From Humitalea rosea (GTDB lineage Bacteria; Pseudomonadota; Alphaproteobacteria; Acetobacterales; Acetobacteraceae): a stretch of 64,000 nucleotides of DNA. Below, in pieces: positions 1 to 64,000 of the stretch; the stretch's first letter is position 1; each line of letters opens with the position of its first letter. The notes beneath the pieces are model-generated. The model ran no database searches. It was given only the letters and a program-made list of their open reading frames with translations, and was not told the DNA's origin. Made by a program: the position numbers and the translations under genes. The stretch covers positions 1 through 64,000 of the forward strand of contig NZ_QKYU01000003.1 in the NCBI RefSeq assembly GCF_003253705.1, read 5' to 3'.

Positions 1-24
1 AAAACCATCCCGACACCGCCGCCG

Positions 25-56
25 CGCCGTGATCCTGGCATGCCAGGATCACGGCG
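25..56. repeat. 32-bp perfect palindrome upstream of the molybdenum hydroxylase gene
   Basis: Two 16-base arms meet with no spacer, centred between bases 40 and 41, and every position is complementary. The right arm ends 39 bases before the hydroxylase start codon. There is no T-run after it, so it is not a typical intrinsic terminator. It could be a dimeric regulator's operator, a terminator-like hairpin for a gene left of the window, or a cruciform site. The palindrome is read directly from the bases; the role is inference. Confidence 0.6.
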
Positions 57-95
57 TCAGGCACTGCAGAAGCAGCATCTGAACGGTAGGGCAGC

Positions 96-2780
96 ATGAC
101 CGCGGTGGTTCACCCGCCGGTCAGCCTGACCGTGAATGGCATCGGCGCCTTGGTGCTCGCCCCGCCCCAGACCCGGCTGAGCGAGGCCCTGCGCCACCAC
201 CTCGGCCTGACCGGCACCAAGGTGGGGTGCGATGCCGGCGATTGCGGCGCCTGCACCGTGCTGCTGGATGGCGCCCAGGCCTGCGCCTGCCTGGTGCCGC
301 TGGGCCAGGCCGAGGGGAGCGAGGTGATGACGGTGGAGGGGCTCGCCGCGGATCCGCTGGGGGCTGCGTTGCAACGCGCCTTCCACCACCATGGGGCCGC
401 GCAATGCGGGATCTGCACGCCGGGGATGCTGATGGCCGCCCGTGAGCTGCTGGCGCGGGAGCCCACCCCCGATGCGGCAATGGTGGAGGCCGCACTCGGC
501 GGGGTGCTCTGCCGCTGCACCGGCTACCTCAAGATCATCGAGGCGGTGAGGGACGCGCCCCGATTCCGTGACATGCGCGCCGCGCCGCCCCCCGAGCCCG
601 GTGCCGCCGTGGGCGCCCGCCTGCCGCGGCTGGATGGGCGCGAAAAGCTGGACGGCACCGAGCGCTACGGCGCCGATGCCTTCCCTGTGGATACGCTCTG
701 GCTGCGGGCCGTGCGCTCGCCGCATGCGCATGCGCGCTTCACCTTTGGCGATCTGGCGGCGTTCCAGGCGGCGCGGCCCGGGCTGGTCGCGGTGCTGACG
801 GCGGCGGATGTGCCGGGCGAGAACGGCTTCGGCATTTACCCCGACATGAAGGACCAGGCGGTGTTCGCCGAGGGGCTGGTGCGCTATCGCGGCGATGTCG
901 TCTGCGCCCTGGTCGGATCGCGGGCGGCGGTCGCGGAGCTGGACGGGCTGCCCATCACCTGGGAGGTCTTGCCGCCCCAGACCGATCCCGTCGCAGCACT
1001 GGCCGGCCCGCCGCTGCACGAACGCTGGCCCGACAATGTCCTGTCCGAAGGGCGCATGGTCTGCGGCGAGGCCGCCCTCTCCGGCACGCATCAGGCCGCG
1101 GGCGCGTGGGAAACCGGCTTCGTCGAGCACGCCTATATCGAACCCGAGGCCGGCTTCGCCCGCCGCGTCGGCGACAGCATCGAGGTCACCGCCTGCACCC
1201 AGGCGCCGGGGATGGATCGCGATGAGGTCGCCCGCGTCCTCGGCCTGCCGCTGGCGCAGGTGCGGATCATCCCTTCCGCCTGTGGCGGCGGCTTTGGCGG
1301 CAAGCTGGACGTGTCGCTGCAACCCATGATCGCGGTGGCGGCCTGGCGGCTCAACCGGCCGGTCGCCTGCGTCTTCCCGCGTGGCGAGAGCATGGCCTCC
1401 AGCACCAAGCGCCACCCGGCGCGGATCACGGCCAGCGCCGGCTGCGACGCGGAGGGGCGCCTCACCGCCTTTCATTTCGATGGCATCTACGAGACCGGCG
1501 CCTATTCCTCCTGGGGGCCGACCGTCGCGGGGCGGGTGCCGGTGCATGCCATGGGGCCGTATCGCGTGCCGCATGTGCGCGCCCGGGCGCGGGCGGTGCT
1601 GACCAACCACCCCCCCGCCGGCGCGTTCCGGGGGTTTGGCGTGCCCCAGGCGGCGATCGCGCAGGAGGCGCTGTGGGACCAGCTTGCCGATGCCGCCGGG
1701 CTCGACCGGCTGGAGTTCCGCGCCCGCAACGCGCTGCGCCCCGGCGATACCATCGCCTCGGGCCAGGTGCTGGGGCCATCGGTCGGGCTGGTGGAATGCC
1801 TCGATGCGCTGCGGCCGCATTGGCTGGCGGCGCGGGCGGAGGCGGCGAGCCTTGGCGATCGCGGTGCCTTGCGGCGCGGGGTCGGGATCGCCTGCATGTG
1901 GTACGGCATCGGCAATACCGGCATGTCCAACCCCTCGACCATGCGGATCGAGCTTTCGGCCGCGGGGCTGCTGTTCCGCAATGGCGCGGTGGACATCGGC
2001 CAGGGCAGCACCACGGTGCTGGCGCAGATCGCCGCCGATGCGCTGGGGCTGCCGGTCACCGATCTGCGCTTCGTCATCGGCGACACCGCGCTGACGCCGG
2101 ATGCCGGCAAGACCAGCGCCAGCCGCCAGACCTTTGTGAGTGGCCGTGCCGCCATGGAAGCCGCGCTGGATCTGCGGGCAAAGATCCTGCGCCTGACCAA
2201 TGCCGGGCCGGAGGCGCGGCTGCGCCTCGATGGCGCGACGCTCTGGGCCGATGCCACCGCCCTCGACCTGCGCGGCCTGACCCTGGCGGGCGAGGGGCGG
2301 TTCGACCCGCCGACCGTGGCCCTGGATGCGGATGGTCAGGGGGTGCCCTATGCCTGCTACGGTTTCGCCGCGCAGATGGCGGTGCTGGATGTGGATACCG
2401 ACCTCGGCACCGTGCATCTGCGGCACATCGTGGCCGCGCATGACGTCGGCCGCGCGGTGAACCCGACCTTGGTCGAGGGCCAGATCCATGGCGGCATTGC
2501 CCAGGGGATCGGGCTCGCGCTGATGGAGGAATTCTTGCCGGGACGCACCGAAAATCTGCACGACTACCTCATCCCCTCGATGGGCGATGTGCCGCCGATC
2601 ACGACCATCCTGATCGAGACGCCGGAACCGCTCGGCCCCTATGGCGCCAAGGGCGTCGGCGAGCCGGCGCTGGTGGCGACGGCACCGGCGATCCTCTCCG
2701 CGATCCGCGATGCGACGGGGGTGGTGATCCGCCGCGTGCCTGCCTTGCCGCATCGTGTCCTGGCAGCACTCCATGGCTGA
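96..2780 (+). CDS. Fused [2Fe-2S] / molybdopterin-binding hydroxylase (xanthine dehydrogenase family)
   Basis: The 894-residue protein joins two xanthine-oxidase-family modules. Residues 1-160 are the small iron-sulfur subunit, with plant-type cluster cysteines C45, C50, C53 and C63/C65 and the second cluster C104, C107, C139, C141. Residues from about 170 to the end form the molybdenum subunit, with GGGFGGK near 397-403, AFRGFG, and the catalytic Glu at about 856 in GVGEP. No FAD domain is present, so electrons must go to a separate partner. Such enzymes hydroxylate N-heterocycles or aldehydes with water. The next gene resembles 6-hydroxynicotinate reductase, so a nicotinate-like ring is a reasonable substrate guess. 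It overlaps that gene by 8 bases. Confidence 0.9.
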   Translation: MTAVVHPPVSLTVNGIGALVLAPPQTRLSEALRHHLGLTGTKVGCDAGDCGACTVLLDGAQACACLVPLGQAEGSEVMTVEGLAADPLGAALQRAFHHHGAAQCGICTPGMLMAARELLAREPTPDAAMVEAALGGVLCRCTGYLKIIEAVRDAPRFRDMRAAPPPEPGAAVGARLPRLDGREKLDGTERYGADAFPVDTLWLRAVRSPHAHARFTFGDLAAFQAARPGLVAVLTAADVPGENGFGIYPDMKDQAVFAEGLVRYRGDVVCALVGSRAAVAELDGLPITWEVLPPQTDPVAALAGPPLHERWPDNVLSEGRMVCGEAALSGTHQAAGAWETGFVEHAYIEPEAGFARRVGDSIEVTACTQAPGMDRDEVARVLGLPLAQVRIIPSACGGGFGGKLDVSLQPMIAVAAWRLNRPVACVFPRGESMASSTKRHPARITASAGCDAEGRLTAFHFDGIYETGAYSSWGPTVAGRVPVHAMGPYRVPHVRARARAVLTNHPPAGAFRGFGVPQAAIAQEALWDQLADAAGLDRLEFRARNALRPGDTIASGQVLGPSVGLVECLDALRPHWLAARAEAASLGDRGALRRGVGIACMWYGIGNTGMSNPSTMRIELSAAGLLFRNGAVDIGQGSTTVLAQIAADALGLPVTDLRFVIGDTALTPDAGKTSASRQTFVSGRAAMEAALDLRAKILRLTNAGPEARLRLDGATLWADATALDLRGLTLAGEGRFDPPTVALDADGQGVPYACYGFAAQMAVLDVDTDLGTVHLRHIVAAHDVGRAVNPTLVEGQIHGGIAQGIGLALMEEFLPGRTENLHDYLIPSMGDVPPITTILIETPEPLGPYGAKGVGEPALVATAPAILSAIRDATGVVIRRVPALPHRVLAALHG

Positions 2781-4248
2781 CCGCACCACCCAGTTCGGCG
2801 CCCGCGAGGCCGATGGCATCGTCCGCTGCGATGCCTGCCCGGTGCTCTGCCGCATCCGGCCGGGTCGTGCCGGGGCCTGCCAGCGCTATGCGAACCGCGA
2901 CGGCGAATTGGTGCGGACCGATCCGCTCGTGCTGATCGAGCGCACGGCCGAGGCCGGGGGCGCCGTCGTGCCCTTCCTCGACACTGACGACTGGGATGGT
3001 TCGGCGCTGCGCCCCGCGGATACCTTCGTGACCGCGATCGGCGCCGGCACCACCTATCCCGACTACAAGCCCGCGCCCTTCATCGTCGGCAGCCGGCACG
3101 CCGGGGTGGACACGGTCACCGTCGTCACCGAGGGCATCTTTTCGTATTGCGGGCTGAAGGTGAAGCTGGATACCGACCGCCACCTCGGCCACGAGACCGC
3201 GGCGGTGCGCGTCGATGGCGAGCAGATCGGCCATGTCACCACCGCCGAATACGGCAGCCAGATGCTCTCGCTTGGCGGGGTGCGGCATCTGACGGGTGGC
3301 TCCAAGCGCGAAGGGGCAGTGACCTGTCGCAGCATGTTGACCCTGTGCAACCGCGGTGCGGTCGAGGTCGAGATCGACGGCGGCTCCCGCGTGATCTTGC
3401 AGGCCGGGACTGCACCGATCGTGAACGGCGTCGCCGAGACCCGGATGCGCGTCGGCTGCGGCAGCGCCACCATCGGCATCTTCGCCCAGCAATGGTTCGG
3501 CCATGCCGATGAGGTCATCGTGCTCGACGACCACATCACGGGTGTGCTTTCGGAACACCAGGCGGGCAAGACGCTCGGCATGCGCCCGGCCGGCATCCGC
3601 GTGCGCGGGCGGCGCTCGACGCCGGGGCGCTATTTCCAGGTCGCCGAGCCCGGCGTGGGCTGGGGTGGCACCGCCATCACCGATCCGCTCTCGGTGATCG
3701 AGAGCATCGATCCTGCCTTGGCCTGGCCGGGGCTGCGTTTGTTGCTGACAAGCACGACGGGGGAGGACGCGCTCTGGGTCGAGTTGGACGAGGCGTTGCG
3801 CCCGGTTCCTGCGCCGATGCCGGCCATGGTGCGCCAGGTGGTCGATCGGATCGGGGAGAATTGCGAACCGGCGCTGACCTCCATCCTGTTCATGGCCGGC
3901 GCCGGCGGCTCGCTGCGCGCCGGGGTCACCAGCAACCCCGTGCTGCTGACGCGTCAGGTGCAGGAGGAGGCGGTGCGCGTGACCATGGGGGGCGCGCCCT
4001 GCATGCTCTGGCCGGGGGGCGGGATCACGCTGATGGTCGATGTGATGCGGTTGCCGACCGACGCCTTCGGCTCGGTGCCGACGCCGGCGCTGGTGGCGCC
4101 CATCGAATTCACCATGCGGCGCGAGGTCTTTGTGGCCCTCGGCGGGCATGATGATCAGGTGGTGCCGATCGAGCGGGTGATCGCGAATTACGGCGGCTCT
4201 GCCCGCCGCGCGCGTACCAACACCAACCCCTGGCCGGATGCGCCGTGA
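2773..4248 (+). CDS. 6-hydroxynicotinate reductase homologue
   Basis: The product has 491 residues from the ATG at 2773 (an ATG at 2755 is possible). It matches what I recall of the 6-hydroxynicotinate reductase family, which reduces the ring to 1,4,5,6-tetrahydro-6-oxonicotinate in reductive nicotinate breakdown. An N-terminal C19-x2-C22-x3-C26-x9-C36 motif looks like a [4Fe-4S] site. More cysteines are scattered through the body, and the C-terminal part has glycine-rich stretches. The start lies inside the hydroxylase gene and the end overlaps the UPF0280 start as GTGA, so the three are very likely co-translated. The hydroxylase would supply the hydroxylated ring that this enzyme reduces. 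The true substrate may be another heterocycle. Confidence 0.78.
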   Translation: MADRTTQFGAREADGIVRCDACPVLCRIRPGRAGACQRYANRDGELVRTDPLVLIERTAEAGGAVVPFLDTDDWDGSALRPADTFVTAIGAGTTYPDYKPAPFIVGSRHAGVDTVTVVTEGIFSYCGLKVKLDTDRHLGHETAAVRVDGEQIGHVTTAEYGSQMLSLGGVRHLTGGSKREGAVTCRSMLTLCNRGAVEVEIDGGSRVILQAGTAPIVNGVAETRMRVGCGSATIGIFAQQWFGHADEVIVLDDHITGVLSEHQAGKTLGMRPAGIRVRGRRSTPGRYFQVAEPGVGWGGTAITDPLSVIESIDPALAWPGLRLLLTSTTGEDALWVELDEALRPVPAPMPAMVRQVVDRIGENCEPALTSILFMAGAGGSLRAGVTSNPVLLTRQVQEEAVRVTMGGAPCMLWPGGGITLMVDVMRLPTDAFGSVPTPALVAPIEFTMRREVFVALGGHDDQVVPIERVIANYGGSARRARTNTNPWPDAP

Positions 4249-5057
4249 CAGCGGCGCTGTTGCCGGATGGACGACTGCATCTGCAAGACGGTCCGATCGA
4301 CCTGATCATCGCGGCCCATGGCGACGACCGCGCCCTGCCGGCGGCGGCGGCCGCATTCCGAGGGCTGCTGGCCGGGTTGGCGGCCGAACTGCCGGGGCTG
4401 CGCGCGCCGGTCGGGACGGTGGCGCTGACCCATCCGGTGGCGCTGCGGATGGTGGCCGCGTGCCTGCCGCATGCGGAAGCCTTCATCACGCCGATGGCGG
4501 CGGTGGCCGGGGCGGTCGCGGATCATATCCTGGCGGCGATGGTCACGGCCGCACCCGGGCTGCGCCGGGCCTGGGTGAACAATGGCGGCGACATCGCGCT
4601 GCACCTCGCGCCCGGCGAAGTCTTTCGCGTGGGGCTGGTGCCGGAGCTTGCGGTGGACGGGCAGGCGGTCATCGTCGCGGCCGATCCGGTGCGCGGCATC
4701 GCCACCAGCGGCTGGCCGGGGCGAAGTTTTTCTCTTGGCATCGCCGATGCGGTGACGGTGCTCGCGGGGAATGCGGCGGCCGCGGATGCGGCCGCGACCA
4801 TGATCGCCAATGCGGTGGATGCGGAGCACCCCGCGATCCAGCGCGAGGCCGCCGAGATGCTTGATCCAGACAGCGATCTTGGCGCGCGGCTGGTGACGGT
4901 TGCGGTCGGGCCGCTGCCGGAAGCCCTGGTCGCCGATGCCTTGGCCCAGGGCCTCGCCGAAGCCGAAACCCTGCGCGGCCGTGGCCTGATCCTTGGCGCG
5001 CTGCTGCGCTGCCAGGGGCAGCAGGTCGCGACCGGGGCCGGCTACAGGCTCAGATAG
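4245..5057 (+). CDS. UPF0280 family protein (ApbE-like fold)
   Basis: The 270-residue protein starts at a GTG overlapping the previous stop. It has the features of UPF0280, a family related to ApbE flavin transferases: an early strand with DGPIDLIIAAHGD, a central NNGGDIALHL segment, and a TSGWPGRSFSLGIADAVTVLA stretch ahead of an AAAADAAATMIANAV helix. ApbE proteins attach FMN covalently to target proteins. A matching role as a cofactor-maturation partner of the reductase encoded just upstream is plausible but unproven. The 3' end overlaps the convergent livF stop by 16 bases. Confidence 0.8.
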   Translation: MTAALLPDGRLHLQDGPIDLIIAAHGDDRALPAAAAAFRGLLAGLAAELPGLRAPVGTVALTHPVALRMVAACLPHAEAFITPMAAVAGAVADHILAAMVTAAPGLRRAWVNNGGDIALHLAPGEVFRVGLVPELAVDGQAVIVAADPVRGIATSGWPGRSFSLGIADAVTVLAGNAAAADAAATMIANAVDAEHPAIQREAAEMLDPDSDLGARLVTVAVGPLPEALVADALAQGLAEAETLRGRGLILGALLRCQGQQVATGAGYRLR

Positions 5058-5743
5058 CGCTGCCGCACCTCATCCGCCGCATCCAGCGCCGCCATGCTCC
5101 CGGTCCAGCGCACCCGCCCCGTCTCGATCACCACGGCGCGATCCGCGACCAGCCCGGCGAAATGCAGATTCTGTTCGGCCAGCAGGATCGACAGCCCGCC
5201 GGCCTTGATCGCCCCGATCGCCGCCGCCATGCGTTCCACGATCACCGGCGCCAGGCCTTCGGAGGGTTCGTCCAGCAGCAGCAGCTTCGGATTGCCCATC
5301 AGGGTGCGGGCGATGGTCAGCATCTGCTGTTCACCGCCGCTCATGCGGCCGCCCGGGCGCTTGCGCATGGCGGCGAGGTTGGGGAAGAGCGCGAACAGCC
5401 GCTCGGGCGTCCAGGGCTGCATCCCCGCCGGCGCCGCGCGGCGGCCGACGGCAAGGTTCTCATCCACCGTCAGATCCGCGAATATCCGGCGCTCCTCGGG
5501 CACGTAGCCGATGCCGGCGCGGGCGATGGCATAGGGGGGGGCGCCGGCCAAATCCTGGCCGAGGAAGGTGACGCGGCCGGCGCTCGGGCGCACCAGCCCC
5601 ATGATGGTCTTCATGGTCGTGCTCTTGCCCGCGCCATTGCGGCCGAGCAGCACCGCGACCTCCCCGGCCGCGACCGAGAAGCCGACATCCTCCAGGATAT
5701 GCGCGCGGCCATAATGCGCGGAGAGGCCCGAGACCTCCAGCAT
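5042..5743 (-). CDS. livF: Branched-chain amino acid-type ABC transporter ATP-binding protein (LivF-like)
   Basis: This is a 233-residue ATPase. Walker A is GRNGAGKST near the N-terminus, the signature is MSGGEQQM, and Walker B is LLLLDEP followed by SEGLAP, the usual LivF pattern. The ATG at 5743 overlaps the livG stop as ATGA, and the length fits LivF. A longer upstream open frame is only livG sequence in another frame. It is the last gene of a four-gene leftward operon: binding protein, fused permease, livG, livF. The operon converges on the heterocycle catabolic genes, so the transporter may import their substrate. Confidence 0.9.
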   Translation of the reverse strand: MLEVSGLSAHYGRAHILEDVGFSVAAGEVAVLLGRNGAGKSTTMKTIMGLVRPSAGRVTFLGQDLAGAPPYAIARAGIGYVPEERRIFADLTVDENLAVGRRAAPAGMQPWTPERLFALFPNLAAMRKRPGGRMSGGEQQMLTIARTLMGNPKLLLLDEPSEGLAPVIVERMAAAIGAIKAGGLSILLAEQNLHFAGLVADRAVVIETGRVRWTGSMAALDAADEVRQRYLSL

Positions 5744-6501
5744 CAATGCCCCCCCGCCGTGGCGCCGGTGCCGAGATAGACCTCCCGCACCCGTGGATCG
5801 GCGCGGACCTCCTGCGGCGCGCCCTCGGCGATCAACTGGCCGCGATCCAGCACGATGATGCGGTCGGCATGGGCGAAGACGACATCCATGTCGTGTTCGG
5901 TGAAGAGCACGCCAATGCCGCCCTCCTTGGCCAGCCGCGCGGTCAGCGCCATCAGCGCGATGCGCTCGGCGGGCGCCATGCCGGCGGTGGGTTCGTCCAT
6001 CAGCAGCAGCCGGGGGGTATTGGCCAAGGCGACGGCCAGCTCCACGCGCTTGAGGTCGCCATAGGCGAGCACGCCGCAGGGGCGCGCCGCCTGTTCCAGC
6101 ATGCCGACGCGGTCGAGCAGCGCCTCGGCCTCGGCTGCCTTCTGCCCCGCCATCGGCCGCCACAGCCCGCCGAGCCCGCGCGCCTGGGACAGCAGCGCCA
6201 CCTGCACATTCTCCCGCACGCTCATGGCGCCGAAGGTCGCGGTGATCTGGAAGGTGCGCCCGACGCCGAGCCGGAAGACGTGGCGCGGCGCCATGCCCGT
6301 GATGTCCCGCCCCGCCAGCAGGACGCGCCCCGAATCCGGCCGCACCTGGCCGTTCAGCATGTTGAAGCAGGTGGATTTCCCGGCGCCATTCGGCCCGATC
6401 AGCGCCAGCACCTCGCCCGCCGCCAGGCTGAACGACACCCCCGCCACCGCCTGCACGCCGCCCCAGGATTTGGCGAGGTGTTCGACCGCGAGCACGGTCA
6501 C
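5743..6501 (-). CDS. livG: Branched-chain amino acid-type ABC transporter ATP-binding protein (LivG-like)
   Basis: This 252-residue ATPase starts at a GTG whose bases overlap the permease stop (GTGA). Walker A is GPNGAGKST, Walker B is LLLMDEPTAG, and the H-loop is TEHDMDVVF. The ABC signature region is ACGVLAYGDLKRVELA-like rather than LSGGQ, as is normal in LivG (here LAYGDLKR). It pairs with LivF on the fused membrane subunit and supplies ATP hydrolysis for uptake. Confidence 0.9.
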   Translation of the reverse strand: MTVLAVEHLAKSWGGVQAVAGVSFSLAAGEVLALIGPNGAGKSTCFNMLNGQVRPDSGRVLLAGRDITGMAPRHVFRLGVGRTFQITATFGAMSVRENVQVALLSQARGLGGLWRPMAGQKAAEAEALLDRVGMLEQAARPCGVLAYGDLKRVELAVALANTPRLLLMDEPTAGMAPAERIALMALTARLAKEGGIGVLFTEHDMDVVFAHADRIIVLDRGQLIAEGAPQEVRADPRVREVYLGTGATAGGH

Positions 6502-8348
6502 GCCCGCTTCTCCCAGGCGGCGCGCGCGGCGCCGGCCAGCCCTTGCGGGAAGAAGACCACGAGCAGGATGATCGTCGCGCCCAGCAGCAACCGCCAGTGA
6601 TCGGTCCCGCGCATGAGCTGTTCCTGCAGCCCGGTCAGCGCCACCGCGCCCAGCAGCGGCCCGGACAGCGTCTGCACGCCGCCGAGCAGCACCATCAGCA
6701 GCGCATCCACGCTGCGCGAGATGCCAAGGTAGGTCGGGAACACGCTGCCCTTGGCATAGGCGAAGACCGAGCCCGCGACGCCCGCGAAGGCCGCCGAGAT
6801 CGCGAAGGCCATCCAGCGGGTGCGAAAGGTGTCGATGCCGATCGCCTCGGCCCTGAGCGGGCTGTCGCGGCCCGCCCGCAGCGCCGCGCCGAAGGGCGCC
6901 CAGACGATCCGCCGCAACAGCATCGCCCCCCCCACGCAGAGCACCAGCGCCAGCAGATAGAACACCGGCTTGGGCTGCGCCCAGGCATCCGGCCAGACGC
7001 CGAGGATGCCATTGTCGCCGCCGGTGACCTCGACCCATTGGAAGGCGGTGCTCCAGGCGATCTGCGCGAAGGCCAGGGTCAGCATCGCCGCGTAAACGCC
7101 CGAGAGCCGCACGCAGAACCAGCCGAACACCAGCCCGAGCAGCCCGGCCGCGAAGGGGGCCAGCAGCATCCCCGCCCACATCGGCGCGGCCGCATGCTGC
7201 ACCAGCAGCGCGGCGGCATAGGCGCCGGCGCCGAAATAGGCGGCATGGCCAAAGCTCGCGAGCCCCCCCGGCCCCATGATGAAATGCAGCGAGGCGGCGA
7301 AGAGCAGCGCGACCAGGATTTCGGTCAGCACCGACAATTCGTAATCCGGCAGCACCCAGGCCGAGCCGACCAGCAGCGCCAGCACCACCGCGCCCAACTG
7401 CCGCAGCGCCCTCGGCGCCGGCAGCAGCAGCGGATCGGGGGGGCCGGAGCTGGCATGCAGACCTTGGGGCGCCCGCCCGAGCAGCCCATAGGGCCGCACC
7501 ACCAGCACCACCGCCATCACCAGGAAGACCAGCACCAGCGTGATCTTGGGCAGGATGAGGATGCCGAAGGCCGATAGCTCGCCGATCAGCAGCGCCGCCA
7601 GGAACGCGCCCGTCAGCGAACCGAGCCCCCCCACCACCACGACCACGAAGGCCTCGGTGATGGTGGAGAGGTCCATGTGCAGGTTCACGCTTTCGCGCGG
7701 CAATTGCAGCGCCCCACCCAGCCCCGCGAGCCCGGCGCCGAGGGCGAAGACCCCGGTGAAGAGCAGCGCCTGGTTCACCCCGAGGGCCGCGACCATCTCG
7801 CGATCCGCGGTCGCCGCCCGCACCAGCACGCCGAAGCGGGTGCGATGGAACAGCAGCCACAGCCCCGCCAGCACCAGCGGCCCGACGGCGATGAGGAACA
7901 GTTCGTACAGCGGAAACCGCAGCCCCAGGATACGCACCGCCCCGCGCAGCATCGGTGCCCGTGGCCCCAGCAGATCCTGCGCGCCCCAGGCCCAGAGCGC
8001 GACATCCTGCACCACCAGCACCACGCCGAAGGTCGCCAGCAACTGGAACAGTTCCGGCGCGCGGTAGATGCGCCGCAGCAGCAGCACCTCGATCACCGCG
8101 CCGATCGCGGCGGTCACCACCGCGGCACCCAGTATGCCGCCCCAGAACTGCCAGAACGGCCCGGCGAAGGCGAAGACGCCGTGGGTCACCAGGCTCCAGG
8201 CGACATAGGCGCCCAGCATGTACAGGCTGCCATGGGCGAAGTTGACGACCCGGGTGACGCCGAAGATCACCGTCAGCCCGGAGGCGACCAGGAAGAGCGA
8301 GGAGGCCGAGGCCAGCCCGCTCAGCGCCTGGACGACAAGATCATCCAT
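6498..8348 (-). CDS. Fused LivH-LivM branched-chain amino acid-type ABC permease
   Basis: The 616-residue membrane protein has a LivH-like half (about 1-290, opening with the VNFAHGSLYMLGAY motif) and a LivM-like half (about 315-610, with GLASFGHAAYFGAGAY). They are joined by a short hydrophilic Gly/Pro-rich linker near 290-310. LivH and LivM are usually separate, so one chain here makes the whole pore. It lies between the binding protein (18-base gap) and livG (overlap). Each half has about eight hydrophobic segments. The solute is unknown; the facing hydroxylase/reductase genes suggest an aromatic or heterocyclic acid. Confidence 0.9.
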   Translation of the reverse strand: MDDLVVQALSGLASASSLFLVASGLTVIFGVTRVVNFAHGSLYMLGAYVAWSLVTHGVFAFAGPFWQFWGGILGAAVVTAAIGAVIEVLLLRRIYRAPELFQLLATFGVVLVVQDVALWAWGAQDLLGPRAPMLRGAVRILGLRFPLYELFLIAVGPLVLAGLWLLFHRTRFGVLVRAATADREMVAALGVNQALLFTGVFALGAGLAGLGGALQLPRESVNLHMDLSTITEAFVVVVVGGLGSLTGAFLAALLIGELSAFGILILPKITLVLVFLVMAVVLVVRPYGLLGRAPQGLHASSGPPDPLLLPAPRALRQLGAVVLALLVGSAWVLPDYELSVLTEILVALLFAASLHFIMGPGGLASFGHAAYFGAGAYAAALLVQHAAAPMWAGMLLAPFAAGLLGLVFGWFCVRLSGVYAAMLTLAFAQIAWSTAFQWVEVTGGDNGILGVWPDAWAQPKPVFYLLALVLCVGGAMLLRRIVWAPFGAALRAGRDSPLRAEAIGIDTFRTRWMAFAISAAFAGVAGSVFAYAKGSVFPTYLGISRSVDALLMVLLGGVQTLSGPLLGAVALTGLQEQLMRGTDHWRLLLGATIILLVVFFPQGLAGAARAAWEKRA

Positions 8349-8366
8349 CAGTTCAGAGAGGGCCGG

Positions 8367-9578
8367 TCAGACGGGCGCCGTCCGCAGCGTCCGCACCACC
8401 TCGTCGGTGGGGAAATACTTGGCGCCATCGGCGTAGCGCCAATCGGTCATGGTGCCGCGGCCATTGCGCAGCGCGGTCTTGCCGACGAAGGCGCCCAGCG
8501 TGGACTGATGGTCGATCGCGCGGAAGGTGACATCGCCGGTGCCGAAGCTGGTCGGGAAGGTCAGGCCGCGGAAGGTCGCGATCAGCGCCTCGGTCTCGAT
8601 CGCGCTGGTCTTGCGCAGCGCGGCCGCGATCGCCGTCACCGTATCCCGCGCCACCACCGAGCCGAGCTTGGGATCGGCATTCCACCGCGCCTTGTAGGCG
8701 GCGCGGAAGGCGGTGTGGGTGGGGTTGTCGATCTGCTCCCAGGGGTAGCCGGTGACGATCCAGCCCTCCGGCGCCTCATCGCCCAGGGGCTCCAGGTATT
8801 CCGGCTCGCCGGTCAGCACCGAGACGACGCTGCGGTGCTCGAACAGCCCACGGGTATTGCCCTGGCGGACGAAGTTGGTGAGGTCGGCGCCGAAGGTGAC
8901 GTTGAAGATCGCCTCCGGCCGCGCGCCCGCCAGCGCCTGCACCGTCGCACCTGCATCGATGCGGCCGAGGGCGGGGAACTGCTCCGCGACGAATTCCACA
9001 TCGGGCTTGGCGCGGGTCAGCAGCTCCTTGAACCAGCGCACCGAGGACTGGCCGTATTCGTAGTTCGGCGCGACCATGGCCCAGCGCCTGGCGGGCAGCT
9101 TGGCCGCCTCCTCCACCAGCATGGCGCATTGCATGTAGGTCGAGGGCCGCAGGCGGAAGGTGTAGCGATTGCCCCGCGCCCAGACCAAGGCATCGGTCAG
9201 CGGCTCGGAGGCGATGTAGAGCTTGCGGTTCTGGTTGGCGAAATCGCCGAGCGCCAGGCCGATGTTGGACAGGAAGCCACCGGCCAGCAGATCGACCTTC
9301 TCATTGTTGATCAGCTCGCCGGCATGGCGCACGGCGTCCTCGGGCTTGCCGCCATCGTCGCGGAAGATGGTCTCCAGCGGGCGGCCGTTGATGCCGCCGG
9401 CGGCGTTGATCTGCTCGACGGCCAGGATCCAGGAATTGCGGTAGGGCGCGAGGAAGGCGGGCTGGGAGGTGTAGGAATTGACCTCGCCGATCTTGATCGG
9501 CGCTCCGGCCTGCGCGCGCGCCAGCATCGGTGCTGCCAGCACCCCGGTCATCACCACACGTCGCGAAACACCGCTCAT
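8367..9578 (-). CDS. ABC transporter substrate-binding protein, Tat-type signal (LivK/Peripla_BP_6-like)
   Basis: The 403-residue protein begins at the ATG at 9578, with an AGGAGG-type ribosome site just upstream. The N-terminus carries SRRVVMTG, a twin-arginine export signal, then a hydrophobic stretch and a likely cleavage site after ARAQA. The mature part starts IKIGEVNSYTS and follows the periplasmic type-I binding fold of Liv-family receptors. It is first in the transporter operon. Tat export of a Liv receptor is common in proteobacterial paralogues that bind aromatic or carboxylic acids, which suits the neighbouring catabolic genes. The ligand cannot be read from the sequence. Confidence 0.88.
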   Translation of the reverse strand: MSGVSRRVVMTGVLAAPMLARAQAGAPIKIGEVNSYTSQPAFLAPYRNSWILAVEQINAAGGINGRPLETIFRDDGGKPEDAVRHAGELINNEKVDLLAGGFLSNIGLALGDFANQNRKLYIASEPLTDALVWARGNRYTFRLRPSTYMQCAMLVEEAAKLPARRWAMVAPNYEYGQSSVRWFKELLTRAKPDVEFVAEQFPALGRIDAGATVQALAGARPEAIFNVTFGADLTNFVRQGNTRGLFEHRSVVSVLTGEPEYLEPLGDEAPEGWIVTGYPWEQIDNPTHTAFRAAYKARWNADPKLGSVVARDTVTAIAAALRKTSAIETEALIATFRGLTFPTSFGTGDVTFRAIDHQSTLGAFVGKTALRNGRGTMTDWRYADGAKYFPTDEVVRTLRTAPV

Positions 9579-9679
9579 CAGAGCCTCCTTTGTCCAGCCG
9601 GCGCGGATGGGACCAGAGGATGGCGCGCAACGGAAGGGCCAAAGCGCAATTCCGTGCCGGTAACCTCTCCTGCCCCCCG

Positions 9680-10843
9680 TCAGTATCGGGCGAGACGCCC
9701 CGGCACCGCCGCGAGCGCCGCCTCGGCCGCATTGGCGAAGGCAAGGCGCAGATGCCGTTCGTTGCCCGGACCGAAGAAGGGGCCGGGCAGGGTCTGCAAT
9801 CCGTGCCGCGCGGCCAGGGCCTCCGCCGCGGCGAGGGCGTCCGGCGCGCCATCCGGCAGCCGCGTCCAGGCGAAATAGGCGCCCATGGCATCGATCCGCC
9901 ACTCCGGCACCGCCGCCATGGCGTCGCGGAACATCGCGGCCCGCCCGGCCATCAGCCTGGCATTGCCGGCCCGCCACTCGGCCAGCGCCGGCACCGCCCA
10001 GGCAAGCGCCGCCTGGCCGGGGCGGTTGGGACAGATCTGCAAGGTATCCAGCGACTTCAGCAGCGCCGCGCGAAAGGCGCCGCCGCCGAGGATCGCGCCC
10101 AGCCGCTGGCCCGGCACGCAATAGGCTTTGGAGAAGGAATAGAGATGCACGACGCCCTCCCGCCATTCCGGGTCGGCGAAGAGCCCATGCGCGGGGCCGG
10201 GGGCGAGGAAGTCGCGATAGGTCTCGTCCAGCACCAGCCAGACGCCCCGCTTGCGGCAGAGCGCCGCGAAGGTCGCGATCAGCGCCGGTGAGCACACCGC
10301 CCCGGTGGGGTTGTCCGGCGTCACCAGCACCAGGGCGCGGATCTGGGGATTGGCATCCAGGATCGCCGCTGCCCGGTCGGGGTCGGGCAGGAAGCCGTCC
10401 CCGGTGCGGCGGGGCAGGGGGACGCAGGGGATGCCCGCCATCTCCAGCGCCATGCGGTGGTTGAAGTACCAGGGCAGCGGCAGCATCACCGCCGCGCCGT
10501 CGCCGGCCAGCACCGAGGTCACCATATGGAAGGCGAGGTTGCAGCCGGCGGTGATGGCCACGTCATCGCTCGTGACCGTGGCGCCATAGGCGCGGGAGAT
10601 ATCGGCGGCCAAGGCCTCCCGCAGCGCCGGATCGCCATCGATCGGGCCGTAGCCCGCATTGGCGGCGCGCCCGGCCTCCTCGCCCAGCCGTGCCAGCAGC
10701 GCATCGGGCGGCGGGTAGCCCGGCACCGCCTGGGTCAGGTCGAGCACCGGCCCGGCCGCGCCGTCATAGCCCATGCCCCAGGCGCGGGCGGCGGGGATGG
10801 CGGGGGCTGCGGTGCGGGCGAGGCGGGGGGAGAGCGGCGGCAT
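9680..10843 (-). CDS. PLP-dependent class I/II aminotransferase
   Basis: This 387-residue fold-type I aminotransferase has the NPTG cofactor motif (TPDNPTG), the aspartate that pairs with the pyridine nitrogen (VLDETYRDF), the Schiff-base lysine in SFSKAY, and a C-terminal substrate-carboxylate arginine (HLRLAFAN). The amino donor and acceptor cannot be assigned. It stands alone in orientation with the DNA glycosylase behind it (50-base gap) and the transporter operon ahead (101 bases). A role linked to the Liv transporter is possible but not shown. Confidence 0.85.
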   Translation of the reverse strand: MPPLSPRLARTAAPAIPAARAWGMGYDGAAGPVLDLTQAVPGYPPPDALLARLGEEAGRAANAGYGPIDGDPALREALAADISRAYGATVTSDDVAITAGCNLAFHMVTSVLAGDGAAVMLPLPWYFNHRMALEMAGIPCVPLPRRTGDGFLPDPDRAAAILDANPQIRALVLVTPDNPTGAVCSPALIATFAALCRKRGVWLVLDETYRDFLAPGPAHGLFADPEWREGVVHLYSFSKAYCVPGQRLGAILGGGAFRAALLKSLDTLQICPNRPGQAALAWAVPALAEWRAGNARLMAGRAAMFRDAMAAVPEWRIDAMGAYFAWTRLPDGAPDALAAAEALAARHGLQTLPGPFFGPGNERHLRLAFANAAEAALAAVPGRLARY

Positions 10844-10893
10844 GCCGCCGTATTGTCACGCTGCCCCGGCGCTTGCCAGACGCGGCACATGGT

Positions 10894-11559
10894 TCAGGCC
10901 ACTTCTCCGGTCGGGCGCCCGCTGCGATGCCGCCACCAATGCCAGAGCAGCCGCGCCGCCACCCCGCGCCAGGGCGCCCAGCCCGCCGCCAGCACGGCCA
11001 GCGCCCGCGCATCGGGCCGCGCCGGCAGCCCCAGCAGATCCGTAGCCCCGGCGGCCAGCGCCACATCCCCGGCGGGGAAGATATCCGCGCGATCCTCGGC
11101 GAACAGCAGGTAGACGCTGGCCGTCCAGGGCCCGAGCCCGGGGATCGCCACCAGCGTCGCGATCGCCGCCGCATCCGGCGCTTGCGCGATGGCGGCAAAA
11201 TCCAGCCGTCCATCCAGGCAGGCGGCGGCAAGGGCCCGCGCATGGGAGACTTTCGGTCGCGACAGCCCGGCCGCGCGCAGCAGCGCCTCGTCCAGCGCCA
11301 GCAGCCCCAACGGATCCAATGCGCCGGGAATCGCCGCGACCCGGCCCCAGATCGCATTCGCCGCGGCATTGCTGATCAATTGCCCGCAGATCGTCCGCAA
11401 CAGCCCGGGAAAGCCGACGGGCCGGTTGCGCCAATCGAGCGGGCCGGCCGCGGGCAGGATGAGGGCGAAAGCGGGATGGGCCGCGCTCAAGGCCGCGATG
11501 TCGCGCAGCGCGGCGACGGGGATCTGGCGAGGCGGCGGAAGGGTGAGGGGAGTGCCCAT
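10894..11559 (-). CDS. DNA-3-methyladenine glycosylase II (AlkA-like, HhH-GPD)
   Basis: The 221-residue protein has the HhH-GPD base-excision fold. The helix-hairpin-helix is IPGLGPWTASVYLL and the catalytic aspartate follows in IFPAGDVALAAG, the position of the AlkA active-site Asp. It lacks the N-terminal AlkA extension, so it is a short form. It should excise alkylated purines from DNA. It is divergently placed from the two-component regulator across a 194-base gap. Confidence 0.88.
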   Translation of the reverse strand: MGTPLTLPPPRQIPVAALRDIAALSAAHPAFALILPAAGPLDWRNRPVGFPGLLRTICGQLISNAAANAIWGRVAAIPGALDPLGLLALDEALLRAAGLSRPKVSHARALAAACLDGRLDFAAIAQAPDAAAIATLVAIPGLGPWTASVYLLFAEDRADIFPAGDVALAAGATDLLGLPARPDARALAVLAAGWAPWRGVAARLLWHWWRHRSGRPTGEVA

Positions 11560-11678
11560 CCGCCGCCTCTACCCGACGCCGCCTCCGGGGGGGAGAGGTG
11601 GTTAGCGCCGGTAAAAGGATATCTGGTGATCCAGGCGCCGTTGGACAGGCATCCTTCGTCGTCGGAAAGCAACGTTGC

Positions 11679-11749
11679 GTAACGGCAGGGGCTGCGGCAA
11701 AGCCCTGTAACAACTCCACGGCGCGGGCCGCCCGGCTCGTGTATGTAAC
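11679..11749. promoter_or_regulatory. Three GTAAC repeats before the response regulator gene
   Basis: GTAAC occurs at 11679-11683, 11707-11711 and 11745-11749, all in the same direction, within 80 bases upstream of the response regulator start. OmpR-family regulators often bind direct repeats, so these may be sites for autoregulation or for the divergent glycosylase. The spacing (28 and 38 bases) is not a clean helical repeat, so this is only a suggestion. Confidence 0.25.
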
Positions 11750-11753
11750 TGGG

Positions 11754-12476
11754 ATGGACACCACCCCGCATATCCTGATTGTCGACGACGACCGGGAAAT
11801 CCGTGAACTCCTCTCGAAGTTCCTGGAACGCCAAGGTTTTCGCATCGCCGCCGCCCGCGATGCGCGGGAGGCACGCCGCCTCTGGCCGCTCGGCCGCTAC
11901 CACCTCGTGGTGCTGGACCTGATGCTGCCCGGCGAGTCGGGGCTGGATCTGGCCCGCTGGCTGCGCAGCCAGTCCGATGTCCCGATCGTGATGCTCACCG
12001 CGATGGGGGAGGAGACGGACCGCATCGTCGGCCTGGAACTCGGCGCCGATGATTACGTCGCCAAGCCGTTCAACCCGCGCGAATTGCTGGCGCGCATCCG
12101 CGCAGTGCTGCGCCGGGCCTCGGGCGAGGCCGCCTCGGCCAAGGAGCCGCCGGCCAAGGCGATCCACTTCGCCGGCTGGACCCTGGAACCCGGCCGCCGC
12201 CGCCTGCTGAACCCGGATGACGTCGAGGTGCCGCTGACGGGTGGCGAATACGAGCTGCTGACCGTGCTGGTCGAGCGCCCGAACCGGGTGCTGACGCGCG
12301 ACATGCTGATGGATCTGCTGCGCGGCCGGCAGGCCGGACCTTTCGATCGCGCAATTGATGTGGCCGTGTCACGCCTCAGGCGTAAGCTTGAGGATGATGG
12401 GCGCAATCCCACCCTCATCAAGACGGTGCGCGGCGGTGGCTATGTCCTGGCAGCAACTGTGGATCGGGCGGCATGA
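11754..12476 (+). CDS. OmpR-family response regulator
   Basis: The 240-residue regulator has a receiver domain (about 5-120) with the acidic pair in LIVDDDRE, phosphoacceptor D55 in VLDLMLPG, the conserved Thr in MLTAMG and the Lys in YVAKPFN. A winged-helix DNA-binding domain follows (about 140-235), ending KTVRGGGYVLAA. I chose the ATG at 11754 because the receiver begins straight after it; the frame stays open to 11598 but that stretch is not protein-like. The sensor kinase gene follows at once, forming an EnvZ/OmpR-type pair. Confidence 0.92.
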   Translation: MDTTPHILIVDDDREIRELLSKFLERQGFRIAAARDAREARRLWPLGRYHLVVLDLMLPGESGLDLARWLRSQSDVPIVMLTAMGEETDRIVGLELGADDYVAKPFNPRELLARIRAVLRRASGEAASAKEPPAKAIHFAGWTLEPGRRRLLNPDDVEVPLTGGEYELLTVLVERPNRVLTRDMLMDLLRGRQAGPFDRAIDVAVSRLRRKLEDDGRNPTLIKTVRGGGYVLAATVDRAA

Positions 12477-12486
12477 GCCCGGCCTC

Positions 12487-13833
12487 GTGAGTTGGCTGTC
12501 CCGCCGGCTGGTGCCGGCGAGTCTGGCGGGGCGGACGGCTCTCGTGCTGGTGCTCGGGTTGATGGTGGTGCAGGCGGCGGGTCTGACCATCCATGCCCTG
12601 GATCGCGTCGATCTGCAGCGCCTCGGCCAGGCGCGGGAAGTCTCCTCCCGCATCTTCGGGCTCTGGCGCAGCGTCGTGCTGGCGGCGCCGGACCGGCGCG
12701 AGGCGGTGCTCGCCGATATCGAACTGCCCCTTGGCCTGGTCGCCGCTTTGGATGCGCGCCCGATCGTGCGCCCAGGGATGCCGGCCCCGCCCTTGCCCGC
12801 GGTCCGGATGTTTCGGCTGGAGGTGATGCTGGCCGCCCCCCCGCGCTTCCGGCCGCGCGAGGTGCTGCTGGCCGCGACCCCGCAGGTCGATGGGATGCTG
12901 ATCGCCTTCCGCCTGCCGGAGGGCGAGTGGCTCAACATGATCGTGCATCTGCCGCCGCCGCGCCCCTGGCATTCGGAGACCTTCCTCTCCGCCTTCGCGG
13001 TGATGACCATCGCCGCGGTGCTGATGGCGCTCTGGGCGACGCGGCGGCTGACGCGGCCGGTGGTCGATCTGGCCCGCGCTGCCGAGCGCCTGGGCCGCGA
13101 CGTGAACGCCCCGCCGCTGCCCGAGGACGGCCCGCGCGAGGTCGGCATGGCCGCGCGCGCCTTCAACACCATGGCGAGCCGCATCCGGCGCTTTGTCGGC
13201 GACCGTACCCAGTTGCTGGCCGCGATCGGGCATGATTTGCGCACCCCGATCACCCGCCTGCGGCTGCGCGCCGAGTTCATGGAAGATGACGAGCAGCGCC
13301 GGAAGATGCTCTCCGACCTCGACGAGATGGAGGCGATGATCACCGCCACCCTCGCCTTCGCCCGCGACGATGCGGCGACGGAGCCTTCGGTGGCGCTGGA
13401 TCTCGCGGCCCTGGCCCGAACCGTGCTGGATGAGGCGGCCGATGCCCGGCCGGAACTGGCGGATAGCCTGGACTACCAGGGGCCGGAGCGGCTGACGGTC
13501 CGGGTTCGGCCGGTGGCGCTGAAGCGCGCGTTGGCCAATCTGGTCGGCAATGCCATGGCCTATGGCGGGGCCGCCCGCATCCGCCTGTCGCTGCCGTCCA
13601 AGGGGCTGGTGCGGCTCGCGGTGGAAGACGACGGGCCCGGGATTCCGGAGGACCAGATGGAGGCCATGTTCCAGCCCTTCCGCCGCATGGAAAGCAGCCG
13701 CAATCGCGAGACCGGCGGCGTCGGGCTGGGCCTGCCGATCGCGCGCAACATCTTCCGGGCGCATGGCGGCGACATCACGCTCGCCAACCGGCCGGAAGGT
13801 GGCCTGGTGGCGATGGGCAGCCTGCCAGCTTAG
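12487..13833 (+). CDS. EnvZ-like sensor histidine kinase
   Basis: The 448-residue kinase begins at a GTG 10 bases after the regulator stop; an ATG at 12442 overlapping the regulator is an alternative. One membrane segment lies near residues 15-35 and another near 165-185, with a periplasmic sensing region between. HAMP follows, then the H-box GHDLRTPITRLRLR with the phosphorylated His at about 249, the N box, and the G boxes DDGPGIP and GGVGLGLPIA. The layout matches EnvZ-type kinases that phosphorylate the OmpR-family partner encoded upstream. The stimulus is unknown. Confidence 0.9.
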   Translation: MSWLSRRLVPASLAGRTALVLVLGLMVVQAAGLTIHALDRVDLQRLGQAREVSSRIFGLWRSVVLAAPDRREAVLADIELPLGLVAALDARPIVRPGMPAPPLPAVRMFRLEVMLAAPPRFRPREVLLAATPQVDGMLIAFRLPEGEWLNMIVHLPPPRPWHSETFLSAFAVMTIAAVLMALWATRRLTRPVVDLARAAERLGRDVNAPPLPEDGPREVGMAARAFNTMASRIRRFVGDRTQLLAAIGHDLRTPITRLRLRAEFMEDDEQRRKMLSDLDEMEAMITATLAFARDDAATEPSVALDLAALARTVLDEAADARPELADSLDYQGPERLTVRVRPVALKRALANLVGNAMAYGGAARIRLSLPSKGLVRLAVEDDGPGIPEDQMEAMFQPFRRMESSRNRETGGVGLGLPIARNIFRAHGGDITLANRPEGGLVAMGSLPA

Positions 13834-13857
13834 AGGCCGATCCAGGCGCCGCTTGGC

Positions 13858-14208
13858 TCAGCGATTTTCGTTGTCACGGATGGAAGGCGCTCCCTTCACG
13901 TCGTGCAGCTTGCCGAAATGGCTTTCGAGCAAGCTGCGCAGCTTCTTCGCGGCGCCCACGCAGGCCTCGTCGACCGTCGCGGCCTCATGGGTGACGGCCA
14001 GCGGCTGCTGGTGCACCGGGCGGGCTTCCATCATGCAGCGCTTGTCGCGCTGACCGGACTTGCCGGCGTTTTCATCACTGATGTGGACCTCTACGCGGGT
14101 CAGGTGATCGCTGAACTGCGCCAGCGTCGCTGTCACCACGGCCTCCACGCCGGCGGTCATCGCCTCGCTGCCTTCAATGCTCTCATCGGTATTCACTTGG
14201 ATCTGCAT
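13858..14208 (-). CDS. HPF/RaiA-like ribosome-associated protein
   Basis: The 116-residue protein starts at an ATG with an AGGAGCT site 6 bases upstream, opening MQIQVNTDESI. The fold pattern is that of the sigma-54 modulation / S30AE family: an early strand, a helix, then VVTATLAQFSDHLTRVEVHISDE. The family binds the ribosome decoding region under stress or starvation. This is the short form without the dimerising tail. The frame is open further upstream, but that part lies in AT-rich sequence and looks non-coding. Confidence 0.72.
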   Translation of the reverse strand: MQIQVNTDESIEGSEAMTAGVEAVVTATLAQFSDHLTRVEVHISDENAGKSGQRDKRCMMEARPVHQQPLAVTHEAATVDEACVGAAKKLRSLLESHFGKLHDVKGAPSIRDNENR

Positions 14209-14534
14209 GGGGAAGCTCCTTGGCACGGTGGAAGGTTGTCCCGAAGGTGCGTTGTCCATGGTGTGCACATAATGCGCCAGATCAAAATCGGTTGCATTTT
14301 TCAATTTTTATCTGAAATACTTTGTGATTCAGAACAATTCTTGTCTTCCGCGAACACTCACGGGAACCACAGGAGGACAATGGCCAGATAAATTCTGATT
14401 CGTCTTTTCGAATACGTCATCAGATCGCCCATTGTGTCTCGTCGTTCAAGACCAAACGATCGACTCCCTACAAGACCGCCTGCCAATAGGCGGCGATGAC
14501 TCGCACATTGAACAATTCATAGACTCCACAGGAC
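14209..14534. other. AT-rich intergenic gap with orphan ribosome-binding site
   Basis: These 326 bases have no recognisable gene and are clearly richer in A and T than the surroundings. They should carry the promoter of the HPF-like gene. A strong AGGAGG at 14371-14376 sits 3 bases before an ATG at 14380, but that frame closes after three codons (Met-Ala-Arg-stop). The nonamer GAACAATTC occurs at 14332-14340 and again at 14510-14518. A frame without a good start is open from 14399 to the stop at 14552-14554. This could be a decayed gene, a leader peptide or a small RNA locus. Confidence 0.4.
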
Positions 14535-15302
14535 CTAAAGCGGGAAGGGCCTAGCCGCGCCGCGGGTCAGATGGCCCTCCGCCATCGCCCCGCTCGCGGG
14601 GCAGCGGCCGTGGTGGTAGTCGCGCTGCCAGCCGGCGGCGGCGGCCTCGCTTCCCGGCACCTTCAGCGCGGTATTGAAAGCATCCCGCCCGAGGCGCCAG
14701 GCGGTATGGGCGGCCAGCAGCGCCGGGTCATCGGCCAGCCGCCGCACCTCGGGCTCGGTCGCGCCCAGGCGGTGGCGGTCGATCGGCATCATCCAGCAGA
14801 CCGCCTCCCCGGGCCGGAAGCTGACCACGGCATGCGGCCGGGTGAATCGCCAGTTCATGGTGAAGGTCATCGGCGACCAATCCGTCTCGACCAGTCCCGA
14901 GAGCGGCATGATCCCGTCCCGTACCGCATTGGGCGGGCCCGAGACCCAGAGCGCGACCCCGGGATCGGTACGGAACAGCGCATCGACATGAAAGGTCAGC
15001 ACCCCGGCGCCGAAATGCGCGAGGGGCAGCGGGCGGCCCGACGTCTCCGGCTGGTGGCGCCGGATCACCACGTCCTGCGGCTGGTCGCCGCCATTCCACC
15101 AGGCATCGAAGCCGACACCGCCCACGATCTCCCAGCCATGGGCGTTGGCCATGGTCAGCGGCAGGCAGCGATTGGCGAAACGCCGGGGCGAGGCCTCCAT
15201 CCAATCGCGCCGGGGGGAGGCGGGACGCAGCGCCGGCAGCGGGTGGCCGAGGTCATAGGCGATGATCCGCGGGCCGGGCGGCGGGGTCTCGGCGTCAGGC
15301 AT
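14535..15302 (-). CDS. DUF6065 family protein
   Basis: The 255-residue protein matches the pattern I associate with DUF6065: an early IIAYDLGHP segment, then WMEASPRRFANRCLPL, MANAHGWEI and a DAWWNGG motif, and later a PIDRHR segment. No function is known for the family. There is no signal peptide or membrane segment. I chose the ATG at 15302; an extension to 15362 is open but weakly protein-like. It is divergent from the DUF4189 gene and not evidently part of an operon. Confidence 0.65.
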   Translation of the reverse strand: MPDAETPPPGPRIIAYDLGHPLPALRPASPRRDWMEASPRRFANRCLPLTMANAHGWEIVGGVGFDAWWNGGDQPQDVVIRRHQPETSGRPLPLAHFGAGVLTFHVDALFRTDPGVALWVSGPPNAVRDGIMPLSGLVETDWSPMTFTMNWRFTRPHAVVSFRPGEAVCWMMPIDRHRLGATEPEVRRLADDPALLAAHTAWRLGRDAFNTALKVPGSEAAAAGWQRDYHHGRCPASGAMAEGHLTRGAARPFPL

Positions 15303-15384
15303 GTTCGCGTCCTGCGAGTAAAGTGAGCGGCCCATGCATTGCAGCACAGACATGTGAACCACTCCTCAACTGCAAGCTGCAATT

Positions 15385-15828
15385 ATGGACGTCGAAATGC
15401 CTCGCAATTTGCAACTCATCCTAATTCTCCCGGGCCTATTCTTGTCGGCTTCGTCGCTGGCCCAGGAGGAACCGCTTCTCTTTACGCAGCCGGGCTGGGC
15501 GGTCGCCTATCTCGCGCCCGCCCCCAGCGCCGGCTGGGGCATCGCTGCCGGGCGGCTGGACCGCGAGGCAGCGCATCGGCGAGCCGAGGCGCTCTGCATC
15601 GCCCGCTCCGGCGGGGTGGCGTGCCGGCTGGTCGCGGAACTGCGGGCGCAGTGCCTCGCGGTGGCCCAGGCGCCGCTGCTGGGCGATGACCAGGGGCGGG
15701 TGGCCTTCGGCACCGTCGCCGGCGCCGCCGAGCGCGTCGATGCCGAGACCCAGGCCATTGCCACCTGCCAGATGCGGCTGCCCGGCCGGCTCTGCCGTAT
15801 CGTGGAAAGCAGCTGCGCCGGGGGCTGA
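15385..15828 (+). CDS. Secreted DUF4189-like protein
   Basis: The 147-residue protein has an N-terminal signal peptide (hydrophobic stretch near 9-24, cleavage likely after SSLAQ). The rest resembles DUF4189: WGIAAGRLDREAAHRRAEALC, followed by regularly spaced cysteines (C70, C80, C90, C128, C137, C143 approximately) that probably form disulfides. An ATG at 15397 is an alternative start. The family is of unknown function and is exported to the periplasm. The next gene converges on it with a 10-base gap. Confidence 0.7.
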   Translation: MDVEMPRNLQLILILPGLFLSASSLAQEEPLLFTQPGWAVAYLAPAPSAGWGIAAGRLDREAAHRRAEALCIARSGGVACRLVAELRAQCLAVAQAPLLGDDQGRVAFGTVAGAAERVDAETQAIATCQMRLPGRLCRIVESSCAGG

Positions 15829-15838
15829 CCCGACCCTG

Positions 15839-16276
15839 TCAGCCCAGCCGAAACCGGGCCTCTGCGATCACGCGCAGGGCCTCGTCCCATAGCGGCGGCA
15901 GCGCGTCGGGGGCGAAGAAGGCCGCCTCGGTCACGTCGCCGCCGGGGCATGGCTCGCCCGCCCGCCAAAGGGCGCAGAAATCGACGATGGTGTAGTGGAA
16001 GCGGATCCGCCCCTCCGCATCCGGCGTGATGGCATCGACCACCGCGGCGAGGTGGAGCGGGCCGGCGGTGATCCCGGTTTCCTCGGCCAGTTCGCGACGG
16101 GCGGCGGCCTCAGCCGTCTCACCCAGGCGCTGCGCGCCGCCGGGGATGGACCATTCGCCGAGGCGGGGCGGACGCCCGCGGCGGACCAGCAGCACATCCG
16201 CGCCACGCAGCACCACGCAGCCGATGCCGACCAGGGGCCGGGCGGGATAGTCCCGCCCGGGGCGGGCGTCGCTCAA
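15839..16276 (-). CDS. Nudix hydrolase
   Basis: This 145-residue protein has a complete Nudix box, GGAQRLGETAEAAARRELAEET, with the metal-binding REL-EE core. The likely start is a TTG at 16276 overlapping the DUF4340 stop as TTGA; the longer ATG frame runs into that gene. Strand and overlap make it the last gene of the Gld-like operon. The substrate, a nucleoside diphosphate derivative, cannot be assigned. Divalent metal would be needed. Confidence 0.88.
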   Translation of the reverse strand: MSDARPGRDYPARPLVGIGCVVLRGADVLLVRRGRPPRLGEWSIPGGAQRLGETAEAAARRELAEETGITAGPLHLAAVVDAITPDAEGRIRFHYTIVDFCALWRAGEPCPGGDVTEAAFFAPDALPPLWDEALRVIAEARFRLG

Positions 16277-17328
16277 CGCGGCGCGGTGGGCACGGCGGGG
16301 GCCGGCTGGGGGGCGGGTTCGGGCGCGCGCACCAGCTCGGAGAGGCGTGGGAAAAAGGCCTTCTCCTTCCACGCCCCGACCTGATAGGCCCAGCCACGCC
16401 AGCGCGCGTTCAGCCGCGCCGCCTCGTCATCGCCGCTGGCCGAGAGGGTGATCCAGATGTTTTCCGCATCCCGCCGCCCACGCACGGTGACGCCGAGCCC
16501 GTCCGTATAGGTCAGCGCGGCCTCACCCACCGCCTCGCCCTTGTTGTCGGCCTCGGCGCGGACATCGGTGAAGGTCAGGAACTCCATGGCGCGGCCGACC
16601 TCGTCCAGCGCGCCTTCGTCGGCGGGGCCGGCATTGGCGGGAATCGCAATATGCAACGCGCTATCCGGCTCGGCGCCATGCAGCAGCTCGATCGAGCCAT
16701 CCGCCGGGCGGTTGGTCAGCACCCGACGCAGCCGGTCATGGGTGAGGTTGGCGATGTCGCGGTCGATCCACAGGTTCAGGTCGGAATCGACCGGCAGCCG
16801 GCCCTCGGCCAGCCAGGCCTGAGCCTCGCCGGGGCGGCGGACGTAGATCGTCTCCGGCACCTGCGCACCCGCGAGCCCGCCCTGGGTCCGCATCCGGCGA
16901 CGGCCCAGCACCAGCTCGGCGATCACGCCGCCGGTGCCATCCAGCAGCCGCAGCAGCTGCGAGGTGGCACCCGGTGCCGCCGGGTCCTCGACGCCGAGGC
17001 GCGAGAGCAGCTCGGCATTGGCGGTGCGCGGCTCGGTCAGGCGCAGCTCGGTCAGCCCGACCAGGATTTCGCGCACCTTCTCGCCGCGCGCCGGGTAGTT
17101 GCCCTTCTCGGGCAGCACCCAGCGATCGGTGCCGAGGCGGGCGATGGCGAGCGTCGAATCGCCGCGCCTGATCTCGATCCGCATCACCCCGGCAAGCTTG
17201 GGGGCGAGGCCGGGGAAGGCCAGGGTCGGGCCCGGCGGCGGCGGCGGGGCGCCCGGCGTCAGCACCAAAGCGGCAAGGCCGGTCACCGCGGCGGTGCCGC
17301 CGAGGACCAGGAGCGTGCGGCGCTGCAT
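16273..17328 (-). CDS. DUF4340 domain protein
   Basis: The 351-residue protein has one N-terminal membrane anchor (RTLLVLGGTAAVTGLAALVL) followed by a Pro-rich stretch and a long extracytoplasmic part typical of DUF4340. It has the repeated strand pattern ADNKGEAVGEAALTYTDG and WRGWAYQVGAWKEKAF near the C-terminus. The ATG at 17328 overlaps the GldG-like stop as ATGA. DUF4340 proteins commonly follow GldG-like genes outside the Bacteroidota, so this is the fourth part of one envelope ABC system of unknown cargo. Confidence 0.8.
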   Translation of the reverse strand: MQRRTLLVLGGTAAVTGLAALVLTPGAPPPPPGPTLAFPGLAPKLAGVMRIEIRRGDSTLAIARLGTDRWVLPEKGNYPARGEKVREILVGLTELRLTEPRTANAELLSRLGVEDPAAPGATSQLLRLLDGTGGVIAELVLGRRRMRTQGGLAGAQVPETIYVRRPGEAQAWLAEGRLPVDSDLNLWIDRDIANLTHDRLRRVLTNRPADGSIELLHGAEPDSALHIAIPANAGPADEGALDEVGRAMEFLTFTDVRAEADNKGEAVGEAALTYTDGLGVTVRGRRDAENIWITLSASGDDEAARLNARWRGWAYQVGAWKEKAFFPRLSELVRAPEPAPQPAPAVPTAPR

Positions 17329-19265
17329 CAGGACAGGGTCCGCGCGGCCTGGCGCCGTTGCCGGCGCCACATCGCCAGCCCGATCGCCAGCACAACGAGC
17401 AGCACCGGCACGACGGCGATGTTCAGGATGCGCAGGCTGCGCTCCAGCGCCTCGATATCCCGCCGCAGTTCGAGCTGCACGATGCGAAGCTGCTGGCGGG
17501 TGCCGAGGATTTCCTCACGCGCACGATCGATCTCGGCGCGTTGCTCGGCGGTGATGATGGTCTGGGCCTGGTTGCGCTCGCCCCCCGCCGCGGGGCCACC
17601 GGGCGTGGTGCCCTGGCGGAGTTCGCGCAGGCGGCGCTGGGTCGCCTCCAGCCGCTGTTGCAGGTCGCGCTCGGTCTGGCGGAAGCGGGCCTCCGCATCC
17701 CGGCGCATGTCATCGACCAGCGTGAAGGGGCGCAGGGATTCGCCGCGCGAGCGCAGCGAGATCATCGCATCCCCGCCGACCAGCGTATCGGCGACATTCA
17801 CCAGGAAGGAGGCGTTGTCGCTGAAAGGCTGGGCCTGGGACTGGCCGAAGAACTCCTGCACCCGGACCCAGAAGCGGTCCTCCAGCACATCCGCGTCGTT
17901 CATGACGAACAGGTTGGCCGGCGTGCCGCTGCTGGCCAGATGCCCCGCGGCGGGGGCGGTGGCCCCCTCCGGCGGCCCATCGGGGAAGGCGGAGGCGAGC
18001 ACGCCCCGCACCCGGGCCGCGATCACCCGCCGCTCGCCGTCAGGCTTGAAATCGGCCAGCAACTGCGTCGGGTTCGGATCGGTCCTGACCTTGGCCGCAT
18101 CGACCAGCATGCTGCGGTCGGAGGTTGTCAGCATCGGGGTAAGCTCGACGGTCGAGCCCTCCCGCCGCGTGACCTCGCCGGCGGAGGCGACGGTGACCTG
18201 GTTCAGCTCGGCGCTGGCGACATCGCTGCGCGAGAGGCTGTCGCCCTGCATGTTGTACCAGGCGATGTAATCCACCGCCTGCATGCGTTCGCCGGCATTG
18301 GCCCGCACCCGCCAGGCGCCGCGCAGGTCGAGCACGACCTTGTCCGATGGCGCATCCACGCCCCAGGCATGCAGCAGGGTGTCGAGGCTGGAGGCGGTAT
18401 CGGTCGGCGGGCGGCCATTGGCGCCGGGTCGCCCGGCCTGGCCATCGGAATGCGGATCGACCAGGATCATCGCCTTGCCGCCATGCATGACGAACTGGTC
18501 GATGGCATATTGCGTCGGCAGCGGCAGGTTCTGCGGATGCGCGACCAGCAGCACCTTCACATCATCCGGGATCGCGGTGGCGTCGGTGGCGACATCGCGC
18601 ACGGTGAAGAACTGGCGGAACTGGTTCAGCGCGACATAGGGTTGGCCTGCCCCCGGCTGGCGCATCATCGCCGCGCGCGGATCGCCCGAGAGCGGCAGCG
18701 ACGAGATCACCCCCAGCACCGGCCGCGTCGGGTTCGACAATTCGAACACGAGCCGCGTCAGGTCGTATTCCAGGAAGCGTTCCCGCTCCGGCTGGAAGAA
18801 GGCGATGGTCCGCTCATCATCCAGCAGGTTTGCGCCGGCGAGGCCGAAATAGACCTGCTCGCCCGACTGATCGACCGGCACGCCCTGTAGCCCGAGCGAG
18901 AGCGCGCGGTCCTCGGTTTCCGAGAAGGGCTCGGGGTCAAGTACTTCCAGCCGGATCTTGCCGTTGGAGATGGAGACGTATTCCGCCAGCATCTCCCGCA
19001 CCCGGTCGGCATAGGCGCCATAGACCGGGATCGTGGCGCCGAGGCGGCGCGAATAGAACAGCCGCAGGGTCACCGGGTCCTGCAATCCGCCGATGATCTG
19101 CTTGGTGCCGTCCGACAGCGTGTAGAGATGCGACTCGGTCAGATCGAGCCGGTCGCGCGCAAGGAAACGCTCGGACAGTACCACCGCGCCCACCGCCAGG
19201 AGGAGGGCCGCGAAGAGCCCAAGCAGGCTGTGCGAAAGGCGACGGGAAGGGGGTTTCGGGGGCAT
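17328..19265 (-). CDS. GldG-like ABC transporter auxiliary protein
   Basis: The 645-residue protein has a membrane segment near 13-30, a large periplasmic domain starting with the LYTLSDGTKQIIGGL segment typical of GldG/IFT52-like proteins, and a predicted coiled coil rich in Arg/Glu/Gln (about 530-610). It ends with a second membrane segment (VVPVLLVVLAIGLAMW) near the C-terminus. GldG works with GldA and GldF in gliding Bacteroidota. In proteobacteria the set is retained without gliding and its role is unknown. The gene overlaps its neighbours by a few bases on both sides. Confidence 0.82.
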   Translation of the reverse strand: MPPKPPSRRLSHSLLGLFAALLLAVGAVVLSERFLARDRLDLTESHLYTLSDGTKQIIGGLQDPVTLRLFYSRRLGATIPVYGAYADRVREMLAEYVSISNGKIRLEVLDPEPFSETEDRALSLGLQGVPVDQSGEQVYFGLAGANLLDDERTIAFFQPERERFLEYDLTRLVFELSNPTRPVLGVISSLPLSGDPRAAMMRQPGAGQPYVALNQFRQFFTVRDVATDATAIPDDVKVLLVAHPQNLPLPTQYAIDQFVMHGGKAMILVDPHSDGQAGRPGANGRPPTDTASSLDTLLHAWGVDAPSDKVVLDLRGAWRVRANAGERMQAVDYIAWYNMQGDSLSRSDVASAELNQVTVASAGEVTRREGSTVELTPMLTTSDRSMLVDAAKVRTDPNPTQLLADFKPDGERRVIAARVRGVLASAFPDGPPEGATAPAAGHLASSGTPANLFVMNDADVLEDRFWVRVQEFFGQSQAQPFSDNASFLVNVADTLVGGDAMISLRSRGESLRPFTLVDDMRRDAEARFRQTERDLQQRLEATQRRLRELRQGTTPGGPAAGGERNQAQTIITAEQRAEIDRAREEILGTRQQLRIVQLELRRDIEALERSLRILNIAVVPVLLVVLAIGLAMWRRQRRQAARTLS

Positions 19266-19996
19266 CAGTCGGCCTTCCTGTGATCAACCGCGACGCCATT
19301 GGCGAAGAGCCAGAAGCCGATGAAGGCGGCGAAGAAGACGATGTCGCGCAGCCCCACGACCCCGCGGGAAAACCCGCCCAGCCGATCGCTGATCGAGAGG
19401 CCGCGTGCGATCTCGGCCAGCATCGGCACCCGCAGCGAGAGGAATTCGGTGACGATGGGCGAGCCCGCCGCGGCGAAAAGGAAGCAGACCGCGACCGCCA
19501 GCACGAAGGCGATGACCTGGTTGCGCGTCAGCGCCGAAACCGCCGAGCCGACCGCGAGATAGGCGCCCGCGACCAGCAGGCAGCCGAGGTAGCCGGCCGC
19601 GATCACGCCATTGTCCGGGTTGCCCAGCACGTTGACGGTGATGACCAGCGGGAAGGTCAGAGCCAGCGCGATGGCGCAGAAGGCCCAGGCCGCCAGGAAC
19701 TTGCCGAGCACCGCCTGCCATTGCGCGACCGGCAGGGTCAGCAGCAGCTCGATGGTGCCGAGGCGCCGCTCCTCGGCCCAGAGCCGCATGGTGATGGCCG
19801 GCACCAGAAACAGGAACAACCAGGGCACGAAGGAGAAGAAGGGCTGCAGATCTGCGGTGCCGCGCGCGAAAAACCCGCCGAGGGTGAAGGTCAGCGTGCC
19901 CGACATCACCAGGAAGATGACGATGAAGACGACGGCGACGGGCGTTGCGAAATAGGCCGCAAGCTCGCGGCGGAAGATGGCCAGCATCGCGGTCAT
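19265..19996 (-). CDS. GldF-like ABC transporter permease
   Basis: The 243-residue membrane protein has six hydrophobic segments. Its N-terminus, IFRRELAAYFATPVAVVF, and the RLWAEERRLGTIELLLTLPV motif are typical of ABC-2 permeases of the GldF/NosY kind. It lies between the ATPase (4-base overlap) and the GldG-like gene. It would form the membrane channel of this putative exporter. Confidence 0.88.
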   Translation of the reverse strand: MTAMLAIFRRELAAYFATPVAVVFIVIFLVMSGTLTFTLGGFFARGTADLQPFFSFVPWLFLFLVPAITMRLWAEERRLGTIELLLTLPVAQWQAVLGKFLAAWAFCAIALALTFPLVITVNVLGNPDNGVIAAGYLGCLLVAGAYLAVGSAVSALTRNQVIAFVLAVAVCFLFAAAGSPIVTEFLSLRVPMLAEIARGLSISDRLGGFSRGVVGLRDIVFFAAFIGFWLFANGVAVDHRKAD

Positions 19997-20745
19997 GCGG
20001 CGGGCTCCATGTCCGCGGCATGGGCCACGGTCAGGTCGCGGAAGACCTGGTCGAGGCTCGGCCCCCGCGCGGCCAGTGCTGCGGCGGATTCATCCGCAAC
20101 CACCTTCCCGTGGGAGATGACGATGGCCCGGCTGCAAATGGCGCCGACTTCCTCCAGGATATGCGTCGAGATCACGATGGCCTTCTTCGGCGACAGCATC
20201 TCGATCAACCGTCGCACATCATGCTTCTGGTTGGGGTCGAGCCCATCGGTCGGCTCGTCCAGCACGAGCACCGCCGGATCGTGCAGCAGCGCCTGGGCGA
20301 GGCCGACGCGGCGCTTGAAGCCCTTGGAGAGGGTTTCGACCGGCTGCAGCCGCACATCCTCCAGCGCCGTCACCGTCATCGCGTCATGGACGACCTGGCG
20401 CCGGTCGCTGCCGGAAAAGCCGCGCACGGCGGCGCAGAAGGACAGGAAGCCCTCGACCGTCATCTCGGGATAGGTCGGAGCCCCTTCGGGCAGGAAGCCG
20501 AGGTGCCGGCGGGCGGCCACGGCCGCGTCCTGCACGTCATGGCCGCAGATGCGCGCGGTGCCCGCCGTCGGCTGCATGAAGCCCGCGACCATGCGCATGG
20601 TGGTGGATTTGCCGGCGCCATTGGGGCCGAGAAAGCCCACGACCTCGCCTCGTGCCACGGTGAAGGATACGTCATCCACGGCGGTGAAGCTGCCGAAGCG
20701 CTTCGTCAGCCGCTCGATTTCGATCAGCACGTCCAAGCGAGCCAC
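19993..20745 (-). CDS. GldA-like ABC transporter ATP-binding protein
   Basis: The ATPase is about 250 residues long. Walker A is GPNGAGKST, the signature is LSKGFKRRVGLAQAL and Walker B is VLVLDEPTDGLDP. The start is uncertain. The GTG at 20745 directly abuts a GGAGG, which is too close, so the TTG at 20736 or the GTG at 20730 may be used instead. It is the first gene of the leftward operon and would drive the ABC-2 type permease. Confidence 0.88.
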   Translation of the reverse strand: MARLDVLIEIERLTKRFGSFTAVDDVSFTVARGEVVGFLGPNGAGKSTTMRMVAGFMQPTAGTARICGHDVQDAAVAARRHLGFLPEGAPTYPEMTVEGFLSFCAAVRGFSGSDRRQVVHDAMTVTALEDVRLQPVETLSKGFKRRVGLAQALLHDPAVLVLDEPTDGLDPNQKHDVRRLIEMLSPKKAIVISTHILEEVGAICSRAIVISHGKVVADESAAALAARGPSLDQVFRDLTVAHAADMEPAA

Positions 20746-20875
20746 CTCCGATCTGGGTCATGACCCCGGGCGGCCGGTTTACTGCCGGAGGCAGCTTTGG
20801 CAAGGGCTTGGCCCCCTGGCGCGCGGTCAACTTGCGCCCGCGATACCATTTGTCACGGCCCAATTTTCAACGGGC

Positions 20876-22975
20876 CTATCCGGCGCGCAGCGTCTCGATC
20901 GCGGCATCCCGTCCGAACAGGCGCAGCAGGGCTGGAATCGCCCGTCCGCGCGGCGTCGCGGCAAGCTCCGGGTCGCGGTCCAGCAGCAGCGCCGCGTCGC
21001 GATGGGCCATATGGGCGAGCCGCTCCTGCGTCGCGGGATCGGCCAGGCGAAACCCGGGCAGGCCGGATTGGCGGGTGCCCAGCACATCCCCGGCCCCCCG
21101 CAGGCGGAAGTCCGCATCGGCGATGATGAAGCCATCCTCGGTGTCGCGCAGGATGGCGAGGCGCTCCTTGGCGGTCTCGGTCAGGCCTTCCTCGAACAGC
21201 AGCATGCAGAAGGAGCGCGCCTCGCCCCGCCCGACCCGCCCGCGCAGCTGGTGCAGCTGTGCCAGGCCGAAGCGGTCGGCGTGTTCGATCACCATGACGC
21301 TGGCCTCCGGCACATCGACGCCGACCTCGATGACGGTGGTCGCGACGAGCAGCCGGGTGACGCCGCTGCGGAAATCCGCCAGCGCCTGTTCGCGGGTCTC
21401 GGAGGGCATCTGCCCATGTGCCAGCCCGACCGCGTCGCCGAATTTTTCGCGCAGGGTCAAGGCGCGGGTCTCGGCGGCGGCGAGGTCGGAGATCTCGCTT
21501 TCGGCGACATGCGGGCAGACCCAATAGACGCGGGCCCCCTCGGCGAGCTTGCGGCCCACCGCCTCGACGACGGTCTCCAGCCGCGACAGCCCGTGCAAGG
21601 TGGTGGTGATCGGCTGGCGCCCGGCGGGTTTGCCGGAAAGGCGGCTGATGGCCATCTCGCCCCATTGCGTCAGCAGCAGGGTGCGCGGGATCGGCGTCGC
21701 GGTCATCACCAGCAGGTCGGCCGCTTCCCCCTTGCCGGCCAGCATCAGCCGCTGGGCCACGCCGAAGCGGTGCTGCTCATCGACCACGGCCAAGGCGAGG
21801 TCGCGGAATTCCACCGCCTCCTGGAACAGCGCATGGGTGCCGACCACGATCGGCAGCGAGCCATCCGCGAGGCCCCGGAGAACCCGGGCGCGGGACTTGC
21901 CCTTCACGCTGCCGGCCAGGATGGCGACGGGCACGCCGGCGGCGGCGCAGAGCGGGGCCAGGGTGCGCAGATGCTGCCGGGCCAGAAGCTCGGTCGGCGC
22001 CATCAGCGCCGCCTGGGCGCCGGCCTCCACCGCCCGCAGCATCGCCATCAGCGCGACCAGCGTCTTGCCGGCGCCGACATCGCCTTGCAGCAGCCGCAGC
22101 ATCCGGTGGGGGGCCGCGAGGTCGGCGTCGATCTCGGCGATGGCGGCGGTCTGCGGCAGGGTGGGGACATGGCCGAAGGCGGCCAGCGCCCGCGCCCGCA
22201 GCCGCCCGTCGCCGGTCAGCGACCGCCCCGGCCGCGCCTTGGCCGCGCGGCGGACCAGCGCGATCGCGATCTGCCCCGCCAAGAACTCGTCATAGGCGAG
22301 GCGCAGCCGGGGCTGCTCGGCCGGAATCGCCTCCGGCTTTTGCAGCGCCGCCAGGGCGTCGCGGACCCCTGGCCAGCGCTCTCGCGCCATCAGCGGCCCA
22401 TCATTCCATTCCGGCAGGGTCGGCAGCAGCGCCAGCGCCGCCTCCACCGCCCGACGCATCCGGGCGTTGGAGAGGGCGGCGGTCAGCGGCCAGACCGGCT
22501 CGATCTCCGGCGGGCGGGCCGCGGAGATCGCGGGGGCCAGCATCGACCAGCGGTCCTGCTCCGCCCGTACCGGCCCCGCGAACCAGCGGGTCGAACCCGG
22601 CGGCGCGGAGCGTTCGAGCCAGGCGGGCTTCAGCCCCATCACCCGCGCCAGCAGCGGCTCGCCGCCCGCCGTGGCCCGCAATTCGGTGTATTCGCGCCCG
22701 GCGGCGGAGCGGGCGCCCCGCAGCGAGTCGACCCGCGCGGCCAGGATCACCTCGCCCTCGGCCTCGGAGGGGCGTTCCACCAGCCGCCGCTGCACGTATC
22801 GTTCGGGCAGATGGAACAGCAGGTCGATCACCCGGTCCCCGCCGCAGGCGCGTGCGATCAGCTTGGCCATCGCGGGCGCGAGGCCCGGCAGGCCCGCGAT
22901 CGGGGCGAAGAGGGCGTCGAGCCTCGCGGCCCCGTCAGGCCCGTCTTGCAGTTGTCGGGCTTCCGCGATTCCCAT
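20876..22975 (-). CDS. recG: ATP-dependent DNA helicase RecG
   Basis: The 699-residue protein has the RecG plan: an N-terminal wedge domain with OB fold, then two helicase domains with GDVGAGKT (Walker A, near residue 295), DEQHRFG (near 397) and ATPIPRT. The C-terminal RecG motif region is QLRGRVGRG and beyond. RecG regresses stalled replication forks and branch-migrates Holliday junctions. I chose the ATG at 22975; the frame stays open across sdhE, but that part is antisense to a real gene. It is divergent from sdhE with only 24 bases between. Confidence 0.95.
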   Translation of the reverse strand: MGIAEARQLQDGPDGAARLDALFAPIAGLPGLAPAMAKLIARACGGDRVIDLLFHLPERYVQRRLVERPSEAEGEVILAARVDSLRGARSAAGREYTELRATAGGEPLLARVMGLKPAWLERSAPPGSTRWFAGPVRAEQDRWSMLAPAISAARPPEIEPVWPLTAALSNARMRRAVEAALALLPTLPEWNDGPLMARERWPGVRDALAALQKPEAIPAEQPRLRLAYDEFLAGQIAIALVRRAAKARPGRSLTGDGRLRARALAAFGHVPTLPQTAAIAEIDADLAAPHRMLRLLQGDVGAGKTLVALMAMLRAVEAGAQAALMAPTELLARQHLRTLAPLCAAAGVPVAILAGSVKGKSRARVLRGLADGSLPIVVGTHALFQEAVEFRDLALAVVDEQHRFGVAQRLMLAGKGEAADLLVMTATPIPRTLLLTQWGEMAISRLSGKPAGRQPITTTLHGLSRLETVVEAVGRKLAEGARVYWVCPHVAESEISDLAAAETRALTLREKFGDAVGLAHGQMPSETREQALADFRSGVTRLLVATTVIEVGVDVPEASVMVIEHADRFGLAQLHQLRGRVGRGEARSFCMLLFEEGLTETAKERLAILRDTEDGFIIADADFRLRGAGDVLGTRQSGLPGFRLADPATQERLAHMAHRDAALLLDRDPELAATPRGRAIPALLRLFGRDAAIETLRAG

Positions 22976-22999
22976 GTGGGCGTGTATGCCACTGCCAGC

Positions 23000-23295
23000 A
23001 TGACCGACGAAACCGACCTCGACCCGCGCCGCCGCCGTATCCTCTTCCGTGCCTGGCACCGTGGGACCAAGGAAACCGATCTGATCATCGGTGGTTTCGT
23101 GCGCGCCCGGATCGCCGGCTTCTCCGAGGCCGAGCTTGGCGAGATCGAGGCGATCCTCGAATGGCAGGACCTGGACATGGCCGAATGGCTTTCGGGCCGC
23201 CGCCCGGTTCCCCCCGAACGGGCGACGCCGATGTTCCTGGAGATGTTGCAGACGGCCCTTAGCGGTGAGCACGCACATACCGGCCATCGCCCGGC

Positions 23296-23299
<4 letters not shown>
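23000..23299 (+). CDS. sdhE: FAD assembly factor SdhE
   Basis: The 99-residue protein has the SdhE signature: RRRILFRAWHRGTKETDLIIGGF, whose RGxxE core promotes covalent FAD attachment to the succinate dehydrogenase flavoprotein, and a later EWQDLDMAEWL segment. The small helical fold and length fit the family, with a short C-terminal extension. Its stop overlaps the mfd start (ATGA), and it is divergent from recG. This recG / sdhE-mfd grouping recurs in alphaproteobacteria. Confidence 0.9.
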
Positions 23300-26751
<3,452 letters not shown>

Positions 26752-26821
26752 CGCCTGCTGGATTGGCGGCGGCTGGCGGGACGGATAGCCTTGCCTGGTC
26801 CATGACCGGGAGGTTCCAACA

Positions 26822-27166
26822 ATGCGCGCCAAGGTCCTTTGCCTGTCCCTGCTGATCGCGGCCCCGGTGGGCGCGGTGGGCGTCTCGGCCGGGCATGAGA
26901 TGCTCGAGCAGGGTGTGAACCAGACGACCTGCCTCGATCGCGCGTCGCAGGCCGTGGTCAGCCAGGGGCTGCGCCAACTCAGCCGCGACTCCCGGGCGGT
27001 CTGGGCGGAGAATTCCGAAGGCGATGAACTTTACGGCGTCTATTGCATCGCCGAGCGCGGCGTCGTGACCGTCACCGGCGCGGCCGAGCAGTCGCAATCG
27101 GCCGAAGCCATGGTGACGCGGCTGCGCGCGGCGATGCGGGCGGGCGGCACCGTTCGGCGCAAATAA
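26822..27166 (+). CDS. Small secreted protein of unknown function
   Basis: The 114-residue protein starts 70 bases after mfd, with GGGAGG-like bases upstream. The N-terminus is a signal peptide (KVLCLSLLIAAPVGAVGVSAG). The mature part has two cysteines (C36 and C75 approximately) and no family I recognise. It ends basic (GGTVRRK). It may share the mfd transcript, but the gap allows its own promoter. Confidence 0.65.
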   Translation: MRAKVLCLSLLIAAPVGAVGVSAGHEMLEQGVNQTTCLDRASQAVVSQGLRQLSRDSRAVWAENSEGDELYGVYCIAERGVVTVTGAAEQSQSAEAMVTRLRAAMRAGGTVRRK

Positions 27167-27178
27167 GCGCGCGGGCGC

Positions 27179-27856
27179 TCAGACCCCCGCGGCGATCGCG
27201 GCGTCGAGCAGCCGCTCCAGAACCTCGGGCTCCTGCGCGCCGGCGATGGCATGGCGCTCGGCCACCACGAAGCAGGGCACGCCGTTGATCCCGAGCCGAT
27301 GGGCGCGGAGGTTGTCGGCATGCACCTGGTCCGCCTCGGCCCCCGAGGCCAGATAGCGCAGCACGGGGGCCTCGGCGAAGCCCAGCCCGGCGGCGATGGC
27401 GCCCAGACTATGCGGATCGCCCAAATCCGCGCCTTGCGAGAAATAGGCGACGAACAGCGCATCCACCATCGCATCGCCAAGCCCATGCCCGCTCGCGTAG
27501 CGGACCAGCCGGTGGGCATCGAGCACCGGCGGGATCTGGCGCACGCGCTCGAAGCGGAAGGGCACGCCCTCCGCCCGCCCCATCTCGGCGATGGTCGCAT
27601 GCAGCCGGCGCGCGCGGTCCTCGCCGCCGAATTTCCGCGCCAGGTAATCCGTCCGGGCGACGCCGCCGGGGCCGATATCCGGGTTCAGCAGGAAGGGGCG
27701 CCAGACCAGCTCGGCCAGGATTTCCGGTCGCGCCAGCAGCGCACGGCGCAGCCGCCGGGTGCCGAGGAAGCACCAGGGACAGACCAGGTCATAGACAACT
27801 TCGATCGTCAGCCTGGCACGGGGAGGAGAGAGGACGTTCACCGCCGGGAGTATCAC
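27179..27856 (-). CDS. DsbA-family oxidoreductase (FrnE-like)
   Basis: The protein is up to 225 residues long (GTG at 27856; a GTG at 27841 is also possible). It has a thioredoxin fold with a CPWC active site near residue 26 and the cis-proline loop GINGVPCFV. It has no signal peptide, so it is a cytoplasmic FrnE-type or isomerase-like member rather than a periplasmic DsbA. FrnE-like proteins work in disulfide exchange or oxidative stress. It stands alone, convergent with the preceding secreted-protein gene. Confidence 0.85.
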   Translation of the reverse strand: MILPAVNVLSPPRARLTIEVVYDLVCPWCFLGTRRLRRALLARPEILAELVWRPFLLNPDIGPGGVARTDYLARKFGGEDRARRLHATIAEMGRAEGVPFRFERVRQIPPVLDAHRLVRYASGHGLGDAMVDALFVAYFSQGADLGDPHSLGAIAAGLGFAEAPVLRYLASGAEADQVHADNLRAHRLGINGVPCFVVAERHAIAGAQEPEVLERLLDAAIAAGV

Positions 27857-27929
27857 GCCGCCGGGTGCGCGGCGTCCAGATCAAGCCGCCGGTCGGCGCA
27901 TCATTTCCCTGCTCACCCCCCTCCCTGCT

Positions 27930-30734
27930 TCACCCCTCGGCGGTCGCGGGCGCCAGCAGCGCGGTGAGCGCCGCCACCAGCTCGCCCCGGGCCAGGGGCT
28001 TGCGCAGGACCGGCGCGCCCTGGGTCTGCTCGGACGGCAGGTTGGAATAGCCGGTGGTGAAGACCATCGGGACGCCCCGCTGGCGCAGCTTCTCCGCCAC
28101 CGGGAAGATCTGCCGCCCGCCCAGGTTCACATCCAGCACCGCCGCATCCAGCCGTCCCGCCTGTGCGATCAGCGCGAAGGCCTCGTCCGGCGTTCGCGCC
28201 GGCCCAACCAGTTCGCAGCCCAGTTCCTCGATGATGTCCCGCAGTTCCAGCGCGATCAGCGTCTCATCCTCTGCCAGCAGGATCCTCCGGCCCCGCATCC
28301 CGGTATTCCTTGGGACCGCGTGCGGCGCGGCGTGCGGAACGCCAAGCGGCTGCGGCGCCGCGACATAGGGCTGCAGCATCGTCACATCGATGGTGATGAT
28401 GGCCCGCAGGCCGAAGCGGCTCCAATCCCGCTCGAACTCCCCTTTCAACTGGCCGGCCACGGTCGCCTCGATGAGCGTGCTGCCGAAGCCGCGGCCGGTC
28501 GGCGGCTCGCTCACCACCGGGCCGCCGCTCTCGGACCAGGTCAGCCGCAGCTTGCCGCCGGGCAGCAGCACCCAGTCGATGTCGATGCGGCCGTCTCTGG
28601 CCGATAGCGCGCCATATTTCGCCGCATTGGTCGCCAGTTCATGCAGGACCATCGACATCGGCTGCACCGCATCGGCGATCAGGACCACCATGGGGCCGGA
28701 GGTGCGGAAGCGATCGCCGACGTCATGCGCCGCAAGCTCCTCCTCCACCATCCGGTTCAGTTCCGAGCCGATCCAGCGGCCCCTGGCCAGCAGCGAATGC
28801 GCGCGGGCGAGGGCGGCGACACGGCCCTCGATCGCGGCGGCAAAGTCGGGGACGGTGGCGGCCCGGGTCAGGCGGATGACGCTCTGCACCACCGCGAGCA
28901 CGTTCTTGGCCCGATGGTCCACCTCGGCCGCCAGCAGCGCCTGGATCTCGGTGGCCTGGCGTTCCTCGGTCACGTCACGGGCAACGCCGGTGACACGGGC
29001 GGCGGCGCCGCTCATCGGGTCCGGCACCGCAAAGGCACGGTCATGCAGCCGCCGCTCACCACCATCGGCGCGCAGCATCCTGTATTCGATGTCGTACGGG
29101 CCTTCGCGGCGGGCGGCGCGGACGCGCTCGCGATCCTCCGGATGTACGGCCGCGAGCCAGGCCTCCGCGGCGTTCTGCGGCGCCGTCGCGGGGTGCCCGG
29201 TGATGCGCGCCCAGGCCGGGCTGACATAGCGCATGCGACCGGTCGAGGGCTCGGCCACGTAGAAGATCTCGTCGATCGTCTCGGCGATCTGGCGGAAGCG
29301 CGCCTCGCTTTCCGCCAGCGCCTGCTCGGTCTGCTTCAGCGCGGTGATGTCCAGATGCGCGCCGACCATCCGCAACGCCCGGCCCTTGGCATCGCGTTCG
29401 ATCTCGGCCCGGGCGGCGGTCCAGCGGATGCCGCCTTCGGGCGTCACGATCCGGTATTCCTGGGCATAGGTCGTGGTCGTGCCCGGGCTCTCGATCGCAT
29501 AGAGGAAGGCGGCCTGCGCCCGTTCACGATCCTCCGGATGCAGGCGCGCGACCCAGTCGTCGTGCTGCTCGGTCCTGGGCTCGGCCGCCATGCCCTGCAA
29601 CGCCATGTATTCCGGGGAGCGGCGGTTGACCCCGGTCGGCAGGTCGATCTCGAAACCGCCGACACGGCCGATGCGCTGCACCCGCCGCAGCCAGGCCTCG
29701 CTTTCGAGCAGGGCGGAGGTGAGGCCGGAATTATCCGCCGTCAGCCGCTGCTGGTCCCGCCGCACCCGCAGGCTGAGCAGCAGCAGCGCCAGCGTCATGG
29801 GCAGGCCGAGCGCCAGATGCGGCAGCAGCCCGCTCCACCATTGCTGGATGATGGAGTCCCGCGAGCGACTTGCCAGGGCATAGATCGGGAAGCCCGGCAG
29901 CTGGCGCGCCGCGATGATCTGCGCATCGCCGGTGAAGGGAGAGCGGGTCTCGATCGCGAAGCCGTCGCCCTGCATGGCGCCCAGGATCGGTGAATCGGCA
30001 GGCAGCCGGGCCGGCGGGCCGCCATCGTTGCCGCCATCGTTGTTGGTGTGGACCAATACGGCGCCATCGGCCCGGACCAGCCCAATCACCGCTTCATCGC
30101 CGAGCACCCGGCGCATGCCATCGGCCAGCGTCGCCGGCTCGACCGAGAGGTTGACGATGCCGTCGAAGCTGCCGCGCGGCAGGCCATTGCCGGTGTTCTG
30201 CCGGCGGCGGGAGACGGCAAAGAACGGCCGCCCCTCGAAGTGCCCGACGTGGACCGCGCTGATATGCACATCCGGCGCATCCGCCGCCTTCAGCGCCAGG
30301 AAGAAGTCGCGATCCGCGACGACCGTCTCGTTGCGCGGGACCGGGAACAAGGTCGCGCTGAGCAAGGGCACGCCATCGCGGTCCATGACATGGGACGCAA
30401 TGCCCTGGGGCACTTCGGCCACCATCTTGGCAAGGTCGCCGTGCAGCTCGGCCTCGCGCGCATGGATCTCCGCGTCCGACAAGCCGCGCAGCAACTCATT
30501 GATCCGCCCGGCGGCCAGGGCGTAGCCCGAGAGGATGCGGTTGCCGTAGTCAGCCCCGCCCTCCGCCGCGCGTTGCAGGTCGCTCCGCGCATCGCGCCAG
30601 ACTTGCAGCCAGCTCAGTTCGGCGCCGGCGCCAAGCAGCATCATGGGGATCAGCACGGCCGCGTAGGGAAGCAGATGCACGAAGCGGGAGGGCCGGTGCG
30701 GCGGGAGGCGTTCGGTCACGGACTGGATCGGCAA
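27930..30734 (-). CDS. Hybrid HWE-family sensor histidine kinase with C-terminal receiver
   Basis: The 934-residue protein has membrane segments near 18-40 and 300-325 that bracket a periplasmic sensing domain (dCache-like). Two PAS domains follow (about 345-465 and 470-595), then an HWE kinase core with the H-box EVDHRAKNVLAVVQS, the LHELATNAAKYGAL N box and the WSE motif. A receiver domain comes last (about 815-930; ILLAEDETLIALEL, phosphoacceptor in VLDVNLGG). HWE kinases often control general stress or light responses in alphaproteobacteria. No partner regulator gene is adjacent. The attached receiver may be a phosphate sink or relay. Confidence 0.9.
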   Translation of the reverse strand: MPIQSVTERLPPHRPSRFVHLLPYAAVLIPMMLLGAGAELSWLQVWRDARSDLQRAAEGGADYGNRILSGYALAAGRINELLRGLSDAEIHAREAELHGDLAKMVAEVPQGIASHVMDRDGVPLLSATLFPVPRNETVVADRDFFLALKAADAPDVHISAVHVGHFEGRPFFAVSRRRQNTGNGLPRGSFDGIVNLSVEPATLADGMRRVLGDEAVIGLVRADGAVLVHTNNDGGNDGGPPARLPADSPILGAMQGDGFAIETRSPFTGDAQIIAARQLPGFPIYALASRSRDSIIQQWWSGLLPHLALGLPMTLALLLLSLRVRRDQQRLTADNSGLTSALLESEAWLRRVQRIGRVGGFEIDLPTGVNRRSPEYMALQGMAAEPRTEQHDDWVARLHPEDRERAQAAFLYAIESPGTTTTYAQEYRIVTPEGGIRWTAARAEIERDAKGRALRMVGAHLDITALKQTEQALAESEARFRQIAETIDEIFYVAEPSTGRMRYVSPAWARITGHPATAPQNAAEAWLAAVHPEDRERVRAARREGPYDIEYRMLRADGGERRLHDRAFAVPDPMSGAAARVTGVARDVTEERQATEIQALLAAEVDHRAKNVLAVVQSVIRLTRAATVPDFAAAIEGRVAALARAHSLLARGRWIGSELNRMVEEELAAHDVGDRFRTSGPMVVLIADAVQPMSMVLHELATNAAKYGALSARDGRIDIDWVLLPGGKLRLTWSESGGPVVSEPPTGRGFGSTLIEATVAGQLKGEFERDWSRFGLRAIITIDVTMLQPYVAAPQPLGVPHAAPHAVPRNTGMRGRRILLAEDETLIALELRDIIEELGCELVGPARTPDEAFALIAQAGRLDAAVLDVNLGGRQIFPVAEKLRQRGVPMVFTTGYSNLPSEQTQGAPVLRKPLARGELVAALTALLAPATAEG

Positions 30735-30850
30735 GCAAGGTGTCTCCCCAAGGGGACTTATCTGGCGCCCTCAAATAAACGCCTTACGGCGCAACGCCGG
30801 ACGGGGTGTGAAAGTTGCCTCGGTGTCCGGCCGAACTGCCGTCCCCGCCT

Positions 30851-31318
30851 TCAGCTGTTGTGCCCGGTCTCCGGTTTGTTGCCATGCGAGACCTCGGGCG
30901 TGCCGCGGAACAGGGACATATGGGTATGGGTCGCGACCCAGGGGGCGCCGATGGCCGCGCGGGCGAAGGAGACGGTGGCGCGGCCGCGGCGGTCGAAATC
31001 GCCGCCATCGGCCAGATGGCCGATGGAATCCCAGACCGCCATGCCCACGGCGAAGAGCCGATCGGGCGAGACGAGGGCCCGTACCCCATCCAACCGCCAG
31101 CGGAAGTCCTCGATGGTCGGCCAGACCTTACGCCACTGGGTCGTCTCGGCGTGCTCGCGGCCGGTGACGAAGTCGGTGAAGGTCCCGAAGGCCAGCAGGT
31201 CGTCGGCGAAGAGATGCCGTGCCCCGGTGTAATCCACCGCCCGCACCTGCGCCGAGAGCGCATCGAACCAGGCCTTCACCAGGGCCAGGTCGTCGGGATC
31301 GGTCGGGCTTTTGGTCAT
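30851..31318 (-). CDS. SnoaL/NTF2-like fold protein
   Basis: The 155-residue protein starts at the ATG at 31318; longer open sequence upstream lies in the SDR gene. It shows the SnoaL-like pattern of an N-terminal helix (DDLALVKAWFDALSAQV), then ARHLFADDLLAFGTF, and a C-terminal sheet with WVATHTHMSLFRG. Related proteins are polyketide cyclases, isomerases or dehydratases, or non-enzymatic, so no reaction is assigned. It shares a strand with the SDR and transglutaminase genes, 16 bases from the SDR start. Confidence 0.7.
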   Translation of the reverse strand: MTKSPTDPDDLALVKAWFDALSAQVRAVDYTGARHLFADDLLAFGTFTDFVTGREHAETTQWRKVWPTIEDFRWRLDGVRALVSPDRLFAVGMAVWDSIGHLADGGDFDRRGRATVSFARAAIGAPWVATHTHMSLFRGTPEVSHGNKPETGHNS

Positions 31319-31334
31319 CGCGGTCTCCGGGGTG

Positions 31335-32108
31335 TCACAACAGGCCGCGCGCGATGCCACCATCGGCCGCAACGGACTGGCCGACCACATAGCCGCTGCG
31401 GGGGGAGGCGAGGAAGGCCGCCACATCGGCGATCTCCTCCGCGGTCCCGAACCGGCCGAGAGGGATGTCGGCGGCGAAGCGGGCCAGCACCGTCTCGCGG
31501 GTGGTACCCTCGGCCGCGGCCAGGGCATCGGCGCGGCGGCGCCAGAGCCGGGTGAGCGTGCGGCCGGGCAGCACGGCGTTGACGCGGATGCCCTGGGGCA
31601 GAAGCTCGGCCGCCAGGGTCTTCACCAGCGCGAGGTGGCCTGCCTTGTGGACGTTGGAGACGATCTGCTCGGGGTAGGGCATCCGCGCCGAGGCCGCGCC
31701 GAACAGCACAACCCGCGCGCCCTTCGCCCGGGTCAGCGCCGGCAGGAAGCCACGCACGAGCCGGACGGTGGCAAGGATGTTCAGCTCGTGGTTCGCCCGC
31801 CAGTCATCGTCGGTCAGCGCGGCGAAGGCGGAGCGCTGGCTGCCGCCGACCGCGACCACCAGAATGTCCAGATGCGGGTGCGCCGCGTCCCAGTCCATCA
31901 CGAGGCGGGTGACCGAAGCCGCATCCGTGGCATCGGCGGTGAGGCTCGCCGCCCCGATCGAGGCGGCGGCCGCGGCAATGGTCGCGGCATCGCGCGCGAC
32001 GAGGGTGACCTGGGCGTTCTCGGCCGCCAGGGCGGCGCCCGTGGCCAGCCCGATCCCGTCGCTGGCGCCGACCACCAGCGCCAACTGCCCGGCAATACGC
32101 AAATCCAT
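31335..32108 (-). CDS. SDR-family protein with replaced catalytic Ser and Tyr
   Basis: The 257-residue protein has a short-chain dehydrogenase/reductase Rossmann fold with the cofactor loop GASDGIG (residues 14-20), N110, and the C-terminal DGGIARG. The canonical tetrad is broken. K155 and N110 are present, but position 151 is Ser in SNVHK instead of Tyr, and 138 is Ala instead of Ser. It is thus one of the SDR-like proteins with an unusual active site, and may bind NAD(P) without normal oxidoreductase activity. It lies between the transglutaminase and SnoaL-like genes. Confidence 0.88.
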   Translation of the reverse strand: MDLRIAGQLALVVGASDGIGLATGAALAAENAQVTLVARDAATIAAAAASIGAASLTADATDAASVTRLVMDWDAAHPHLDILVVAVGGSQRSAFAALTDDDWRANHELNILATVRLVRGFLPALTRAKGARVVLFGAASARMPYPEQIVSNVHKAGHLALVKTLAAELLPQGIRVNAVLPGRTLTRLWRRRADALAAAEGTTRETVLARFAADIPLGRFGTAEEIADVAAFLASPRSGYVVGQSVAADGGIARGLL

Positions 32109-32146
32109 TTGTTCGTCCCCTGTCCTTGGGGACGCAGACTGCGTGT

Positions 32147-32950
32147 CTAGGCCTCGACGGTCCAGACCTTGAAATCGGCGAGGATGTTCGGACCGAAGGT
32201 ATTGCTGATCGCCACATCCGCCGCATCGCGGCCACGGGCGATCAGGACCCGGCCGATGCGCGGCTTGTTGTTGCGCGCATCGAAGGTGTACCAGCGGCCG
32301 CCCACGAAAACCTCCATCCAGGCAGAGAAATCCATCGGATCGGGCGAGATCGGCACGCCGATGTCACCGAGGTAGCCGGTGCAGTAACGGGTTGGGAAGT
32401 TCATGCAGCGCAGGAAGGCGATCGCCAGATGCGCATAGTCGCGGCAGACGCCCTTCTTTTCCTGCCAGGCATCCCAGGCGCCGCGGGTGGAGCGGGCGTC
32501 CTGGTAATTGAAGACGATGTGGTTGTGCACGAAGTCGCAGATCGCCTGCACCCGCGCCCAGCCCGGCGGTGTGTGGCCGAAGAGGTTCCAGGCGATGTCC
32601 GACAGGCGGTCCGTTTCGCAGTAGCGGCTGCCGAGGAGGTAGACGAGCGTGTCCTCCGGCAGATCCTCGACCGGCGTCTGCCAGGCATCCGGCTGCGCCG
32701 GATCGGGCAGGCCCGTGTCGTTGACCAGCGCATCGGTGCTGAGGCGGATGCGCCCGGCAGGGGCCACGATCCGCGAGCACCAGTTGCCGAACCCGTCGCG
32801 ATAGGCCGAGACCGGCACCGGTGGCTCGGTCCTCAAATGGTCCGGTGCCACGATATCCGACACCCGCGAGGAGTGGATGTGCAGCGTCAGGATCATCGGC
32901 GTGGGCTGCGGGCAGTCGTAGGTGAGGGCGTATCCGAGGCGTAGGCGCAA
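32147..32950 (-). CDS. Transglutaminase-like protein lacking the catalytic His
   Basis: The 267-residue protein has the N-terminal domain (RLGYALTYD, QPTPMILTLH) and core of bacterial transglutaminase-like proteins. The nucleophile is C169 in GVCRDYAHL and the Asp is D224 in YTFDARNN. The usual histidine position (HAW) reads FSAW, with Ser at 209. I chose the TTG at 32950 because family members start this way. The family includes proteases and peptidoglycan or amide-acting enzymes. With His absent, activity would need another residue or be lost. Confidence 0.85.
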   Translation of the reverse strand: MRLRLGYALTYDCPQPTPMILTLHIHSSRVSDIVAPDHLRTEPPVPVSAYRDGFGNWCSRIVAPAGRIRLSTDALVNDTGLPDPAQPDAWQTPVEDLPEDTLVYLLGSRYCETDRLSDIAWNLFGHTPPGWARVQAICDFVHNHIVFNYQDARSTRGAWDAWQEKKGVCRDYAHLAIAFLRCMNFPTRYCTGYLGDIGVPISPDPMDFSAWMEVFVGGRWYTFDARNNKPRIGRVLIARGRDAADVAISNTFGPNILADFKVWTVEA

Positions 32951-33042
32951 GTCGGGGTGTCTCCGGCACCGGATCGGCGCATGCCGAACCTATCGTGCCT
33001 TAACGCCGAAGTCCCGGTTTGGTTTGACGCCGGATCGTGCTG

Positions 33043-33831
33043 CTATTTCTCGACGAAGGCTTTTTCGATGACGTAGTGCCCGGGGCTGGAGGACGAGCCC
33101 TCGACGAAGCCGCGTTCGGTCAGCAGCGCCTTGGTCTCGGCCAGCATCTCGGGGCTGCCGCAGAGCATGAAGCGGTCGCGTTCCGGCGACAGCGGCGGCA
33201 GGCCGAGATGGGTCGCGGCCCGGCCGCTGGCGAGCAGGGTCGTGATCCGCTCGCGCATCGGGAAGGGCTCGCGCGTCACCGAGGGCAGATACAGCAGCTT
33301 GCCGGCCAACAGCTCGCCCAGCATCTCGTCCTGCGGCAGGGCGGCGATCATGTCGCGATAGGCGAGCTCGGCCACCTGGCGGACGGTATGGCTGACCACG
33401 ACGCGGGGGAAGCGGTCCCAGGTCTCGGGCTCGCGGATCACCGAGAGGAAGGGCGCAAGGCCGGTGCCGGTCCCGAGCAGCCAGAGCGTCTCGCCCGGCA
33501 GCAGGTTGTCGAGCAGCAGCGTGCCGGTCGCCTTGCGCCCGATCAGCACGGTGTCGCCCACCTGGATGTGCTGCAGGCGGGAGGTCAGCGGCCCGTTCGG
33601 CACCTTGATCGACAGGAACTCCAGCCCGTCGTCCCAGGGCGGGGAGACCATGGAATAGGCGCGCAGCAGCGGTCGGCCATCGACCTTCAGCCCGATCATG
33701 GCGAATTGCCCCGCGAGGAACCGGAACCCCGGATCGCGGGTGCAGCGGAAGGTGAAGAGCCGGTCCGTCCAGTGATGGACGTGGGTCACGGTTTCTTCGA
33801 GGAAGGGCGAGGGGGCGGCGCTGGCGGACAT
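33043..33831 (-). CDS. fpr: Ferredoxin-NADP+ reductase
   Basis: The 262-residue protein begins at the ATG at 33831; the upstream open frame overlaps the divergent GNAT gene. It has the FAD-binding motif RAYSMVSP (residues about 58-65), the NADP-binding GTGTGLAPFLSVIRE, and the CGSPEM region. It ends AFVEK, typical of the bacterial Fpr class. It exchanges electrons between NADPH and ferredoxin or flavodoxin. It could feed a ferredoxin-dependent reductase such as the 6-hydroxynicotinate reductase homologue, but the two genes are far apart. Confidence 0.93.
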   Translation of the reverse strand: MSASAAPSPFLEETVTHVHHWTDRLFTFRCTRDPGFRFLAGQFAMIGLKVDGRPLLRAYSMVSPPWDDGLEFLSIKVPNGPLTSRLQHIQVGDTVLIGRKATGTLLLDNLLPGETLWLLGTGTGLAPFLSVIREPETWDRFPRVVVSHTVRQVAELAYRDMIAALPQDEMLGELLAGKLLYLPSVTREPFPMRERITTLLASGRAATHLGLPPLSPERDRFMLCGSPEMLAETKALLTERGFVEGSSSSPGHYVIEKAFVEK

Positions 33832-33913
33832 GGGCTCTGCTATGCCTCCACGCGTGCTGCGACGCAACGCGGCCCATCTGGACGGCGGCGCGGCCGGGGT
33901 GCAGGAGCCTGCC

Positions 33914-34621
33914 ATGACCACCGATCCGACGACCGACACCTGGGGCAATCCCGTGGGGCCCTTGCTCGATGCGACGCCGCGGCCGCTGCCGGCGCGGGTG
34001 CCGCATCGCGGCGGGGTCATCGACCTCGAACCTCTGCATGTCCGCCATGTGCCCGATCTGTGGCGGGCGGTGCAGGGGCAGGACGCGAGCTGGTCCTGGA
34101 TGGGCTATGGCCCCTTCGCGACCGAGGCGGCGCTGCGCGCCCAGGTCGCAGCCTTCGCCTCGGCGCATGATCCCCTGGTCTGGGCGGTGCGCGCGCATCG
34201 TTCTGGCGCCATCGAGGGCTGGCTGTCGCTGATGGACATCCAGCCCGGCAATGCCGCGGTGGAGATCGGCCATATCTGGTTCGGTCCCCGCCTGCGCCGG
34301 ACCCGCGGCGCCACCGAGGCGATGGCGATCCTGATGCGCCATGTCATGGATGACCTCGGCTACCGGCGTCTGGTCTGGAAGTGCAATGCGTTGAACGCGG
34401 CCTCCAAAACCGCCGCGCTGCGGCTCGGCTTCGTGCCCGAGGGCGTGCTGCGCGCGGCACTGGTGATCAAGGGGCGGCGGCGGGACACGGCGATGTTCTC
34501 GATCCTGGCCGATGAATGGCCGGCCTGCCGCGACGCGCTGCTCGCCTGGCTGGATGAGGCCAATATCGACCATACCGGCGCCCCCCGCGAGGGGCTGGCC
34601 GCGATCCGCGCCCGGGGTTGA
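33914..34621 (+). CDS. GNAT-family N-acetyltransferase (RimJ/RimL-like)
   Basis: The 235-residue protein starts at the ATG at 33914 with GGAG 6 bases upstream. It has the GNAT fold, with a conserved acceptor-side strand GWLSLMDIQPG, the EIGHIWFGPRLRRTRGATEA acetyl-CoA loop region, and C-terminal CNALNAASKTAALRLGF. It looks like the RimJ/RimL subgroup that acetylates protein N-termini or small amines. The target is unknown. It is divergent from fpr. Confidence 0.85.
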   Translation: MTTDPTTDTWGNPVGPLLDATPRPLPARVPHRGGVIDLEPLHVRHVPDLWRAVQGQDASWSWMGYGPFATEAALRAQVAAFASAHDPLVWAVRAHRSGAIEGWLSLMDIQPGNAAVEIGHIWFGPRLRRTRGATEAMAILMRHVMDDLGYRRLVWKCNALNAASKTAALRLGFVPEGVLRAALVIKGRRRDTAMFSILADEWPACRDALLAWLDEANIDHTGAPREGLAAIRARG

Positions 34622-34691
34622 AGGGGCGCCCCGGCCCGGTGCCGGCAAGCCGGCGCTTGGCTCTGGGCCGGCATCAGGCTATGCCTAAGCT

Positions 34692-34706
34692 GTAACGGTT
34701 GGTTAC
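34692..34706. promoter_or_regulatory. GTAAC-N5-GTTAC inverted repeat before the amidase gene
   Basis: The 15-base stretch has GTAAC, five bases, then its reverse complement GTTAC, 44 bases upstream of the amidase start. A single GTTAC lies at 34740-34744. This could be an operator for a dimeric regulator. No regulator gene is adjacent, so the assignment is tentative. Confidence 0.25.
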
Positions 34707-34750
34707 CGGCCCGATCGCCGCGACCGAACCGCGCGGGGGGTTACAGCGTC

Positions 34751-35944
34751 ATGTCCGATCCATCCGATCCCTATGGCGCTTTCATGCCCGGCCCGCGCGC
34801 GACCCTTGCCGGCGCACCCGAGGGGCCGCTGGCAGGGCTGAGCTTTTGCGCCAAGGATTTGTTCGACATTGCCGGCCATGTCACCGGCTACGGCAATCCG
34901 GACTGGGCGCGCACGCATCCGCCCGCAGTCGCCTCGGCGCCGATCATCGCGGATCTGGTCGCCGCCGGCGCCAGCCTCGCGGGCAAGAGCAAGACCGTGG
35001 AACTCGCCTATGGTCTGACCGGCGAGAATATCTGGTACGGCACCCCCATCAACCCCGCGGCGCCGGACCGGTTTCCCGGCGGATCGTCCTGCGGTTCGGC
35101 CGCGGCGGTGGCGGGCGGGCTCGTCGATTTCGCGCTGGGCTCGGATACCGGCGGCTCGGTCCGCATCCCGGCCTCCTATTGCGGCATCTTCGGCATCCGA
35201 CCGTCCTGGGGGGCGGTGAACCTGACCGGGGCCTGCGGCCTTGGCCCCTCCTTCGACACCGCGGGCTGGTTCGCCTCCACCGCGGGCGTGCTGCGCCGGG
35301 TCGGCGATGTGCTGTTGCCCAGCAATGGCGAACTCGGCCTCGGGCCGCTGCTGCGGGTGCAGGAAGCCTGGGTGAATGCACTGCCGCAGGTGGCGACGGC
35401 ACTGCAACCGGGCCTGGCCGCCGCCGAGCGGGTGCTGGGCCCGTCGCTGGCGCTGAATGTGGCGCCGGAGGGGCTGGTCGCCTTCTACGATAATTTCCGC
35501 TGTGCCCAGGCGGCCGAGGCCTGGACGACGCTTGGCCCCTGGGTCGAGGCGACCGGCCCGGCCTTCGGCCCTGGCGTGAAGGAACGCTTCGAGGCCGCCC
35601 GCGACCTCGCCCCGGCGCTCGCCGCGCGCGGCCGGGCGTTCCGCAGCCTGATCCAGGCCCGGATGCGCGCGCTGCTGGCCGGCGGGGCAGTGCTGGCCTA
35701 TCCGACCAGCCCGGCGCCCGCGCCGCGTCTCGGCGCCGATCTCGCGACCCAGCAGGCGGTGCGGGAGGCGACCATGTCGGTCACCGCCATCGCCGGCCTC
35801 GCCGGGCTTTGCGAAGTGACGCTGCCGGTCGCGCGGCATGATGGCGCCCCGGTCGGGCTGTCTCTGGTCGCGGGGCCGGGGCGCGACCGTGCCCTGCTGG
35901 CCCTGGCCGTGCGCGTGGCGGCGGAGGCCGGGCTGCCGGGGTGA
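34751..35944 (+). CDS. Amidase (amidase-signature family)
   Basis: The 397-residue hydrolase has the complete Ser-cisSer-Lys triad context. The lysine is in FCAKDLFD, the cis-Ser in GGSSCGSAAAVAGG, and the nucleophile region is GSDTGGSVRIPASYCG. It cleaves amides of unknown type. At 397 residues it is shorter than GatA-type amidases. It is alone on its strand with its own upstream gap of 129 bases. Confidence 0.9.
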   Translation: MSDPSDPYGAFMPGPRATLAGAPEGPLAGLSFCAKDLFDIAGHVTGYGNPDWARTHPPAVASAPIIADLVAAGASLAGKSKTVELAYGLTGENIWYGTPINPAAPDRFPGGSSCGSAAAVAGGLVDFALGSDTGGSVRIPASYCGIFGIRPSWGAVNLTGACGLGPSFDTAGWFASTAGVLRRVGDVLLPSNGELGLGPLLRVQEAWVNALPQVATALQPGLAAAERVLGPSLALNVAPEGLVAFYDNFRCAQAAEAWTTLGPWVEATGPAFGPGVKERFEAARDLAPALAARGRAFRSLIQARMRALLAGGAVLAYPTSPAPAPRLGADLATQQAVREATMSVTAIAGLAGLCEVTLPVARHDGAPVGLSLVAGPGRDRALLALAVRVAAEAGLPG

Positions 35945-36042
35945 GCCTGTCCGGCCCTTTGCGCGCCCCGTTGTTTTTCGCCGCCCCACCGGCGCAGGCC
36001 GGCCCCGTTGCAAGGAGCCTTCCGCTGCGTTAGGCCGATGCC

Positions 36043-36561
36043 ATGCCGATCCGTGACGCCACCGCCGCCGATGCCGACGCCATCGCCGTGATCTATGCCC
36101 ATCATGTCCTGCATGGGACCGGGACCTTCGAGGAGACGCCGCCACCGGCCTCCGAGATGGCCGCGCGCATCGCCAAGGTGCAGGCCGCCGGCTGGGCCTG
36201 GCTGGTCGCCGAGGATGGCGGCATCGTGCAGGGCTACGCCTATTTCGCGCAGTATCGCGACCGCAGCGCCTATCGCTTCACGGCCGAGGACAGCGTCTAT
36301 GTCCGCCCCGATGTGGCTGGCCAGGGCGTGGGCAAGTCCCTCGTCGCGGTGCTGCTGGCCCGGGCGGAGGCGGCGGGGTTCCGCCAGATGCTGGCGGTGA
36401 TCGGCGATTCCGACAATGTCGGCTCGATCGGGCTGCATGTCTCGCTCGGCTTCAAGCCTGCCGGCACGTTCAAATCGACCGGGTTCAAATTCGGCCGCTG
36501 GGTCGATGTCGTGAACATGCAGAAGCCCCTCGGTGAGGGCGACCGTACCCTGCCTGCGTAA
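36043..36561 (+). CDS. GNAT-family N-acetyltransferase (phosphinothricin acetyltransferase-like)
   Basis: The 172-residue protein has the small Pat/MddA-type GNAT layout: IRDATAADADAIAVIYAHHV at the start, GYAYFAQYRDRSAYRFTAEDSVYV, and the acetyl-CoA loop DVAGQGVGKSL. The last third, GLHVSLGFKPAGTFKSTGFKFGRW, is characteristic. Such enzymes acetylate phosphinothricin, methionine sulfoximine or similar amino compounds. It lies 31 bases ahead of the dehydrogenase gene and may share its transcript. Confidence 0.88.
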   Translation: MPIRDATAADADAIAVIYAHHVLHGTGTFEETPPPASEMAARIAKVQAAGWAWLVAEDGGIVQGYAYFAQYRDRSAYRFTAEDSVYVRPDVAGQGVGKSLVAVLLARAEAAGFRQMLAVIGDSDNVGSIGLHVSLGFKPAGTFKSTGFKFGRWVDVVNMQKPLGEGDRTLPA

Positions 36562-36592
36562 AGACGGGCTGGCCCGACAGGAGAGAACATCC

Positions 36593-37663
36593 ATGGCGCG
36601 TACCCACCGCATCGCCGTGCTGCCCGGTGACGGCATCGGCAAGGAAACGGTGCCCGAGGGCCTGCGCGTGCTCGATGCCGCCGCGCGGCGTTTCGGCTTC
36701 AACCTTGAACTGAAGCACTTCGACTGGTCCTGCGAGACTTACAAGGAAACCGGGCGGATGATGCCCGAGGACGGGCTGGACCAGCTCCGCACCTCGGATT
36801 CCGTGTTCCTGGGCGCCGTGGGCTGGCCGGGGGTGCCGGACCATATCTCGCTCTGGGGCCTGCTGATCCCGATGCGGCGCGGCTTCGACCAGTATATCTC
36901 GCTGCGTCCCTGCAAGCTGATGCCGGGCACGCGCACGCCGCTCGCCGGCCGCACCCCCGCCGACATCGACTTCATCGTGGTGCGCGAGAACACCGAGGGC
37001 GAATACAGCAGCTCCGGCGGCCGCATGTTCCCCGGCACGCCGCGCGAATTCGTGACGCAGGACAGCGTCTTCACCCGCGTCGGCTGCGACCGGGTGATGA
37101 AATACGCCTTCGAACTGGCGATGACGCGCAAGCGGCGGAAGGTGACCTCGGCCACCAAATCCAACGGCATCACCTTCACCATGCCGTATTGGGACGAGCG
37201 CTTCGCCGAGATGGCGGCGCAGTATCCGGGGATCACCACCGACCAGTTCCACATCGACATCCTCTGCGCGCATTTCGTGCAGCACCCGGATTGGTTCGAC
37301 GTGGTGGTCGGCTCCAACCTGTTCGGCGACATCCTCTCGGATCTGGGGCCCGCCGTGGCGGGCTCGATCGGCATAGCGCCCTCGGCCAACATCAACCCCG
37401 AGCGCGCGCATCCGAGCATGTTCGAGCCGGTGCATGGCTCGGCCCCCGACATCGCGGGCAAGAACATCTGCAACCCGATCGGGCAGATCTGGTCGGGCGC
37501 CATGATGCTGGAGCATCTGGGCGAGGCGGCGGCCGCCGCGGCGATCCTGGATGCGATCGAGCGCCTGCTGGCCGAGGGCGGACCACGCACCCGCGACCTC
37601 GGCGGCCAGGCGAGCACGCAGGATGTCGGCCGCGCCCTGGCCGAGGCCGTGGCGCAGGGCTGA
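36593..37663 (+). CDS. Tartrate/D-malate dehydrogenase-type isocitrate-isopropylmalate family enzyme
   Basis: The 356-residue protein starts at an ATG preceded by AGGAG. It has the family motifs LPGDGIG, RENTEGEYSS and NLFGDILSDLGPAVAGSIG (metal and substrate aspartates), and HGSAPDIAGKNICNP (cofactor loop). The LRPCK region matches tartrate or D-malate dehydrogenase more than isopropylmalate dehydrogenase. It probably oxidises tartrate or D-malate with NAD+ and divalent metal. The exact hydroxyacid is not settled by sequence alone. Confidence 0.9.
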   Translation: MARTHRIAVLPGDGIGKETVPEGLRVLDAAARRFGFNLELKHFDWSCETYKETGRMMPEDGLDQLRTSDSVFLGAVGWPGVPDHISLWGLLIPMRRGFDQYISLRPCKLMPGTRTPLAGRTPADIDFIVVRENTEGEYSSSGGRMFPGTPREFVTQDSVFTRVGCDRVMKYAFELAMTRKRRKVTSATKSNGITFTMPYWDERFAEMAAQYPGITTDQFHIDILCAHFVQHPDWFDVVVGSNLFGDILSDLGPAVAGSIGIAPSANINPERAHPSMFEPVHGSAPDIAGKNICNPIGQIWSGAMMLEHLGEAAAAAAILDAIERLLAEGGPRTRDLGGQASTQDVGRALAEAVAQG

Positions 37664-37724
37664 TCGCCCGCGGGGGGAAGTTTTGGCGCGAGGAGATCGC
37701 GAGGCCCGCTTCCCGGTCGCGGCG

Positions 37725-38336
37725 TCAGCTCTCCAGCTCGCTGTCCCAGTACAAATAGTCGCGCCAGGATTCATGCAAATAATTCGGCGGGAAGGACCGC
37801 CCATTATCCTGCAATTCCCAGGAGGTCGGCTGCCGAGGCGTCTGCCGCGGGTACATCCGGCACTCCTTCGGCAGCATCGCCGCTTTGCGCAGGTTGCAGG
37901 GGCCGCAGGCCGTCACGACGTTTTCCCAGGTGGTGCGGCCACCGCGCGAGCGGGGGATCACATGGTCGAAGGTCAGATCATGCGAGGGCCGGTCCACGCC
38001 GCAGTATTGGCAGGAAAATTCATCCCGCAGGAAGACGTTGAAGCGGGTAAAGGCCGGACGCCGCGCCGAGGGGATGTATTCCTTCAGCGCGATGACGCTG
38101 GGCAGGCGCATGGTCATGCGCGGCGAATGCACCGCGGTTTCATATTCACTGAGTACCGAGACGCGATCGAGCCACACCGCCTTCACTGCGTCCTGCCAGG
38201 ACCAGATCGACAGCGGAAAATACGACAGAGGCCGAAAATCTGCGTTCAATACCAAAGCCGGGAACGTCTGACCGCCCAGGGCAAGTTGGGTGCCATGGGC
38301 CAGTTGGTTGCCCAGAGCCATTCCGCCATCGGGCAC
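37725..38336 (-). CDS. HNH endonuclease family protein
   Basis: The 203-residue protein starts at a GTG with an AAGGAG ribosome site 6 bases upstream. It has an HNH fold: CQYCG, then DLTFDHVIPRSRGG with the His-Asn catalytic residues, and CGPCN; the four Cys make a zinc site. Similar chromosomal HNH proteins occur widely in alphaproteobacteria, with unclear roles in repair or defence. No defence genes are adjacent. Confidence 0.9.
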   Translation of the reverse strand: MPDGGMALGNQLAHGTQLALGGQTFPALVLNADFRPLSYFPLSIWSWQDAVKAVWLDRVSVLSEYETAVHSPRMTMRLPSVIALKEYIPSARRPAFTRFNVFLRDEFSCQYCGVDRPSHDLTFDHVIPRSRGGRTTWENVVTACGPCNLRKAAMLPKECRMYPRQTPRQPTSWELQDNGRSFPPNYLHESWRDYLYWDSELES

Positions 38337-38512
38337 GGTTTGCTCCTTCCACCGCAGGGATGCGGCAGCGGTCCGAACGCCCGGGGGCCTGACCGGCGGT
38401 AAGGCCCCGAAACTTCTGGTGCCGCCGTGATCTGGAATGCAGCTTCATCGTGCAGGGCACAGGGGTCAACCGCCATGCAACGGGGTTTCATCCCTGCGTC
38501 ATGGAACCGGGC

Positions 38513-39181
38513 TCAACCAGGCTCCAACATGGCGAAAGATCGCTGCAGAAAGAGCGCCCCACGGCTGATTCCGGCCTGATCGATGCCATGGCCGAGGCGG
38601 GGGCAGAACAACGACTCGACCGGCACACCAAGCGCCCGCAGCGCGGATTCGGTCCCGCGCGAGGCGGAGGCGGGCACCACCTGGTCATCCTCGCCATGCA
38701 CCAGCAGCACCGGGGGGCGGCAGGCGATGCTCTCCGCCAGCCCCGCCACATCCGGCAGCCCGCCCGAATAGGCCAGGATCGCCGCCGGTGGCTCGGCCCG
38801 CCGCAGCCCATAGGAGAGTGCCGTCATCGCCCCCTGGCTGAAGCCCACCAGCGCGACATGGCTGAGCGGAATCCCGAGTGAGGCGCAGCGTTCCGCGATG
38901 GCGGCATCCAGCACCGGCCGCGCCGCCGCGAGCCCGGCCGCCAGGCGCGCCGGGGTGCGATCGGCGAGGCTGAACCATTGCCGGCCGAAGCCGGGGCCTG
39001 CCTGGTCATAGGCTTCGGGCGCATGCGGGGACCAGAACTGCGCCTCGGGCGCCGCCCCGGCCCAGCCGGGGGCGAGGTCGATCAGGTCGTTCCCATCCGC
39101 CCCCACGCCATGCAGCAGCACCACCAGATGTTTCGCCGGCCCGGTCTTCGGCCCCCAATGTGGCCCGTCCAATATCGGCAT
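38513..39181 (-). CDS. Phospholipase/carboxylesterase (alpha/beta hydrolase)
   Basis: This 222-residue hydrolase starts at the ATG at 39181. The catalytic Ser is in GFSQG, the Asp in GEDDQVV and the His in GHGID. The HGVGADGND oxyanion loop and length match the bacterial carboxylesterase / thioesterase-like group. The substrate is a short acyl ester, not defined. It is divergent from gluQ over 55 bases. Confidence 0.9.
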   Translation of the reverse strand: MPILDGPHWGPKTGPAKHLVVLLHGVGADGNDLIDLAPGWAGAAPEAQFWSPHAPEAYDQAGPGFGRQWFSLADRTPARLAAGLAAARPVLDAAIAERCASLGIPLSHVALVGFSQGAMTALSYGLRRAEPPAAILAYSGGLPDVAGLAESIACRPPVLLVHGEDDQVVPASASRGTESALRALGVPVESLFCPRLGHGIDQAGISRGALFLQRSFAMLEPG

Positions 39182-39236
39182 CGCTCTTGCCCCTTGCTGC
39201 GGTCCTTGGCTATCGCGGGCGGGGCGGCCCCGCAAC

Positions 39237-40091
39237 ATGACCCTGACCACACGCTTCGCGCCGAGCCCGACCGGGCTGCTGCATCTCGGCCACGCGCATT
39301 CGGCGCTGGCGGGCTTTTCGGCCGCGCGCGCCGCGGGCGGCCGGTTCCTGCTGCGGATCGAGGATATCGACAGTCAGCGCTGCCGCCCCGAATTCACCGA
39401 GGCCATCCTGCGCGACCTGGACTGGCTCGGCCTGGAATGGGATGGCGCGGTGCGGGTGCAGTCGCGGCATATGGCCGAGTACCGCGCCGTGCTGGAGGCG
39501 CTGGACGCGCGGGGGCTGCTCTACCCCTGCGTCTGCACCCGCGCCGATATCGCGGCGGCGGGGGCGGCGCCGCATGGGCCGGAGGGCGCGGTCTACCCCG
39601 GCACCTGCCGCGACCCCACGCGGGCGCAGCGCGCGGCGAGGCTGGCGCAGCCGCATGCGCTGCGGCTGGACATGGGTCGCGCCCTGGCCGTGGTGCCTGG
39701 GGATCTGTGGTTTTGCGAGGCGGGGCGGGGGCGCCTGCGCTGCGATCCCGCGCGCTTCGGCGATGTGGTGCTGGCGCGGAAGGATACGCCGGCCTCCTAC
39801 CACCTCTGCGTCACCCACGATGACGCGGTGCAGGGGGTGACGCTGGTCACGCGGGGGGAGGATCTGCTGGCCGCGACCGATGTGCAGCGGCTGTTGCAGG
39901 CGCTTTGCGGCTGGCCGGAGCCGCATTACGCGCACCACCGGCTGCTGACCGATGGCACGGGGCGGCGGCTGGCCAAGCGGGATGGGGCGGCGACGCTGGC
40001 GAGCCTGCGCGAGGCGGGGCGGAGCCCGGCGGAGGTGCGGGCGATGGCGGGCTGGCCGGGTCAGCCGGCGAGGAGCCCCTCGATCGCCTGA
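39237..40091 (+). CDS. gluQ: Glutamyl-Q tRNA(Asp) synthetase
   Basis: The 284-residue protein is a truncated glutamyl-tRNA synthetase. It has the FAPSPTG start, HLGH (HIGH motif), the GluQRS cysteines (CVC near 93-95, and YPGTC) and RLAKRD in place of KMSKS. It lacks the anticodon-binding domain, as GluQRS always does. It attaches glutamate to the queuosine base of tRNA(Asp). Its end overlaps the convergent pterin dehydratase stop by 31 bases. Confidence 0.93.
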
Positions 40092-40369
40092 GCCAGCGCC
40101 ACATCGCGCGGGGACAGCCCGCCCGCGTCATGTGTGGTCAGGGTGATCTCCACCCTATTCCACACATTGGTCCATTCCGGGTGGTGGTCCTGCGCCTCGG
40201 CCAGCAAGGCGACGCGGCTCATGAAGCCCCAGGCCTCGGAGAAATTCTTGAAGCGCAGGCTCCGGTGGATGGCGTCGCGGTCGGGCCGCGGCTGCCATTG
40301 CGGCAGGCTCTGCGCCAGCCCGGCCCGTTCGGCGGGGGAGAGTTTCACGAGGGCGATGTTTTCTGTCAT
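40061..40369 (-). CDS. Pterin-4a-carbinolamine dehydratase
   Basis: The 102-residue protein has the family core [18 protein letters not shown] with the catalytic HHPEW, then [17 protein letters not shown]. It dehydrates 4a-hydroxytetrahydropterin, which recycles pterin cofactor for aromatic amino-acid hydroxylases or other pterin enzymes. No phenylalanine hydroxylase is adjacent in this window. The start at 40369 is divergent from the metallopeptidase. Confidence 0.93.
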
Positions 40370-40431
40370 GGGGGGCCTCCTTCACCGAGATGGGCATTGA
40401 CGCGGCCCGTGCCATCGGAGCCGATGCGCCC

Positions 40432-40824
40432 ATGCGATACACAACGCCCCCCGCGATCGATGACCTGCTCGAAATGGCCGAGCGCGCCCTTGGCGCCATC
40501 CCCTCCGAACTGCGCGAGAATGTGCGCGGCCTCGCCATATTGGTGGAGGAGGTGCCCGATGATGACACCCTGGAGGAGATGGGGCTGGAACACCCCTGGG
40601 AGCTGACAGGGCTCTATCGCGGCACGCCGCTGACCGAGCGGAGCTTCGGCGATGTGCCCGCCCAGCCGGATACGGTGCTGCTCTACCGCGAGCCGATCCT
40701 GGTGGAATGGGTGGAGACCGGGGAGGATCTGTTCCGCCTCATCCGCAATGTGCTGATCCATGAGATCGCGCATCATTTCGGCTTCTCGGATGCGGAGATC
40801 ACCCGGCTGGAGGGAGAGGGCTAG
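40432..40824 (+). CDS. Small metallopeptidase family protein (HExxH)
   Basis: The 130-residue protein has the HEIAHHFGFSD motif, giving two zinc His and an Asp as third ligand, at about residues 115-125. It is in the minimal metallopeptidase family of about 130 residues. I chose the ATG at 40432 on length; an ATG at 40390 is possible. The physiological substrate is unknown. Its stop overlaps the convergent UDG-like stop by 3 bases. Confidence 0.88.
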   Translation: MRYTTPPAIDDLLEMAERALGAIPSELRENVRGLAILVEEVPDDDTLEEMGLEHPWELTGLYRGTPLTERSFGDVPAQPDTVLLYREPILVEWVETGEDLFRLIRNVLIHEIAHHFGFSDAEITRLEGEG

Positions 40825-41408
40825 GCCAGCGCCCGCGCGACCGCGAGGCGCAGCGCCGGCAGCACCTCGGCCTCGAACCACGGGTTGCGCTGCGCCCAGC
40901 CGATGGTGCGCCAGGACGGGTGGGGCAGGGGAAACAGCCCCTCCGCCATATGCCCGGCAAAGCCCCGCACCGCCGTCTCCAGCCCCATGCGCGGCCCCAG
41001 CACCAGGCGGATGGCATAGCCGCCGACCAGCAGCCGCAGCCGCACATCCTTCAGCAACGGCATGATGCGCGGATGCCAGGCCGGCGCGCATTCCGGCCGG
41101 GGCGGCGCATCGCCGCCGCGCGGCAGCCGCCCCGGGTAGCACATGCCGCAGGGCAGGATGGCGACCTTGGTCGTGTCGTAGAACGCATCCACCCCCAGCC
41201 CCAGCCATCCCCGCAGCCGCTCGCCGGAGGGGTCGAGGAAGGGCGTGCCCGACAGATGCGCCTTGGTCCCCGGCGCCTGGGAGGTGATCAGCAGCCGCGC
41301 CCCATCCCCGATCTGCAGGATCGGCCGCGGCCCCAGCGGCAGGGCGGCGGCGCAAAGGGTGCAGGCGCGGGCGGCGCGGGCGGCCTGCTCCAGGGGCGTG
41401 TCGGACAT
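40821..41408 (-). CDS. Uracil-DNA glycosylase superfamily protein
   Basis: The 195-residue protein has an N-terminal CTLC pair, a catalytic-side loop (ITSQAPGTKAHLSG), and a C-terminal HPSWR loop typical of the uracil-DNA glycosylase superfamily. More cysteines occur in LPCGMCYPG and PEC, so an iron-sulfur cluster like that of family 4/5 enzymes is possible but not established. It may excise deaminated bases. The start (ATG 41408) is divergent from the Liv/ligase operon with 111 bases between. Confidence 0.85.
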   Translation of the reverse strand: MSDTPLEQAARAARACTLCAAALPLGPRPILQIGDGARLLITSQAPGTKAHLSGTPFLDPSGERLRGWLGLGVDAFYDTTKVAILPCGMCYPGRLPRGGDAPPRPECAPAWHPRIMPLLKDVRLRLLVGGYAIRLVLGPRMGLETAVRGFAGHMAEGLFPLPHPSWRTIGWAQRNPWFEAEVLPALRLAVARALA

Positions 41409-41519
41409 GGCGGCTGAAGGGGCCACCGCCCGGGCCCGCCGTCAATAACGCCGGTTGCGACCGCGGCCCCGCCGCTCCATCATCCCTGCCAAGGGAAGAA
41501 AACATCCGGGGAGCCGCCT

Positions 41520-42305
41520 GTGGGCGAAGACGCGCCGATTCTGGCCGCTGACCACGTTTCCCTCCGGTTCGGCGGGGTGCGGGCGCTGACCGATGTCTCC
41601 TTCTCCGTGAACCGGGGGGAGATCTTCTCCATCATCGGGCCGAATGGCGCGGGCAAGACCTCGATGGTCAATTGCATCTCCGGCCGCTACCGCCCGACCG
41701 AAGGCAGTATCCTCTGGCAGGGGCGCGACATCACCCGCGTCGCCACCAACCGCCGCGCGGCGCTCGGCATCGGCCGCACCTTCCAGAACCTGGCGCTGTT
41801 CGGGCACATGAGCGTGCTCGACAACATCATGGTCGGGCGGCACCACCTCCTCTCCTCCGGCGTGGTGCAGGGCATGCTGTGGTGGCTCGGCGGCGCGCAG
41901 CGCGAGGAGATCGCGCATCGGCGCGAGGTCGAGGAGATCATCGATTTTTTGGAGATCCAGGCGGTGCGCAAGGCGCCGGCGGGCACGCTCTCCTACGGCT
42001 TGCGCAAGCGGGTGGAGCTGGCGCGCGCCATGGCGCTGAAACCGCAGCTCATCCTGCTGGATGAACCCATGGCGGGCATGAACCTTGAGGAGAAGGAGGA
42101 CATGGCCCGCTTCATCGTCGACCTCAACGAGGAATGGGGGATGACGGTGCTGATGATCGAGCATGACATGGGCGTGGTCATGGATATCTCGACCCGCGTC
42201 ATGGTGCTGGATTTCGGCCGCCAGATCGCGATCGGAAGCCCGGAGGAGGTGATGGCCCATCCCCGCGTCCGCAGCGCCTATCTGGGGGAGGAGGTCGAGG
42301 CGTGA
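41520..42305 (+). CDS. livG: Branched-chain amino acid-type ABC transporter ATP-binding protein (LivG-like)
   Basis: The 261-residue ATPase starts at a GTG with GGGGAG 7 bases upstream. Walker A is GPNGAGKTS, the signature region is LSYGLRKRVELARAM and Walker B is LILLDEPMAGM, as is normal for LivG. It is the first gene of an eleven-gene operon whose genes mostly overlap by a few bases. The stop overlaps the ligase start. Confidence 0.9.
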   Translation: MGEDAPILAADHVSLRFGGVRALTDVSFSVNRGEIFSIIGPNGAGKTSMVNCISGRYRPTEGSILWQGRDITRVATNRRAALGIGRTFQNLALFGHMSVLDNIMVGRHHLLSSGVVQGMLWWLGGAQREEIAHRREVEEIIDFLEIQAVRKAPAGTLSYGLRKRVELARAMALKPQLILLDEPMAGMNLEEKEDMARFIVDLNEEWGMTVLMIEHDMGVVMDISTRVMVLDFGRQIAIGSPEEVMAHPRVRSAYLGEEVEA

Positions 42306-44179
42306 GCGCCGATACCCTGCCCAAGCTGCTGGCGCGCAACGCCGCCGAGCATGGCGGCGAAACGGCGATGCGCGAGAAGCGCCTCGGCATCTGGACCGCG
42401 CTGAGCTGGGGGGAGGTGCAGGCCCGCACGCGCCAGATGGCGCTCGGGCTGCATGTGATGGGCGTGGGCGCGGGCGATGTCGTGGGGCTGATCGGCGACA
42501 ACCGGCCGGATTGGGTGATGGGGGAGATCGCGGCCCATGCCATCGGCGCGCGCTCGCTCGGGCTGTATCGCGACGTGCTGGAGGATGAGGTCCATTACCT
42601 GCTCGACTTCGCCGCCGCGACGGTGGTGCTGGCCGAGGATGAGGAGCAGGTCGACAAGCTGCTGAACGTCGCCGACCGCCTGCCGCTGCTGCGCCACATC
42701 ATCTACGGCGATCCGCGCGGGATGCGGAAATACGAGGATGCGCGGCTGCGGCCGTTGAGCGATCTGCTGGCCGAAGGTGCCGCGGCGCATGCAGCCGACC
42801 CGGGGCATTACGCGCGCCTGGTCGCGGCCGGCAATGGCGAGGATATCGCGATCCTCTGCACCACCTCCGGCACCACGGCGCGGCCGAAACTGGCGCTGCT
42901 GCCGGCGGGCTGCCTGGTGCGGCATGTGGAGATGTATCTGCGCTTCGATCCGCGCGGTGCGGAGGAGGATTACGTCTCGGTGCTGCCGCTGCCCTGGATC
43001 ATGGAGCAGATCTACGTCCTCGGCTTCTGGCTGGTCTCCCGCATGCGGGTGAATTTCGTCGAGGAGCCCGAGACGATGATGGCCGATTTCCGCGAGATCG
43101 GGCCGCATTTCGTGCTCTTCGCGCCCAGGGTATGGGAAAGCCTGGCCGCCGAGGTGCGGGCCCGCGTCATGGATGCGAGCCCGATGAAGCGCTGGCTGTT
43201 CGACCTCGGCATGCGGCTCGGCCTCGCGGCGCTGGCCAAGGGCAAGCGCTCCTGGCTCGCCGATGTGCTGCTGTTTCGCGCGCTGCGCGACCGGCTGGGG
43301 TTTTCGAGGCTGCGCTCGGCCGCGACCGGTGGGGCCGCGCTGGGGCCCGAGACGTTCCGCTTCTTCCAGGCGATGGGGGTGCCGCTGCGCCAGCTCTACG
43401 GCCAGACCGAGCTTTTGGGGGCCTATACGCTGCACCGCGCCGATGCGGTGAACTTCGACACGGTCGGCGTGCCCATGGGGCCGGAGGTGGAGCTGCGGAT
43501 CGAGGACCCGGATCGCAACGGCGTCGGCGAGATCGTCACGCGGCACCCCAACATGTTCCGCGGCTACCTGAACGTGGCCGAGACCCCGGACATGCGGGAC
43601 GGCTGGATGTACACCGGGGATGCCGGCTACTTCGACAAGACCAGGCAGCTTGTGGTGATCGATCGCATCAAGGACATCGCGACCACCAGCGGCGGCGAGC
43701 GCTTCAGCCCGCAGTTCATCGAGAACAAGCTGAAGTTCAGCCCCTTCGTCGCCGAGGCCGTGGTGCTGGGCGATGCCCGGCCGCATCTCGCGGCGCTGAT
43801 CTGCATCCGCTTCCAGATCGTCGGCAAATGGGCGGAACGCCAGCGTATCGCCTTCACGACGTATAGCGACCTCGCCTCGCGGCCGGAGGTATTGGCGCTG
43901 CTGCGGGAGGAGGTAGTGAAGGTCAACGCCACCCTGCCCGAGCCGCAGCGCATCCGCGACTTCGTGCTGCTCTACAAGGAACTCGACGCCGACGACGACG
44001 AGCTGACGCGCACGCGGAAAGTCCGCCGCGGCGTCATCAACCAGAAATACGGCCAGATCATCGACGCCATCTATCGCGGCGATGCCGCCATCCCGGTGGA
44101 TACGGTGATCCAGTTCCAGGACGGCACCACGCAGCGGGTGCGGACCAGCCTGACCGTCGCCTCGCCGCTGGCCGCCTGA
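42302..44179 (+). CDS. AMP-binding (long-chain acyl-CoA synthetase-like) protein within the transporter operon
   Basis: The 625-residue protein has the ANL adenylation fold. It has a phosphate-loop variant TSGTTARPKLAL, then GQTELLGAYTL (normally YGxTE), GWMYTGDAGYFD and IKDIATTSGGERFSPQFIEN; the C-terminal lysine motif is less clear. It would activate a carboxylic acid to an acyl-CoA. It sits between livG and livH, so import and activation are co-expressed. The substrate is likely a branched or longer-chain acid but cannot be fixed from sequence. Confidence 0.88.
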   Translation: MSADTLPKLLARNAAEHGGETAMREKRLGIWTALSWGEVQARTRQMALGLHVMGVGAGDVVGLIGDNRPDWVMGEIAAHAIGARSLGLYRDVLEDEVHYLLDFAAATVVLAEDEEQVDKLLNVADRLPLLRHIIYGDPRGMRKYEDARLRPLSDLLAEGAAAHAADPGHYARLVAAGNGEDIAILCTTSGTTARPKLALLPAGCLVRHVEMYLRFDPRGAEEDYVSVLPLPWIMEQIYVLGFWLVSRMRVNFVEEPETMMADFREIGPHFVLFAPRVWESLAAEVRARVMDASPMKRWLFDLGMRLGLAALAKGKRSWLADVLLFRALRDRLGFSRLRSAATGGAALGPETFRFFQAMGVPLRQLYGQTELLGAYTLHRADAVNFDTVGVPMGPEVELRIEDPDRNGVGEIVTRHPNMFRGYLNVAETPDMRDGWMYTGDAGYFDKTRQLVVIDRIKDIATTSGGERFSPQFIENKLKFSPFVAEAVVLGDARPHLAALICIRFQIVGKWAERQRIAFTTYSDLASRPEVLALLREEVVKVNATLPEPQRIRDFVLLYKELDADDDELTRTRKVRRGVINQKYGQIIDAIYRGDAAIPVDTVIQFQDGTTQRVRTSLTVASPLAA

Positions 44180-44189
44180 GGAGAAGATC

Positions 44190-45083
44190 GTGGATTTCAC
44201 CCTGTTCTTTCCGCTGCTGCTCAATGGTCTGATCGTCGGCGCGCTCTATGGCGTGGTCGCGATGAGCTTCGTGCTGATCTACAAGGCGTCCCAGGTGGTG
44301 AACTTCGCGCAAGGGGAGTTCCTGCTGGTCGGCGCCTGGGTCTGCTGGTGGCTGCTGACGACCTATCCCATCCCGTTCTGGGCCGGCTTCCTCGTCACCA
44401 TGTGCTTCATGACGCTGTTCGGGATCATCCTGCAGGTGGTGGTGCTGCGGCCGCTGATCGGGGAGCCGGTCATCAGCGTCATCATGGCGACGGTGGGCAT
44501 GTCGATCTTCTTCCAGGCGCTGATGAAATGGATGTTCGGCGTCTTCGCCAAGCCCTTCCCGCCGATCTTCGCCACCGAACGGGTGCAGGTCCTGGGGTTG
44601 CAGGTGCAGCCGGTCTATCTGCTCTCGCTCGTCGTCTCGCTGTTCATCATGCTCGGCTTCTGGTGGTTCTTCACCTACAGCAAGCACGGGCTGGCGATGC
44701 GGGCCACGGCCTTTGACCAGCAGGTGGCGCAATCGCTCGGCGTCTCGGTGCCGCGGGTGTTCGCGATGTCCTGGGCGATTTCGGCGGTGGTGTCCTCGGT
44801 CGCGGGCGTGGTGGTGGGGGTGGTGAATGGCGTGTCCTCGGCGCTGTCCTTCTACGGCATCAAGGTGTTCCCGGCGGTCATCCTGGGCGGCCTGGATTCC
44901 ATCATCGGCGCGGTGCTGGGTGGGCTGATCGTCGGCGTGCTGGAAAACCTCGCGCAATGGGTGGACAGCGAATTCCTGAACTGGGGCAACATGACGCAGA
45001 TCGCGCCCTTCTACGCCCTCGTGCTGATCCTGCTGATCAAGCCCTATGGGCTGTTCGGCACCAAGAACATCGAGCGGGTCTGA
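44190..45083 (+). CDS. livH: Branched-chain amino acid-type ABC permease (LivH-like)
   Basis: The 297-residue membrane protein starts at a GTG after a GAGGAGAAG site. It has LivH features: the early LNGLIVGALYGVVAMSFVLIYKAS segment, QVVNFAQGEF, and VFPAVILGGLDSIIGAVLGGL. It forms the pore with LivM. It has about eight membrane segments. Confidence 0.93.
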   Translation: MDFTLFFPLLLNGLIVGALYGVVAMSFVLIYKASQVVNFAQGEFLLVGAWVCWWLLTTYPIPFWAGFLVTMCFMTLFGIILQVVVLRPLIGEPVISVIMATVGMSIFFQALMKWMFGVFAKPFPPIFATERVQVLGLQVQPVYLLSLVVSLFIMLGFWWFFTYSKHGLAMRATAFDQQVAQSLGVSVPRVFAMSWAISAVVSSVAGVVVGVVNGVSSALSFYGIKVFPAVILGGLDSIIGAVLGGLIVGVLENLAQWVDSEFLNWGNMTQIAPFYALVLILLIKPYGLFGTKNIERV

Positions 45084-45086
45084 GAC

Positions 45087-46154
45087 ATGGTGGCCCTGAC
45101 CCCGGCGGGCGACTACCGCACCTCCTACGCCGCCGACATGACGATCTTCCCCACGCGCAACAGCCGTATCGCGATGCTGCTCGGTATCGTGCTGGCCTGC
45201 GCGGCGCCGCTGGTGCTGGGCCGATATGAGCTGGGGCTGCTGATCAATATCGGCACGCTCGGGATCGCGGCCCTCGGGCTCAACATCCTCGTCGGCTTCA
45301 CCGGGCAGATCAGCATCGGCCATGCCGCCTTCTTCGGCTTCGGCGCCTTCATGTCGGCCTGGCTGCATGAGGAGTTCCATATTCCTGTCATCCTTTGCAT
45401 CCCGCTGGCGGGGCTCGGCACGGCGGTGGTGGGGCTGATCTTCGGCCTGCCGGCGGCGCGGCTGAAGGGGCTGTACCTGGCCATCGCCACCCTCGCCGCG
45501 CAGTTCATCCTGGAGGATTTCTTCGCCCGCGCGCGCTGGTTCACCGGCGGCGTTGCCGGCCGCATGACTGAGAATGTCAGCATCGCCGGCATCGTCTTCG
45601 ACCGCGAGGAAAGCTACTTCTACATCGTGCTCGGCTTCGTCGTGCTGATGTTTGTCGGTGCCGCAAACCTCATGCGCACCCGCGACGGGCGGGCGCTGGT
45701 GGCGGTGCGCGACCACTACCTCTCGGCCGAGGTCATGGGCATCAACCTTGCCTATTACCGCACGCTCTCCTTCGCGATCTCCTCCTTCTACGCGGGGATC
45801 GGCGGCGCGCTTTATGCGCATTACCTCCTGTTTGTCTCGGTCGAGGCCTTCAACATCCTCTTCTCGATCCAGTTCCTCGCCATGGTCATCATCGGCGGGC
45901 TCGGCAGCGTGATGGGCAGCCTGCTGGGCGCCGCCTTCATGGTGCTGCTGCCCGAGGTTGTGCAGGCGCTGGTGGACCAGCTCGCGGGCGGCGCCATCGA
46001 TCGCACGCTGAAACTGGGCGCCAACATCTCCTTCCTGCGCGAGATGATGGTCGGTGCCTCGATCATCCTGTTCCTGGTGTTCGAACCCAATGGGCTCGCG
46101 CATCGATGGCGGTTGATCAAGGCGTATTGGAAGCTCTACCCCTATTCCCACTGA
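45087..46154 (+). CDS. livM: Branched-chain amino acid-type ABC permease (LivM-like)
   Basis: The 355-residue permease has a short hydrophilic N-terminus, then LivM motifs GQISIGHAAFFGFGAF and the late IGGLGSVMGSLLGAAF. It follows livH by 3 bases. Unlike the transporter near the left of the window, the two permeases are separate here. Confidence 0.93.
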   Translation: MVALTPAGDYRTSYAADMTIFPTRNSRIAMLLGIVLACAAPLVLGRYELGLLINIGTLGIAALGLNILVGFTGQISIGHAAFFGFGAFMSAWLHEEFHIPVILCIPLAGLGTAVVGLIFGLPAARLKGLYLAIATLAAQFILEDFFARARWFTGGVAGRMTENVSIAGIVFDREESYFYIVLGFVVLMFVGAANLMRTRDGRALVAVRDHYLSAEVMGINLAYYRTLSFAISSFYAGIGGALYAHYLLFVSVEAFNILFSIQFLAMVIIGGLGSVMGSLLGAAFMVLLPEVVQALVDQLAGGAIDRTLKLGANISFLREMMVGASIILFLVFEPNGLAHRWRLIKAYWKLYPYSH

Positions 46155-46200
46155 TCCGCCGGAACAGGCGGGCGTGCAAAGCAAACGGAGGCGAACGACT

Positions 46201-47487
46201 ATGAAAAGCTCATTCCTGCTGGCGGCCGCAGCGGCCATCGGTCTTGCCGGGCCCGCCGTGGCGCAGCAACGCATCCCGGTCGGCCATCTGATGGACAATT
46301 CCGGCGCGACCTCGGACGTCGGCCTGCCCTATGGCCAAGGTGTCGCCGATACCCTCGCCTGGGTGAACGCCTCCCGCAACGGCATCTCCGGGCGCCAGTT
46401 GAATGTCCTCGGCTTCGACTACGGCTATGCCGCGCCGCGCGCGGTCGGCCAGTACCAGGCCTGGTCGCGCGACCGCGTCGTCGCCATCCAGGGCTGGGGC
46501 ACGGCGGATACCGAGGCGCTGACCCGGTTCGTGACGCGGGACCGCATCCCCTACATCTCCGGTTCCTATTCCGCCGCTTTGACCGATGCTGCAGGGCGCA
46601 GCGGGCGCCAGGGTGTGGAGGCGACACCGTTCAACTTCTTCTACGGCCCCTCCTACAGCGACGCTTTGCGCGGGATGCTGCAATGGGCCAAGCAGGATTG
46701 GGACCGCAGCGGCCGCGCCGGCCGGCCGAAATACGTCCATATGGGCGCCAACCACCCCTATCCGAACTCGCCGAAAGAGGCCGGTGAGAGCCTTGCGCGC
46801 GAACTCGGTTTCGACGTGCTGCCCGCCATCCAGTTCGCGCTGACGCCAGGCGACTACACCGCGCAATGCCTGACCTTGGGTAATCAGGGTGCGAATTACG
46901 CCTATCTCGGCAATACCGCGGGCTCCAACCTCTCGGTGCTGCGGGCCTGCCAGACGGCGGGGGTGCAGGTGCAGTTCCTCGGCAATGTCTGGGGCATGGA
47001 TGAGAACGCCATGAAGGCCGCCGGCACCGCCGCCAATGGCGTGGTCTTCCCGGTCCGCACCGCCGTGGTCTGGGGCCAGGATGCGCCTGGGATGACGACG
47101 GCGCGGCAGATCAGCCGCATCTCCGACCCCACCGGCACCGCCTATCGCACCGTGCATTATCTCGCCGGCATGTGCGCCGCGATGCTGATGACCGAGGCGA
47201 TGGACACCGCGGCCGAAGGTGGCGGGGCCATCACCGGCGAACGCATCCGCGAGGGCTTCTACGCCCGCCAGAACTGGGTGCCGCGCGGCTTCGAGGGGCT
47301 GTGCAGCCCGTCCTCCTTCGCGCCCGACGATCATCGCGGCACGATGCGAGTGGCACTCTATCGCGCCAAGGTCTCGGGCGACACCTCGCAGGGTTCGGTC
47401 GCCGACCTCGTTGCGGCCGGCACCATCAAGCTGGAGCCGGTGACGGTGATCGAGCTGGAACGCCGCCGCGAATGGCTCGGCTGGTAG
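46201..47487 (+). CDS. ABC transporter substrate-binding protein (LivK-like, Sec signal)
   Basis: The 428-residue protein starts at the ATG at 46201 with GGAGG-like bases upstream. It has a Sec signal peptide (cleavage after PAVAQ). The mature part is a type-I periplasmic receptor (RIPVGHLMDNSGATSDVG at the start). It is the receptor for the second transporter and is likely to bind an acid that the downstream ligases activate. The family is large, so the ligand is inferred from context only. Confidence 0.9.
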   Translation: MKSSFLLAAAAAIGLAGPAVAQQRIPVGHLMDNSGATSDVGLPYGQGVADTLAWVNASRNGISGRQLNVLGFDYGYAAPRAVGQYQAWSRDRVVAIQGWGTADTEALTRFVTRDRIPYISGSYSAALTDAAGRSGRQGVEATPFNFFYGPSYSDALRGMLQWAKQDWDRSGRAGRPKYVHMGANHPYPNSPKEAGESLARELGFDVLPAIQFALTPGDYTAQCLTLGNQGANYAYLGNTAGSNLSVLRACQTAGVQVQFLGNVWGMDENAMKAAGTAANGVVFPVRTAVVWGQDAPGMTTARQISRISDPTGTAYRTVHYLAGMCAAMLMTEAMDTAAEGGGAITGERIREGFYARQNWVPRGFEGLCSPSSFAPDDHRGTMRVALYRAKVSGDTSQGSVADLVAAGTIKLEPVTVIELERRREWLGW

Positions 47488-47491
47488 CAGC

Positions 47492-48304
47492 ATGAGCGCC
47501 GCGCAGCCCGAGGTCCCGCCGCTCCTCGAAGTGAACAACATCGAGGTCGTCTACAGCGACGTGATCCTGGTGCTGCGCGGCCTGTCGCTGAAGGTGCCGA
47601 AGGGCGAGATCGTCGCCTTGCTCGGCGCCAATGGCGCGGGGAAATCCACGACGCTCAAAGCGATCTCAGGCCTGCTGAAGACCGAGGATGGCGAGGTCAC
47701 GCGGGGTGATGTGACCTTCGCCGGCGAACGCATCAATGGCATCGATCCGCATCTGATCGTTCGCCGCGGCATCTTCCAGGTCATGGAAGGCCGCCGGATC
47801 GTTTCGGATATGACGGCGCTGGAGAATCTCCGCCTCGGCGCCTTCACCCGCCGCGACCGTGAGGTCGGGGACGACATCGAACGGGTCTATGGCTACTTCC
47901 CCCGCCTGAAGGAACGCACCGGCCTGGCCGGCTACCTTTCGGGCGGTGAGCAGCAGATGCTGGCGATCGGCCGCGCGCTGATGGCGCGGCCAAAACTGAT
48001 CCTGATGGACGAGCCCTCCATGGGCCTCTCGCCGCTGCTGGTGCAGGAGGTGTTCGGCATCATCCGCAAGATCAACCAGGACCTCGGCGTGACCATCCTG
48101 CTGGTCGAGCAGAATGCGCGCATGGCGCTCTCCGTCGCCTCCTATGGCTATGTCATGGAGCAGGGCAAGGTGGTGCTGGATGGCACCGCCGCGGAGCTCG
48201 CCGACAATGAGGATGTGAAGGAATTCTACCTCGGCGGTCATGGCGCGGAACGGAAATCCTTCCGCAACCTGAAATCCTTCAAGCGACGGAAGCGGTGGCT
48301 ATGA
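47492..48304 (+). CDS. livF: Branched-chain amino acid-type ABC transporter ATP-binding protein (LivF-like)
   Basis: The 270-residue ATPase has Walker A GANGAGKST, signature LSGGEQQML and Walker B LILMDEPSMGLSP. It carries an unusual basic C-terminal tail (NLKSFKRRKRWL) beyond the usual LivF end. It overlaps the next ligase-like gene by four bases (ATGA). It supplies the second ATPase of the transporter. Confidence 0.92.
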   Translation: MSAAQPEVPPLLEVNNIEVVYSDVILVLRGLSLKVPKGEIVALLGANGAGKSTTLKAISGLLKTEDGEVTRGDVTFAGERINGIDPHLIVRRGIFQVMEGRRIVSDMTALENLRLGAFTRRDREVGDDIERVYGYFPRLKERTGLAGYLSGGEQQMLAIGRALMARPKLILMDEPSMGLSPLLVQEVFGIIRKINQDLGVTILLVEQNARMALSVASYGYVMEQGKVVLDGTAAELADNEDVKEFYLGGHGAERKSFRNLKSFKRRKRWL

Positions 48305-49500
48305 GCCTCGAATATCGTAGCCCAGAATATCGCAGCCCGGACCAGCGCGCCGCCGATATCGCGCGGGAACTGCCGGCGGCCCTGGCCCATGCCCGGCGGG
48401 CGGCGGCCTATCGCGACATGCCGGAAGTGCCGCTCGCCGACCTGCCGGTGCTGCGCAAATCCGATCTGGTCGCGGGGCAGGGGGCGGCGCCGCCCTTCGG
48501 GGGCATGAATGCCGCCCCGCTCGGCAGCCTCGCCCGGGTCTTCCTCTCGCCGGGGCCGATCGTGGAGGGCCATGGCTACGGCCCCGACCCCTTCCGCTTC
48601 GCCCGCGCGCTGACGGCCACGGGGCTGCGCCCTGGGGATCTGCTGCATAATTGCTTCGCCTACCACTTCACCCCGGCGGGCTACATGCTGGAGGCGGGCG
48701 CGCATGCCCTCGGCTGTCCGGTGTTCCCGGGCGGCACCGGCAACACCGAGCAGCAGGCCCGCGCCATCGCCTTGCTGCGCCCGCGCGGCTGGTGCGGCAC
48801 ACCCGACTTCCTCAAGACGGTGCTGGAGAAGGGCGACGAGCTGGGCCTTGACCTCACCAGCCTCGCGGTCGCGCATGTCTCGGGCGGGGCTTATCTACCG
48901 GCTCTGCGCGCCTTCTACACCGCGCGCGGCATCGCCGCCCGCCAGTCCTATGCCAGCGCCGATGCCGGCGTCATCGCCTATGAGACCGAGGCGAATGACG
49001 GGCTGGTGGTGGATGAGGGGGTGCTGGTGGAAATCCTCCGCCCCGGCACCGGCGAGCCGCTGCCCGAGGGGGAGGTCGGCGAGGTTGTCGTCACCACCCT
49101 GTCCGCCACCACCGCCTGGCCGCTGGTGCGCTTCGCCACCGGTGATCTCTCGGCGGTGCTGCCGGGGCTCTCGCCCTGCGGGCGCACCAACATGCGGCTG
49201 CGCGGCTGGATGGGCCGCGCCGACCAGGCGGCCAAGGTGCGGGGGATGTTCATTCGGCCGGAGCAAATCGCGGCCATCGCCCGCGCGGTGCCCGCCGCCG
49301 GGCGGCTGCGGCTGGTCGTCACCTTGGATGGCACCCGCGACGTGCTGACCCTGCGCGCCGAGGGCGACCCGACGCTCGCCGAGCGCCTCGCCGCAGCCCT
49401 CGCGGATGCGACCAAGCTGCGTGGCACGGTGGCGATGGCCCCGCCCGGCAGCCTGCCGAACGACGGCAAGGTCATCGAGGACCTGCGTCCCGTGCCATGA
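48301..49500 (+). CDS. Phenylacetate-CoA ligase-like protein without the usual P-loop
   Basis: The 399-residue protein has the PaaK-type ANL fold: late LVRFATGDLSAVLPG, LRGWMGRADQAAKVRGMFIRPEQI, and C-terminal NDGKVIEDL (C-terminal lysine region). The expected SSGTTG phosphate loop is absent, and the site reads VFLSPGPIVEG. It is thus an odd member that may not activate its acid by the standard route or may have an accessory role. It overlaps livF and the next ligase. Confidence 0.8.
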   Translation: MSLEYRSPEYRSPDQRAADIARELPAALAHARRAAAYRDMPEVPLADLPVLRKSDLVAGQGAAPPFGGMNAAPLGSLARVFLSPGPIVEGHGYGPDPFRFARALTATGLRPGDLLHNCFAYHFTPAGYMLEAGAHALGCPVFPGGTGNTEQQARAIALLRPRGWCGTPDFLKTVLEKGDELGLDLTSLAVAHVSGGAYLPALRAFYTARGIAARQSYASADAGVIAYETEANDGLVVDEGVLVEILRPGTGEPLPEGEVGEVVVTTLSATTAWPLVRFATGDLSAVLPGLSPCGRTNMRLRGWMGRADQAAKVRGMFIRPEQIAAIARAVPAAGRLRLVVTLDGTRDVLTLRAEGDPTLAERLAAALADATKLRGTVAMAPPGSLPNDGKVIEDLRPVP

Positions 49501-51074
49501 TCGCCATTCCGCCCGTCTGCAACATCGCGACCGAGGCCTGTGACCGCTGGGCCGATGGCAGCGGCCGCGCCGCCATCCATCATTTGCGGGATGATGGCCA
49601 GCTCGAAACCTGGTCCTTCGACCGGCTGCGCGCCGCCTCCGCCCGGCTTGCCAATACCCTCGCGGCCCATGGGGTGCGGCGGGGGGACCGGGTGGCCGTG
49701 CTGCTGGCGCAGGGGCCGGAGGTCGCGGTGGCACATCTCGCGGCCTATCGGATGGGGGCCATCGCCGTGCCCCTCTTCGTGCTGTTCGGGCCGGAGGCGC
49801 TGGCCTTCCGGCTGCGCGACAGCGGCTGTGCCGCGCTGATCACCGATACCGCCGGCGCCGGGCTGGTGGAGGGGATCGGCGTGCCGCTGGTGCTGGCGCT
49901 CGGCGGCGGGCCCGGCGCGCTGGACTACGCCGCGGAGACCGCGCGCGCCGCCGATACCCATGCCGCGCTTGCGACCGGTGGGGATGATCCGGCGCTGATC
50001 ATCTATACCAGCGGCACCACCGGGAGCCCCAAGGGCGCGCTGCATGGCCATCGCGTGCTGCGCGGCCATCTCCCGGGCGTGGAGATGCCACATGACGGCT
50101 TCCCCCAGCCCGGCGATCTGATGTGGACCCCGGCCGACTGGGCCTGGATCGGCGGGCTGCTGGATGTGCTGCTGCCGGCGCTCTACTGCGGCGTGCCGGT
50201 GCTCGCGCATCGCTTCCGGAAATTCGACCCCGAGGCGGCGCTGAGCCTGATGGCGACGCATGACGTGCGCAACGCCTTCCTGCCGCCGACGGCGCTGAAG
50301 ATGCTGCGCGCCGTGCCGGTCGCGGCCCGCTTCGGCGCCCGCCCGCGCAGCCTCGGCTCGGGTGGCGAGACCCTGGGCGATGGGCTGCTGGACTGGGGGC
50401 AGGAGACATTCGGCGTCAGCATCAATGAATTCTACGGCCAGACCGAATGCAACCTCGTCATCGCCGGCTGCGCCTCCCGCTTCCCCCGCGCCCCCGGCAG
50501 CATGGGCCGCGCGGTGCCGGGGCATGAGGTCGCGATCCTGGCCGAGGATGGCAGCCCGACGCCCGAGGGCGAGGAGGGCGTGATCGCCGTCCGCACTCCC
50601 GATCCGGTGGCCTTCCTCGGCTACTGGCAGAATCCGGCGGCGACGGCGGCGAAATACCGCGGCGACTGGCTGCTGACCGGGGATCGCGGGCGGATGAACG
50701 GGCAGGGGGATATCTTCTTCCTCGGCCGGGACGATGATGTGATCACCTCGGCCGGCTACCGCATCGGGCCGGGGGAGATCGAGGACAGCCTGCTGCGCCA
50801 CCCCGCCGTCGCCATGGCCGCCGTCATCGGCCTGCCGGATGCGCTGCGGACCGAGCGGGTCACCGCGGTCATCGTGCCCGCCCCGGGCTTCGCCCCGGAT
50901 GCGGCCCTTGCCATCGCGATCCAGGACCATGTCCGCCGCCAGGTCGCCGCCCATGCCTATCCGCGGGAGGTGGTCTTCGCCGAGACCCTGCCGATGACCG
51001 CGACCGGCAAGATCATGCGGGGGGCCTTGCGCGCGAGCCTCGGCGCGCGCGACACAGAGGACGGAGGCGCCTGA
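49497..51074 (+). CDS. Acyl-CoA synthetase (AMP-binding)
   Basis: The 525-residue protein has the standard ANL motifs: phosphate loop [39 protein letters not shown], and the C-terminal lysine in [11 protein letters not shown]. It should make acyl-CoA from a short or medium acid, ATP and CoA, like the medium-chain or propionyl/isovaleryl CoA ligases. It is the third ANL gene in the operon and sits just ahead of isovaleryl-CoA dehydrogenase. Confidence 0.92.
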
Positions 51075-51076
51075 CC

Positions 51077-52255
51077 ATGCTCTCGAACACCACGACCCTG
51101 CCGCAGCTCGACCATGGGTTGGGCGAGGATGTGGATATGCTGCGCGACAGCGTGCGCGGCTTCGCCGCCACCCGCATCGCCCCAATCGCCGCGGAGATCG
51201 ACCGCACGGATGAATTCCCGCGCTACCTCTGGCCGGAGATGGGGGCGCTTGGCCTGCATGGCATCACCGTCGCCGAGGAACGCGGCGGCAGCGGCATGGG
51301 GTATCTCGCGCATTGCGTGGCGATGGAGGAGGTCAGCCGCGCCTCGGCCAGCGTCGGCCTCTCCTACGGCGCGCATAGCAACCTTTGCGTGAACCAGTTG
51401 GAGCGCAACGGCACCCTGGCCCAGCGCGCGCAATATTTGCCCAAGCTGATCAGCGGCGAGCATCTTGGCGCGCTTGCGATGAGCGAGCCGGGGGCGGGCA
51501 GCGATGTCGTCTCCATGAAGCTGCGCGCGGAAAAACGCGGCGACCGTTGGGTGCTGAACGGCACCAAGATGTGGATCACCAATGCCCATTACGGCGAGGT
51601 GATCATCGTCTATGCCAAGACCGATCCCGAGGCCGGGCCGAAGGGCATCACCGCCTTCATCGTGCAGCGCGATTTCCCCGGTTTTTCGGCGGCCCAGAAG
51701 CTGGACAAGATGGGGATGCGCGGCTCGCCGACCTCCGAGCTTGTGTTCCAGGACTGCGAAGTTCCCGAGGAGAATATCCTGGGGGTGCTCAACGGCGGCG
51801 TTCGGGTGCTGATGTCGGGGCTGGATTACGAACGCGCGGTGCTGGCCGCCGGTCCCTTGGGCATTTTGCAGGCCTGCCTGGATGTGGTCGTGCCCTATAT
51901 CCATGAGCGCAGGCAGTTCGGGCAGCCGATCGGCGAGTTCCAGTTCATCCAGGGCAAGGTCGCGGATATGTACACCGCGCTGAACGCCGCCCGCGCCTAT
52001 GTCTATGCCGTCGCCCGCGCCTGCGATGCCGGCCGCGCGTCCCGGAAGGATGCCGCCGGCGCGATCCTCTTCGCCGCCGAGGCCGCGACCAAGGCGGCGC
52101 TCGATGCGATCCAGATCCTCGGCGGCAATGGCTATATCAACGACTACCCGACCGGGCGGCTGCTGCGGGATGCCAAGCTTTACGAGATCGGCGCCGGCAC
52201 CAGCGAAATCCGCAGGTTGCTGATCGGGCGCGAGATCTTCCGGGAATCCGCATGA
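51077..52255 (+). CDS. ivd: Isovaleryl-CoA dehydrogenase
   Basis: The 392-residue acyl-CoA dehydrogenase has the catalytic Glu in the isovaleryl-CoA-specific place: [10 protein letters not shown] with the base at about residue 252. At the usual distal position ([10 protein letters not shown]) it has Gly. That split is the mark of isovaleryl-CoA dehydrogenase. It also has the FAD motifs SEPGAGSDV and WITNAHY. It oxidises isovaleryl-CoA to 3-methylcrotonyl-CoA and passes electrons to electron-transfer flavoprotein. Confidence 0.93.
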
Positions 52256-53820
52256 GCGCCGCGGAGACCGCCGCCCGCCGTGCGCATATGCAGGGGCTGG
52301 TCGCGACCTTGCGCGAACGCACCGAGGCTGCGGCCCTCGGCGGCACCGAAGCCTCCCGTGCCCGGCATGAGTCGCGTGGCAAGCTGCTGCCGCGCGCGCG
52401 GGTCGAGGCGCTGCTCGACCCCGGTGCGCCCTTCCTGGAATTCTCGCCGCTCGCGGCCCATGGCATGTATGGCGGCGAGGTGCCTGGCGCGGGCATGATT
52501 TCCGGCATCGGCCGCGTTTCCGGCCGGCTCTGCGTCATCATCGCCAATGACGCCACGGTGAAGGGCGGCTCCTACTACCCGCTGACGGTGAAGAAGCATC
52601 TGCGGGCGCAGGAGATCGCGGCGCAGAACAATCTGCCCTGCCTGTATCTGGTCGATAGCGGCGGCGCGAACCTGCCGAACCAGGATGAGATATTCCCGGA
52701 TCGCGACCACTTCGGCCGCATCTTCTTCAACCAGGCGAATATGTCGGCGGCGGGGATTCCGCAGCTTGCCGCCGTGCTCGGCTCCTGCACCGCCGGCGGG
52801 GCCTATGTGCCGGCGATGTGCGACGAGGCGATCATCGTCAAGGACCAGGGCACGATCTTCCTCGCCGGCCCGCCGCTGGTGAAGGCCGCGACCGGGGAGA
52901 TCGTGACCGCCGAGGATCTCGGCGGCGCGGATGTGCACACGCGCCTCTCCGGCGTCGCCGATCATTTCGCGCTGGACGACCTCGACGCGCTCGGCCGTCT
53001 GCGCCGGATCGTCGCGACCCTCCCGGCGCAGCCCGTGCCCGGGCGCGCCCCGGTGCGCCCGCCGCTGCATGACGACATCGACGGGCTGATCCCCGAGGAT
53101 GTCCGCACCCCCTATGAGGTCCGCGACATCATCGAGCGCCTGGTGGACGGCAGCGAGTTCGACGAGTTCAAGGCGCGCTATGGCGCGACGCTCGTCTGCG
53201 GCTTCGCGCATATCCATGGCATCCGCATCGGCATCATCGCCAACAACGGGATATTGTTCTCGGAATCCGCCCAGAAGGGCGCGCATTTCGTCGAGCTGTG
53301 CAGCCAGCGCCGCATTCCTCTGCTGTTCCTGCAAAACATCTCGGGCTTCATGGTCGGCCGCAAATACGAGACCGGCGGCATCGCCAAGGATGGCGCCAAG
53401 CTCGTCACCGCCGTCGCCACCACCAATGTCCCGAAGATCACCGTGCTGATCGGCGGCAGCTTTGGCGCGGGGAATTATGGGATGTGCGGGCGCGCCTATT
53501 CGCCGCGCTTCCTGTTCACCTGGCCGAACAGCCGCATCTCCGTGATGGGCGGGCCGCAGGCCGCCGCCGTGATGGCAACCTTGCGCCGCGACACCATCGA
53601 GGGGCGCGGCGGCGCCTGGTCGGCGGAGGAGGAGGCGGCCTTCAAGGCCCCCATCGCCCAGAAATACGAGGTCGAGGGCGACCCCTATCACGCCACCGCC
53701 CGGCTCTGGGATGACGGCATCATCGCGCCGTCGGAGACGCGCGACGTGCTGGGCCTCGCCTTCGCCGCGGCGCTGAACGCGCCCATTCCGGAAACCCGCT
53801 TCGGACTGTTCCGGATGTGA
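52252..53820 (+). CDS. 3-methylcrotonyl-CoA carboxylase beta (carboxyltransferase) subunit
   Basis: The 522-residue protein has the carboxyltransferase halves of the MCC beta type: [37 protein letters not shown] and [13 protein letters not shown]. The C-terminal half has [13 protein letters not shown] and [10 protein letters not shown]. It accepts carboxyl from biotin and places it on 3-methylcrotonyl-CoA, giving 3-methylglutaconyl-CoA. Geranyl-CoA carboxylase is a close relative that cannot be fully excluded, but the preceding isovaleryl-CoA dehydrogenase supports MCC. Confidence 0.92.
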
Positions 53821-55778
53821 TCCAGTCGCTCCTCATCGCCAATCGCGGCGAGATCGCCGTCCGCATCATCCACACCTGCCGTCGCCTTGGCATCCGCAGC
53901 ATCGCCGTGTTCAGCGAGGCCGATCGCGACGCCCTGCATGTCGCCATGGCCGATGAGGCCGTGGCGATCGGCGCCGCGCCGGCGCGGGACTCCTATCTCC
54001 GCGCCGATGCCATCCTTGACGCCGCCCGCCGCACGAGGGCCGAGGCCATCCATCCCGGCTATGGCTTCCTGTCGGAGAACGCCGATTTCGCCGAGGCCTG
54101 CGTCGCCGCCGGTTTTCGCTTCGTCGGCCCGCCCGCCAGCGCCATTCGCGCCATGGGCAGCAAGGCGGCGGCCAAGACGCTCGCGGCCTCGGCTGGCGCA
54201 CCGATCCTGCCCGGCTACCATGGCGAGGACCAATCCGACGCCCGCCTGCTGGCCGAGGCCGCCCGCATCGGCACGCCCCTGCTGATCAAGGCGACGGCGG
54301 GCGGCGGTGGCCGCGGGATGCGCGGCGTGAGTGATGCCGATGAGTTCGCCACCGAACTCGCCGCCGCCCGCCGCGAATCCCTGGCCGCCTTCGGCGATGA
54401 CCGCGTGCTGCTGGAGCGCTGGCTGCAACGCCCGCGCCATGTCGAGGTCCAGGTGTTCGGCGATATTTTTGGACGCGTCGTGGCCCTTTCCACCCGCGAC
54501 TGTTCCCTGCAACGCCGCCATCAAAAAGTGCTTGAGGAAGCCCCGGCCCCGGCGCTCCCGGCCGAAATGATCGCCCGTCTGGAGGCCAGCGCCGTCGCCG
54601 CCGCCAGTGCCGCCGGCTACCACAACGCCGGCACCGTGGAATTCGTGGTGGAGGGCGACCAGGCCTCCTTCCTGGAGATGAACACCCGGCTGCAGGTCGA
54701 GCACCCGGTCACGGAGATGGTCCTGGGCCTGGATCTGGTCGAATGGCAGCTCCGGGTCGCCTCGGGCGAGGCGCTGCCCGCCTCCTGGCCCCCGGCGCCC
54801 AAGGGCCATGCCGTCGAGGTCCGCCTCTGCGCCGAGGACCCCGATCAGGACTGGCGCCCCTCCACCGGCCGCCTCACGCGCTTCACCATGCCCAAAGCCG
54901 ACGCCAGCCTGCGAGTGGAGACGGGCGTACGGCAGGGCGACGTTGTCACCCCCTATTACGACAGCATGATCGCCAAGCTCGTCGCCCATGGCCCAACGCG
55001 GGCGGAGGCCCTGGCGCGGCTGGCCGAGGCCCTCGCGACGGCCGAGGTCGCGGGGCCGGCGACCAACCTCGGGCTGCTGCGGCGCATCATCCGCCATCCG
55101 GCGCTGCATGCGGCCGCGCTCGACACCGGCTTCATCGCCCGCCATGCGGAGGATCTGCTGCCCGCGCGCGGCGTGGCGCCCCTCCGCGTCATGGCCGCGG
55201 CCATCGCCGCCCGCCTGCCGGTCGCGAGCGGGGACGACCCCTGGGCGCGGGCCGACGGCTTCCGCCTCCAGGGCGTGGCGACCTTGCGGATGGTGCTGCT
55301 GGATGGCGATGACCGGCACAGCCTGATCCTGACCCGGCCGCGGCAGACACCCTGGCAGGTGGCGCTGCCCGGTTGCGAGAGTGCCGCGATTTCGGCCCAT
55401 GCGCTCGATGATGGCGCCCTGCTCGTGAGCTGGGGCGAGCAGGTCTTCCGTGCCCAGGTGTTCGAGGACCGCGTGACCCTGGCGGGCATCACGTATCGCC
55501 TCGGCTTCGCCGATCCGATGGCGCCGGCGGGGGGCGCGGCGGCGGTCGATGGCCGTCTCTCGGCGCCCATCCCGGGCCGCGTCGCCGCCATTTCCACAAC
55601 GGTGGGCGATCAGGTGGTCCGGGGCCAGGTGCTGGCGGTGATCGAGGCGATGAAGACCGAGATACGCCTCGCGGCACCGGCCGATGGCATCGTCGTCCAT
55701 ATCGGCTGCGCGGTGGGCGAGATGGTGGAGGAGGGGCGGGAGGTTGTTACCCTCGGCCCCCTTCCGGCAGTACATTGA
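53817..55778 (+). CDS. 3-methylcrotonyl-CoA carboxylase alpha (biotin carboxylase/BCCP) subunit
   Basis: The 653-residue protein starts at a GTG overlapping the beta stop. Biotin carboxylase occupies about 1-450 ([12 protein letters not shown] start, [15 protein letters not shown]-grasp loop, [10 protein letters not shown]), and the biotinyl domain is at the C-terminus, with lysine K613 in EAMKTE. It carboxylates biotin with bicarbonate and ATP. It is the last operon gene and converges on the MFS gene with a 32-base overlap. Confidence 0.95.
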
Positions 55779-57354
55779 GGTAGCGGGCAAGCTCCGGCGT
55801 GCTGCCCGCGATCTGCAGGCTGGCGGCACGCGCCAGAACGGCCCTGTCCTCCGGGGTCAGCCGGGCGGTTTCGCGCAGATGGTCGGTCCAGCTTTCCACC
55901 GCCCATAGCTCGATCCAGCGTTCCGGGAGGGCGACATCCTCATAGAGGCGCCAGGTCACCGCGCCGCCGCGCAGCCGCACGCGGCGGCATTCGGCCATGG
56001 CGGCCAGGAAGGCGGCGCGATCGGCGGGCAGGATCGTGTAGCGCACGACCTCCAGCACCCGGCCGGACTGCTCGCCCAAGGCCTGGATCAGATCGGCCGA
56101 GGGAGCATCCGGGCGGGCTGGCGTGGGGATCGTCTCGGCCTCGGCGGTGAGCGGTGCCTCGATCTGTGCCCGCCGCACGAGCCAGGAGGCGATGGCCCCG
56201 AGCACGCCGAAGGACACCAGCGTCACCGGCAGCCCGACGATGTGCCCGGCGATGCCGGCCAAGGTCGATCCCGCCGCCAGCGCGCCGAAGAAGCTCAGTT
56301 GGTAGATCGCGATCGCCCGCGCCCGCACCCAGCCGGGTGCGGCGAATTGCGCCGAGGCCTGCAAGGTGCTCGCCACCGTGATCCAGGAGATGCCGTAGCC
56401 GACCATGCCGATCCCGGCCACGAACCAGTGGAAGGACACCCCGAGCAGCGCCAGCGACGCCCCGGACAGCATGGTGCCCATCAGCACGATCTTCGACCGG
56501 TCGGCCCGCGCGCGCAGCCAGGGCAGGGCGAAGCCGCCGCCCACCGCCCCTGACCCCATCGCCGTCAGCATCAGACCATAGGATTCCGGGCCGAGGCCGA
56601 GCTGTTCGCGCACCAGCAGCGGCAGCAGGCCCCAGACCGCCGCGCCGAAGAAGAAGAAGGCCAGGGCCCGCAGGATCGTCGCCCGCAGCAGGGGCGAGGC
56701 GGCGACGAACCGGACCCCGGCCCGCATCGCTGACAGGAAGTGCTCCTTGGGCAGGGTGCGGTTCGCCTCCGACGCCTCCCGTCGCCAGAACAGCAGCGCG
56801 ATCAGCAGCAGGCTGGCGCAGATGGCATTCAATGCGAAGGACGCGGCAGTATCGAACCAGCCGATGACGAAGCCGCCGACCGCGGGCCCGAGCGACCGCG
56901 CGAGGTTGAAGCCGATGCCGTTCAGCGCGATCGCCTGCACGAGGTCGCTGCGCGGCACCAGCTCGGGCGTGGTCGCGGCCCAGCCCGGAAAGGTCATGGC
57001 CGTCCCGGCGCCCACCGCGAAGGTCAGCGCGAGCAGGCTCCACGGCCCAAGCATCCCGCCCCAGGCCAGGGCGCAGAGCAGCAGCGACACCGCCACCATC
57101 CAGAGCTGCGCCGCGATCAGGAACAATCGCCGGTCGAGGATATCGGCCAGCGCCCCCGCCGGCAGCGCCAGCAGGAAAACCGGCAGCATCGAGGAGGCCT
57201 GCACCAGCGAGACCATGATCGGGGAAGGGTCGAGCGTGGTCATCGACCACCCCGCCCCGGTGTTCTGCACCCACATCCCGGCATTGGCCGCGAGGTTTGC
57301 CCACCACAACATGCGGAACGCCGGGTGCCGGAGCGGTGCGAAAGCAGATGCCAT
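55747..57354 (-). CDS. MFS transporter with a C-terminal ABM-like domain
   Basis: The 535-residue protein has about twelve membrane segments (1-400), like the MFS_3 group of exporters (EntS-like). A soluble C-terminal domain of about 110 residues follows (RVLEVVRYTILPADRAAFLAAMAECRR, then WIELWAVESWTDHLRETARLT), which resembles a dimeric alpha-beta barrel, monooxygenase-like fold. The soluble domain may gate or sense cargo. The cargo is unknown. The stop converges with the carboxylase gene. Confidence 0.88.
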   Translation of the reverse strand: MASAFAPLRHPAFRMLWWANLAANAGMWVQNTGAGWSMTTLDPSPIMVSLVQASSMLPVFLLALPAGALADILDRRLFLIAAQLWMVAVSLLLCALAWGGMLGPWSLLALTFAVGAGTAMTFPGWAATTPELVPRSDLVQAIALNGIGFNLARSLGPAVGGFVIGWFDTAASFALNAICASLLLIALLFWRREASEANRTLPKEHFLSAMRAGVRFVAASPLLRATILRALAFFFFGAAVWGLLPLLVREQLGLGPESYGLMLTAMGSGAVGGGFALPWLRARADRSKIVLMGTMLSGASLALLGVSFHWFVAGIGMVGYGISWITVASTLQASAQFAAPGWVRARAIAIYQLSFFGALAAGSTLAGIAGHIVGLPVTLVSFGVLGAIASWLVRRAQIEAPLTAEAETIPTPARPDAPSADLIQALGEQSGRVLEVVRYTILPADRAAFLAAMAECRRVRLRGGAVTWRLYEDVALPERWIELWAVESWTDHLRETARLTPEDRAVLARAASLQIAGSTPELARYLNVLPEGGRG

Positions 57355-57393
57355 CCCATGCCTATATCCCGAACCCGGACCCGGCGGACAGTG

Positions 57394-57458
57394 ACTGACC
57401 TGCCCGGGGACTGACTTGGCCGGGGACTGACCCTGGCCGGGGACTGACCTGGCCGGGG
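57394..57458. repeat. Four tandem copies of a 16-17 bp unit
   Basis: ACTGACCTGGCCGGGG-type units lie at 57394-57409, 57410-57425, 57426-57442 and 57443-57458. Copies 1, 2 and 4 are 16 bases; copy 3 is 17. They differ at one to two positions. They are between the divergent MFS and carboxymuconolactone-decarboxylase-like genes, so they could be repeated operators, a promoter spacer or a variable-number repeat. The repeat itself is seen directly; the function is not known. Confidence 0.85.
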
Positions 57459-57515
57459 CTGTGGTCCGGCGCGGGATTTCGCTAGCCTGCTCCCGACCGC
57501 CTGGAGGAAGCCCGT

Positions 57516-58073
57516 TTGACCGACCGTTGCCGCATTGCCCTGCCTGCCGAGAAGGACTGGACCGCCGCGCAGGCCCAGGCCGTCGCCGAGGTCACCGCCG
57601 GCCGCCGCGGCCGTATTCCCGGCCCGATGATCGCCTGGCTCGCCAGCCCCGAACTCGCCCGCCGCGCCCAGACGCTCGGCGAGTTCTGCCGCTACGAGAC
57701 GATGCTCGGCCCCGTGCTGTCGGAGCTGGCGATCCTGCTGACCGCGCGGCATTGGACCAGCCATTACGAATGGATCGCGCATAAGCGCGCGGCGCTGGAA
57801 GCCGGCCTCGCCGCGGCGGTGATCTCCGATATCGCCGCGCGCCGCCGCCCGGGGCTGACCACGCCGGCCGAATGGGCCGTCTATAACGTGAGCCAGAGCC
57901 TGCTGGAGACGCGAGGGGTGCCGGAGGCGCTCTATGCCGAGGGTGTGGCCGCCTTGGGCGAGCGTGGCATGGTCGAGCTGGTGGGCCTGCTCGGCTACTA
58001 CGCGATGGTCTCGATGACCTTGAACACCTTCGGGATCGGGCTGCCGGAGTCGGTCGCGCCTGAACTGCTCTGA
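57516..58073 (+). CDS. Carboxymuconolactone decarboxylase/AhpD-like protein
   Basis: The 185-residue protein starts at a TTG with a GGAGGA site 7 bases upstream. It matches the CMD fold: SELAILLTARHWTSHYEWIAHKRAALEAGL, with HYEW and the following His, as in the family. It lacks the AhpD CxxC redox pair, so it is not a clear peroxidase partner. A role in aromatic-ring product processing is possible. It may share an mRNA with the methyltransferase gene. Confidence 0.82.
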   Translation: MTDRCRIALPAEKDWTAAQAQAVAEVTAGRRGRIPGPMIAWLASPELARRAQTLGEFCRYETMLGPVLSELAILLTARHWTSHYEWIAHKRAALEAGLAAAVISDIAARRRPGLTTPAEWAVYNVSQSLLETRGVPEALYAEGVAALGERGMVELVGLLGYYAMVSMTLNTFGIGLPESVAPELL

Positions 58074-58142
58074 CTGAACGGGTTTGGTGCCACCGGAAGC
58101 GTGCTCTGGACTTCCGGTTCCGGCTGGGCCAAGCCGCCCGAC

Positions 58143-61440
<3,298 letters not shown>

Positions 61441-61452
61441 TTTGGCGTCCTC

Positions 61453-61515
61453 GGTTTGAGCGAAACCTACCGGCTTCGGGGCAGACCGCCAACGCTGCGA
61501 CCCCAAGCCCCGGTA
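61453..61515 (-). promoter_or_regulatory. Two adjacent hairpins in the metY leader
   Basis: On the metY strand a 48-base hairpin (61515-61468) pairs TACCGG with CCGGTA, then CTT and GGG with their partners around small bulges. It is followed directly by a GGTTT-CGCTC-AAACC hairpin (61467-61453) just before the GAGGA ribosome site. The compact stack in a 5' leader of a methionine gene is typical of a riboswitch or attenuator. It does not match the SAM-II pattern as I know it. Identification is open. Confidence 0.4.
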
Positions 61516-61583
61516 ACAAAAGGTGAGGCGGCTCAATTACCGATAATGTTGCCTATGGCATTGCGGTTTTGCTAGTGGGCCGC

Positions 61584-63569
61584 ATGGATAATTTTCATCA
61601 TTTTCCAAAAAATAAGTCATCCTGCAGCGACCCTGCCCGCATAGGCTGTACAGCGCGTCGAAGTGTGTCACGCCACTACCTGCTGGCACTGTCGCTGATC
61701 GGGGGGCTGGCGATCATCAGCGCCGTGCTGATCGGCGTCCTTGTGGAACGGCAGGAGAGCTACGCCACCATCATCGATATGGCGGGCCGGCAGCGCATGC
61801 TCAGCCTGCGCATCGCCGCGCTGGTCGCGCCAGGCGGCGTGGAGGATCCGGCGGCCCTGACCCAGGCGGCCGATGAGATGTTGCAGGCGCATTGGACGCT
61901 GCGGCAGGAGCCGGCCCATATGACGCTGGCCCTGACCCAGTCCTACTTCGCCCCGGCCACCGGTCTCGACCAGCGGGTGCAGGGCTTCTTGCGCACCGCG
62001 GCGAGCCTTGCGTCCGGCCCGGTCAACCCCGCGGTGGCGCGGCGCGTGCGGCAGGAGGCGATGGGGCCCCTGCTCGACAGCCTGCAGAACACCGTCGAAT
62101 TGCACCAGGCCGCCGCGGAGCGGGACATGTCCGTCATCCTCTGGGGCCATTGCGCCTCGGCAGCCCTGGCGCTGCTGCTGCTGCTGGCCGAGACCATGCT
62201 GATCTTCCGCCCCCAGGCGCATCGCTTGGCCGGGTTGACGGAGCGCCTCGCGCGCGAGGCCGACCATGACCCGCTCACCGGCCTGTACAACCGCCGTGCG
62301 ATGGAGCGGGTGCTGGAGGCGGCGCTGGTCGCCGGGGAACGGCTGGCGATCATCATGCTCGACCTCGACTACTTCAAGGGCACCAATGACAGCGCGGGGC
62401 ATGCGGCCGGCGATGCGGTGCTGTGCGCCGCAGCCGAGCGGCTGCGGGCGGCCCTGGCGCCGGGCGACATCGTGGCGCGGGTCGGCGGTGATGAATTCCT
62501 GATCCTGCTGCGCGGGATCACCGATCGCGCCAAGGTCCAGGCCATGGCCGAAGGCATCAGCGAGCGTCTCGGCCGCCCCTTCACCTGGCAGGGCCAGGCG
62601 CTGCGGATTGGCGCGACCTGCGGTTTCGCGATGTCGCCCGCCGATGCCTGCGTGCGAAGCGACCTGCTGCGGGTGGCGGATGATGCGCTGCGCCGGGCCA
62701 AGGCGGCGGCGCGGGGGCGTGTCGCGGGGGCCTCGGCCGCCGATGCCACGCGGCTGGCGCGGGAGGCGCAGATCGCGACCGCCCTGTTCGCCGCCGGCGG
62801 TGCGCCGCGTGGGCTCTATGCGGCGCTGCAGCCGCAGATCGATCTGAAGGACGGCGCATTGCTGGGCTTCGAGGCGCTGGCGCGCTGGGACGATCCGGTG
62901 CTTGGCGCCATCGCCCCGGGCGAGTTCCTGCCGATCGCGGCGCGCCAGGGGCTGTTGCCGGCGCTTGGCCGCGCGGTGCGGCGCGACGCTTTTTCGACCT
63001 TGGCCTGGCTGCGCGATGCCGGGCTGCCTGCGCCCCGGGTTGCCATCAACCTTGCCCCGGAGGAGCTGGCGGTGCCGAACCTCGTGGAGGCGATAGAGCT
63101 GGATCTGATCACCCGTGGCCTGAGGCATGCCGATCTCGAGCTGGAGATCACCGAGGATGTGCTGCTCGACCGCGTCTCCGATGTGGTGCGGGAACGGTTG
63201 AAGCGGCTGCGCGACCGCGGTGTGCGCCTCTCCATCGACGACTTCGGCACCGGCTATGCGGGGCTGCTGCAACTGCTGCGGCTGTCGCTGGATGCGGTGA
63301 AGCTGGACCGGCGGTTCGTCGCCGGTATCGGCTACGACGCCCGGGCTGAGGAAATCATCCGCGCGACCGCGGGGCTGGCCGCGGGACTCGGGTTGGAGCT
63401 GGTCGCGGAAGGCGTGGAAACCGAGCAGCAGGCGCAGATCCTGCTGGAACGCGGCATCACCATCGGCCAGGGATGGCTCTTGGCCCGCCCGATGCGGCAG
63501 GCGGAGCTGTGGGACTGGCTTGAGGCACGCTCGGCAAAGGCGCCCATGGTCCTGCATCGCCTGGGCTGA
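61584..63569 (+). CDS. GGDEF-EAL cyclic-di-GMP protein with a PilJ-type N-terminal sensor
   Basis: The protein is about 661 residues long from the ATG at 61584; a GTG at 61665 is an alternative. A membrane segment near 40-60, then AGRQRMLSLRIA, mark a PilJ/type-IV-pili-methyl-accepting-like sensor, with a second membrane segment near 195-215. GGDEF at 301-305 and EAL at 430-432 keep the catalytic motifs, with DDFGTGY and AEGVETE also present. Both cyclase and phosphodiesterase activity are possible. It regulates motility or biofilm by c-di-GMP. Confidence 0.9.
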   Translation: MDNFHHFPKNKSSCSDPARIGCTARRSVSRHYLLALSLIGGLAIISAVLIGVLVERQESYATIIDMAGRQRMLSLRIAALVAPGGVEDPAALTQAADEMLQAHWTLRQEPAHMTLALTQSYFAPATGLDQRVQGFLRTAASLASGPVNPAVARRVRQEAMGPLLDSLQNTVELHQAAAERDMSVILWGHCASAALALLLLLAETMLIFRPQAHRLAGLTERLAREADHDPLTGLYNRRAMERVLEAALVAGERLAIIMLDLDYFKGTNDSAGHAAGDAVLCAAAERLRAALAPGDIVARVGGDEFLILLRGITDRAKVQAMAEGISERLGRPFTWQGQALRIGATCGFAMSPADACVRSDLLRVADDALRRAKAAARGRVAGASAADATRLAREAQIATALFAAGGAPRGLYAALQPQIDLKDGALLGFEALARWDDPVLGAIAPGEFLPIAARQGLLPALGRAVRRDAFSTLAWLRDAGLPAPRVAINLAPEELAVPNLVEAIELDLITRGLRHADLELEITEDVLLDRVSDVVRERLKRLRDRGVRLSIDDFGTGYAGLLQLLRLSLDAVKLDRRFVAGIGYDARAEEIIRATAGLAAGLGLELVAEGVETEQQAQILLERGITIGQGWLLARPMRQAELWDWLEARSAKAPMVLHRLG

Positions 63570-63668
63570 GCCGGGGTGGGTGCGGACTGGCTCCCCTGCG
63601 CGCCCCGCGCAACCGCGATGTGCTGCGGGACGTTTCGCGCCATCGCCGACGCGTGCTAGTGCGGCGGC

Positions 63669-64000
63669 ATGGTTGCACATAGCCCCCCATCGCTCTCCCT
63701 CGCCATCGGCGCCGATCATGCCGGCGTCGCGGTCAAGGCCGCGCTGATCGAAGCGCTGACCGCCGCCGGGCATCGCGTGACCGATTGCGGCACCGATGGG
63801 CCGGCCAGCGTGGACTATCCGGATTTTGCCCAGGCCGTCGCCGGGCAGGTCACCTCGGGCCAGGTGAGCCTCGGCGTCCTGGTCTGCGGCACCGGCATCG
63901 GCATGTGCATCGCCGCCAACCGCCTGCCCGGCATCCGCGCCGCCGTGCTGCATTCGACCACCGAGGCCCGGCTGACCCGCGCCCATAACGACGCGAACAT
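63669..64000 (+). CDS. rpiB: Ribose-5-phosphate isomerase B (truncated by the window end)
   Basis: The first 110 residues are visible. They have the RpiB start (LAIGADHAGVAVKAALIEAL), DCGTDGPASVDYPDFA, and the catalytic Cys loop VCGTGIGMCIAANR. The conserved HNDAN comes just before the cut. It interconverts ribose 5-phosphate and ribulose 5-phosphate. The C-terminal part lies outside the window. Confidence 0.92.
   Translation, partial: MVAHSPPSLSLAIGADHAGVAVKAALIEALTAAGHRVTDCGTDGPASVDYPDFAQAVAGQVTSGQVSLGVLVCGTGIGMCIAANRLPGIRAAVLHSTTEARLTRAHNDAN

Follow-up and report, generated by a model that had tools for sequence, protein, structure and literature searches.

Three overlapping genes open the stretch of DNA analysed here from Humitalea rosea (Alphaproteobacteria, Acetobacteraceae), 64,000 nucleotides that we call the window and that begin at base 1 of contig C3. 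The end of an insertion sequence lies in front of them and a set of transporter genes behind:

1–104, plus strand: one end of an IS110-type insertion sequence present in several copies; its bases recur at six contig ends
96–2780, plus strand: xanthine-oxidase-family hydroxylase subunit resembling nicotinate dehydrogenase, with [2Fe-2S]x2 and molybdopterin parts fused in one chain (894 aa; Pfam, PDB)
2773–4248, plus strand: 6-hydroxynicotinate reductase homologue, probable iron-sulfur protein (491 aa from the ATG at 2773)
4245–5057, plus strand: UPF0280 protein with a predicted ApbE-like fold, proposed reductase maturation factor acting in flavin attachment (270 aa; NF003322, model, co-occurrence)
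5042–5743, minus strand: LivF-type ABC ATPase
5743–6501, minus strand: LivG-type ABC ATPase
6498–8348, minus strand: fused LivH-LivM permease
8367–9578, minus strand: LivK, periplasmic binding protein (Peripla_BP_6; start placed at MSGVSRR)

The three overlapping genes are real. Their reading frames, all on the plus strand, have a third-codon-position GC of 0.83–0.88 and no internal stops. The Mo gene runs 8 bp into the reductase gene (ATGGCTGA), which in turn overlaps the UPF0280 gene by 4 bp (GTGA); the ORF list offers a GTG at 2755 as an alternative reductase start. The original prediction of one overlapping unit joining a fused Mo-hydroxylase, a reductase homologue and UPF0280 holds, and so does the Liv-type transporter said to face it: LivF, LivG, LivHM and LivK all lie on the minus strand and converge on the unit. 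We compared 115 such loci, the window's included, and 64 of them gave a match to LivHM or LivK. Some loci represent one genome twice, and two pairs of reductases are identical (L032/L116 and L038/L131), so the 115 are not independent genomes. Gene order and hydroxylase type vary among them. Paracraurococcus ruber and Roseicella aerolata (L113, L114) are among the relatives that carry the cluster, and Neoroseomonas nitratireducens (L131) is an example with HyuAB, a ring-opening enzyme treated below.

The fused protein is a molybdenum hydroxylase whose best solved match, summed over subunits, is nicotinate dehydrogenase. Pfam places Fer2, Fer2_2, Ald_Xan_dh_C, MoCoBD_1 and MoCoBD_2 in order along it, the domains of a xanthine oxidase family Mo hydroxylase; no NCBIfam equivalog cut-off was reached. 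When subunits are summed, the Eubacterium barkeri nicotinate dehydrogenase scores best (3hrd, 242 bits for chain A, 215 for B and 129 for D); 4-hydroxybenzoyl-CoA reductase (1rm6) gives 279 bits for chain A and 134 for C.

The best single PDB chain is 1dgj, the Desulfovibrio aldehyde oxidoreductase (381 bits). This match, together with the absence of an FAD gene inside the window, would suit a FAD-free, Mop-type hydroxylase like the Desulfovibrio enzyme, the anatomy described in the original prediction. We reject that reading as highly improbable. The apparent lack of an FAD subunit is an artefact of the contig edge at which the window opens. In the same genome, contig C24 ends with an FAD subunit gene, which stands beside an enamidase homologue; among PDB chains, the product of this FAD gene matches 3hrd_C best, the FAD subunit of E. 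barkeri nicotinate dehydrogenase. Across the 115 loci, 92 carry the fused form of the Mo gene and 23 have no fused Mo gene nearby; 86 of the 92 have an FAD gene immediately upstream of it. In five of the six exceptions, the window among them, the sequence starts no more than about 110 bases from the Mo match; the sixth, L140, has an FAD gene followed by a Mo gene whose match is split in two. With the C24 subunit included, homology indicates a nicotinate-dehydrogenase-type Mo hydroxylase that has its FAD subunit. The case is an example of a contig edge mimicking a missing subunit.

The FAD and Mo genes appear to be parted by an IS110-type element placed precisely at their junction. Among relatives, 67 of 86 FAD–Mo pairs, and all 13 of the near ones listed, share an ATGA or GTGA in which the FAD stop overlaps the Mo start. 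Six of the genome's contigs (C3, C28, C18, C38, C29 and C19) have the window's opening bases, 102–104 of them, at an end. Both edges concerned, the end of C24 and the start of C3, carry ends of the element, of which the assembly of this genome contains nothing but the ends. Rhizobium gallicum has a related element that shares both ends and matches the IS116/IS110/IS902 transposase family PF02371, and one full-length match of the tail overlies an 'IS110 family transposase' annotation. The element probably ends near base 95, bases 96–104 probably belonging to a shared target that takes in the Mo start codon. We propose that the window starts where it does because an IS110-type element lies between the FAD and Mo genes, at their stop/start overlap, an arrangement that would leave both proteins whole. 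The assembled sequence stops short of spanning C24–C3, and the C24–IS–C3 join is one that we infer.

The second gene is assigned to 6-hydroxynicotinate reductase through its annotated relatives. Neither Pfam nor NCBIfam has a family that it matches over cut-off, sequence search found no PDB relative, and the best hit of a profile search against the PDB has an E-value of 0.49. Its AlphaFold model is fair (pLDDT 75.6), and a fold search with it against the PDB returned nothing at E≤0.001. Among 26 plasmid records that hold a relative, 17 annotate it as 6-hydroxynicotinate reductase, at 61–66% identity, which points to a homologue of that enzyme. A scan of genome contigs for further relatives covered the best 80 of 590, all 64–80% identical. 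Six cysteines (C19, C22, C26, C36, C229 and C364) are invariant in 114 of 114 aligned reductases, and C126 and C185 are kept in 113 and 112 of them. The tree holds 114 of the 115 rows, 112 of them different, L185 having been dropped for an internal stop. In it the window's reductase falls into a clade of 20 (SH-aLRT 100), of which 19 come with an enamidase, counting the window's through C24, and one is unlabelled. The phylogeny that had been suggested as a check groups the protein with enamidase (nicotinate-type) loci, within a tree whose rows leave the E. barkeri and Azorhizobium reductases outside.

Two ring-opening enzymes appear to replace each other around the hydroxylase–reductase–UPF0280 core. 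The first is the enamidase, which the original prediction proposed to look for to the left of the window. A homologue lies outside the window, at the end of C24 (68048–69202) beside the FAD gene, and matches the E. barkeri enamidase 2vun over residues 1–382 (E=2e-103). The second is HyuAB, which in locus L038 is nearest to the caprolactamase CapA/CapB. Within the stretch examined per locus, 39 of the 115 loci have an enamidase (the window's C24 copy included), 37 have HyuA and/or HyuB, none has both, and 39 have neither, many of these unlabelled loci being cut by contig ends.

This exclusivity could mean that the core is a general module, with the route set by the ring-opening enzyme, and that the unit's substrate is another N-heterocycle. 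Such a reading would fit the genomes as a whole, since all seven with HyuAB lack a full-length enamidase anywhere and 24 of the 25 others have one; hydroxylase type varies as well, the fused form occurring in 92 of 115 loci. We consider it unlikely for this unit, whose own enamidase adjoins the FAD gene and whose reductase groups with enamidase loci. The reductase tree carries nine changes between enamidase and HyuAB, five of them forced by well supported branches, but repeated swaps on one tree are also expected if a single step acting on the same intermediate is replaced. The exchange of the two enzymes suggests that reduced pyridines have a second route to ring opening.

We think it probable that the unit is one half, the hydroxylase and the reductase, of an operon for reductive nicotinate degradation, with UPF0280 maturing the reductase and an IS110-type element lying between the FAD and Mo genes. 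From the computed gene anatomy, families, synteny, edge repeats, co-occurrence and fold, we infer substrate, reaction order and flavin attachment as follows. Nicotinate would be imported by the Liv-type transporter and converted to 6-hydroxynicotinate by the two-gene Mo hydroxylase, made of the C24 FAD subunit and the fused FeS-Mo protein (96–2780). The reductase (2773–4248) would then yield 1,4,5,6-tetrahydro-6-oxonicotinate, and the C24 enamidase would open the ring to give 2-formylglutarate and ammonia. UPF0280 would serve reductase maturation and have no pathway step of its own. The nicotinate pathway suggested by the original prediction thus gains support from the C24 enamidase and FAD subunit, the reductase clade and the plasmid annotations; the FAD-free anatomy attached to it does not survive.

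UPF0280 is predicted to have the fold of ApbE flavin transferases but lacks their His-bearing stretch. The protein belongs to NF003322 (342.6 bits against a curated cut-off of 290) and has no Pfam match at E 0.001, ApbE (PF02424) included. Its predicted model (pLDDT 93.6) aligns with ApbE, Ftp and FmnB at Z 14.1–16.3 over about 200 residues in VIA-align, where the next fold reaches Z 7.9; Foldseek TM-scores against ApbE chains are modest, at 0.3–0.58. A profile–profile comparison with ApbE gave a probability of 3% from a faulty alignment in which L193 and L227, two of four ApbE sequences, had been read out of frame. UPF0280 and these transferases have IATSG, VTVLA and ADxxAT in common, and the Asp and Thr of ADxxAT, which we take to be part of the ApbE metal site, are both kept. 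They differ in the His-bearing stretch of ApbE, SHTxDPxT in this genome's own ApbE proteins, which is missing from the 8 UPF0280 sequences in an alignment with 3 ApbE sequences; no His is invariant among 19 UPF0280 rows. Any chemistry of UPF0280 would therefore differ from that of classic ApbE. A solved structure of the family, DVU1097 (PDB 2o34, DUF375/UPF0280), has the same fold and a recognisable sequence (Z 20.9, 25% identity) and is labelled a hypothetical protein in the PDB. In one open library we found no paper on UPF0280 and none on hydroxynicotinate with oxoprolinase; there, nothing on topic appeared for ApbE with nicotinate, judged by title and start of abstract, and the DUF375 papers among those listed were off topic by title.

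UPF0280 tracks the reductase almost perfectly. In a phylum sample of 398 genomes, all 32 with a reductase have it and none of the 366 others does; in an order sample of 299 genomes it occurs in 69 of 69 genomes with a reductase and 7 of 230 without. We draw on these counts themselves and not on Fisher values, which ignore relatedness. The two samples share a few genomes, and absence is meant at the sensitivity of a loose first search. We left weak N-terminal matches of about 40–45 residues out of the reductase count (5 of 37 genomes in the phylum sample, 5 of 74 in the order sample) but included G314, where the reductase match is in two parts. In 113 of the 115 loci the UPF0280 gene follows the reductase gene on the same strand, and in 110 no more than 700 bp separate the two matches. 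Of the other two, L152 shows no UPF0280 within 8 kb of its reductase, and L188 ends just after the reductase. One genome of the order sample (G253) has the two genes on different contigs. Four genomes carry a full-length UPF0280, 50–62% identical, without a reductase, and one more carries a fragment.

UPF0280 is most likely a dedicated maturation factor of the reductase, predicted to attach or handle a covalent flavin. We propose this role because the protein combines an ApbE flavin-transferase fold with a gene that travels with the reductase, and because the E. barkeri reductase carries a covalent flavin. The classic acceptor motif of ApbE is D-x(2,3)-[ST]GA[ST]. That motif is found in 0 of 114 reductase rows; [ST]GA[ST] alone occurs in four, and a look-alike, GSA[ST], stands at reductase positions 230–233 in 83, while 30 rows have Ala at 233. 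The missing motif, the lost His stretch with no invariant His in its place, and the few genomes that keep UPF0280 without a reductase would also suit a further subunit, or an unrelated pathway enzyme with a recycled ApbE fold that handles no flavin. We rate this alternative as possible but rather doubtful: the near-perfect co-occurrence holds whichever hydroxylase or ring-opening enzyme is present, and the ADxxAT residues are conserved.

Returning to flavin attachment, we tentatively entertain a bolder combined reading. UPF0280 (DUF375) would be a new branch of flavin transferases, lacking the His stretch of ApbE, that flavinylates the reductase family at a new kind of acceptor site, and the core would feed either enamidase or an ATP-dependent, caprolactamase-like HyuAB, the latter a pyridine ring opening undescribed as far as we searched. 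If UPF0280 does attach flavin, DUF375, a structural family without a function, would gain one, and making active 6-hydroxynicotinate reductase would become practical.

The nearest systems are the nicotinate fermentation of Eubacterium barkeri, reportedly treated by Alhapel in 2006, and the nicotinate clusters of Alphaproteobacteria. Hydroxylase and enamidase homologues match those of E. barkeri by search (3hrd, 2vun); the likeness of the reductase is drawn from literature and public annotation and not from direct sequence comparison. The E. barkeri Mo protein is split into two chains (3hrd A and B), whereas FeS and Mo parts are fused here. Clusters of the present kind have been described in Azorhizobium caulinodans and Bradyrhizobiaceae, where the reductase of strain SG-6C is 42% identical to that of E. 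barkeri (PMC3511419). Going by the parts of that paper covered, the cluster type is already known and this unit is a further example; those parts neither name UPF0280 nor give it a role. This known cluster type holds a protein without an assigned function that is present in every reductase genome of two samples, and what appears to be new here is that UPF0280 tracks the reductase and has a predicted ApbE fold without the His loop, and that the classic acceptor motif is absent from the reductase. Unlike the Azorhizobium and Bradyrhizobiaceae clusters, the operon here appears to be interrupted by an IS110-type element.

On sequence evidence, the three-gene unit at the left edge of the window belongs to a known kind of nicotinate cluster. 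Such conserved clusters have been described in Azorhizobium caulinodans and Bradyrhizobiaceae; in strain SG-6C, 6-hydroxynicotinate appears transiently while nicotinate is degraded, and the strain's reductase shares 42% identity with that of the nicotinate fermenter Eubacterium barkeri (PMC3511419). The unit and its neighbor comprise:

96-2780, + strand: gene 1, fused FeS-Mo hydroxylase (Fer2, Fer2_2, Ald_Xan_dh_C, MoCoBD_1, MoCoBD_2)
2773-4248, + strand: gene 2, 6-hydroxynicotinate reductase homologue
4245-5057, + strand: gene 3, UPF0280 (NF003322)
9578 to 5042, converging on the three-gene unit: Liv-type transporter (LivF, LivG, fused LivHM, LivK)

All three reading frames are open, with third-position GC of 0.83–0.88, and genes 1 and 2 overlap by 8 bp (ATGGCTGA), genes 2 and 3 by 4 bp (GTGA). 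The original prediction of overlapping genes, of FeS and Mo domains in one chain, and of a Liv-type transporter facing the unit is borne out by these coordinates, the Pfam domains of gene 1 and the converging LivF–LivK genes. Summed bits for gene 1 favor the separate subunits of E. barkeri nicotinate dehydrogenase (3hrd; 242 + 215 + 129) over 1rm6 (279 + 134) and over the best single PDB chain, 1dgj (381). Gene 2 matched no Pfam or NCBIfam family above cut-off and no solved relative by sequence search. Gene 3 scored 342.6 bits against NF003322 (cut-off 290), with one solved structure of weak similarity, 2o34.

Phylogeny, which the prediction had named as the check on the reductase, places the window among enamidase loci. 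In a tree of 114 reductases with SH-aLRT support, gene 2 falls in a 20-row clade (SH-aLRT 100) of which 19 rows, the window among them through contig C24 of the same genome, have an enamidase and one is unlabelled. Its closest reductases, in the tree and among the best 80 of 590 contig relatives, are from Acetobacteraceae. Relatives 61–72% identical occur in 26 plasmid records, 17 of which annotate a 6-hydroxynicotinate reductase. On a Sulfitobacter pontiacus plasmid the set is complete: amidohydrolase, ferredoxin-NADP reductase, FAD subunit, fused Mo protein, reductase and UPF0280, together with two "amino acid synthesis" proteins, MarR and a Liv-type transporter. The comparison covered 115 loci, of which 32 were taken by place from sampled genomes, 80 were contig loci (the best 80 of 590), two were plasmid records and one was the window. 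A ferredoxin-NADP-reductase-like gene, which might provide the reductase with electrons, occurs in 12 of them (L195 and 11 others).

The window begins at base 1 of its contig, C3, so nothing to its left is readable. Searching the same genome with the FAD subunit and enamidase of relatives recovered both near the end of C24:

C24 67456-68034 (L089:9460-10035): AA_synth (PF06684) protein, by Pfam
C24 68048-69202, - strand: enamidase-like gene, 2vun match
C24 about 69309-70163, + strand: FAD subunit gene, 127 bases from the contig end

The enamidase that the prediction sought to the left of the window thus has a homologue here, which matches 2vun, the E. barkeri enamidase structure, over residues 1–382 (E = 2e-103). 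FAD_binding_5 and CO_deh_flav_C domains mark the FAD subunit, whose best match among solved structures is 3hrd_C, the corresponding subunit of E. barkeri nicotinate dehydrogenase. A fused FeS-Mo gene is present in 92 of the 115 loci, and in 86 of these a FAD gene lies directly upstream (gap <400 bp). Five of the remaining six, the window included, start no more than about 110 bases from the Mo match; in the sixth, L140, the match to the Mo gene is split in two and a FAD gene comes before it. The predicted lack of a FAD subunit is therefore a contig-edge artefact. AA_synth genes accompany 87 of the 115 loci in one or two copies.

Sequence at the contig edges points to a mobile element between the FAD and Mo genes. 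The last 127 bases of C24 (70164-70290) recur at six contig ends (C24, C19, C13, C7, C5, C20), as do window bases 1 to 102–104 (C3, C28, C18, C38, C29, C19). A related element of a Rhizobium gallicum plasmid, which matches PF02371 (IS116/IS110/IS902), has both ends in the same order and orientation, with about 1.4 kb between them. The left flank is GGCAGCC|TAATGG in all six cases (one printed reversed), and the right flank is GGGCAGC|ATGACCGC in the three of six that were read (C3, C28 and C18). From these shared flanks, a multicopy IS110-type element seems to sit in overlapping stop/starts such as GGCAGC^ATGACC. The upstream protein would seem to retain its last residues and to end at a TAA from the element, and the ATG of the downstream gene would be kept, leaving both proteins whole. 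FAD stop and Mo start overlap as ATGA or GTGA in 67 of 86 relative pairs, checked in both frames, and in 13 of the 13 near relatives listed (GGCGGC|ATGACC in L040, GGCAGC|ATGACG in L118). By its translations, the R. gallicum copy occupies a like junction, where an ABC ATPase gene meets a permease gene. IS900 prefers translation starts. Also of the IS110 family, it has a target containing CATG (PMC8141618), and IS110-type targets are set by guide RNAs (PMC11187229).

Ring-opening genes differ between loci. Enamidase occurs in 39 of the 115 loci (the window through C24), HyuA and/or HyuB in 37, both together in none, and neither in 39 within the stretch compared. HyuA/HyuB replaces enamidase around the same core of hydroxylase, reductase and UPF0280 in L038, L042, L119, L131 and others. 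The L038 pair (Hydantoinase_A and Hydantoinase_B by Pfam) is nearest to caprolactamase, at 491 bits for CapA and 302 for CapB, below the model cut-offs of 1000. Genome-wide, among the 32 genomes taken by place, all seven with HyuAB are without full-length enamidase, which is present in 24 of the other 25. On the reductase tree the ring-opening label changes nine times, five of them forced by well supported branches, against about 25 for shuffled labels. Either, then, a single step was replaced several times, or it is the substrate that differs.

UPF0280 tracks the reductase closely. In 113 of 115 loci it follows the reductase on the same strand; 700 bp or less separate the two matches in 110 of these, and the other three have gaps of 778, 1532 and 4850. 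L188 stops just past the reductase, and in L152 no UPF0280 lies within 8 kb of it. Across 398 genomes sampled from the phylum, UPF0280 is present in 32 of 32 with the reductase and 0 of 366 without. Across 299 from the order, it is present in 69 of 69 (on a separate contig in G253) and in 7 of 230 without a counted reductase. Each reductase count leaves out five genomes with weak matches, of about 40–45 residues in the phylum sample; a few of the genomes occur in both samples, and the genomes are related to one another, which means that the counts are not independent events. Among genomes without the reductase, a full UPF0280 adjoins several cluster-like genes in G151, G215 and G217 and only Liv-type genes in G234; G183 has a fragment with AA_synth, Liv and a partial enamidase as neighbors. 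Distant relatives in G110 and G157 (L237, L238) have lost the ApbE-like motifs and adjoin a DAO-type FAD oxidoreductase gene. Stretches L233–L236 hold UPF0280 and other cluster-like genes without the reductase.

The E. barkeri reductase carries a covalent flavin, ApbE target proteins have a classic acceptor motif, and in ApbE the Asp and Thr of ADxxAT take part in metal binding while a His acts as base; the protein in PDB entry 6nxj carries the mutation H257G. With the UPF0280 AlphaFold model (pLDDT 93.6, good), Foldseek ranked 2o34 first; chains of FmnB and ApbE came next, starting at E = 6.5e-5, with modest TM-scores (0.3–0.58). VIA-align gave Z 20.9 for 2o34, 14.1–16.3 for 1vrm, Ftp, FmnB and ApbE (about 200 residues, rmsd 3.0–3.5), and 7.9 for the next fold, urate oxidase. 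On this modeled fold, the best reading is that UPF0280 may serve the reductase as a factor that handles or attaches flavin. The odds are slightly lowered because the classic acceptor motif is absent from all 114 reductases; a look-alike, GSA[ST], occupies residues 230–233 in 83. UPF0280 is the testable point of the cluster. In an alignment of eight UPF0280 and three ApbE sequences, IATSG, VTVLA and ADxxAT coincide, but UPF0280 lacks the stretch with SHTxDPxT; if a transferase, it would be one distinct from the standard enzyme.
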